Below, one piece after another: positions 1 through 33,611 of a DNA stretch of 33,611 nucleotides (positions within the stretch are counted from its first letter, which is position 1; each line of letters begins with the position of its first letter). Source of the stretch: a virus. The translations under genes and the position numbers were made by a program. The DNA lies in IMG/VR virus record IMGVR_UViG_3300009124_000053, positions 1 through 33,611 of that record; one strand, written 5' to 3'. The notes beneath the pieces were generated by a model. That model was not told the origin of the DNA. It ran no database searches and worked only from the letters and a program-made list of their open reading frames with translations.

Positions 1-1626
1 GGCAACCCGCTACTAAAAAAAGCGAACGTCCAAATTGACTTTACAAAAGAACAAGTTCAAGAGTTCATCAAGTGCAAAGAGGATCCTGTATACTTCACAA
101 AAAACTATGTGAAGATCGTTTCTCTTGATGAAGGTCTGGTGCCATTTAAAATGTGGGACTTCCAAGAGGAGTTGATTGAGAAGTTCCACCACAATAGATT
201 TAACATTGCGAAACTACCACGACAGACTGGCAAGTCTACTACGGTGGTCTCGTATCTTTTGCACTACCTAATTTTTAATGACAACGTTAACGTAGGTATC
301 CTGGCAAACAAAGCATCTACTGCACGAGATCTGCTGGCACGTTTGGCTACAGCATATGAAAACTTACCCAAGTGGATCCAGCAAGGTGTGGTAGTATGGA
401 ACAAAGGAAACATCGAATTAGAAAATGGCAGTAAGATATTGGCAGCTTCTACGTCTGCGAGTGCTGTCCGAGGTATGTCGTTCAACATCATCTTTCTCGA
501 CGAGTTCGCGTTCGTTCCAAATCACATTGCTGACTCGTTCTTTGCATCTGTTTATCCTACTATTACTTCTGGTAAGAGCACCAAAGTAATCATCATCTCT
601 ACCCCACAGGGTATGAACCACTTCTATAAGATGTGGACAGATGCAACCAACGGCAGAAACGGATACACATATCATGAAGTCCACTGGTCACAGGTGCCAG
701 GCAGAGATGATAAGTGGAAAGAAGAAACAATCAAGAACACATCTGAGCGACAGTTCACGCAGGAGTTTGAATGTGAGTTCCTTGGATCGGTTGACACGTT
801 GATCTCTGCTGCCAAGTTAAAGGCACTGGTGTTTGAAGAACCTATCACAAGAAATAAAGGTCTCGACATTTATGAAGAACCAAAAGATAAACATGAATAT
901 CTAATGACAGTTGACGTAAGTCGTGGCATCGGTGGCGACTACTCTGCTTTCATTTGCTATGACATTACTACTGTGCCATATAAGATTGTGGCAAAGTATA
1001 GAAATAATGAAATCAAACCAATGCTGTTCCCAAACGTTATTAACGATGTAGCGAGAGCATATAATAACGCATGGGTTCTCTGTGAAGTAAATGATATTGG
1101 AGATCAAGTAGCATCGATTCTAAATTTTGATCTGGAATATCCTAACGTCCTCATGTGTGCTATGAGGGGACGTGCTGGACAAATCGTAGGTCAAGGATTC
1201 TCTGGTAACAAGACACAACTTGGTGTTAAGATGAGTGTGACAGTTAAGAAGGTTGGTTGTGCTAACCTTAAAACTATTGTTGAGGATGACAAACTCATCT
1301 TTAATGACTACGACATTATCAATGAGTTGACTACGTTCATTCAGAAGAAGCAATCATTTGAAGCAGACGAAGGATTCCATGATGACCTTGTGATGTGTAT
1401 GGTAATTTTTGCATGGTTAGTGCAACAGGATTATTTTAAAGAGATGACTGACAATGATATTCGTCAGCGCATCTACGATGAACAAAAGAATCAGATTGAA
1501 CAAGACATGGCACCGTTTGGTTTTATCACTACAGGTCTGGAAGGCGATGAAGGATTTGTGACAGATGGCACTGTGTGGTATGGAGATACGCAAGAAGAAG
1601 TTGGATACATGTGGGACTATAGATGA
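1..1626 (+). CDS. 17: Terminase large subunit gp17 (5' partial)
   Basis: Motor ATPase and nuclease that packages DNA into proheads through the portal. The reading frame is open from base 1 and reads terminase-like sequence (T-K-E-Q-V-Q-E-F, then D-P-V-Y-F) before the first possible start, GTG at 109, so the gene begins upstream of the window. Visible motifs: Walker A R-Q-T-G-K-S-T at about 220-240, Walker B I-I-F-L-D-E-F at about 487-507, the ATPase coupling motif S-T-P-Q-G near 598, and the RNase H-like nuclease acidic residues in V-D-V-S-R-G near 911 and in H-D-D-L-V near 1378. The TGA stop overlaps the ATG of the next gene by four bases. Identification is firm; only the N-terminus is missing. 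Confidence 0.97.
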   Translation, partial: GNPLLKKANVQIDFTKEQVQEFIKCKEDPVYFTKNYVKIVSLDEGLVPFKMWDFQEELIEKFHHNRFNIAKLPRQTGKSTTVVSYLLHYLIFNDNVNVGILANKASTARDLLARLATAYENLPKWIQQGVVVWNKGNIELENGSKILAASTSASAVRGMSFNIIFLDEFAFVPNHIADSFFASVYPTITSGKSTKVIIISTPQGMNHFYKMWTDATNGRNGYTYHEVHWSQVPGRDDKWKEETIKNTSERQFTQEFECEFLGSVDTLISAAKLKALVFEEPITRNKGLDIYEEPKDKHEYLMTVDVSRGIGGDYSAFICYDITTVPYKIVAKYRNNEIKPMLFPNVINDVARAYNNAWVLCEVNDIGDQVASILNFDLEYPNVLMCAMRGRAGQIVGQGFSGNKTQLGVKMSVTVKKVGCANLKTIVEDDKLIFNDYDIINELTTFIQKKQSFEADEGFHDDLVMCMVIFAWLVQQDYFKEMTDNDIRQRIYDEQKNQIEQDMAPFGFITTGLEGDEGFVTDGTVWYGDTQEEVGYMWDYR

Positions 1627-1850
1627 ACTTAGAAGACCAGTTTAAATTTGAACACTTACTATTAAAAGATAGGAAGTGTAGAACTTGTCGTATGACAAAA
1701 AGTTTGTTGGATGACTTCTACTTAATTCGTAGAACCAGAGGAGACTTACCATCATCATATTCATATGAGTGTAAGGAATGTACCATTCGCAGAGTTATCA
1801 ATGCACGTTTTACGGAGAAACCTGCTGTATGGGAATATCCTGACTGGTAG
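1623..1850 (+). CDS. Small CxxC...CxxC zinc-ribbon protein, unknown function
   Basis: A 75-residue protein joined to gp17 by an ATGA overlap. It has two cysteine pairs, C-R-T-C at residues 19-22 and C-K-E-C near 50-53, separated by a segment with L-L-D-D-F-Y and basic residues, so it probably folds round one zinc ion. The same C-x-x-C / DF / C-K-E-C arrangement forms the N-terminus of the HNH gene at 23960, but here there is no following H-N-H or D-H-D-H motif. It may be a DNA-binding accessory of packaging or the remnant of an HNH endonuclease. Family knowledge gives no assigned function; the zinc-binding call is inferred from the cysteines. Confidence 0.75.
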   Translation: MNLEDQFKFEHLLLKDRKCRTCRMTKSLLDDFYLIRRTRGDLPSSYSYECKECTIRRVINARFTEKPAVWEYPDW

Positions 1851-1890
1851 TGTGTTCATGCATTGTTTCCCCACTCAAGGAGTTCAAAAT

Positions 1891-1898
1891 AATAAATA
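1891..1898 (+). promoter_or_regulatory. Late promoter octamer ahead of gp18
   Basis: AATAAATA differs from the T4 late consensus TATAAATA at one position and lies 37 bases before the gp18 start in an 85-base gap. It would be read by host RNA polymerase carrying gp55. An AAGGAG ribosome site at 1924-1929 follows. Confidence 0.65.
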
Positions 1899-1935
1899 AT
1901 TTTAGATTAATTTTGGACACACCAAGGAGAAAAAC

Positions 1936-4167
1936 ATGGCAAGTCAAGTCTCGCCTGGAATTTTAATCAAGGAGCGTGACCTTACTAATGCTGTCGTGAC
2001 AGGTGCGTTGGCTATTCGAGCTGCACACGCATCATCTTTTGCTAAGGGACCAATCGGTGAAATTGTTAACATCAATACTCAAAAAGAACTAATCGATACA
2101 TTCGGTGAGCCAACAGAAGATTATGCAGAGGACTGGATGGTTGCATCTGAGTTCCTGAACTACGGCGGTAGACTCGCTGTTGTTCGTGCTGAAAGCACTG
2201 GAGCACTCAACGCAACTACTGGTGGCACTGGAGTTCTGATCAAGAACGAAGAAGATTGGATGGCAGGAACTGGCACCGATCAAGTCTTTGCTGCAAGATC
2301 TGCAGGAACCCATGGCAACAGACTCGTAGGAGTTTTGGTTGATCGTGGTCCTGATCAGAAAATTACTTTTGACAAAGCACCTGATGCAACTCCAGTTCTC
2401 GGATCAATTTTAACTTTCGCAAGTGGAAAAACTGCTAAAGTTGTTGGTTGGGATGCTGGCACACTAACAGCAGACATTGAAAATCTATCTGGTGGTGCTA
2501 TTACTACTTCGGATGAAATTACCGAAACCGAAGATCCTATTGCATCTTTCACCCACAATGCGGTCACCGAATTAGGTAGAACTCCTGGCACTTACACTCC
2601 TGCTGCTGATGCTGGCGGTGCTGAGTTCCAAGTTGTAGTTGCTCAAGGCGCAGAAATTCTTGATGTAACAGATCCACAAAATCCAGTATCATTTGTTCCC
2701 CCACAATATGAAGGAGATGCTGTTACAGTATCTCTCCTAGCTGCTGGCGATGGTTATTCTGTAGGAAGCATAATCAACCTTGCTGGTGCTGCTACTGGCG
2801 GTGGTTCTGATATTACTGTCATTGTATCAGGTATTGTTGATGATGAAACTGGAGTCACTACTGTTAAAGACTGGTATTTAAATACTACAGTCGAAGGCGT
2901 TGCACTTTCTGCAATCGGACCTCGCCCAGAATCAACTCAGTTTGCTCTGGACAATGGATTCTCTAACGATGCAGTTCACTTTGCTGTAATTGATAGAGTT
3001 GATGGAGTATTAGTAGAAAGATTTACATATCTTTCAAAACTGTCTGATGCTCGCGACGAAGAAGGTGGCAACATCTACTACAAGTCAGTAATCAACGAAC
3101 AGTCTGCATATCTATTCCAAGGCGCAGCACCTGCTGCTAATGCAAACCTTTCTGGAACAGTTGCTCTTGGCAGTGCTTCAACTGGAACTGCTGGAGAACT
3201 GGTTAAGTTCGGTGCATTCAACGATAGACTCGAAAATGGTGCTGATGGTGCAGGTTATACTGCTGGTCAGTGGAGCAGTGCAATGGATCTCTTCCTTGAT
3301 ACTGAAGAGACTGATATCGATTTCGTTCTCATGGGTGGATCCATGTCAAGCGAGACCGACACCAAGGCAAAGGCAACCAAGGCAATCGCAATTGCTGCAA
3401 GCAGAAAGGATGCAATCGCATTCGTTTCTCCACACAAAGGAAATCAGGTCGCTTCCACTGGTGGTGCTCTAACTTCCACACAACAGAAAGAGAACACCCT
3501 GAACTTCTTCTCAGATCTAACCTCTACTTCCTACGCTGTATTCGACAGTGGTTATAAGTATGTTTATGATCGCTTTAACGATAAGTATCGTTACATTCCT
3601 TGCAATGGAGACGTTGCTGGTCTTTGCGTTCAGACTTCTAACCTACAGGAAGACTGGTATTCACCTGCTGGTCTCAACCGTGGTGGTATTCTTAACGCAG
3701 TTAAGATGGCATACAATCCTAATAAGGCAGACAGAGACGAACTGTATCAAAACAGAATCAACCCTGTTGTTGGTTTGAGAGGACAAGGCATCACATTGTT
3801 CGGTGACAAGACTGCACTATCTGCACCTTCTGCATTCGATCGTATCAACGTTCGTCGTCTCTTCCTCAACCTTGAGAAGAGAGCACGCAGACTTGCTGAA
3901 GGAGTCCTGTTCGAGCAGAACGATGCTACCACAAGAGCTGGTTTTGCTAGCGCACTCAACTCTTACCTTACCGAGGTTCAGGCACGTAGAGGTGTTACCG
4001 ATTACCTCGTTATCTGTGACGAGTCAAACAACACCCCTGACGTTATTGATCGCAACGAGTTTGTTGCTGAAGTTTATGTAAAACCAACCCGCTCGATCAA
4101 CTACATCACAGTCACATTCACCGCAACCAAGACTGGAGTTTCTTTCAGTGAAGTTGTAGGTCGCTGA
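1936..4167 (+). CDS. 18: Contractile tail sheath protein gp18
   Basis: Forms the contractile sheath round the tail tube. The 743-residue product is somewhat longer than T4 gp18. The N-terminus (S-P-G-I-L-I-K-E-R-D, then G-P-I-G-E, then F-L-N-Y-G-G-R-L-A-V-V-R) and the C-terminus (V-Y-V-K-P-T-R-S-I-N-Y-I, then T-F-T-A-T-K-T-G) are the conserved ends of myovirus sheath proteins. The middle third is Gly/Ala/Thr-rich and probably carries the variable surface domains. The ATG follows AAGGAG by six bases. It lies between the terminase and tail tube genes, the standard T4-like order. It is probably expressed late from the octamer at 1891. Confidence 0.96.
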   Translation: MASQVSPGILIKERDLTNAVVTGALAIRAAHASSFAKGPIGEIVNINTQKELIDTFGEPTEDYAEDWMVASEFLNYGGRLAVVRAESTGALNATTGGTGVLIKNEEDWMAGTGTDQVFAARSAGTHGNRLVGVLVDRGPDQKITFDKAPDATPVLGSILTFASGKTAKVVGWDAGTLTADIENLSGGAITTSDEITETEDPIASFTHNAVTELGRTPGTYTPAADAGGAEFQVVVAQGAEILDVTDPQNPVSFVPPQYEGDAVTVSLLAAGDGYSVGSIINLAGAATGGGSDITVIVSGIVDDETGVTTVKDWYLNTTVEGVALSAIGPRPESTQFALDNGFSNDAVHFAVIDRVDGVLVERFTYLSKLSDARDEEGGNIYYKSVINEQSAYLFQGAAPAANANLSGTVALGSASTGTAGELVKFGAFNDRLENGADGAGYTAGQWSSAMDLFLDTEETDIDFVLMGGSMSSETDTKAKATKAIAIAASRKDAIAFVSPHKGNQVASTGGALTSTQQKENTLNFFSDLTSTSYAVFDSGYKYVYDRFNDKYRYIPCNGDVAGLCVQTSNLQEDWYSPAGLNRGGILNAVKMAYNPNKADRDELYQNRINPVVGLRGQGITLFGDKTALSAPSAFDRINVRRLFLNLEKRARRLAEGVLFEQNDATTRAGFASALNSYLTEVQARRGVTDYLVICDESNNTPDVIDRNEFVAEVYVKPTRSINYITVTFTATKTGVSFSEVVGR

Positions 4168-4181
4168 TCTAAGGTTCCCAT

Positions 4182-4189
4182 CATAAACA
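4182..4189 (+). promoter_or_regulatory. Possible weak late promoter ahead of gp19
   Basis: CATAAACA lies 23 bases before the gp19 start in the 45-base gap after gp18. It differs by one base from the CATAAATA seen ahead of gp22 and gp23. The position fits the other late sites, but the match is weaker and gp19 could simply be cotranscribed with gp18. Confidence 0.3.
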
Positions 4190-4212
4190 ACAAACGAGGT
4201 TAAAAGAAAACA

Positions 4213-4827
4213 ATGGCAACTAAGTTAAGCAACTTTATTTCTGATATTGGACAAGGCGTTAAGCCTAATATGTTCATTGTCGATATCGCTTTCCCCAACC
4301 AAGTCTCTGGTGCTGAAGGCGATGCTGACATGATCAACCTGCTCTGCAAGTCTGCTGCACTTCCTGCATCTAATCTGGGTGTAATCGAAGTTCCTTTCCG
4401 TGGCAGAACTGTTAAGATCGCTGGTGACCGCACCTTCGATACATGGACTGCAACCTTTGTCAATGACAAAGAGATGAAGATCCGTGCATACTTCGAGCAG
4501 TGGTTAGCACAAATCAACTCACACGAAACCAATAACGCTCCCTTGTTCACACCAAGTGAGACTGATGGTTACACCAGAATGCTCAAGGTCAAGCAACTTG
4601 AGAAGAATGCTTCCGAATCTGGTGAGGTTCTACGTCAGTACAACCTCTTCTATGCATTCCCAACTAACGTCTCGCAGATCGATCTTGCTTATGACAGCAA
4701 TGATCAGATTGAAGAGTTTACAGTTGAGTTCCAGTATTCTTACTGGAAGGTAGTCACAGGTGATACTCAGAACGGTGTCACTGGTGTCAAGTCTGGTATT
4801 GGTGATGCTCGCCTAATCGAAGACTAA
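4213..4827 (+). CDS. 19: Tail tube protein gp19
   Basis: Subunit of the inner tail tube through which DNA passes. At 204 residues it is slightly longer than T4 gp19. The N-terminus (L-S-N-F-I-S-D-I-G-Q-G-V-K-P-N-M-F) and the segments P-F-R-G-R-T-V-K-I-A-G-D-R-T-F and W-T-A-T-F-V-N-D match the phage T4 gp19 family. It sits between sheath and portal genes as in other T4-like phages. The ATG is preceded by a weak ACGAGG ribosome site. A second protein at 11068 looks distantly related. Confidence 0.95.
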   Translation: MATKLSNFISDIGQGVKPNMFIVDIAFPNQVSGAEGDADMINLLCKSAALPASNLGVIEVPFRGRTVKIAGDRTFDTWTATFVNDKEMKIRAYFEQWLAQINSHETNNAPLFTPSETDGYTRMLKVKQLEKNASESGEVLRQYNLFYAFPTNVSQIDLAYDSNDQIEEFTVEFQYSYWKVVTGDTQNGVTGVKSGIGDARLIED

Positions 4828-4833
4828 TAAATA
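4826..4833 (+). promoter_or_regulatory. Late promoter octamer ahead of gp20
   Basis: AATAAATA overlaps the stop codon of gp19 and lies 28 bases before the gp20 ATG. It has one mismatch to the T4 late consensus. Confidence 0.55.
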
Positions 4834-4861
4834 GATTTAGGAATAGATCTGTTTACGACTG

Positions 4862-6541
4862 ATGAGTCAACTATTTGGTTTTATTATTAATAAGAAGGAG
4901 GGACAGCAAGGTCAGTCCCCTGTCCCTCCTAACAATGAAGCATCAGTATCTACCGTTGCAGGTGGATACTTCGGCACCTATGTTGATACATCAGGTGGAC
5001 AAAACTCAAGAAACGAGTACGAACTCATTCGCAGATATCGCGACATGTCACTCCACCCTGAGGTGGATACGGCAATCGACGAAATCGTGAATGAGTTTGT
5101 TGTTAATGATGGTGATGACAAACCTGTAGAAATTGACCTACAGAATCTGGAAGTAGGTGCTGGTGTCAAAAAGAAAATGCGTGATGAGTTCAACAGAATT
5201 CTACGCATGATGGATTTCAATACCAATGCACATGAAATTATTCGTAATTGGTATGTTGATGGCAGATGCCACTATCATAAAGTAATTGATCTTGAGAATC
5301 CCAAGAAAGGTATCTTGGAACTACGCTACATCGATTCTCTTAAGATCAGAAAAGTTAGACATAAACTAAAAGGATCAGATCCTAATAAGACTGAAGCAGA
5401 AAAAGGATCTGCACTTCAGTATGACTATGGTGATTACATTGAGTTTTACATCTACAATCCAAAAGGATTTGCAGGTAACACTCCGATGGTTACTGGTGCA
5501 ATGGATTGGTCAAATTCGGAAGGTATTAAGATTGCTGGCGATGCTATCGCACAATCTACTTCAGGTCTGATGGATCTGAACAAAAAGATGAACTTGAGTT
5601 TCCTTCATAAGGCAATCAAGTCACTCAATCAATTAAGAATGATTGAAGATAGTCTTGTTATCTACAGACTATCACGCGCACCTGAGCGTAGAATTTTCTA
5701 CATTGACGTTGGCAATCTTCCTAAAGTAAAAGCGGAACAATACCTACGCGATGTGATGTCTCGCTATCGCAACAAACTTGTATATGATGGTGCTACTGGA
5801 GAGATCCGTGACGACAAAAAGCATATGAGTATGCTGGAAGACTTCTGGTTACCTCGCCGTGAAGGTGGTAGAGGAACTGAGATCACAACTCTTCCTGGTG
5901 GTCAGAACCTTGGTGAACTTAAGGACGTTGAGTATTTCAAGAAGAAACTATACAACTCCCTAAACCTGCCACCTTCTCGTCTGACAGACGATAACAAGGC
6001 ATTCAACCTTGGTAAGTCTACAGAGATTCTGCGTGACGAACTTAAGTTTACTAAGTTCATCGGTCGTCTCCGCAAGCGTTTTGCTCAGTTGTTCCATGAC
6101 ATGCTGAGAACTCAACTGATCCTGAAGGGTGTCATCACTCCTGAAGATTGGGAAGACATGGAAGAGCATATCCAGTATGACTTCCTGTTTGACAATCACT
6201 TCAATGAACTGAAAGAACAAGAGATGATGATGCAACGCATCACTCTTGTCACTCAGATGGATCCTTTTGTTGGTAAGTATTTCTCCACAGAATATATTCG
6301 TCGTAAGATTCTCATGCAAACTGAGAATGAATACAAAGAAATTGATAAGCAAATCAAGTCAGACATTGATACTGGTCTTGCTATCGATCCTGTTCAAGTT
6401 AATATGCTTGACGATCTGGAACAGCAGAACAAAGCATTCCAACCTGAACTACAATCTGCGGAAGCAGATGCTGCTGCAGAGCGTGAAATTAAGAAACTCC
6501 AAGCAGCACCAAAGAAGGAGAATTCGCAATCTAATAAATAA
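4862..6541 (+). CDS. 20: Portal vertex protein gp20
   Basis: Forms the dodecameric portal that nucleates the prohead and through which DNA is packaged. The 559-residue length is near that of T4 gp20 (about 520). Recognisable conserved parts are Y-R-D-M-S-L-H-P-E-V-D-T-A-I-D-E-I near residue 60, E-L-R-Y-I-D-S-L-K-I-R-K near 150, L-P-R-R-E-G-G-R-G-T-E-I near 330, and N-L-P-P-S-R-L near 365. The C-terminus is charged and Gln/Ala-rich. Portal sequences of this type are the common marker gene for T4-like cyanophages. The stop overlaps the next late-type octamer. Confidence 0.97.
   Translation: MSQLFGFIINKKEGQQGQSPVPPNNEASVSTVAGGYFGTYVDTSGGQNSRNEYELIRRYRDMSLHPEVDTAIDEIVNEFVVNDGDDKPVEIDLQNLEVGAGVKKKMRDEFNRILRMMDFNTNAHEIIRNWYVDGRCHYHKVIDLENPKKGILELRYIDSLKIRKVRHKLKGSDPNKTEAEKGSALQYDYGDYIEFYIYNPKGFAGNTPMVTGAMDWSNSEGIKIAGDAIAQSTSGLMDLNKKMNLSFLHKAIKSLNQLRMIEDSLVIYRLSRAPERRIFYIDVGNLPKVKAEQYLRDVMSRYRNKLVYDGATGEIRDDKKHMSMLEDFWLPRREGGRGTEITTLPGGQNLGELKDVEYFKKKLYNSLNLPPSRLTDDNKAFNLGKSTEILRDELKFTKFIGRLRKRFAQLFHDMLRTQLILKGVITPEDWEDMEEHIQYDFLFDNHFNELKEQEMMMQRITLVTQMDPFVGKYFSTEYIRRKILMQTENEYKEIDKQIKSDIDTGLAIDPVQVNMLDDLEQQNKAFQPELQSAEADAAAEREIKKLQAAPKKENSQSNK
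6533..6540 (+). promoter_or_regulatory. Late promoter octamer ahead of the prohead genes
   Basis: AATAAATA spans the gp20 stop and lies 23 bases before the small prohead core gene at 6564. It may serve that gene and gp21, which overlap. Confidence 0.5.
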
Positions 6542-6563
6542 TTAGATCCAACACATTTTTACC

Positions 6564-6734
6564 ATGGATTCTGAAGTATTAGATATTGTGAATCTTATCT
6601 CAGATAAGAAACGCGGAGATGCTCTGGACAAGATTGATGATATCTTGTTTGGTAAAGCATCGAAAGCAATTGACGACTATAAAAAAATTGTCGCCAATAG
6701 TTTGTTTGACGAACCAACACAAGAAGAAGAATGA
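6564..6734 (+). CDS. Small prohead core-type protein (gp67/gp68 position)
   Basis: A 56-residue acidic and lysine-rich protein with no cysteines, starting M-D-S-E-V-L-D-I-V-N and ending in a run of glutamates. It lies between portal and prohead protease, exactly where T4 encodes the small prohead core proteins gp67 and gp68, and its TGA overlaps the gp21 ATG by four bases. A helix-forming segment with K-R-G-D-A-L-D-K-I-D-D-I-L resembles the short cyanophage proteins found at this position. The assignment rests on size, charge and synteny, so which of gp67 or gp68 it represents is open. Confidence 0.75.
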   Translation: MDSEVLDIVNLISDKKRGDALDKIDDILFGKASKAIDDYKKIVANSLFDEPTQEEE

Positions 6735-7375
6735 AATTAATTACAGAAAACATCGAAGATATTCAGATTCTTACCGAAGAAAAAGATGGTAAGCAGCACC
6801 TTTATATCGAAGGTGTTTTTCTGCAGTCTGAGATCAAGAACCGCAACGGTCGCATCTATCCTTTCTCCGTATTGGAAAAAGAAGTAGGTCGTTACAATGA
6901 AGAGTATGTTTCAAAAGGACGTGCTCTTGGAGAACTCGGACACCCAGATGGTCCTACTGTTAACCTTGATCGTGTTTCTCACAGAATCACATCACTAAAG
7001 GCAGAAGGAACAAACTTCATTGGTAAAGCAAGAATTCTTGATACTCCAATGGGTAACATCGCTAAATCTCTTCTGGGTGAAGGCGTTAAACTTGGCGTTT
7101 CCTCAAGAGGCATGGGAAGCATCGACCGTCAGGAAGGTGCATCTTATGTGATGGACGATTTCATGCTTGCGACCGCAGCAGATATCGTTGCTGATCCTTC
7201 CGCTCCTGATGCATTTGTTAATGGAATCATGGAAGGTAAAGAGTGGGTCTGGGACAATGGCATTCTTAAAGAGAAAGCTATTGCAGAAATGAAGTCCGAG
7301 ATCGATAATTCTTCACGTATTGCGCTTGAAGAAGCAACACTCAAAGCGTTTGAGCGTTTCCTTTCCGCGCTCTAA
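6731..7375 (+). CDS. 21: Prohead core protease gp21
   Basis: Serine protease that matures the prohead by cutting scaffold and capsid proteins, usually after (L/I)-x-E. At 214 residues it matches T4 gp21 (212). Candidate catalytic residues are His71 in G-E-L-G-H-P-D and Ser124/Ser125 in L-G-V-S-S-R-G-M-G-S, the pattern of herpesvirus/HK97-type prohead proteases. The following D-I-V-A-D-P-S-A-P-D-A-F is also conserved in the family. The start is fixed by the ATGA overlap with the preceding small gene. Confidence 0.95.
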   Translation: MKLITENIEDIQILTEEKDGKQHLYIEGVFLQSEIKNRNGRIYPFSVLEKEVGRYNEEYVSKGRALGELGHPDGPTVNLDRVSHRITSLKAEGTNFIGKARILDTPMGNIAKSLLGEGVKLGVSSRGMGSIDRQEGASYVMDDFMLATAADIVADPSAPDAFVNGIMEGKEWVWDNGILKEKAIAEMKSEIDNSSRIALEEATLKAFERFLSAL

Positions 7376-7386
7376 TTAATTAAATT

Positions 7387-7394
7387 CATAAATA
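7387..7394 (+). promoter_or_regulatory. Late promoter octamer ahead of gp22
   Basis: CATAAATA lies 40 bases before the gp22 ATG, the same spacing as the identical octamer before gp23. It differs from TATAAATA only in the first base. Confidence 0.65.
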
Positions 7395-7434
7395 AACTAT
7401 AGATTAAATCAACAACGAACACGGGGAAACTCAA

Positions 7435-8619
7435 ATGTCAGATATGTTAAACGAAAAATTTGAGGAGTTTGCTAGTGAGCACGCTGCTGTCCTTTCTGAG
7501 GCAGGTCAAGATCCTATGCCAACAGTGACTGCTGCTGTGCTCCCTGGCGATGCTGCCGCTTCTGGTCAATCCAACACTGCTGTTAATGCTAAGGCAGCAG
7601 CAGGTGAAGGTGCGACTGGTCATGCTGCACCTCTTCAACCAGGAATTGCTATCGGTCAAAAAGCACCTGCTGAAGTCAATAGCGTTACAACAACACCTCA
7701 TGAGCATGATGAGGATGGCGATGAGAACCCTGGTGCTAAGGCTGCTGCTCCTATTTCGGGTGGCATCTCTGGCGAACCAAACCGTGGCGCATCGAACACC
7801 GATCTTCCCAATGGCACTGCTCCTTCATTTGGTGCAGAAATTGCTTATGGAACCAAGATGGGTGGTAGCGTAACCTACCCCATCAAGCCTAAGTTTGAGT
7901 CGGTAGACATGAGTGCAGACGTTGCTGCTCTAACCGAAGGCACCGAACTCACCGAAGACTTTGCTGAGAAGGCAAAGACAATCTTTGAGGCTGCTGTTAC
8001 TTCTAAACTCAACGAAGAGTGGGCGAAACTGGAAGAGTCTTTTGCTGCTCAACTTGCTGAGGCAGTTGAAGTTTCCAAGAAGGAACTCGCTGAAGAAGTA
8101 GAAGGCACTCTCAACTACGCAGTCACCAAGTGGCTTGAAGAAAATCAAGTTGCTGTTGATCGCGGTATCAAGAATGAGATTTCTGAAGACTTCATTGCTG
8201 GTCTGAAGAATCTCTTTGAAGAGCATTACATTGCAGTTCCCGACGAGAAGGTTGACGTTCTCGAAGGACTGTCTGAAGATCTTTGTAAGATGGAGGAGCG
8301 TCTCGACGAACAGGTCAAGCGCAATATTGAACTTCAAAATCGTCTCAATGAGTCAACCAAGCAGGTCATCGTAAACTTAGTTTCCGAAGGTCTTGCTGAT
8401 ACTCAAAAAGAAAAACTCGCTTCTCTTGCTGAGGGCGTTGAGTATACCACTGAGGAGGAATTCTCAAAGAAACTCACCACCATCAAGGAATCCTACTTCA
8501 CTAAGGAGTCGGTAACCAAAGCAGAAGTTGCAGATGAAACTCCTGTCGAAGGCAGCACCGATGATGTATCACCAGCAATGGCAGCATACATCAACGCAAT
8601 GTCTCGCTGGAATCAGTGA
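7435..8619 (+). CDS. 22: Prohead scaffolding core protein gp22
   Basis: Main component of the temporary internal scaffold on which the capsid assembles, later degraded by gp21. The 394 residues are well above T4 gp22 (269). The extra length is a low-complexity Ala/Gly/Pro/Thr segment at about residues 25-140. From about 150 on the protein is Glu/Lys/Leu-rich and predicted coiled-coil, with several L-x-E sites that gp21 could cut. Its place between protease and capsid genes is diagnostic. The C-terminus ends A-M-A-A-Y-I-N-A-M-S-R-W, close to known cyanophage scaffold ends. Confidence 0.92.
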   Translation: MSDMLNEKFEEFASEHAAVLSEAGQDPMPTVTAAVLPGDAAASGQSNTAVNAKAAAGEGATGHAAPLQPGIAIGQKAPAEVNSVTTTPHEHDEDGDENPGAKAAAPISGGISGEPNRGASNTDLPNGTAPSFGAEIAYGTKMGGSVTYPIKPKFESVDMSADVAALTEGTELTEDFAEKAKTIFEAAVTSKLNEEWAKLEESFAAQLAEAVEVSKKELAEEVEGTLNYAVTKWLEENQVAVDRGIKNEISEDFIAGLKNLFEEHYIAVPDEKVDVLEGLSEDLCKMEERLDEQVKRNIELQNRLNESTKQVIVNLVSEGLADTQKEKLASLAEGVEYTTEEEFSKKLTTIKESYFTKESVTKAEVADETPVEGSTDDVSPAMAAYINAMSRWNQ

Positions 8620-8622
8620 TTT

Positions 8623-8630
8623 CATAAATA
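8623..8630 (+). promoter_or_regulatory. Late promoter octamer ahead of gp23
   Basis: CATAAATA lies in the 51-base gap before gp23, 40 bases from its ATG, followed by a GGAGAA ribosome site. It is identical to the gp22 octamer. Confidence 0.65.
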
Positions 8631-8670
8631 ATACTATCCACATTTCCTAACAAAAAACTCGGAGAAACAA

Positions 8671-10083
8671 ATGTTTAACGCAGAACATCTCCAGGAAAAG
8701 TGGTCACCTGTTCTGAATAACGAAGCAGCTGCTCCTATTGCAGACCGTTATAAGAAAGCAGTGACCTCGGTCCTCCTGGAAAACCAAGAGCGTTTCCTAC
8801 GCGAAGAGCGTGGAATGCTAAACGAAGTAGCAGTCAACTCACTTGGCGCTGGCACAGTTCAACCTCCAGGTTCAGCACTGGGTTCAGCTAACACTGGTGG
8901 TCTTGCTGGTTTCGACCCCGTTCTGATCAGCCTCGTTCGTCGTGCAATGCCTAACCTGATGGCATACGACGTTTGTGGCGTTCAGCCCATGAGCGGTCCT
9001 ACTGGACTCATCTTTGCAATGCGTTCACGCTACGAGAACCAAGGCGGCGAAGAGGCACTCTTCAACGAACCTGACACTGGTTTCACCGCAGGTCTCGATG
9101 CAAACGCAGGCGACTATGTTCCCCGCACTGGCGCTGGTGTTGGTGGCGATTCTGAAGGCAACAACCCTGCACTTCTAAACGATGCAGCACCTGCTGCTAA
9201 CGCATATGAAGTTAAGCAAGGTTTCCCACGCGAAGATCTTGAGCAAGCTGGCGATGCTGGCAAGCTGTTCCGCGAGATGTCATTCAGCATTGAGAAGACT
9301 TCTGTGACTGCTAAGTCCAGAGCTCTCAAAGCAGAATACACCCTGGAACTGGCACAAGACCTCAAGGCAATCCATGGTCTTGATGCTGAGCAAGAACTCG
9401 CTAACATCCTGTCCAGCGAAGTTCTCGCAGAAATCAACCGTGAAGTTGTTCGTCGCGTTTACAGCGTTGCTAAGAAAGGCGCTGCTAACAACGTTGCTAA
9501 CCAAGGCATCTTTGACCTCGACGTTGACTCCAACGGTCGTTGGTCTGTTGAGAAGTTCAAGGGTCTTCTTTTCCAAATCGAGCGTGATTGCAACGCAATT
9601 GCACAAGAGACTCGTAGAGGAAAGGGCAACTTCCTGATCTGCTCTGCTGACGTTGCTTCGGCACTGGCAATGGCAGGCGTTCTCGACTACAGCAGCGGTC
9701 TGTCTGGTGCTGGTGGTCCTGCAATCGGCACTGTCGATGACACTGGCAACCTCGCAGTTGGCACCATCAACGGTCGCATCAAGGTCTATGTTGATCCTTA
9801 TGCTGCTAACCTCAGCGACAAGCACTACTATGTCGTTGGTTATAAGGGTACTTCTCCTTATGACGCAGGTCTGTTCTATTGCCCATATGTTCCCCTGCAG
9901 ATGGTTCGTTCTATCGATCCTAACAACTTCCAACCCAAGATTGGATTCAAGACCCGCTACGGCATGGTCTCCAACCCATTCGTTACCACGAACGGTCTTT
10001 ACAACGGCACTCCCGATGGCGAGACCCTCACCGCGAATGCAAACATGTACTACAGAAGAGTCCAGGTCACCAACCTCATGTGA
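8671..10083 (+). CDS. 23: Major capsid protein gp23
   Basis: Hexamer-forming HK97-fold shell protein. The 470-residue length fits cyanophage gp23 and is shorter than T4 (521). Conserved parts include F-D-P-V-L-I-S-L-V-R-R-A-M-P-N-L, then P-M-S-G-P-T-G-L-I-F-A-M-R, and the C-terminal G-L-F-Y-C-P-Y-V-P-L with K-I-G-F-K-T-R-Y-G-M. A plausible gp21 maturation site is L50-N51-E52, which would remove the charged N-terminus. Codon choice is biased to C-ending codons, consistent with very high expression. A strong terminator follows 24 bases after the stop. Confidence 0.97.
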   Translation: MFNAEHLQEKWSPVLNNEAAAPIADRYKKAVTSVLLENQERFLREERGMLNEVAVNSLGAGTVQPPGSALGSANTGGLAGFDPVLISLVRRAMPNLMAYDVCGVQPMSGPTGLIFAMRSRYENQGGEEALFNEPDTGFTAGLDANAGDYVPRTGAGVGGDSEGNNPALLNDAAPAANAYEVKQGFPREDLEQAGDAGKLFREMSFSIEKTSVTAKSRALKAEYTLELAQDLKAIHGLDAEQELANILSSEVLAEINREVVRRVYSVAKKGAANNVANQGIFDLDVDSNGRWSVEKFKGLLFQIERDCNAIAQETRRGKGNFLICSADVASALAMAGVLDYSSGLSGAGGPAIGTVDDTGNLAVGTINGRIKVYVDPYAANLSDKHYYVVGYKGTSPYDAGLFYCPYVPLQMVRSIDPNNFQPKIGFKTRYGMVSNPFVTTNGLYNGTPDGETLTANANMYYRRVQVTNLM

Positions 10084-10107
10084 TCTGTTTTCAAACAGTG
10101 GTTTCAG

Positions 10108-10132
10108 GAGGGGCAATTGCCCCTCTTTTTTT
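10108..10132 (+). terminator. Rho-independent terminator after gp23
   Basis: GAGGGGC and GCCCCTC form a perfect seven-pair GC-rich stem around AATT, followed directly by seven T. It ends the virion transcript. Confidence 0.93.
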
Positions 10133-10135
10133 ATG

Positions 10136-10164
10136 TTGACAAATTCTGGTTTGAGGAGTATAAT
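10136..10164 (+). promoter_or_regulatory. Perfect sigma70-type promoter
   Basis: TTGACA at 10136-10141 and TATAAT at 10159-10164 are separated by exactly 17 bases. It begins just after the gp23 terminator and should be read early by host RNA polymerase. Initiation near 10171 gives a leader of about 20 bases for the gene at 10191. Confidence 0.92.
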
Positions 10165-10190
10165 TTGCCTATAGTCAATTCAAATTCAGC

Positions 10191-10460
10191 ATGGCAACCA
10201 ACTACACCATTTGCTCTAACACCGACATCAAACGTCTAAGTTCCCGTGGAGGTTCTACAGGTCTTAAGTATCCATGGTTTGATCCTACTATCAAAGTTGG
10301 AAGTGGATTTTTTATTGAGCGCAGTATTCAAGATATCAATCAAGACAAAGGACGACCTTCAATTCCAACTAAATCTCTGGATCAGTATGGTATTCGATAT
10401 CGAACTTACAAAGGAGAATTCAATGGTCGATATGGTTATTACTGCGAGCGTGTGAAGTGA
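10191..10460 (+). CDS. Unknown small protein, early
   Basis: An 89-residue basic, aromatic-rich protein between its own perfect host-type promoter and its own terminator, so it forms a single-gene early transcript. It contains Y-P-W-F-D-P-T-I-K-V-G-S-G-F-F-I, a later G-I-R-Y-R-T-Y segment and a tyrosine-rich end (G-R-Y-G-Y-Y-C-E-R-V-K). The pattern resembles short beta-rich phage proteins with a K-V-G-x-S/G-F-F core, some with suspected DNA-binding roles, but I do not recognise the family. Isolated early transcription suggests a host-takeover function; that is inference. Confidence 0.85.
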   Translation: MATNYTICSNTDIKRLSSRGGSTGLKYPWFDPTIKVGSGFFIERSIQDINQDKGRPSIPTKSLDQYGIRYRTYKGEFNGRYGYYCERVK

Positions 10461-10468
10461 AATGTCAG

Positions 10469-10495
10469 GAGGTCCCAACAGGGACCTCTTTTTTT
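10469..10495 (+). terminator. Rho-independent terminator
   Basis: GAGGTCCC and GGGACCTC form a perfect eight-pair stem with an AACA loop, followed by seven T. It ends the one-gene transcript starting at about 10171. Confidence 0.93.
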
Positions 10496-10524
10496 ATAGA
10501 TACTAAGTATGATTACATAGTCCA

Positions 10525-10689
10525 ATGGCAACTGGTAGCGTGACTAAAACTGATTTACTCGCAAGAGTTTATAAACTAAAATCAGAACTTTATAACGGTT
10601 CGCAACAAGACAAAAATGGAGAGTGGCACGATGGTGCTCATGATGCCTATAATAGAATTTTAGAAATCCTCAACGAATATTCCCGATGA
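10525..10689 (+). CDS. Unknown 54-residue protein
   Basis: The ATG-initiated frame reads M-A-T-G-S-V-T-K-T-D-L-L-A-R-V-Y-K-L-K and ends N-R-I-L-E-I-L-N-E-Y-S-R. It is predicted to be two helices joined by a turn containing N-G-E-W-H-D-G-A-H-D. The stop overlaps the next ATG by four bases (ATGA), which supports the frame. No clear promoter lies in the short gap after the terminator at 10495. Function not recognised. Confidence 0.7.
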   Translation: MATGSVTKTDLLARVYKLKSELYNGSQQDKNGEWHDGAHDAYNRILEILNEYSR

Positions 10690-10823
10690 AAGACCTGGAC
10701 TTCTTAGACGATTTGTTACCAGATCCCGATGAGAAAGTTCTTCGTGAGCGTTGTGCTAAGATGAAGAACGATTTGCTGATGGAAGAACCTTGCCCTTTGT
10801 ATGAACCAAATGATGACGAATGA
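10686..10823 (+). CDS. Unknown 45-residue acidic protein
   Basis: A short, very acidic frame starting M-K-D-L-D-F-L-D-D-L-L-P-D-P-D-E and ending E-P-N-D-D-E, coupled to the previous gene by an ATGA overlap. The composition is like the small acidic proteins common in cyanophages. It overlaps the possible starts of the next gene. No domain is visible and the function is not recognised. Confidence 0.6.
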   Translation: MKDLDFLDDLLPDPDEKVLRERCAKMKNDLLMEEPCPLYEPNDDE

Positions 10824-11046
10824 TTGGCGCATGAGTGATGATCGATTTGAGTTGCGTAAGTTACTCATGATGGGTTTAATTGCTGAGGGACAATGCTTGT
10901 TCCCTGCTGTATATGAATTTTGTGACTTTGCTATCAGTCAAGGATATGGCGAGTCCTACAAATGCCTCTCAGACACTGATAGAGAAGGTGCTGACAAGTG
11001 GATCAAAGCACGATACGAGGAGTGGGATGCACACCTAAATAGTTAG
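10801..11046 (+). CDS. Unknown small protein
   Basis: Up to 81 residues. Possible starts in frame are 10801, 10810, 10813 and 10831 (M-S-D-D-R-F-E-L); none has a good ribosome site, and 10831 would reduce the overlap with the previous gene to nothing. Conserved-looking segments are L-M-M-G-L-I-A-E-G-Q, then F-C-D-F-A-I-S-Q-G-Y-G-E and D-R-E-G-A-D-K-W-I-K-A-R-Y-E-E-W. It appears to be a helical cytosolic protein of the cyanophage accessory set; no function is assigned. Confidence 0.75.
   Translation: MNQMMTNDWRMSDDRFELRKLLMMGLIAEGQCLFPAVYEFCDFAISQGYGESYKCLSDTDREGADKWIKARYEEWDAHLNS
11034..11041 (+). promoter_or_regulatory. Possible late promoter ahead of the gp3-like gene
   Basis: CCTAAATA matches six of eight positions of the late consensus and lies 26 bases before the tail gene at 11068, where a late promoter would be expected. 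It overlaps the end of the previous frame. Confidence 0.35.
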
Positions 11047-11067
11047 TGCTTGGGAAGCTGACGAATC

Positions 11068-11574
11068 ATGCCTGCATCTTGGTATAAAGAACAACCTACG
11101 AATAGAAACTATCTATCTCCTTTGGGGTTCCAGCTCAAACTGGAACGCTTTGAGGGGGTAGATTTTTTCTGTCAAAGTGCAGGCATTCCTGAGATCAACA
11201 TGCCATTTACTGAAGTTCCTACGCGCTTCAGAAATTTTCCTATCACTCCTGGTGGTGGTGTAACGTATGGAGATCTTACATTGCAGTTCATTGTGGACGA
11301 AGACCTTGTAAACTACAAGAGTGTCCATGATTGGATCAGAAAGAATGGTGGTGCTGAAGAACACTCTCCTGATGAAATTGAATTTTCTGCAGGTCAACTT
11401 CATATCACCACTTCTTCTTTTAATGTTAATCACATTATTGACTTTGAGCGTTTGTTTCCAATCAGTTTGACAGGTCTAACCTTTGATGCTACACAAACTG
11501 ACCAGGAATACTTTACAGCACAGGTTACATTCAAGTATACTAACTACAAGATACGCGACAGCAACTTTAAATGA
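11068..11574 (+). CDS. 3: Tail completion/sheath stabiliser protein, gp3-like
   Basis: A 168-residue tail protein at the place (after gp23, before uvsY) where cyanophages encode gp3, which caps the tail tube and stabilises the sheath. T4 gp3 is 176 residues. The segments F-F-C-Q-S-A-G-I-P, then F-P-I-T-P-G-G-G-V-T-Y-G-D-L, F-I-V-D-E-D-L-V-N-Y and the C-terminal F-T-A-Q-V-T-F-K-Y-T-N-Y follow the layout of the gp19 tail tube protein (S-A-A-L-P, then V-N-D-K-E, then F-T-V-E-F-Q-Y-S-Y-W), so it shares the tube fold. Synteny points to gp3; a baseplate tube cap such as gp54 or gp48 is the alternative. It overlaps uvsY by ATGA. Confidence 0.72.
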   Translation: MPASWYKEQPTNRNYLSPLGFQLKLERFEGVDFFCQSAGIPEINMPFTEVPTRFRNFPITPGGGVTYGDLTLQFIVDEDLVNYKSVHDWIRKNGGAEEHSPDEIEFSAGQLHITTSSFNVNHIIDFERLFPISLTGLTFDATQTDQEYFTAQVTFKYTNYKIRDSNFK

Positions 11575-12044
11575 ATTTTGATAAACTACATCAACGCTTT
11601 GAAAAAATCAAAAACGAATGGGCAAGTGATAGTCATGTAGAACATGAATTTAAGAACAAACAGTATACAACAGATCTTGGACAGATCTCTATGGAGATCC
11701 CCTTCCAACATAATAAATACTTAAACCATTACACGGATCTTTCACAAATCAAAACGTCTCTTGAGTTTGAGGCACGTAAACTCTTAAGAGAGAAGCGCGA
11801 GTATTATGGAGGTGAAGCAGATGCTCGCACTTATGCAGAGAAACCATTTGGTAACAGTATTAAAACTTCAGAAAAGATGAAGGTCTATCTGGAATCAGAT
11901 GACGACCTGATCAACATAGAAGCAAAGATCAAGTTCATTGATCAGATACTGTTTTATCTTGACAACGTTTTGAAAATGATTTCTCAAAGAAATTATCATG
12001 TGAAGAATGCGATTGAATGGGAGAGATTTATTAATGGAAACTAA
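11571..12044 (+). CDS. uvsY: Recombination mediator UvsY
   Basis: Loads UvsX recombinase on single-stranded DNA coated with gp32. The 157-residue protein is a little longer than T4 UvsY (137). It is helical and highly charged, with L-H-Q-R-F-E-K-I-K-N-E-W at the N-terminus and L-D-N-V-L-K-M-I-S-Q-R-N-Y-H-V-K-N-A-I-E-W near the C-terminus, both typical of UvsY. It is followed by uvsW with a TAATG overlap, the usual T4-like pair. Confidence 0.9.
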   Translation: MNFDKLHQRFEKIKNEWASDSHVEHEFKNKQYTTDLGQISMEIPFQHNKYLNHYTDLSQIKTSLEFEARKLLREKREYYGGEADARTYAEKPFGNSIKTSEKMKVYLESDDDLINIEAKIKFIDQILFYLDNVLKMISQRNYHVKNAIEWERFINGN

Positions 12045-13516
12045 TGTCCGACATCGTTGTAAAGAAGAAGAACGAAGTGTATCTGACTCTCAAGTCAGAA
12101 CCACACATTCACCATGAACTATCTGATTATTTTTCATTTGAACTCCCAGAAGCAAAGTTTCTAAAGAAACAACCAAGGTTCAAGTATTGGGATGGGATGA
12201 TTAGACTGTATTCTCCTGGCACAGGAGAGTTGTATGGTGGTCTACTATCTCATCTCAATGAATGGGCAGCAGAGCGCCGTTATAGCGTCTCCTACGAGGA
12301 TAACGACTGGTATGGTCATGTAGAGGAGACAAACGATTTCGTCTCTCCTGGGGGCGTTAAGGTGTTCATGGATGGCATTACCAGAGATGGTATTACTCCA
12401 CGCACTTACCAATACGATACTGTTCATCGCGCACTTAAAGACAACCGTGGTCTGTTCCTGTCTCCGACAGGTTCAGGAAAGTCGCTGATGATTTATAGTA
12501 TTGTAAGATATTATGTTGCAACCAAGAAGAAGATTCTCATCGTGGTTCCTACAACTTCTCTTGTGCAACAGATGCTAAAAGATTTTAAAGACTATGGATG
12601 GTCTGCCGACGACTACTGTCATACAATATATTCGGGCAAAGATAAGAATACTGACAAACCAGTTATCATCTCCACATGGCAGTCCATCTACAAATTCCCA
12701 AAGAGATACTTTGATGACATTGATTGTGTTATCGGAGATGAGGCACACTTATTTAAGTCGAAGTCCCTCACAGGAATCATGACTAAGTTGCACAATGCCA
12801 AGTATCGTTTCGGATTCACTGGCACCCTTGATGGTAGCAAGACTCACAAGTGGGTGCTGGAAGGATTGTTTGGTAAGTGTGAGAAAGTAACTAAGACTGA
12901 TGATCTGATCAAGCAAGGATACTTGTCTAACTTCAGAATCAAGATCCTTATGTGTAAGCATGAGTATCAATACTTTGAGGACTACCATGCAGAGATGGAG
13001 TATCTCGTCACATGCCAAAAAAGAAACAACCTCATCAAAAATCTGGTTGCAGATATTGAAGGCAATACATTGGTTCTATTCAACTATGTGGAGAAGCATG
13101 GTGAACCATTATACGAAATGATAAATAACGTTGTAGGGGACGATAGAAAAGTATTCTTCGTCCATGGTTCAGTCGATGTTGATGACCGAGAGGAAGTCAG
13201 ACAGATTGCTGAGAAAGAAAACAATGCTGTGATCATTGCATCTTATGGCACTTTCTCCACAGGTATTAACATCAAACGACTGCATAACATTATCTTCGCA
13301 TCACCTTCCAAGTCCAGAGTTCGTAATCTTCAATCAATCGGTAGAGTCCTGAGGAAGGGAGAAGGGAAAGACATTGCAACTCTATACGATATTGCTGATG
13401 ACATCTCTAATGAAAAAAGATCTAACTACACATTAAGACACTTATACGAACGAGTGAAGATCTATCAAGAAGAGAATTTCAAATATGAAAAAGTAAAAGT
13501 AGATCTAAGAAAATAA
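12044..13516 (+). CDS. uvsW: RNA-DNA/DNA helicase UvsW
   Basis: Superfamily 2 helicase that unwinds R-loops and branched DNA and moves the phage from origin-driven to recombination-driven replication. The 490 residues hold an N-terminal DNA-binding domain (about 1-110), Walker A P-T-G-S-G-K-S at 141-147, DEAH box at 232-235, motif III-like G-F-T-G-T-L near 257-262, and motif VI Q-S-I-G-R-V-L-R near 430. It begins in a TAATG overlap with uvsY and ends immediately before the next ATG, so the three genes are probably translated from one message. Confidence 0.95.
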   Translation: MSDIVVKKKNEVYLTLKSEPHIHHELSDYFSFELPEAKFLKKQPRFKYWDGMIRLYSPGTGELYGGLLSHLNEWAAERRYSVSYEDNDWYGHVEETNDFVSPGGVKVFMDGITRDGITPRTYQYDTVHRALKDNRGLFLSPTGSGKSLMIYSIVRYYVATKKKILIVVPTTSLVQQMLKDFKDYGWSADDYCHTIYSGKDKNTDKPVIISTWQSIYKFPKRYFDDIDCVIGDEAHLFKSKSLTGIMTKLHNAKYRFGFTGTLDGSKTHKWVLEGLFGKCEKVTKTDDLIKQGYLSNFRIKILMCKHEYQYFEDYHAEMEYLVTCQKRNNLIKNLVADIEGNTLVLFNYVEKHGEPLYEMINNVVGDDRKVFFVHGSVDVDDREEVRQIAEKENNAVIIASYGTFSTGINIKRLHNIIFASPSKSRVRNLQSIGRVLRKGEGKDIATLYDIADDISNEKRSNYTLRHLYERVKIYQEENFKYEKVKVDLRK

Positions 13517-13912
13517 ATGGAAGAAGAATTCTATTCAAGTATTAAATTGAGATCAGGAGAAGAGATCCTTGCTAAGGTTTCATATCTTAGAGAAGAGGAC
13601 TCTCTCCTTATTGAGAAACCACTACTGGTTGAGACTCATAATAGTAAAAAGAATGGTAAGTCAGTATCTGGATTCATTCTTAAAGAATGGATGAAAGCAA
13701 CATACGAAGAGATGTTCATCATTAGGATGGAACAAGTTATCACGATGACAGAACTTGATGAAAAGATTAAAAACTTTTACTTAGGTAATCTTGATGAAGA
13801 TAACTTTAATGGTGATACAAATATCAAACCAAGTAAGTTAAAGAATAATGGTTACATTGGTTCTGTAGAAGAAGTCAAGAAGAATCTTGAATCTCTATTT
13901 AAAAGAAGCTAA
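13517..13912 (+). CDS. Small Sm-like protein, paralogue of the 27202 and 27660 products
   Basis: A 131-residue protein whose first 90 residues look like a small Sm-type beta barrel: I-K-L-R-S-G-E-E-I-L-A-K-V, then D-S-L-L-I-E-K-P-L-L-V, then F-I-L-K-E-W, then M-F-I-I-R-M-E-Q-V-I-T-M. The ending E-L-D-E-K-I-K-N-F-Y parallels the two proteins at 27202 and 27660. The C-terminal 40 residues are Asn/Lys/Glu-rich. The ATG directly follows the uvsW stop. Sm-like barrels often bind RNA, so a role in phage or host RNA handling is possible, but no function has been assigned that I know of. Confidence 0.8.
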   Translation: MEEEFYSSIKLRSGEEILAKVSYLREEDSLLIEKPLLVETHNSKKNGKSVSGFILKEWMKATYEEMFIIRMEQVITMTELDEKIKNFYLGNLDEDNFNGDTNIKPSKLKNNGYIGSVEEVKKNLESLFKRS

Positions 13913-13970
13913 TAGATACTATAACCTTTGAACCCTTAACAGAGTTATTCTACTGAGTTTCTGAGGATCT

Positions 13971-13983
13971 GTCAAGCCTTGAC
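13971..13983 (+). repeat. Inverted repeat over the -35 box of the gp55 promoter
   Basis: GTCAAG and CTTGAC are separated by one C, a perfect 6-1-6 inverted repeat. Its right half contributes TTGAC of the -35 box. It could be an operator or chance. Confidence 0.5.
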
Positions 13984-14007
13984 ACTAAACCGAGAATCAA
14001 CTATAAT
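13979..14007 (+). promoter_or_regulatory. Perfect sigma70-type promoter for gp55
   Basis: TTGACA at 13979-13984 and TATAAT at 14002-14007 with a 17-base spacer. Transcription should begin near 14014, which decides the gp55 start: the TTG at 14011 would lie upstream of or at the first transcribed base, so ATG 14029 is used. Confidence 0.92.
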
Positions 14008-14028
14008 GTTTTGAGAATCAAACAGTGT

Positions 14029-14523
14029 ATGGCAAGAACCAAAAACAAAGAGTATTACGTTAACAACAAAGAGTTTCTTGCTGCCATCACTGAGTATCGC
14101 AGCAAAGTTCAACGTGCAAAGGAGTTGGGCAAACCACGACCAAGAGTTACCAACTACCTGGGAGAATGCTTCTTGAAGATTGCTACGCACTTGTCATACA
14201 AACCAAACTTTGTCAACTACATGTTCCGTGAGGACATGATCTGTGATGGGATTGAAAATTGTCTGCAATACATTGACAACTTTGATCCCGAGAAATCTTC
14301 TAATCCTTTTGCTTACTTCACTCAGATTATCTACTACGCTTTTCTTCGTCGCATTCAGAAAGAGAAGAAGCAGTTAGAGATCAAGAGTAAGATTATTGAA
14401 AAGTCTGGTTACCAGGAAGTAATGTATACCGAAAAGTTTGAAGGTGACATGGCAGGAATGAATATGTCATACTCAGATATGGGTAGCATCAAAGAAAACA
14501 TTGAAACAAGAATGAACCGATGA
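14029..14523 (+). CDS. 55: Late transcription sigma factor gp55
   Basis: Small sigma factor that directs host RNA polymerase to the TATAAATA-type late promoters, working with the gp45 sliding clamp. With ATG 14029 it has 164 residues (T4 gp55: 185). The region 2-like core is visible as L-Q-Y-I-D-N-F-D-P-E-K, then N-P-F-A-Y-F-T-Q-I-I-Y-Y-A-F-L-R-R-I, followed by a basic stretch Q-K-E-K-K-Q. The frame is open to TTG 14011, but the promoter -10 box at 14002-14007 rules that start out. There is no good ribosome site in the short leader. The stop overlaps the next gene by ATGA. Confidence 0.95.
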   Translation: MARTKNKEYYVNNKEFLAAITEYRSKVQRAKELGKPRPRVTNYLGECFLKIATHLSYKPNFVNYMFREDMICDGIENCLQYIDNFDPEKSSNPFAYFTQIIYYAFLRRIQKEKKQLEIKSKIIEKSGYQEVMYTEKFEGDMAGMNMSYSDMGSIKENIETRMNR

Positions 14524-14747
14524 AACTACTAACAGTTGAAGATTATGAAAAGGCAGGAGAACACTTCTGGCCAAAATATCAATATGTTTCAGAACAGATG
14601 GGCAGCAACGCAAAAGTTGAAGACATCTTAAAAGTTATGGAAGCAATTGGTGGAGTTGCACTAAAATTAGCACTTGAAGAAAAACCTGCCCCCTTTGGAT
14701 TTAATAAAAATGGAAACGACGGAACAGAAAAAATCGAAACTGAGTGA
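14520..14747 (+). CDS. Unknown 75-residue protein downstream of gp55
   Basis: Begins M-K-L-L-T-V-E-D-Y-E-K-A-G-E-H-F-W-P-K-Y and is mostly helical, with V-E-D-I-L-K-V-M-E-A-I-G-G-V-A-L-K-L in the middle and a polar tail. Translation is coupled to gp55 by ATGA. Co-transcription with gp55 and the gp47/46 nuclease makes it an early/middle gene. Function not recognised. Confidence 0.8.
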   Translation: MKLLTVEDYEKAGEHFWPKYQYVSEQMGSNAKVEDILKVMEAIGGVALKLALEEKPAPFGFNKNGNDGTEKIETE

Positions 14748-15003
14748 CTCATTTGGTGGCACAGTAGAGAAAAATATTCCTGAAGATGTTGAGTGGATTG
14801 ACGATGCTTTCTACATTATGAAAACACGTTTCGGTCTTTTTACATCTGTCTTAAAAGAACCATTGGGTCAACACTTTATTACAGGTGGAACTGAAGATGG
14901 AGTTCTTCAAGTAACACGATGGCATTTGAAATGTCTTCAAGATGGTAGTCTTGACGAACATACTAGAGTTGTAAACAGTGGAGTTGTTGGAGGTAAACTT
15001 TGA
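14710..15003 (+). CDS. Unknown 97-residue protein upstream of gp47
   Basis: Starts best at ATG 14710 (M-E-T-T-E-Q-K-K-S-K-L); a TTG at 14674 is open in frame but would enlarge the overlap with the previous gene from 38 to 74 bases. The central part is beta-rich: D-D-A-F-Y-I-M-K-T-R-F-G-L-F, then G-Q-H-F-I-T-G-G-T-E-D-G-V-L, then T-R-W-H-L-K-C-L-Q. The end carries a strong GGAGG ribosome site that serves gp47. Function not recognised. Confidence 0.78.
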   Translation: METTEQKKSKLSDSFGGTVEKNIPEDVEWIDDAFYIMKTRFGLFTSVLKEPLGQHFITGGTEDGVLQVTRWHLKCLQDGSLDEHTRVVNSGVVGGKL

Positions 15004-16043
15004 AGGTTGCACTTATTACTGACCAGCATTTGGATGGTCGCAAGGGTAACCTTGCATTCTGGAATTTCTTTCAGAAGTTCTATGACAATGTATTCTTTCC
15101 AACCCTTGAGGAAAAAGGAGTCACTACTATCATTGACTTAGGTGACACGTTTGATAACCGAAAGTCAATGGACTACAATACTTTTCATCGAGTAAAGAGT
15201 TGCTACTTTGACAAACTCAAAGATTACAAAGTGCATATGCTTCTTGGCAATCATTGCACTTATTACAAGAATACCAATCGCGTCAACTCACCTGAACTCC
15301 TATTGGAGCAGTATTCAAACATCAGCATTTATGCTACACCAAAGCATATTAAATTAGGAAGCAAAAAGTTTCTGATGTTGCCTTGGATCAACAAGGAGAA
15401 CTATGATAATGTTTTGAATCTACTTGAAACAAGCGAAGCAGATATTTGTTGTGGTCACTTAGAACTTAATGGGTTTGAAGTAACTCCTGGCATGAAGATG
15501 GACCACGGCATGGATGCTGGTTTGTTCCACCGTTTCAAACGTGTGTGGTCTGGACACTTCCATCATAAGTCTAAGAAGGGAAACGTTCAGTATCTCGGCA
15601 ACCCCTATCAGATGTATTGGAATGATTATAAAGACACTCGCGGATTCCATATCTACGATACTGAAAGTGATAAACTTGAGTATATCCCAAATCCCTATGA
15701 AATCTTCGACAAGATCTTTTATGACGACACCAGTGTGGACTACAACAAACAAGATGTGTCTGGTTATAAAGACAAGTTCGTTAAAGTCATCGTGGAACAA
15801 AAACAAGACTACCACATGTTTGAAACATTGGTTGATCGTCTTTACAACGTAGGTGCTCATGATGTCAAGATTGCTGAGACTCTTCTGGAAGATGATCTGA
15901 CTGATGCTGATGAGAACTTAGAGGTTAAAGACACCATGACTTTATTGAATGAGTATATTGACGAGGTAGAGATGTCCGTCAATAAAACTGAACTCAAAGG
16001 ATTAATGAAATCTCTATATATTGAAAGCTGCGAAGTAGCATGA
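15000..16043 (+). CDS. 47: Recombination nuclease subunit gp47 (SbcD/Mre11-like)
   Basis: Metallophosphoesterase nuclease that with gp46 resects DNA ends for recombination-dependent replication and helps degrade host DNA. The 347 residues show the five phosphoesterase motifs: D-Q-H at 8-10, D-L-G-D-T-F-D-N near 44, G-N-H near 80, C-G-H-L-E near 150, and G-H-F-H-H near 181. The start is TTG at 15000, overlapping the previous stop (TTGA). It is preceded six bases upstream by GGAGG at 14989-14993, and no ATG lies before the first catalytic motif, so a TTG start is well supported. Confidence 0.95.
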   Translation: MKVALITDQHLDGRKGNLAFWNFFQKFYDNVFFPTLEEKGVTTIIDLGDTFDNRKSMDYNTFHRVKSCYFDKLKDYKVHMLLGNHCTYYKNTNRVNSPELLLEQYSNISIYATPKHIKLGSKKFLMLPWINKENYDNVLNLLETSEADICCGHLELNGFEVTPGMKMDHGMDAGLFHRFKRVWSGHFHHKSKKGNVQYLGNPYQMYWNDYKDTRGFHIYDTESDKLEYIPNPYEIFDKIFYDDTSVDYNKQDVSGYKDKFVKVIVEQKQDYHMFETLVDRLYNVGAHDVKIAETLLEDDLTDADENLEVKDTMTLLNEYIDEVEMSVNKTELKGLMKSLYIESCEVA

Positions 16044-16315
16044 TGTTTATTCTAACTCTCAAAGGTCATGAAACTGGCGTCTTCTCCCTGGTAAACGATG
16101 TCGGGGAGCAAGTCATTCCTATCTTTGAAGAGTATGATGATGCTGAACGCTATCATGGTATGATCGCAGATCAATCAGATACAGATGAGATCCCTTTGTG
16201 TATTACAGACATTGATGCTGAATTAATTCTTGCAGCATGTAATGAAAAGAACCAGAAGTATGCTATAATAACTCCAGACGACCTACTGATACCACCTGAT
16301 AACGTTGTTCTATGA
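16040..16315 (+). CDS. Probable DUF3110 protein between gp47 and gp46
   Basis: A 91-residue protein overlapping both neighbours by four bases (ATGA at each end). It contains the features of the cyanobacterial DUF3110 family as I recall them: a short N-terminal strand followed by G-V-F-S-L, then V-I-P-I-F-E-E-Y-D-D-A-E-R-Y-H-G-M-I near residues 24-41. The D-A-E-R-Y signature is the clearest. The family is of unknown function and centred on cyanobacteria and their phages, which supports a cyanophage. Its place inside the gp47-gp46 pair suggests an accessory of the nuclease complex, but this is inference. Confidence 0.8.
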   Translation: MMFILTLKGHETGVFSLVNDVGEQVIPIFEEYDDAERYHGMIADQSDTDEIPLCITDIDAELILAACNEKNQKYAIITPDDLLIPPDNVVL

Positions 16316-18042
16316 TCATTTTTAAAACTATACGATGGAAGAACTTCTTGTCTACGGGCAACGTCTTTACTGAGGTTGATCTCACTACATGCAAAACTAA
16401 TTTGATTGTTGGTGAGAATGGTGCAGGTAAGTCTACCATTCTTGATGCTCTTACGTTCTCTTTGTTTGGCAAACCGTTTCGTAAGATTAACAAACCGATG
16501 CTGGTGAACAGTATCAATGAAAAAGATTGTGTGACTGAGATTGAATTCAGCATCGGCAAGAATGAATTCAAAGTTGTGCGAGGTATCAAACCAAATAAGT
16601 TTGAGATCTATAACAACGGACAACTTTGGAACCAAGAATCTACGCTCGTAGATCAACAGAAGAACTTCGAGCAGAACGTTCTTAAGATGAACTATAAATC
16701 TTTTACACAAATTGTAGTCCTGGGTTCATCGACGTTCGTTCCGTTCATGCGTCTTCCTGTTGCACAGAGACGTGAGATCATTGAAGACATTCTGGATATT
16801 CAGATTTTCTCTACAATGAATGTTCTCCTTAAGGATAAGATTCGAGACAATCGTGAAGAGATCAAAGACTTTGATTATCAGATCGACCTTGTTAAAGAGA
16901 AAGTTGAACTCCAGAAGAACTATCTTCTTGAACTGGATAAGAAAAATAAAGCAGACATCTCTAAGAAAGAAGAGAAAATTTCTGAACTTTTAGAAGATGA
17001 AAATAAACAACACGTTCTTATTAAAGAAACAAGTGGTGTTATTGAACAACTCAACAAACAAATTGATGAGTATTCTACATCTTCAGACAAACTTAAGAAA
17101 CTGAATACATTTCTTATTAAACTAAGTTCTAAATTGCAAACATGTCAGAAAGAACACCAGTTCTTTGAAAAGAATCATGTGTGTCCTACATGCACACAAG
17201 ATCTTTCTGATGAATTTAGAACAGATAAAATTTCATCTGGTAAAACAAAACTGGATGAATTGACTGTAGGTTACAATGAGATTCTTTCTGCTATCGGTGA
17301 CGAAGAGAAACGTTTTAATAAATGGAACGAAATTTCTACTGAGATTACCAATAACAATCAACAGATCTCTCAAGCAAACTTTCAAATCAATTCGATTCGT
17401 AAGTCTATTGGAGACGTTGAGAAAGAAATCAAAGACCTTGAGTCTGGTGGCGGGGACAAAAAAGAAGCATACAGTAAACTTGAGACACTTGTTGGGGAGA
17501 AAAAAGAACTCAGTCTCCAGTTGTCTGAATCTAAAAAAGATAAAGACATGTTAAGTGTTGCCGCTGGATTGTTAAAAGATAATGGAATTAAGACTAGAAT
17601 AATAAAGAAGTATCTGCCTGTGATGAACAAGCTGATTAATCAGTATCTTCAGGGTATGGACTTCTATGTTAACTTTACTCTTGATGAAAATTTTGAAGAA
17701 ACAATCAAGTCGCGCTTCCGAGATCAATTCTCCTATGCTTCTTTCAGCGAGGGAGAAAAAGCTCGTATCGATATCGCTCTGCTGCTCACTTGGCGCAGTA
17801 TTGCTAAGCTTAAGAATAGCGTGGATACTAACCTCCTCATTTTAGATGAGATCTTTGATGGATCTCTTGACCAGCAAGGAGGGAGCGATCTTGGTTGGAT
17901 CCTCAGAAACTTTGATGATAGCATCTCGGTGTTTGTCATCTCTCACAAAGAACAGATGAACGATAAGTATGATCGAACTCTCAACGTGGAGAAGATCAAG
18001 AACTACTCGGTCGTCCGAGAGACAATCAGCAAACTGGACTAA
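16312..18042 (+). CDS. 46: Recombination nuclease ATPase gp46 (SbcC/Rad50-like)
   Basis: SMC-type ATPase partner of gp47. The 576 residues carry Walker A G-E-N-G-A-G-K-S-T at 34-42, a long coiled coil broken by a zinc hook C291-P-T-C294, the ABC signature F-S-E-G-E-K-A-R at about 478-485 and Walker B with D512-E513 in L-I-L-D-E-I-F-D-G. It overlaps the preceding small gene by ATGA and is followed at once by a terminator whose stem begins at the stop codon, so the operon from gp55 ends here. Confidence 0.96.
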   Translation: MIIFKTIRWKNFLSTGNVFTEVDLTTCKTNLIVGENGAGKSTILDALTFSLFGKPFRKINKPMLVNSINEKDCVTEIEFSIGKNEFKVVRGIKPNKFEIYNNGQLWNQESTLVDQQKNFEQNVLKMNYKSFTQIVVLGSSTFVPFMRLPVAQRREIIEDILDIQIFSTMNVLLKDKIRDNREEIKDFDYQIDLVKEKVELQKNYLLELDKKNKADISKKEEKISELLEDENKQHVLIKETSGVIEQLNKQIDEYSTSSDKLKKLNTFLIKLSSKLQTCQKEHQFFEKNHVCPTCTQDLSDEFRTDKISSGKTKLDELTVGYNEILSAIGDEEKRFNKWNEISTEITNNNQQISQANFQINSIRKSIGDVEKEIKDLESGGGDKKEAYSKLETLVGEKKELSLQLSESKKDKDMLSVAAGLLKDNGIKTRIIKKYLPVMNKLINQYLQGMDFYVNFTLDENFEETIKSRFRDQFSYASFSEGEKARIDIALLLTWRSIAKLKNSVDTNLLILDEIFDGSLDQQGGSDLGWILRNFDDSISVFVISHKEQMNDKYDRTLNVEKIKNYSVVRETISKLD

Positions 18043-18067
18043 GGGGACCTTCGGGTCCTCTTTTTTT
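18041..18067 (+). terminator. UUCG-loop terminator after gp46
   Basis: The stop codon of gp46 runs into GGGGACC, a TTCG loop, GGTCCTC and seven T. The C(UUCG)G closing pair makes an unusually stable tetraloop. Confidence 0.93.
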
Positions 18068-18070
18068 GTA

Positions 18071-18076
18071 TATACT
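18071..18076 (+). promoter_or_regulatory. Possible -10 box for the CobT-like gene
   Basis: TATACT lies about 25 bases before the ATG at 18101, in the same place after a terminator T-run as the TATAAT ahead of cobS. No acceptable -35 is present at 16-18 bases, so it may need an activator or be chance. Confidence 0.35.
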
Positions 18077-18100
18077 AATGGCATCAACGAGAGAGACGCC

Positions 18101-20230
18101 ATGAGCACCCAAGAGATCAAAGGTAACCTTGCCCGTCTGCTGGCAACCGAGAACCTTGTGGTAGAGCACAAGGGTGTGTCTACTGCTTCTTTTGACGTGG
18201 ACAATCGTATCCTGACTCTGCCTAACTGGGATCGTGCTTCTAACGTTGTCTATGATCTGCTGGTGGGTCATGAAGTTGGTCATGCTCTCTACACTCCTGT
18301 GTGGGACAACTTCTCCTGCCCTCGCGACTATGTGAACGTGACTGAGGATGCTCGCATTGAGAAACTGATGAAGCGACGCTATCCTGGTCTAAGAAAAACT
18401 TTCTACTGTGGTTACAGTGAACTGAACGGAGAAGATTTCTTTGGCATTGCAGAAGAAGATCTTGATACCTTGCTCTTCATCGACCGTGTAAACCTGCACT
18501 TCAAGATTGGCACTGCTGGTGTCTCTGTCAACTTCAACCCTGAGGAGCAGGCACTGGTTGACGAGTGTGCTGCAGCAGAGACCTTTGATGAAGCAGTTGC
18601 AGTTGCAGATAAAATGTGGGAACTTGCCAAGCAACAGCAGAAAGAGATGGAGCAACTTGCAGACATTCCTCAGTCTGGTGGTGATGGTCGTTCTGACTCA
18701 TCCGAACCTCAAAACATAGGTGGCGAACAACCTGAGCAGCAAGAAGGTGAATCTATGACGCACGAAGAGATGCTTGAAGAAGCAGAGCGTCGCGAAGAAG
18801 AGGACGAAGAAGTTCCTGGTTCTGCTGGTGGTGACATTAGTGAGTCTATGACTCAAGAATCATTTGATCGTGCTTCTCAAGGTTTGAGCAACCGTTATAG
18901 TGGTCGCACTACCTATGTTGACATCCCTAAGTTCAACCCTGACGACTTTGTTGTTGACTGGACTACTATCCATGACTGGATTGATGAGTGTTCTGATTCA
19001 GAATGTGATTATTCTTTCCCTGACGGAGAATACAATTCTTTCAAGAAGTCTATCCAGAAAGAAGTCAACTATCTTGTTAAAGAGTTTGAGTGCAAGAAGT
19101 CTGCTGATGCATACTCCCGTGCAATGACTTCACGCACTGGTGTTCTCGATACCAGCAAACTACACACCTACAAGTTCAACGAAGATCTTTTCAAGAAAGT
19201 TACCATCATTCCCGAAGGTAAGAACCATGGAATGCTGTTCATTCTTGACTGGTCTGGTTCTATGGGAACTGTTATGCTTCCCACTATCAAGCAACTTCTC
19301 ACCTTGGCAATGTTCTGTAAGAAGGTTGGCATTCCCTTTGAAGTCTATGCATTCTCTAACGAATGGATTCCCGCTGAGCGTGTTATTGCTGGCAAGACTG
19401 CAGAGATTAGTAATGAAGAATACTATTCTTACAAAGATCATGTAAAGAAGAATGAGGTATGCATCAATAAGTCTTTCTTCCGTATGCTGAATATTATCTC
19501 ATCTCGTTCTAACTCTAAGAACTTTGATCGTCAGTGCCGTAACCTTTGGCGTGAAGTATTCTCTATGTGCTACTACGTTTCTTATCAATCTACTATTGGT
19601 ATGGGTCTGTCTGGCACTCCTTTGAATGAGTCTATTATGGTAATGAAAGATATCATCCCTCAGTTCAAAAAGTCTACTGGTGTTAACAAAGTAAACCTGA
19701 TGATCCTGACTGATGGTGAAGGATGTGGCACTGGTTATGGTGCTGAAGTGATTGGATACGATGGTGACTCAACTCGTATTGCAGTTCGTCGCATTGAGAG
19801 TGGTGATGTAGTTCTGCGTGACAGAAAACTCGGTCGCATGTATGCCAGAAACAATGGTTTTACTGAAGCTACTAATCTCTTCATTCAGAACCTGAAAGAA
19901 AACAATCCTGGTGTCAACGTTATGGGATTCCGTATTATTGAATCCAGTGGACTGACTAATTTCTACCAACGTTATTGCACCAATGATTATGATTCTCAAC
20001 AGCAACTACAGAAACAATGGAAGAAAGAAAAGTCTGCTGTTCTTCCTAACCCCATTGCTTACGATGCTTTGTATGCTATCCATGCCAAGGCAACTAACAT
20101 GGAAGATACTGAATTAGAAGTTGATGCTGGTGCTTCCAAGACTCAAGTGCGATCTGCTTTCCGTAAGATGTTGTCAAAGAAACAAAACAATAAGAAGATC
20201 CTCAGTTCATTTATTACCCTTATTTCTTGA
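18101..20230 (+). CDS. HEXXH metallopeptidase-like + von Willebrand A protein (CobT-like)
   Basis: A 709-residue two-domain protein. Near the N-terminus is a zinc-peptidase motif H57-E-V-G-H61 followed by E-D-A-R-I-E at 82-87, the gluzincin pattern. Residues about 170-250 are acidic and Gln/Glu-rich. The C-terminal half holds a VWA domain with a complete metal site: D383-W-S385-G-S387, Thr506 in S-G-T-P-L-N and Asp538 in L-T-D-G. CobT, partner of the MoxR-type ATPase CobS in cobaltochelatase, has a VWA domain, and a CobS gene follows at 20813. Cyanophage copies are often labelled peptidase. The frame is open upstream to 17969, but the first ATG after the terminator is 18101. Substrate and role are unknown. 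Confidence 0.85.
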   Translation: MSTQEIKGNLARLLATENLVVEHKGVSTASFDVDNRILTLPNWDRASNVVYDLLVGHEVGHALYTPVWDNFSCPRDYVNVTEDARIEKLMKRRYPGLRKTFYCGYSELNGEDFFGIAEEDLDTLLFIDRVNLHFKIGTAGVSVNFNPEEQALVDECAAAETFDEAVAVADKMWELAKQQQKEMEQLADIPQSGGDGRSDSSEPQNIGGEQPEQQEGESMTHEEMLEEAERREEEDEEVPGSAGGDISESMTQESFDRASQGLSNRYSGRTTYVDIPKFNPDDFVVDWTTIHDWIDECSDSECDYSFPDGEYNSFKKSIQKEVNYLVKEFECKKSADAYSRAMTSRTGVLDTSKLHTYKFNEDLFKKVTIIPEGKNHGMLFILDWSGSMGTVMLPTIKQLLTLAMFCKKVGIPFEVYAFSNEWIPAERVIAGKTAEISNEEYYSYKDHVKKNEVCINKSFFRMLNIISSRSNSKNFDRQCRNLWREVFSMCYYVSYQSTIGMGLSGTPLNESIMVMKDIIPQFKKSTGVNKVNLMILTDGEGCGTGYGAEVIGYDGDSTRIAVRRIESGDVVLRDRKLGRMYARNNGFTEATNLFIQNLKENNPGVNVMGFRIIESSGLTNFYQRYCTNDYDSQQQLQKQWKKEKSAVLPNPIAYDALYAIHAKATNMEDTELEVDAGASKTQVRSAFRKMLSKKQNNKKILSSFITLIS

Positions 20231-20255
20231 CATAAAGGAATATATACCTTATAAT
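20227..20255 (+). promoter_or_regulatory. Perfect sigma70-type promoter
   Basis: TTGACA at 20227-20232 and TATAAT at 20250-20255, spacer 17. The -35 box contains the TGA stop of the preceding gene. Initiation near 20262 gives a leader of about 29 bases to the gene at 20291. Confidence 0.92.
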
Positions 20256-20290
20256 TGAAACAAGACTAAAAACTTCCCCACTTTCTAAAA

Positions 20291-20740
20291 ATGAGCAGAG
20301 TATCCACGTTATCTAATGTCTACAACAACTTTAATGTAGATAACCGCTTTCAAACTTACAAAAAAATTGTAACTAAAGCATTGCAAGCACAATCTTCATC
20401 GTCATCACGTCGTAAATCGACACGTCTGACGGGTATCCGAAGTATTGTTCGTGAACAGTTTCCTCTTCTAACTGAGAAACAGGTTATTCAAGCACAAGAC
20501 AATGTGTCTGAATGGTTTGATAACAACAAGAACAGTGTTGACTTTGCTCATTATCGTAGTCAACTTCCTTACATCTTTAACAAGCAACAACCTCAACAAA
20601 AACTTGAAACTCCCGTAACACCAGTTGTTTCAGAAGTTTCCACAATGGAAGATTGCATCCAAGCAATCATGAGCAAGTCTCAAGCAAAGATCAAGTGGTC
20701 TCAAGGAGATCAGATCCTTGAGGCAGAGTGGTCAAACTGA
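20291..20740 (+). CDS. Unknown 149-residue protein, early
   Basis: Lies alone between a perfect host-type promoter and a terminator. The N-terminal half is basic and serine-rich, with S-S-S-S-S-R-R-K-S-T-R-L near residue 36 and a possible helix-turn-helix-like stretch L-L-T-E-K-Q-V-I-Q-A-Q-D-N-V-S-E-W. A Gln/Pro linker leads to a C-terminal segment M-E-D-C-I-Q-A-I-M-S-K-S-Q-A-K-I-K-W. The charge suggests nucleic acid or host protein binding; I do not recognise a family. Confidence 0.82.
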   Translation: MSRVSTLSNVYNNFNVDNRFQTYKKIVTKALQAQSSSSSRRKSTRLTGIRSIVREQFPLLTEKQVIQAQDNVSEWFDNNKNSVDFAHYRSQLPYIFNKQQPQQKLETPVTPVVSEVSTMEDCIQAIMSKSQAKIKWSQGDQILEAEWSN

Positions 20741-20752
20741 GAACTGGTCCAC

Positions 20753-20778
20753 ACCGTCCCGACAGGGGCGGTTTTTTT
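20753..20778 (+). terminator. Rho-independent terminator ahead of cobS
   Basis: ACCGTCCC pairs with GGGGCGGT (one G-T pair) round a GACA loop, followed by a T-run to 20778. The loop also supplies part of a -35 box for the next promoter. Confidence 0.9.
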
Positions 20779-20787
20779 GTATATAAT
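20759..20787 (+). promoter_or_regulatory. cobS promoter nested in the terminator
   Basis: TATAAT at 20782-20787 lies exactly 17 bases after CCGACA (20759-20764), a four-of-six match to TTGACA located in the terminator stem and loop. Initiation near 20794 fits the ATG at 20813. Confidence 0.65.
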
Positions 20788-20812
20788 ATGTGCATACAAC
20801 ACAAGGGATCCG

Positions 20813-21910
20813 ATGCCTGCCAAGTCTGACCTGACCACTGCTCAACTTACTTCTTATCTGTCCGAGAACTTCGGGAGCGATATCAATGCCGATCACATTC
20901 GTTCTGCTTGCGACCACTTTGGTGTTGCCTATCCTACTGCTGTTAAGCGCATTCGTGATTACAACGTGGGTCGTGGTAAGTGGAATCTTACTGTCCAAGA
21001 GAAACTGGAGCAGACTTACCAAGCACCTGCTGCAGCACCGATTCGTGTTACCGCTCAGGAAGATTGCAATCTGATCCCTGACAAAGATGATACTTTTGTC
21101 CCGTTCGGTAACTTTTCTGACGTAAAGAAAATCATTCAGTCTGGTATTTTCTATCCCGTTTTCATTACTGGTATGTCTGGTAATGGCAAGACTTTTAGTG
21201 TTGAACAGGCATGTGCATCTCTAAATAAAGAGATCATTCGTGTGAATATCACTATTGAGACTGACGAGGATGATCTTATTGGTGGGTTTCGTCTTGTTGA
21301 CGGCGAAACTGTCTGGCATAATGGACCCGTCGTGGAGGCTCTTCAACGCGGAGCTGTGCTGCTTCTAGATGAGATCGACCTGGCATCTAACAAGATCATG
21401 TGTCTCCAGTCTATCCTTGAAGGCAAGGGTGTTTACCTGAAGAAGACTGGTCGCACTGTGCATCCTGCTGCTGGTTTCAACATCATTGCTACTGCCAACA
21501 CCAAGGGCAAGGGCAGTGATGATGGTCGCTTCATTGGCACCAACGTTCTTAACGAAGCATTCCTTGAGCGTTTTGCCCTGACCTTCGAGCAGGAGTATCC
21601 CACTCCTAAGGTTGAGACCAAGATTCTTGAGCGCCTGTGCAGCAAGGTTGGGGTGACAGATGAAGAGTTCTGTGCTAAACTTGCAGACTGGGCAGATGTC
21701 ATCCGTAAAACTTTTAACGACGGTGGCATCGATGAGGTAATCTCTACCCGTCGCTTGTCTCACATCATCCGTGCTTATGCAATCTTTGGTGATCGCCTCA
21801 AGGCAATCAAGGTTTGCACCAATCGCTTTGACGAAGAGACCAAGCAATCTTTCATTGAACTTTATGGCAAACTTGACGCAGACGTTGACACCGAATCCAA
21901 CGATGACTGA
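20813..21910 (+). CDS. cobS: CobS-type AAA+ ATPase (MoxR class)
   Basis: A 365-residue AAA+ ATPase. An N-terminal helical domain (1-90) precedes Walker A G-M-S-G-N-G-K-T at 120-127, Walker B L-L-L-D-E-I-D at about 183-189, sensor 1 A-T-A-N-T near 226-230, arginine finger in F-L-E-R-F (Arg253) and sensor 2 in S-T-R-R-L near 311-315. In bacteria CobS works with CobT to insert cobalt into the corrin ring. Phage copies are widespread in cyanophages and have been proposed to boost B12 supply, but the VWA/metallopeptidase protein at 18101 is a more likely direct partner. The frame opens at TTG 20777, upstream of the -10 box, so ATG 20813 is chosen. Confidence 0.92.
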   Translation: MPAKSDLTTAQLTSYLSENFGSDINADHIRSACDHFGVAYPTAVKRIRDYNVGRGKWNLTVQEKLEQTYQAPAAAPIRVTAQEDCNLIPDKDDTFVPFGNFSDVKKIIQSGIFYPVFITGMSGNGKTFSVEQACASLNKEIIRVNITIETDEDDLIGGFRLVDGETVWHNGPVVEALQRGAVLLLDEIDLASNKIMCLQSILEGKGVYLKKTGRTVHPAAGFNIIATANTKGKGSDDGRFIGTNVLNEAFLERFALTFEQEYPTPKVETKILERLCSKVGVTDEEFCAKLADWADVIRKTFNDGGIDEVISTRRLSHIIRAYAIFGDRLKAIKVCTNRFDEETKQSFIELYGKLDADVDTESNDD

Positions 21911-22076
21911 AGATAAATTCCATGGTTACATCGGACATGTTGCAATCCTAAAAGATTGCAACTATAAGTCTGGTAAGATTTTAGGTGGGGAAGGATTTAT
22001 TCTCACCATGCAAGCAATTGACGGCACGATCTTTGAGTGCTATCATAATAACATTGAATACATCTGGAGCAAATGA
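21903..22076 (+). CDS. Unknown 57-residue protein
   Basis: Starts at ATG 21903, overlapping the cobS end by eight bases; the frame is open further upstream, but only inside cobS. The sequence is beta-rich: F-H-G-Y-I-G-H-V-A-I-L, then G-G-E-G-F-I-L-T-M-Q-A-I-D-G-T-I-F-E-C-Y, ending I-E-Y-I-W-S-K. The stop overlaps the next ATG. No function is recognised; the compact strand pattern suggests a small barrel. Confidence 0.72.
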   Translation: MTEDKFHGYIGHVAILKDCNYKSGKILGGEGFILTMQAIDGTIFECYHNNIEYIWSK

Positions 22077-22360
22077 CTTTCAAATATAATGAAGATGCTC
22101 TTATCCAAGAGCTACGTGACTACATTGCCAGCACTTACAATCAACATTACTCTGCTGGTAACGATAAGATTCAGACACTGGATCTGATTGAAGCATGTGG
22201 AGATGCTGAAGCATTCTGTCGCAGCAACATCCTGAAGTATGCTTCTCGATACGATAAGAAAGGCACTGCACGACGTGACATTATCAAGATCCTTCACTAT
22301 GCACTGCTGCTTCTCCACTTCAGCGACAAGACCTCTGTTACCGAAACTTACAATCAATGA
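22073..22360 (+). CDS. DUF3310-like small protein upstream of the clamp
   Basis: A 95-residue helical protein with ATGA overlaps on both sides. The segment F-C-R-S-N-I-L-K-Y-A-S-R-Y-D-K-K-G-T, followed by D-I-I-K-I-L-H-Y-A-L-L-L-L, resembles DUF3310 proteins, which have the pattern N-x-x-K-Y-x-x-R-Y-x-x-K-G then D-x-x-K-A. That family is common in phages of cyanobacteria and Gram-positive hosts and has no known function. The similarity is read by eye and moderate. It lies directly upstream of gp45 and so is part of the replication operon. Confidence 0.75.
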   Translation: MTFKYNEDALIQELRDYIASTYNQHYSAGNDKIQTLDLIEACGDAEAFCRSNILKYASRYDKKGTARRDIIKILHYALLLLHFSDKTSVTETYNQ

Positions 22361-23022
22361 GCAAAGTATTTCTTTCCAACCAAACGCTTCAAGTTCTGAA
22401 GAACTATTCAACCATCAACAGTTCTATTCTCATCCGTGAAGGCAATGAACTGAAGACCATCAGCGTCGGGGAGAATGCCATTGCACAGTATACATGTGAA
22501 GAATCGTTCCCCCAAACGTTTGGTATCTACGATCTGAACCAGTTCCTTGCTGGTCTGTCATTGTTTGAGAGTCCAACTCTTGAGTTTGACAATCCCAGTT
22601 ATGTAAACATTCGTGGTCGTGGACGTTCTGCAAAGTATTACTTCTCCGATCCTGAGATTACTCTCAAGTCTGCACCAAACAAAGACGTTAAGTTTCCTGG
22701 TGCTGATATTCAATTCAGTCTGACTCAAGAAGACTTGAGTGGCATTCAGAAAGCAGCAGCAGTTTACAACCTGCCTGATCTTGTCTTCTGTTCTAACGGT
22801 GGTGAGATCTCTCTTGATCTTCGTGACAGTGAGAACGACACCAGTAATGCATACTCTCAGACTGTGGTAGGAGACACCACTGGCGATTACGAATTGACAA
22901 TCAAGGTTGAAAACATTCGCCTTCACCCTGGTGACTATTCAGTTAAGGTGTCCAAGCATCTGATTTCTGAATGGAAGCATCAGAACCTTGATCTTACTTA
23001 TTATATTGCACTCGAACCTTGA
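22357..23022 (+). CDS. 45: Sliding clamp gp45
   Basis: Trimeric ring that tethers gp43 polymerase to DNA and, with gp55, activates late transcription. The 221 residues match T4 gp45 in length (228). Clamps lack sharp motifs; the call rests on the N-terminal L-S-N-Q-T-L-Q-V-L-K-N-Y-S-T-I-N-S-S-I pattern, the repeated two-domain beta structure, acidic composition and position directly before gp44. It overlaps the previous gene by ATGA and gp44 by one base (TGATG). Confidence 0.93.
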   Translation: MSKVFLSNQTLQVLKNYSTINSSILIREGNELKTISVGENAIAQYTCEESFPQTFGIYDLNQFLAGLSLFESPTLEFDNPSYVNIRGRGRSAKYYFSDPEITLKSAPNKDVKFPGADIQFSLTQEDLSGIQKAAAVYNLPDLVFCSNGGEISLDLRDSENDTSNAYSQTVVGDTTGDYELTIKVENIRLHPGDYSVKVSKHLISEWKHQNLDLTYYIALEP

Positions 23023-23963
23023 TGAAAAAATTCCTTTGGGTAGAACAGTATCGTCCTCAAAAGATCGACGATTGTATTCTGCCTGCTAATATCAAAAAAG
23101 CATTCAAAGGTTTTGTTGAAAAAGGAGAGATCCCCAATCTTCTCCTTACTGGCACTGCTGGTGTCGGTAAGACCACCATCGCCAAAGCAGTCTGTGATGA
23201 GATCGGTGCGTCCTATATTGTGATCAATGGTTCCGACGAGGGACGCTTCTTGGACACCGTTCGCAACCGTGTCCGTCAGTTTGCCACAACAGTCTCACTG
23301 ACCTCTGGAGCACCCCACAAGGTCGTTATCATCGATGAGGCAGACAACACCACCCCTGACGTGCAACTGTCCCTCAGAACCGCCGTAGAAGAGTTCCACA
23401 ACAACTGCCGATTCATCTTCACCTGCAACTTCCAGAACAAGATCATTGAACCGCTGCACTCCCGTTGCACGGTCGTTGACTTCCGAATCCAGAAGGAGCA
23501 ACAGCAGCAACTCCAAGGACAGTTCTTCCTTCGTCTGAAGACTATCTTGGATGACAACAAAGTTGAGTATCAGGACAAGGTGATTGTCAAACTGATCCAA
23601 CGTTACTATCCCGACTGGCGTCGTCTTATCAATGAAGCACAACGTCATGCCGCAACTGGTAAGATTGATACCGATATTCTTTGCGATATTGCTGATGTCA
23701 ATCTGTCTCAGTTGATGAACTCCCTGAAGAACAAAGAGTTCTCCACAGTTCGCAAGTGGGTTGTAGACAACATTGATAATGATCCAAACATTATCATGCG
23801 TAAGATCTACGATGCTCTCTATGAGAACATCAAACCCAAATACATTCCAGAAGTAGTCCTGATCCTTGCTAAGTATCAGTATCAGATTGCTTTTGTTGCC
23901 GACCAGGAGATCAACCTGTTGGCATGTCTTACTGAAGTTATGATGAGTTGTGAATTCAAATGA
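23022..23963 (+). CDS. 44: Clamp loader ATPase subunit gp44
   Basis: AAA+ ATPase that with gp62 opens gp45 and loads it on primed DNA. Starting at ATG 23022 it has 313 residues (T4 gp44: 319); a TTG one codon earlier is in frame but less likely. It shows V-E-Q-Y-R-P at 7-12, Walker A G-T-A-G-V-G-K-T at 44-51, Walker B I-I-D-E-A-D at 103-108, and the clamp-loader S-R-C motif at 147-149. The end (C-E-F-K) overlaps the next ATG and is part of the 13-base repeat at 23953. Confidence 0.96.
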   Translation: MKKFLWVEQYRPQKIDDCILPANIKKAFKGFVEKGEIPNLLLTGTAGVGKTTIAKAVCDEIGASYIVINGSDEGRFLDTVRNRVRQFATTVSLTSGAPHKVVIIDEADNTTPDVQLSLRTAVEEFHNNCRFIFTCNFQNKIIEPLHSRCTVVDFRIQKEQQQQLQGQFFLRLKTILDDNKVEYQDKVIVKLIQRYYPDWRRLINEAQRHAATGKIDTDILCDIADVNLSQLMNSLKNKEFSTVRKWVVDNIDNDPNIIMRKIYDALYENIKPKYIPEVVLILAKYQYQIAFVADQEINLLACLTEVMMSCEFK

Positions 23964-23965
23964 AA
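23953..23965 (+). repeat. Direct repeat, left copy, at the gp44 end
   Basis: AATTCAAATGAAA, identical to 24283-24295 and exactly 330 bases before it. It contains the gp44 stop and the start of the HNH gene. Similarity goes on loosely as GT-TCCCT in both copies. Confidence 0.85.
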
Positions 23966-24283
23966 AAGTGTCCCTCTTGTGATAGAGTTCTTCCATTAGA
24001 TTCGTTTGGTAAAAATAGATCTAAAAGAGATAAGTTGGGTGTAAATTGCAAAGAATGTGAGAGAAACAATTCCAAATTACTTAAAGAACTAAGAAAAAAA
24101 CATCCAAATCCCCAAAAATGCCAGTGTTGTGGGAGAACTGATAGAAGAATGATTTTAGATCACGATCATAAAACAAAAAAGTTTAGAGGATGGTTGTGTG
24201 GTCACTGCAATACTGCCATAGGATTTATGGATGATGATGTATCGCAATTGAAAAAAGCAATTTTGTATTTGGAAGGAGTGTAA
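23960..24283 (+). CDS. Endonuclease VII-like HNH protein inserted after gp44
   Basis: A 107-residue nuclease candidate. The N-terminus is a zinc ribbon, C-P-S-C at 4-7 and C-K-E-C at about 30-33, followed by C-Q-C-C at about 54-57. The catalytic region I-L-D-H-D-H-K-T-K-K-F-R-G-W-L-C-G-H-C-N (about 70-89) is the D-H-D-H...C-x-x-C-N signature of the recombination endonuclease VII family, a beta-beta-alpha metal (HNH-type) nuclease. T4 endonuclease VII (gp49) is 157 residues, so this is a shorter relative. Base composition is more A/T-rich than the flanking genes. It is bounded by 13-base direct repeats and splits gp44 from gp62, pointing to a mobile, free-standing homing-type endonuclease rather than the Holliday resolvase. 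Confidence 0.88.
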   Translation: MKKCPSCDRVLPLDSFGKNRSKRDKLGVNCKECERNNSKLLKELRKKHPNPQKCQCCGRTDRRMILDHDHKTKKFRGWLCGHCNTAIGFMDDDVSQLKKAILYLEGV

Positions 24284-24295
24284 ATTCAAATGAAA
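24283..24295 (+). repeat. Direct repeat, right copy, after the HNH gene
   Basis: AATTCAAATGAAA, the second copy of the 23953 repeat. It begins at the HNH stop codon and contains the start codon of the next gene at 24290. Confidence 0.85.
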
Positions 24296-24484
24296 GTCCC
24301 TACACATGAAGAACTGATTCACCTGAAGATTCAGGCAGCAATGCGTGAGAACGTATTTGATGAAGATCAAATGAAGTATCTTGGTGAACGTGCTGGACAC
24401 CACTGGTATCTGGTTGCTGGTGAGCACGAAGTAAAAGCAGAACAAATTGAAGACTTCGAGATGGTTGATGATGGAGAGAGTTAA
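24290..24484 (+). CDS. Unknown 64-residue acidic protein
   Basis: Begins M-K-V-P-T-H-E-E-L-I-H-L-K-I-Q-A-A-M-R-E and ends in E-D-F-E-M-V-D-D-G-E-S; helical and acidic with a central R-A-G-H-H-W-Y-L-V segment. An AAGGAG site lies 12 bases upstream. Joined without the HNH insert, its ATG would overlap the gp44 stop as ATGA, suggesting it was the original neighbour of gp44. Function not recognised. Confidence 0.75.
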   Translation: MKVPTHEELIHLKIQAAMRENVFDEDQMKYLGERAGHHWYLVAGEHEVKAEQIEDFEMVDDGES

Positions 24485-24689
24485 AACCACACCAGAGAAC
24501 GTAGCAGAAGCACACGAAGCTTTGTTTCATGCTACAATGAATCTACCTGCTGCTGCTGCCCACTGTGGTATGACGCAGAAACAATTGAAGTTAACCTTCT
24601 GGGAATACCTTAAATATCATGCCGCAAACTTTGAAATCACTGAAGACACCACTTCGCTATCCAGGGGGGAAGAGTCGTGCCCTGAGTAA
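24471..24689 (+). CDS. Unknown small protein with a helix-turn-helix-like stretch
   Basis: 72 residues from ATG 24471 (24468 is also possible), overlapping the previous gene by 14 bases and the Dam gene by 71. The centre, L-P-A-A-A-A-H-C-G-M-T-Q-K-Q-L-K-L-T-F, has the spacing of a helix-turn-helix, followed by W-E-Y-L-K-Y-H. The last 15 or so residues come from sequence that also codes for the start of Dam. It may be a small DNA-binding protein; the call is tentative. Confidence 0.65.
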   Translation: MERVKTTPENVAEAHEALFHATMNLPAAAAHCGMTQKQLKLTFWEYLKYHAANFEITEDTTSLSRGEESCPE

Positions 24690-25482
24690 ACTCTTCCAAT
24701 ACATTCCTGACCTTAAAGATTATGATGAGTATCGTGAACCATTCTTGGGTGGTGGTTCTGTAGCACTTGAAGTATCTAAACGTTATCCCCATTTGAATAT
24801 CTGGGTTAACGATCTCTACGAACCTCTTTATAATTTCTGGCGAGAACTGCAGGATCATGGACAAGCACTTAGAGACGAACTTGTCCAACTTAAACAAAGA
24901 CATATTGATCAAGCATCTGCCAGAACTTTGTTTGATAGTGCGAAAGAATATCTTTCAAGACCTGTGGAAGACACTAAAGATTTCCACCGTGCTGTTTCCT
25001 TCTATGTGGTTAATAAGTGTTCTTTCTCTGGTCTCACCGAATCAAGTTCCTTCTCCAAGCAAGCAAGCGATAGCAACTTCTCAATGGCAGGAATCGACCG
25101 ACTGCCCGAGTATCAAAAACTAATTGCTAACTGGAAGATCACGAATCTATCATACGAACAACTTCTTTGTGATGACAAATCAGTCTACATCTATCTCGAT
25201 CCCCCCTATGAGATCGGAAGCAATCTGTATGGCAAGCGCGGGTCAATGCATAAGTCCTTTGATCATGACCAGTTTGCTGTTGACTGCGATCGTTATGTTG
25301 CTGCTCAACTTATATCCTACAACTCCTCGCAACTGATCCGAGACCGTTTCAACGGGTGGACAGCTGCTGAATTTGCACACACTTACACCATGCGCTCCGT
25401 GGGGTCCTATAATACAGATCAAGCGAGCCGCAAGGAACTCGTCCTCACCAACTACGCAACGGTATTAGCAAATGAAGTGTGA
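24619..25482 (+). CDS. dam: Dam-type adenine-N6 DNA methyltransferase
   Basis: A 287-residue D12-class methylase, size and motif order like T4 Dam (259) and bacterial Dam, whose usual target is GATC. Motif X is P-L-R-Y-P-G-G-K-S-R at 11-20, motif I (AdoMet binding) is E-P-F-L-G-G-G-S-V-A-L at 40-50, and catalytic motif IV is D194-P-P-Y197. It may protect phage DNA from host restriction or mark DNA for packaging or repair. GATC is not avoided in this window. It sits between gp44 and gp62 and is probably a later addition to the clamp-loader operon. The specificity is inferred from the family. Confidence 0.93.
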   Translation: MPQTLKSLKTPLRYPGGKSRALSKLFQYIPDLKDYDEYREPFLGGGSVALEVSKRYPHLNIWVNDLYEPLYNFWRELQDHGQALRDELVQLKQRHIDQASARTLFDSAKEYLSRPVEDTKDFHRAVSFYVVNKCSFSGLTESSSFSKQASDSNFSMAGIDRLPEYQKLIANWKITNLSYEQLLCDDKSVYIYLDPPYEIGSNLYGKRGSMHKSFDHDQFAVDCDRYVAAQLISYNSSQLIRDRFNGWTAAEFAHTYTMRSVGSYNTDQASRKELVLTNYATVLANEV

Positions 25483-25612
25483 AGTAACTCTCTACGTTGC
25501 TGGCAAGGTCTTCAAGGAAGAAGTCTATGCTCGCGACTACCAGGAGGCACGAGAGGTTGCCCTGGCACGTAATCCTAATGCTACTATTGTTGGAGTGACT
25601 GCAAAGTTCTAA
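25472..25612 (+). CDS. Unknown 46-residue protein
   Basis: Reads M-K-C-E-V-T-L-Y-V-A-G-K-V-F-K-E-E-V and ends N-P-N-A-T-I-V-G-V-T-A-K-F, with a helix R-D-Y-Q-E-A-R-E-V-A-L-A-R between two strands: a compact beta-alpha-beta protein. It overlaps Dam by 11 bases, and its TAA overlaps the next ATG (TAATG), supporting the frame. Small proteins like this recur beside gp62 in cyanophages as I recall; the function is unknown. Confidence 0.75.
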   Translation: MKCEVTLYVAGKVFKEEVYARDYQEAREVALARNPNATIVGVTAKF

Positions 25613-25803
25613 TGTGGAGACTGTGGAGTTATGCGTTGGGACGCAAGGAGGGGCGTAGCAATAGAGAAGCAAATATTATTGCTTGCATACGCACCCTTAT
25701 TTTTATTTCTTACTTGGTTACTAACTGTTTTATTATTGCTGGAGTGATTAGACACTGGGATGGCGGAACTAAAAGATTACCTGAATTCAATCAATCAAAC
25801 TAA
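25612..25803 (+). CDS. Small single-span membrane protein
   Basis: A 63-residue protein with an aromatic and basic N-terminus (M-W-R-L-W-S-Y-A-L-G-R-K), one hydrophobic segment at about residues 27-46 (I-R-T-L-I-F-I-S-Y-L-V-T-N-C-F-I-I-A) and a polar tail. By the positive-inside rule the basic N-terminus would be cytoplasmic. It overlaps the previous stop by TAATG and the gp62 start by 44 bases. A membrane protein inside the clamp-loader operon is odd; it may act in superinfection exclusion or replisome-membrane contact, but nothing in the sequence proves this. Confidence 0.75.
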   Translation: MWRLWSYALGRKEGRSNREANIIACIRTLIFISYLVTNCFIIAGVIRHWDGGTKRLPEFNQSN

Positions 25804-26143
25804 AAAGAATATCATGGATGAAGATGAGGATGCCGTCAAAGGTTATCCTCCTTTTATTGTGAACAAGTGTCTGTCTGGTTTTACGGATAGCATTCTGTTT
25901 GCAAACGAGATGAACATGCATCCTTATCTCGATAAAAAATTGCAGTATGATTTTTATCTAAATAGTTTGAAGCCAAGGAAACGATTTACTCCATGGTTGA
26001 AAAAGGATACAGTAGAGAACATTGAATTGGTGAAGCAATATTATGGATACAACCATAGTAAAGCAGTTGCCGCTCTTAGAATTCTCACTAATTCTGAACT
26101 ACAACAGATTAAAAAGATTTTAGATAAAGGCGGTGCAAGATGA
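25760..26143 (+). CDS. 62: Clamp loader small subunit gp62
   Basis: Partner of gp44 in the clamp loader. The 127 residues (T4 gp62: 187) carry the segments known from cyanophage gp62: L-K-D-Y-L-N-S-I-N-Q-T-K near the start, Y-P-P-F-I-V-N-K-C-L-S-G near 29-40, N-E-M-N-M-H-P-Y-L-D-K-K-L-Q-Y near 49-63, and a C-terminal L-R-I-L-T. It precedes regA with an ATGA overlap, as expected. It is separated from gp44 by about 1.8 kb of extra genes. Confidence 0.92.
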   Translation: MAELKDYLNSINQTKKNIMDEDEDAVKGYPPFIVNKCLSGFTDSILFANEMNMHPYLDKKLQYDFYLNSLKPRKRFTPWLKKDTVENIELVKQYYGYNHSKAVAALRILTNSELQQIKKILDKGGAR

Positions 26144-26565
26144 ATGAAATTACTATTGACTGGCAACCATCAGACATGGTTGAAGTTGTTCTTAACGAAC
26201 CAGATGATTTTCTTAAGGTAAGAGAAACACTGACTCGTATTGGTGTTGCATCCCGAAAGGATCGCAAACTGTATCAGTCTTGCCACATTTTACACAAGCA
26301 GGGCAAGTATTACATTGTTCATTTTAAAGAGTTGTTTGCTCTTGATGGAAAGAACACTAACCTATCGCTGAATGATGTCCAGCGCCGTAACCGTATCTCT
26401 AAACTTCTTTCTGATTGGGGTCTTATTTCTATTGTAAATGAGGCACAGATTGAAGATGTTGCACCTCTTAATCAAATTAAAGTTCTTTCTTACAAAGATA
26501 AGGGAGACTGGACACTTGAGTCGAAATATAACATCGGTCGCAAAAAGGTAGAGGCAACCGAATAA
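26140..26565 (+). CDS. regA: Translational repressor RegA
   Basis: RNA-binding protein that represses translation of early phage messages by covering their start regions. The 141-residue length is near T4 RegA (122). Matching segments include L-K-V-R-E-T-L-T-R-I-G-V-A-S, then L-Y-Q-S-C-H-I-L-H-K-Q-G-K-Y-Y-I-V-H-F-K-E-L-F and L-S-D-W-G-L-I, all typical of the family. It follows gp62 with ATGA overlap and is the last gene before a strong terminator. Confidence 0.95.
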   Translation: MNEITIDWQPSDMVEVVLNEPDDFLKVRETLTRIGVASRKDRKLYQSCHILHKQGKYYIVHFKELFALDGKNTNLSLNDVQRRNRISKLLSDWGLISIVNEAQIEDVAPLNQIKVLSYKDKGDWTLESKYNIGRKKVEATE

Positions 26566-26649
26566 ATAATATCGAGACCTTTCGTGCGGTCTCTCTACAA
26601 GTCGGAACACCCTACAAACTGTTACGGTTATTACCGTAGCAGTTTTTTT
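26561..26649 (+). ncRNA. Candidate small RNA after regA
   Basis: A late-type octamer AATAAATA (26561-26568) overlaps the regA stop. It is followed by a hairpin (GAGACC/GGTCTC, 26574-26593), an unpaired stretch of about 20 bases and a strong terminator ending at 26649. Initiation near 26575 would give a structured RNA of roughly 70 bases with no reading frame. The octamer may be a chance product of the stop context, so the RNA is a hypothesis; the hairpin could instead be part of the regA 3' end. Confidence 0.3.
26617..26649 (+). terminator. Rho-independent terminator after regA
   Basis: AACTGTTACGGT pairs with ACCGTAGCAGTT (one G-T pair) round TATT, followed by a T-run to 26649. It closes the replication operon. 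Confidence 0.93.
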
Positions 26650-26657
26650 GTGTCTGG

Positions 26658-26690
26658 ATTAAATAATATTGGATGCCTTCGGGGTCCAAT
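26658..26690 (+). promoter_or_regulatory. Possible late promoter and leader hairpin for hsp20
   Basis: ATTAAATA (26658-26665, six of eight late positions) precedes a hairpin at 26668-26690: ATTGGA/TCCAAT with an inner CC-TTCG-GG cap. The hairpin lies 35 bases before the hsp20 ATG and has no T-run, so it is not a terminator. It could stabilise or regulate the leader. Confidence 0.35.
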
Positions 26691-26725
26691 CAAAAACAAT
26701 CTCGCTTAAATAAAGGAGACACGCA

Positions 26726-27133
26726 ATGACAAATACTTGGGATATCTATCTACCCCACGCTGTAGGTCTGAGTGATATGTTCCACAGACTTGATTCAATG
26801 ACAAGTCACAACAAGAACTATCCTCCGTATAACCTAATCAAACATGACTCCAGTAATTACGAAATTCAAATCGCTCTCGCAGGATTTAAAAGAGAGGAGA
26901 TTGAAGTATCTACTGAATCAAACATTCTCCGAGTTGCCACGAAGACTTCAGGATCGGATCCTGAAGTTGAGTATCTCCACAAAGGAGTATCAAGAAGATC
27001 ATTTACAGAGACTTGGCAACTCGCTGACGATGTTAGAGTTGTGGACGTAGCATTAGAAGAAGGTCTGTTGATTATTAGTTTAGAGAAAATTATTCCAGAC
27101 CACATGAAACGAACCACATACGAAGTCAAATAA
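26726..27133 (+). CDS. hsp20: Small heat shock protein Hsp20
   Basis: ATP-independent chaperone of the alpha-crystallin family, common in T4-like cyanophages. The 135 residues resemble IbpA-type proteins: Y-P-P-Y-N-L near 32-37, Y-E-I-Q-I-A-L-A-G-F near 45-54, Y-L-H-K-G-V-S-R-R-S-F near 83-93, and the terminal strand G-L-L-I-I-S-L. The C-terminal I-I-P lies where the oligomer anchor motif usually sits. An AAGGAG site at 26713-26718 precedes the ATG. It is flanked by terminators, so it is transcribed on its own. It may aid folding of capsid proteins or protect host photosystems; that is inferred. Confidence 0.95.
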   Translation: MTNTWDIYLPHAVGLSDMFHRLDSMTSHNKNYPPYNLIKHDSSNYEIQIALAGFKREEIEVSTESNILRVATKTSGSDPEVEYLHKGVSRRSFTETWQLADDVRVVDVALEEGLLIISLEKIIPDHMKRTTYEVK

Positions 27134-27144
27134 ATATCTGGCAC

Positions 27145-27164
27145 AGGGGGCGTTGCCCCCTTTT
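27145..27164 (+). terminator. Terminator after hsp20
   Basis: A-GGGGGC and GCCCCC-T pair over a GTT loop, followed by TTTTGCATTTT. The stem is strong but the T-run is interrupted. It overlaps the next -35 box. Confidence 0.8.
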
Positions 27165-27181
27165 GCATTTTATGTTATACT
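27153..27181 (+). promoter_or_regulatory. Promoter nested in the hsp20 terminator
   Basis: TATACT at 27176-27181 carries an extended -10 (TGT before it) and lies 17 bases after TTGCCC (27153-27158), a four-of-six match to TTGACA within the terminator stem. Initiation near 27188 gives a leader of about 14 bases for 27202. Confidence 0.6.
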
Positions 27182-27201
27182 TATAGAAACATTGGAGAAC
27201 T

Positions 27202-27663
27202 ATGGCTGAACAAATTATTGTTTTTAAGAATGGCGAGCGTGTAATTACAACCCTTCAAGAAGTGTATGAAGGAGAGGGTGATGATAAGCGTGGTGTATGT
27301 TTGTTGATGACTCATCCTTACATTCTTGATCTTATTGAAGTTTCTGATAAACCAGAAGAAATGAACTTGCAAGTCAAGTTCAGCAAGTGGTGTCCCTATT
27401 CTGTAGACTATCAGTTCCGAGTTCCTTATGATGCAGTTCTTGCAATTGGAGAACCAGATCAAGGTTTGTTGACTGCATATAAGAGTAAAGTGGAAAGCAT
27501 GATTTCAACTGATGATGGTAGAGTGCCCAGTGCAGATGAAGTGCTGGCAGCAACTGCAGCAGGTTATGAGAACACTCCAAACTGGCAACAACAGCAGCAA
27601 GCAGTTGCACAAGCAATGGCAGATGCAGCAACTCCTCCTGCTGTAAATCCTGAAGTTGTATGA
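27202..27663 (+). CDS. Sm-like small protein with Gln/Ala tail
   Basis: A 153-residue protein. Residues 1-100 look like an Sm-type barrel: I-I-V-F-K-N-G-E-R-V-I-T-T-L, then V-C-L-L-M-T-H-P-Y-I-L, then V-K-F-S-K-W, then Y-Q-F-R-V-P-Y-D-A-V-L-A-I-G-E-P and L-L-T-A-Y. Each block has a counterpart in the 13517 product, and the last one in 27660. The remaining 50 residues are Gln/Ala/Pro-rich and probably unstructured. It leads the polymerase operon from its own promoter and overlaps 27660 by ATGA. An RNA-binding role is plausible but unproven. Confidence 0.85.
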   Translation: MAEQIIVFKNGERVITTLQEVYEGEGDDKRGVCLLMTHPYILDLIEVSDKPEEMNLQVKFSKWCPYSVDYQFRVPYDAVLAIGEPDQGLLTAYKSKVESMISTDDGRVPSADEVLAATAAGYENTPNWQQQQQAVAQAMADAATPPAVNPEVV

Positions 27664-27914
27664 TCAAGCTTCTGAAGTTTGACGGTCACTGGATCGTAGC
27701 AGAGGTTGAAGAGATTCCTGGGACTGAGTTGGGTGACCCCGACTGTGTGCTAAAATATGCTTGTGAGGTGAACGAGGATGGGGCAATGCCCTTTCCTCCT
27801 TACAGCGAAGACACCGAGTTGGTAGTGCGTTCAGAAAACATCACTGTTATTGCTGAACCATCTGCCATGTTCTCGGCACTATACTATGACTTGAAAGACA
27901 AACGAGAGGAATGA
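27660..27914 (+). CDS. Small Sm-like protein upstream of gp43
   Basis: An 84-residue acidic protein coupled to both neighbours by ATGA overlaps. It reads I-K-L-L-K-F-D-G-H-W-I-V-A-E-V-E-E-I, then V-L-K-Y-A-C-E-V, then T-E-L-V-V-R-S-E-N-I-T-V-I-A-E-P and L-Y-Y-D-L-K-D-K. The strand spacing and the V-x-x-I-x-E-P...Y ending match the 27202 and 13517 products, so it appears to be a third, shortest member. Translation of gp43 is probably coupled to it. Function not known. Confidence 0.82.
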   Translation: MIKLLKFDGHWIVAEVEEIPGTELGDPDCVLKYACEVNEDGAMPFPPYSEDTELVVRSENITVIAEPSAMFSALYYDLKDKREE

Positions 27915-30400
27915 AGTTTTACACCAGTGTTCAGCAAGCAGGTAACAGTATCCAAGTTCGTGGATATGAGAATGGAATACAGTTCAGTGACAAGGTAAAG
28001 TTCAACCCTACACTGTATCTGCCTACCCAACAACCTTCACGCTGGAAGACTCTGGATGGTAAGAATGTTCGCCCTGTGAAGCAGGGAACTATTCGTGATG
28101 CAAAGCAGTTCGTAGAAGAACATCGTGACATTCCTGACTTTGAGATCTGTGGTCAGACTCGCTATCTGAATCAGTATATTGCTGAAGAGTATCCTGCTGA
28201 TCAGATCGAGTTTGACTCCAGTCAGATTCGTGTGTTCACGCTTGACATCGAGACTGCTGCAGAGAATGGTTTCCCTGACATCGAGACAGCAGACCAGGAG
28301 ATTCTGCTGATCTCTCTCAAGGATAGTCACACAGGACGCATCCAGGTGTTCGGACGCTATGAGTTCAACAACACCCACAAGGATGTTGATTACATGCACT
28401 TCGGCACTGAAGTTGGCATGTTGAATGCATTCATTCACTACTGGGTATCTAACTTCCCAGATGTGATCACTGGATGGAACGTCCAGTTGTTCGATATGAC
28501 ATACATCAGCAAGCGTATTGAACGTGTGATTGGTGAGCGTGAGGCAAAAATGCTGTCACCTTGGAAGACCACTTTCTGTCGTGACATCTATATCAAGGGA
28601 CGTAAGCAGATTGCTTATGACATCTCTGGCATTGCTACCCTTGACTATCTTGAACTGTATCGTAAGTTCACTTACACCAATCAAGCATCTTATCGTCTTG
28701 ACCACATTGCAAGTGTGGAACTTGGCACCAAGAAACTTGACCACAGTGAGTATGATACCTTCAAGGAGTTCTATACTAAGGACTGGCAGAAGTTTGTAGA
28801 ATACAACATCATTGACGTTCGCCTGGTTGACCAGTTGGATGACAAGATGAAACTGCTTGAACTTGCATTCACCATGGCATACGATGCTAAGGTGAACTTT
28901 GAGGATGTATTCTCTCAGGTTCGTATGTGGGATAACTATATCTACGTCGAGTTGCTCAAGAGAAAAATTGCCATCCCTCCCAAGAAAGAAGCAAGAAAAG
29001 ATGCTAAGTATGCTGGGGCATACGTTAAGGAACCTAAGCCAGGATTTTATGACTGGGTTGTCAGCTTTGACCTTAACAGTCTATATCCTCATCTTATCAT
29101 GCAGTATAACCTCTCACCAGAGACCTTGCTCCCAAACAGACACCCTACAGCAACTGTTGATAAGTTGCTTGAGAAAGAGATAGACACGTCTGATCTTAGC
29201 AACTGTCTTGCTGCTAACGGAACGCTCTATAAGAACGAGGAGCAGGGGTTCCTGCCCATGATGATGCAGAAGATGTATGATGAGCGAGTCATCTTCAAGA
29301 AGAAGATGCTTGCTGCCAAGCAGAAGTATGAAGAGACTCCTACCATTGAATTGAAGAAAGAGATTGCCCGCTGCAATAACATCCAGATGGCAAAGAAGAT
29401 CTCTCTCAACTCTGCTTATGGTGCTATCGGTAACGAACACTTCCGATACTTCCGACTGGAGATCGCTGAGGCAATCACGTTGTCTGGTCAACTCTCAATC
29501 CGCTGGATTGAGAACAAGATGAATGAGAAACTAAACAAGATTCTAAAGACTGACAATGTTGATTACGTTATTGCTTCTGACACTGACTCTATCTACCTTA
29601 ACCTGGGTCCTCTGGTTGAAACTGTATACGCGACACGAGAGAAGACTGATGAAGGAATTGTCGCGTTCCTTGATAAGGTGTGTCAGATGGAACTTGAAAA
29701 GTATATTGAAAGTTCTTACCAAGAGCTCGCCCTTTACATGAACGCATACCAGCAGAAGATGGTCATGAAGCGCGAGAACATCGCTAACCGTGGCATCTGG
29801 ACTGCTAAGAAGCGTTACATCCTGAACGTGTGGAACAGTGAAGGTGTGCAATACAAAGAACCCAAGATGAAGATCATGGGTCTTGAGACGGCACGTTCTT
29901 CTACTCCACAATACTATCGTGACAAACTACTGGAAGCATTCAAGATTATCATTGCTAAAACAAATGATGACCTGATTGATTTTATTGAGTTTGTCAAACA
30001 AGACACTCGCAAACAAGACTATGTAAACATTGCTTTCCCTCGTGGTGTCAATGGGTTGGACAAATACAAGGACAACCATGACATCTACAAGAAGGGCACA
30101 CCTATCCATGTGAGAGGATCCTTACTTTACAACCATCACGTTCGTAAAAACAAACTAACTAATAAGTATCCCATCATTCAGGAAGGTGAGAAGATCAAGT
30201 TCATTTACTTGAAGTCTCCCAACCCACTTCAAGAGAATTGCATCTCATTCTTTAGTGACATTCCTAAAGAGTTGAACGTTGATAAGTATATTGACTATCA
30301 ACTTCAATTTGAGAAGTCATTCTTGGAACCGCTCAAGAATGTGTTAGAATGTATTGGTTGGAACCATGAGAAGAAAGTTTCTCTACTAAGTTTTTTCTGA
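27911..30400 (+). CDS. 43: Family B DNA polymerase gp43
   Basis: Replicative polymerase with 3'-5' proofreading. The 829 residues (T4: 898) hold Exo I with D112-I-E114, Exo II W-N-V-Q-L-F-D near 195, Exo III Y-N-I-I-D near 300, polymerase motif A D387-L-N-S-L-Y-P, motif B K496-I-S-L-N500-S-A-Y-G and motif C D557-T-D559-S. All catalytic residues are present. The C-terminal tail, which in T4 binds the gp45 clamp, ends K-V-S-L-L-S-F-F, a plausible clamp-binding peptide. It is not split by an intein or intron. Confidence 0.98.
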   Translation: MKFYTSVQQAGNSIQVRGYENGIQFSDKVKFNPTLYLPTQQPSRWKTLDGKNVRPVKQGTIRDAKQFVEEHRDIPDFEICGQTRYLNQYIAEEYPADQIEFDSSQIRVFTLDIETAAENGFPDIETADQEILLISLKDSHTGRIQVFGRYEFNNTHKDVDYMHFGTEVGMLNAFIHYWVSNFPDVITGWNVQLFDMTYISKRIERVIGEREAKMLSPWKTTFCRDIYIKGRKQIAYDISGIATLDYLELYRKFTYTNQASYRLDHIASVELGTKKLDHSEYDTFKEFYTKDWQKFVEYNIIDVRLVDQLDDKMKLLELAFTMAYDAKVNFEDVFSQVRMWDNYIYVELLKRKIAIPPKKEARKDAKYAGAYVKEPKPGFYDWVVSFDLNSLYPHLIMQYNLSPETLLPNRHPTATVDKLLEKEIDTSDLSNCLAANGTLYKNEEQGFLPMMMQKMYDERVIFKKKMLAAKQKYEETPTIELKKEIARCNNIQMAKKISLNSAYGAIGNEHFRYFRLEIAEAITLSGQLSIRWIENKMNEKLNKILKTDNVDYVIASDTDSIYLNLGPLVETVYATREKTDEGIVAFLDKVCQMELEKYIESSYQELALYMNAYQQKMVMKRENIANRGIWTAKKRYILNVWNSEGVQYKEPKMKIMGLETARSSTPQYYRDKLLEAFKIIIAKTNDDLIDFIEFVKQDTRKQDYVNIAFPRGVNGLDKYKDNHDIYKKGTPIHVRGSLLYNHHVRKNKLTNKYPIIQEGEKIKFIYLKSPNPLQENCISFFSDIPKELNVDKYIDYQLQFEKSFLEPLKNVLECIGWNHEKKVSLLSFF

Positions 30401-30407
30401 GGTAATT

Positions 30408-31442
30408 ATGGGATTTTTAGACAGTGTAGTCAAGGATAGCAAGAATGAGTTTGCTACTTTTGCAAGCGAAGGGATTGCTGCTGGCGACGTTGAATCTTTC
30501 GTTGATACTGGGAGTTATATCTTTAATGCCCTGGTTTCTGGCAGCATTTATGGAGGCATTCCTTCCAATAAGATCACTGCCTTGGCAGGAGAGAGCGGCA
30601 CTGGAAAGACTTTCTTTTGTTTGTCTGTCGTTCGTAATTTCCTTGATCTTGATCCTGAAGCTGGAGTCATTTATTTTGAAACTGAGTCTGCTATTTCTAA
30701 GCAGATGATTGAGAGTCGTGGTATCGACTCTAATCGCATGGTGATCTTCCCTGTTGCTACGATCGAAGAGTTCAGAACTCAGGCAGTTCGTATTGTTGAC
30801 AAATATATGGAACAACCCAAAGACGAACGCAAACCATTGATGTTTGTGTTAGACTCTCTGGGTATGCTTGCCACCAACAAGGAGGTTGAGGATGCGTCGA
30901 ACGACAAGAACGTTCGCGACATGACCAAAGCACAACTTGTTAAATCTGTTTTCAGAATCTTGACATTGAAGATCGGCAAGGCTAATATACCTTTGTTAGT
31001 TACTAATCACACCTATGATGTCGTTGGCGCTTATGTCCCTACAAAAGAAATGGGAGGGGGCAGTGGACTCAAGTATTCTGCTTCTACAATCGTATATCTC
31101 GGAAAGAAAAAAGAAAAAGATGGAACGACTCTCGTCGGAAACATTATCAAATGCGAGGCTAAGAAGTCTCGTCTGACCCGTGAGGGATCGAAGGTAGAGA
31201 CTCGTCTCTTCTTTGATGAGCGTGGACTCGAACGCTACTACGGTATGTTAGAATTGGGAGAACGTGCTGGTCTGTGGGCAAACCGTGCTGGTCGCTATGA
31301 AATCGACGGCAAGAAACTCTATGGCAAACAGATCCTCGCAAACCCAGAAGAATACTTCACACCAGAAGTATTAGATCTACTGGACAAACAAGCACAGAAA
31401 GAATTTTTATATGGAGCAGCAGACGATGACGGAGAAGATTGA
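30408..31442 (+). CDS. uvsX: RecA-like recombinase UvsX
   Basis: Strand-exchange protein for recombination-dependent replication and repair; loaded by UvsY. The 344 residues are shorter than T4 UvsX (391). Walker A is G-E-S-G-T-G-K-T at 61-68, and Walker B-like L-M-F-V-L-D-S-L-G lies near 143-151. A GAGG ribosome site lies a few bases upstream. The acidic end D-D-D-G-E-D is typical of RecA-like proteins. The last 32 bases overlap the gp41 start. Confidence 0.95.
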   Translation: MGFLDSVVKDSKNEFATFASEGIAAGDVESFVDTGSYIFNALVSGSIYGGIPSNKITALAGESGTGKTFFCLSVVRNFLDLDPEAGVIYFETESAISKQMIESRGIDSNRMVIFPVATIEEFRTQAVRIVDKYMEQPKDERKPLMFVLDSLGMLATNKEVEDASNDKNVRDMTKAQLVKSVFRILTLKIGKANIPLLVTNHTYDVVGAYVPTKEMGGGSGLKYSASTIVYLGKKKEKDGTTLVGNIIKCEAKKSRLTREGSKVETRLFFDERGLERYYGMLELGERAGLWANRAGRYEIDGKKLYGKQILANPEEYFTPEVLDLLDKQAQKEFLYGAADDDGED

Positions 31443-32814
31443 ACTTACTATTCTTAGAAACCTTCTCCACAGTGAAGAGTTCTATCGTAAAGTAGTTCCT
31501 TTTCTCAAGGCAGAATACTTTGAAGACATTAACGAGAGAGTCGTGTATGAAGAGATCCACGACTTCTCTGGTAAGTATGATAAGATGCCTACGTCTGAAG
31601 TTCTAATCCTACAACTACAGAACAGAAATGACCTTACTGAAGAAACTTATCAGAATGCTGTTGAGAAGATCAAAGCATTTACTGATGAGTATGTTGACAC
31701 TGCGTGGCTCACAGACCAAACAGAGAAGTGGTGCCAAGACCGTGCCATCTACAACGCCCTACTACTATCGATCAAAGTCGCAGATGGAGGCGATCAGAAA
31801 CTATCAAAAGATGCGATCCCAGGCATACTCCAAGAAGCCTTGGCAGTATCGTTCGACGAGAATGTAGGACACGATTACGTTGGTAATGTAACTGATCGCT
31901 ATGAATTTTATCACAAAGACGAAGCGAAGATTCCGTTCGATCTTGAGAAGTTTAATACCATCACCAAAGGAGGTCTACCCAATAAGACGCTTAATATTGC
32001 TCTCGCTGGCACTGGCGTTGGGAAGTCTCTATTTATGTGTCATTGCGCCGCTGCTGCTCTTACCCAAGGTAAGAACGTTCTTTATGTCACCTGTGAGATG
32101 TCTGAGGAGAAGATTGCGGAAAGAATTGATGCTAATCTCCTCAACGTCAACATACGGGACATCGCTTCATTACCAGAGCAGATATTCACTTCCCGAGTAT
32201 CTGAGATTGGAAGAAAGACGCAAGGCAAACTTATCATCAAGGAATACCCTACCGCTTCTGCACATGTTGGTCACTTTAAGTCGCTCCTCAATGAACTTTC
32301 GTTGAAGAAGTCTTTCAAACCTGACATCATCTTTATTGACTATCTAAATATCTGTGCGAGCGCACGTTACAAGGGTCACATTGTGAACTCCTATACGTAT
32401 GTAAAAGCAATTGCTGAAGAACTACGTGGACTCGCATGTGAACATGATGTTCCAATCATTTCTGCAACACAGACAACACGTTCTGGTTACGGCAACTCCG
32501 ATGTTGAACTTACTGATACTTCTGAAAGTTTTGGTCTTCCTGCTACTGCTGATCTTATGTTTGCTCTTATTTCGAATGAAGAGTTAGAGCAAGCAGGTCG
32601 CATCATGGTTAAGCAACTGAAGAACCGTTACAATGATCTGACCACCTTCCGTAAGTTCACGGTCGGTATTGACAGATCCAAGATGAAGCTCTATAATGTC
32701 CAGGAAGAGTCGTCAGTCGATAACCTTATTGATCAAGACGATCCTACTGAAACATTTGATGACATCTCAGATCGTCAAAAACGCATCAACAAATTCAATT
32801 CTTTTATTATCTAA
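31411..32814 (+). CDS. 41: Replicative DNA helicase gp41
   Basis: Hexameric 5'-3' helicase of the DnaB family that unwinds the fork and works with the gp61 primase. The 467 residues (T4: 475) carry an N-terminal helical domain, Walker A A-G-T-G-V-G-K-S at 199-206, Walker B in D-I-I-F-I-D-Y-L and a C-terminal DnaB-type L-K-N-R-Y-N-D. ATG 31411 gives a 32-base overlap with uvsX; ATG 31426 (M-T-E-K-I-E-L-T) is an equally possible start giving 462 residues. Confidence 0.95.
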   Translation: MEQQTMTEKIELTILRNLLHSEEFYRKVVPFLKAEYFEDINERVVYEEIHDFSGKYDKMPTSEVLILQLQNRNDLTEETYQNAVEKIKAFTDEYVDTAWLTDQTEKWCQDRAIYNALLLSIKVADGGDQKLSKDAIPGILQEALAVSFDENVGHDYVGNVTDRYEFYHKDEAKIPFDLEKFNTITKGGLPNKTLNIALAGTGVGKSLFMCHCAAAALTQGKNVLYVTCEMSEEKIAERIDANLLNVNIRDIASLPEQIFTSRVSEIGRKTQGKLIIKEYPTASAHVGHFKSLLNELSLKKSFKPDIIFIDYLNICASARYKGHIVNSYTYVKAIAEELRGLACEHDVPIISATQTTRSGYGNSDVELTDTSESFGLPATADLMFALISNEELEQAGRIMVKQLKNRYNDLTTFRKFTVGIDRSKMKLYNVQEESSVDNLIDQDDPTETFDDISDRQKRINKFNSFII

Positions 32815-32816
32815 AC

Positions 32817-33224
32817 ATGTCCAAGGTTAATTTTGAACGCTATCAAGACTTCGTTTCTGCAGTCACTAGCGATGCTTCGACAAACTTCGTTGACTTTGCT
32901 GATCGTATTGGCGAGTTGGATCGTCAGGGTGCCAATATTGAGCGTCTCCTTACTGCTGGTGTTGGGATTAATGCTGAAGGTGGTGAGTTTCTTGAGATCA
33001 TCAAGAAGATGGTTTTCCAAGGCAAACCTTGGAACGAAGACAATCGTGAGCATCTTATCATTGAGTTGGGTGATATCATGTGGTATGTTGCTCAAGCATG
33101 TGTGGCACTGGAAGTATCTTTCGACGATGTGATTGAAACTAATGTCAACAAACTCAAGAAACGTTATCCAGGAGGAGAGTTCGATGTCTTCAAAAGTGAA
33201 AACCGCGCAGCAAATGACCGCTAA
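32817..33224 (+). CDS. mazG: MazG-like nucleotide pyrophosphohydrolase
   Basis: A 135-residue all-helical MazG-type hydrolase that splits nucleoside triphosphates (or related nucleotides) to monophosphate and pyrophosphate. The metal-binding acidic pattern is present: E54-G-G-E57-F-L-E60 followed by E83-L-G-D86, the E-x-x-E...E-x-x-D signature. MazG is widespread in cyanophages; proposed roles are nucleotide-pool cleaning or recycling of host nucleotides. It starts two bases after the gp41 stop and is overlapped at its end by the next gene. Confidence 0.88.
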   Translation: MSKVNFERYQDFVSAVTSDASTNFVDFADRIGELDRQGANIERLLTAGVGINAEGGEFLEIIKKMVFQGKPWNEDNREHLIIELGDIMWYVAQACVALEVSFDDVIETNVNKLKKRYPGGEFDVFKSENRAANDR

Positions 33225-33357
33225 GATGTATCACATCTATGACGACAATGGAGTCGTCACGCATTCTTTGACTGAAGAAGACTTTGATCTTCTTTATGAT
33301 GCTACCAAGCATGACTACGAAGAATGTGAAGTAACATTTGATGATGCGTCATACTAA
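33184..33357 (+). CDS. Unknown 57-residue acidic protein
   Basis: The frame is open from 33133, but ATG 33184 has a strong GGAGGAG site at 33171-33177 with six-base spacing, so it is the likely start. It begins M-S-S-K-V-K-T-A-Q-Q-M-T and ends C-E-V-T-F-D-D-A-S-Y, with a strand-turn-strand Y-H-I-Y-D-D-N-G-V-V-T-H-S-L. It overlaps mazG by 41 bases and the next ATG by one (TAATG). Function not recognised. Confidence 0.75.
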   Translation: MSSKVKTAQQMTAKMYHIYDDNGVVTHSLTEEDFDLLYDATKHDYEECEVTFDDASY

Positions 33358-33557
33358 TGCAAACATTTTGGATCCACTTGGTAGCATTCTTCCAAGTTGT
33401 AGTTATGAATTGTATTCAACCTGTCAACTGGAAGTATTGCTATCGAGTAGACCAATGGTTGATTCCAGATCTTGTAGAAGGTTATGAGATCTGGACTCAG
33501 AAAAAACATCCTTATCAAAATGAGAAGGATTATCTGGAGGGGCAATCCGATTGGTGA
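33357..33557 (+). CDS. Unknown 66-residue protein overlapping the tRNA
   Basis: Begins M-Q-T-F-W-I-H-L-V-A-F-F-Q-V-V-V-M and continues N-W-K-Y-C-Y-R-V-D-Q-W, rich in aromatic residues. The first 20 residues are hydrophobic enough for a membrane anchor or a buried helix. TAATG coupling to the previous gene supports translation. Its last seven codons lie in the 5' part of the tRNA-Ser gene, and its TGA falls in the D-loop. Function not recognised. Confidence 0.65.
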   Translation: MQTFWIHLVAFFQVVVMNCIQPVNWKYCYRVDQWLIPDLVEGYEIWTQKKHPYQNEKDYLEGQSDW

Positions 33558-33611
33558 CGGAACCTGTCTTGAAAACAGTTGAGGTGTTAAAGCCCTTGGG
33601 GGTTCGACTCC
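33536..33611 (+). tRNA. tRNA-Ser (anticodon UGA), 3' end outside the window
   Basis: Acceptor strand GGAGGGG at 33536-33542 (start uncertain by one base). D-arm TCCG/CGGA at 33546-33549 and 33558-33561 with GG in its loop. Anticodon arm 33563-33579 with loop CTTGAAA, anticodon TGA at 33570-33572. A long variable arm at about 33580-33597 (GAGG/CCTT) is typical of serine tRNAs. T-arm GGGGG with loop TTCGACT (33603-33609) and the first two closing C. The 3' acceptor strand lies beyond the window. The weak outer anticodon-stem pair (C-T) and non-U base at position 8 are minor oddities. Confidence 0.88.

Follow-up and report, generated by a model that had tools for sequence, protein, structure and literature searches.

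A nuclease gene followed by a copied gp44 3′ tail in a marine T4-like phage, and its interpretation as a probable homing-type cassette

Several described systems resemble parts of the arrangement reported here. Phage T4 possesses free-standing homing endonucleases of the seg and mob groups, which are associated with intronless homing (PMC2988022), and cyanophage S-PM2 encodes F-CphI, a characterized homing endonuclease of the DHHRN/EndoVII type (PMC6083498). Free-standing homing, insertion at the 3′ end of a gene and overlap of stop and start codons are all established (PMC2988022, PMC3037559). In fungal mitochondria, mORFs of LAGLIDADG and GIY-YIG types with C-terminal duplications are found at Allomyces atp6 and at Glomus atp6, atp9, cox2 and nad3 (PMC3630166). 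The locus described below concerns the question of how unrelated nucleases can occupy one and the same codon while an essential gene remains unharmed, and how they pass between phages whose neighboring genes differ. Related viruses hold many unrelated nuclease genes at the same place behind gp44, with the same copied ending, and the site looks like an exchangeable "plug" for selfish nucleases. No description of a gp44-tail system was found in the searchable literature, subscription papers being outside the search.

The stretch of DNA analyzed (hereafter, the window) comprises positions 1 to 33,611 of the IMG/VR virus record IMGVR_UViG_3300009124_000053. The following features surround the insert:

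23022..23963, + strand: gp44, sliding-clamp-loader large subunit, 313 aa, ending in …LTEVMMSCEFK and a stop (phrog_168, E=3.9e-132; PDB T4 gp44, E~6e-44)
23945..23963, + strand: left copy of the gp44 tail, GAGTTGTGAATTCAAATGA, coding, native to the phage lineage (identical in S-H9-2, which lacks the insert)
23953..23965, + strand: left 13-mer, exact match
23960..24283, + strand: EndoVII/DHHRN-type nuclease gene, 107 aa, start inside the gp44 ATGA overlap (Pfam Endonuclease_7, E=7e-15; phrog_2633, E=6e-25)
24158..24211, + strand: putative active-site stretch D67-H68-x-H70-x5-R76-x7-N84, invariant in the nuclease alignment
24275..24293, + strand: right copy of the gp44 tail, GGAGTGTAAATTCAAATGA, foreign ECEFK type (1 mismatch to the consensus; equivalent position in loci L011–L013)
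24283..24295, + strand: right 13-mer, exact match
24290..24484, + strand: displaced neighbor, 64-aa phrog_2020 protein (E=5e-33)
24295..24495, + strand: patch adjoining the insert, 15% divergent from S-H9-2 (30–31 mismatches per ~200 bp versus a median of 2)

The initial annotation had proposed an insertion at a start/stop junction, bounded by 13-base direct repeats that each contain a start codon. The 13-mer AATTCAAATGAAA is indeed exact at both 23953–23965 and 24283–24295, spaced by 330 nt, and both starts are in place (nuclease ATG at 23960, next-gene ATG at 24290), but the repeat is longer than was thought. Both 13-mers are part of a direct repeat of 15–19 nt which constitutes the 3′ tail of gp44 (codons …ECEFK and stop, with an overlapping ATG). 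In the window it spans 17 nt with one mismatch (TGTGAATTCAAATGAAA on the left, TGTAAATTCAAATGAAA on the right), and the tail occurs at these two places only. The gene gp44 terminates with TTC AAA TGA at 23963, and the nuclease gene closes with a TAA at 24281–24283. The left copy has three mismatches against the tail consensus GGAGTGTGAATTCAAATGA, which holds a 6-bp palindrome, GAATTC; the right copy gives the nuclease its stop codon and the next gene its start context. A single G>A difference from the left copy turns the nuclease stop TGA into TAA. Since the repeat is exact in the sister loci L011–L013 (15–19 nt, with TGA intact at the equivalent position), the right copy of the window has lost its identity through this one change.

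The nuclease gene is optional. Phage S-H9-2, which is ~98% identical to the window over colinear parts and encodes a gp44 protein with 100% amino acid identity, and phage S-RIM32, ~90% identical at the locus, both read TGTGAATTCAAATGAACGTTCC: a single copy of the tail, with gp44 and the next gene overlapping by ATGA. The same direct join, with the sequence TTCCGATGA, is present in Syn1 and S-RIM44, and the phrog_2020 neighbor is joined to gp44 by ATGA in 36 insert-free loci. Cutting the 330 nt out of the window recreates just this uninterrupted junction between gp44 and the gene at 24290, as had been predicted; the cassette sits in the gp44 stop/start overlap, and the existence of near-identical phages without the gene removes the concern that it might be fixed at this locus. 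The reading frame of gp44 stays intact: the nuclease starts at the gp44 ATGA, and the right tail restores the same junction for the following gene.

One copy in empty sites and two in occupied ones is also what a transposition-like target-site duplication, arising from a long-stagger cut at insertion, would leave. However, the right copy is of the GGAG/ECEFK type even where gp44 itself ends in MMSCEFK (the window and L012) or MMRCEFK (L229, L249 and others), suggesting that the tail travels with the insert; in the window and L012 it is not the native tail but is identical to that of another lineage. A duplication of the target is contradicted by this foreign origin. Repeat length varies as well, from 15 to 29 nt, and there are no terminal inverted repeats and no transposase. 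The criteria for a transposon or IS element are unmet, the insert ends carrying no inverted repeats and the nuclease being the sole ORF inside; the attC criterion of integrons is also unmet, with no inverted-repeat pair at the cassette ends and only the 6-bp palindrome within the tail. We consider target-site duplication hardly tenable, and infer from the sequences that the repeat is gp44's own 3′ tail, the right copy of which is carried by the cassette, and not a generic target-site duplication.

Profile searches against PDB matched the window nuclease to Hpy99I (2e-17) and T4 EndoVII (4e-6). Residues D67, H68, H70, R76 and N84 are invariant in the nuclease alignment, their spacing is the same as that of D101/H102/R110/N118 in F-CphI, and two CX2C zinc pairs are located upstream of the active-site stretch (C54/C57) and within it (C80/C83), so that the protein meets the DHHRN criterion of a DHxH…R…N motif with two CX2-4C zinc pairs. 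The C-terminal dimerization and junction-binding region of the T4 resolvase is absent from this 107-aa protein, the PDB match to EndoVII covering residues 6–73 of 157 only. A Foldseek search with an AlphaFold model (pLDDT 82, pTM 0.62) gave no meaningful match, and the family assignment therefore rests on sequence profiles, by which the enzyme is predicted to be an EndoVII-motif nuclease. Against the previous label of HNH endonuclease, the active-site pattern is of the EndoVII type (DHHRN, like F-CphI) and not that of a classical HNH enzyme.

Other parts of the window also differ from S-H9-2 or contain related genes. At 1623–1850 lies a 75-aa EndoVII-like remnant (phrog_4723, E=2e-35) which keeps the zinc ribbon and lacks the DHDH motif; in the alignment with S-H9-2 it begins at about the end of gp17, and it matches the decayed endonuclease described at the gp17 3′ end (PMC3037559). 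The tail sheath gene (1936–4167) encodes 743 aa versus 637 aa in S-H9-2; a stretch at ~2201–2858 is either replaced or additional. At 14520–14929, small ORFs between two conserved genes are strongly unlike the otherwise ~98% identical S-H9-2 and represent a replaced module.

Three further IMG/VR contigs (L011, L012 and L013) encode the window nuclease (94–98% amino acid identity) from the same gp44 stop, while their gp44s are only 59–79% identical to that of the window. The sequence TGTGAATTCAAATGA is found at both ends of these inserts and is followed by unrelated or very divergent genes; the window included, one cassette occupies a single codon position behind four gp44s, and the genes that follow it differ. 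Compared pairwise among the four phages, the nuclease is 94.4–96.6% identical at the nucleotide level versus 61.0–71.7% for gp44, and dN/dS between the four nuclease alleles is 0.04–0.20. Persistence of one nuclease at one stop codon while gp44 has diverged fits a mobile free-standing nuclease. We infer that the gene is under purifying selection with an intact active site (DNA cleavage itself being an inference) and that it has reached this one site in diverged genomes by horizontal transfer. In L012, the final 63 nt of gp44 coincide perfectly with the window lineage, upstream of which the divergence jumps to ~32%. As no relative outside that lineage (S-H9-2, L031) shares more than 26 nt of the stretch, it can be read as a clear co-conversion tract. 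No clear left-side co-conversion is seen in the window itself. On the right, the divergent patch at 24295..24495 is possibly a recombination tract; it provides only weak evidence of co-conversion because similar patches relative to S-H9-2 occur elsewhere in the window.

Scans of IMG/VR looked first for the tail alone and next for pairs of tails at defined distances, over four spacing ranges. At least 53 contigs show the order gp44-tail, ORF, tail, and their inserts form at least 15 blastp clusters: EndoVII/DHHRN, HNH_3/NUMOD-like HNH, three more HNH groups, PDDEXK_5-like, three groups recognized as PD-(D/E)XK-like by eye only, GIY-YIG-like (a weak match to a homing-endonuclease PHROG, E=9e-4) and unknowns. 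Many unrelated nuclease families are thus found at the same gp44 site with the same tail, with the reservations that several nuclease assignments are based on motif inspection alone, that most loci are metagenomic contigs and that some are near-duplicates of each other. All inserts start in the gp44 ATGA. Some read into the tail in its gp44 frame (…ECEFK), the others in a frame shifted by one (…GGV); that both frames find a stop codon in the tail implies that ORFs were fused to it independently and more than once.

In a set of 199 gp44 loci, the 268 kb downstream of gp44 contains 18 further occurrences of the 19-nt tail, with up to 3 mismatches allowed, and 896 kb of control sequence taken from these contigs contains none. 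The loci retrieved have 27,632 ATGA sites in all; where two of these close identical 15-nt stretches 150–1500 bp apart, the repeat is the gp44 tail in 34 cases and another sequence in one; many of these loci had, however, been retrieved by tail patterns. Comparison of the first ORF behind gp44 used loci not selected for a second tail. The end of this ORF is bimodal in its distance to the tail (at most 4/19 mismatches in 18 loci, at least 5 in the rest, with the mode at 8–9), and a tail follows recognized nucleases in 13 of 15 loci and other ORFs in 5 of 160 (Fisher p about 2e-13, computed with 6/160 for other ORFs). The two-copy scans ruled out that the repeat is specific to the window nuclease, and the tail arrangement is general.

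These data also bear on whether the repeat could be a conserved ribosome-binding and start region (GGAG…ATG) that each inserted gene needs for its neighbor and that arose by selection instead of copying. The core does run from GGAG to ATGA in most right copies. Such convergence accounts neither for identity over 19 nt nor for the zero count at other start sites in the 896 kb. Variants within right copies are, moreover, mostly gp44-synonymous (16/25 versus 11% expected, p=4e-10), even in untranslated copies, suggesting gp44 alleles as the source of these copies, or as their partners in exchange. Since changes in the right copy follow gp44 codon synonymy, this explanation is largely refuted and appears very improbable to us.

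The homing-nuclease footprint suggested in the initial annotation is supported, with corrections: mobility is supported by one nuclease found at one stop codon behind diverged gp44s, but the footprint is not specific to this nuclease, as unrelated nucleases and a few other ORFs show it too, and both DNA cleavage and homing are inferences. At the gp44 site, two HNH genes (L138 and L174) lack the tail, and some tail-flanked inserts are not recognizable as nucleases (cluster 0, L106/L237, L252, L222, a 42-aa ORF and a 293-aa phrog_5931 protein); both facts count against a homing cassette. Cluster 0 is an unknown family of 121–149 aa (MKKTKYYYEHK...INPKTGRRDGGV) with the same gp44 site and tail in at least 13 loci (L229, L230, L232, L238, L239, L241, L244, L245, L250, L253–L255 and L259). 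It has no Pfam or PHROG match, and a distant relative occurs at the gp44 site of P-TIM68 without a tail.

Beyond these cases, the oxygenase-like and related ORFs that fill the gp44 gap in S-CAM3-type phages have no tail copy. No start/stop repeat was found at EndoVII-like genes away from gp44, among those long enough to test. HNH genes at other junctions (S-SSM4, S-8S29, S-RS29 and Sf-CH1b) are not accompanied by a copy of the upstream gene's stop-proximal tail; three of them lie in the gp44–gp62 region (L269, S-SSM4, 2495–3076; L271, S-8S29, 2474–3088; L273, S-RS29, 2459–3064), and the S-SSM4 junction shows only an 11-nt A-rich block.

Different inserts and downstream genes occur in varying combinations: one downstream gene is found after five insert families and directly after gp44 in 39 loci, and one insert can precede different genes. 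At least seven loci are tandem arrays with three or more tails. Locus L266 has four tails, in the order gp44, the 293-aa phrog_5931 protein, a GIY-YIG-like gene, the 42-aa ORF and the next gene; the 42-aa ORF, which is hydrophobic, reads through the tail in the third frame. In L240 the EndoVII gene is followed by a PD-(D/E)XK-like insert, and in L013 by an HNH_3-type ORF. Two isolates show the arrangement as well and argue that it is not an assembly artefact. Synechococcus phage S-B64 (L270, 1847–3181) reads gp44-tail-HNH-tail-HNH, with an exact tail between the two nucleases, both of which are unannotated; S-H35 shares its HNH match. Phage S-8S53 carries an EndoVII-type gene ending in MECEFK, with a tail two mismatches from the consensus; the start/stop block test misses it, its two tails being degenerate. 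A tblastn search with the PD-(D/E)XK insert found no isolate.

Arrays, shuffled combinations and non-nuclease inserts are what would be expected if the tail were a mere short homology joint through which ordinary phage recombination swaps any tailed gene, with no cutting of gp44 needed, and the gp44-synonymous variants of the right copies agree with such passive exchange, as if these were derived from gp44 alleles or exchanging with them. Neutral exchange does not, however, predict that nucleases of unrelated folds dominate among the inserts, and it leaves unexplained how each family first gained its tail. We regard passive exchange as unlikely, without dismissing it.

We prefer, with a probability of roughly 0.7, to read the 330-bp insert as a free-standing nuclease cassette of the homing type, made up of an EndoVII/DHHRN ORF and a copy of the gp44 tail (its last 15–19, and up to about 29, nt); both the cutting and the part played by the tail in recombination are inferred. 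The nuclease would cut gp44-tail DNA of co-infecting phages that lack the cassette, and recombination repair would copy the cassette into the cut genome, its left end recombining through gp44 and its right end through the carried tail. The latter would serve at once as a right-hand homology arm, a stop codon and a ribosome-start context; with the tail as right arm, a conserved gp44 end would be enough for the cassette to enter a phage, irrespective of the next gene. The left copy keeps the gp44 tail whole, so how a tail-cutting enzyme would spare its own genome is unexplained, and the actual cut may be made at another place in gp44. A carried tail would answer both parts of the question posed above, restoring stop, start and coupling and providing a universal homology arm. 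It also offers a simple mark in the sequence by which such cassettes can be found, and the arrangement points to gp44 as a battleground of co-infecting phages. More tentatively, and with slightly less than even confidence, we speculate that marine T4-like phages share a cassette system that docks at the gp44 3′ end, in which nuclease genes and some others carry the 3′ tail, stack in tandem, swap independently of their flanks and leave gp44 and the next-gene start intact; this would amount to an integron-like array that does without an integrase and is driven by nuclease cuts and by recombination over short homologies.

Compared with known systems, the window nuclease resembles F-CphI in being a free-standing cyanophage gene with the same active-site residues and spacing and with CX2C zinc pairs. 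F-CphI, in contrast, adjoins psbA and works with an intron, and no gene-tail copy is described in the portion of the source available (PMC6083498); here the target would be gp44. The T4 seg and mob genes are likewise optional nuclease genes between conserved genes, adjoining replication genes and showing co-conversion, and the start of mobE overlaps the upstream stop (UAAUGA). Within the accessible text on these genes (PMC2988022), however, no flanking copy of a neighbor's 3′ end was found, nor any tandem arrangement of unrelated nuclease cassettes at a single codon, and cut sites are placed hundreds to thousands of bp from the insertion. The HEG-bounded exchange regions of Barth et al. (PMC10448857) are similar in that nuclease genes mark recombination boundaries near essential genes, and differ in having no short portable gene-tail joint, the main text containing no mention of a direct repeat, gp44 or a clamp loader. 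Fungal mORFs likewise place an endonuclease ORF after a host gene and repeat the C-terminal codons of that gene on the far side of the ORF, but there the incoming copy replaces the end of the gene and the native end is displaced (PMC3630166). The polarity of the gp44 cassette is the opposite: the left gp44 end of the window is native, being equal to that of S-H9-2, the right copy is foreign, the native end is not displaced, and the duplication, unlike that of the fungal mORFs, comprises only 5–9 codons.
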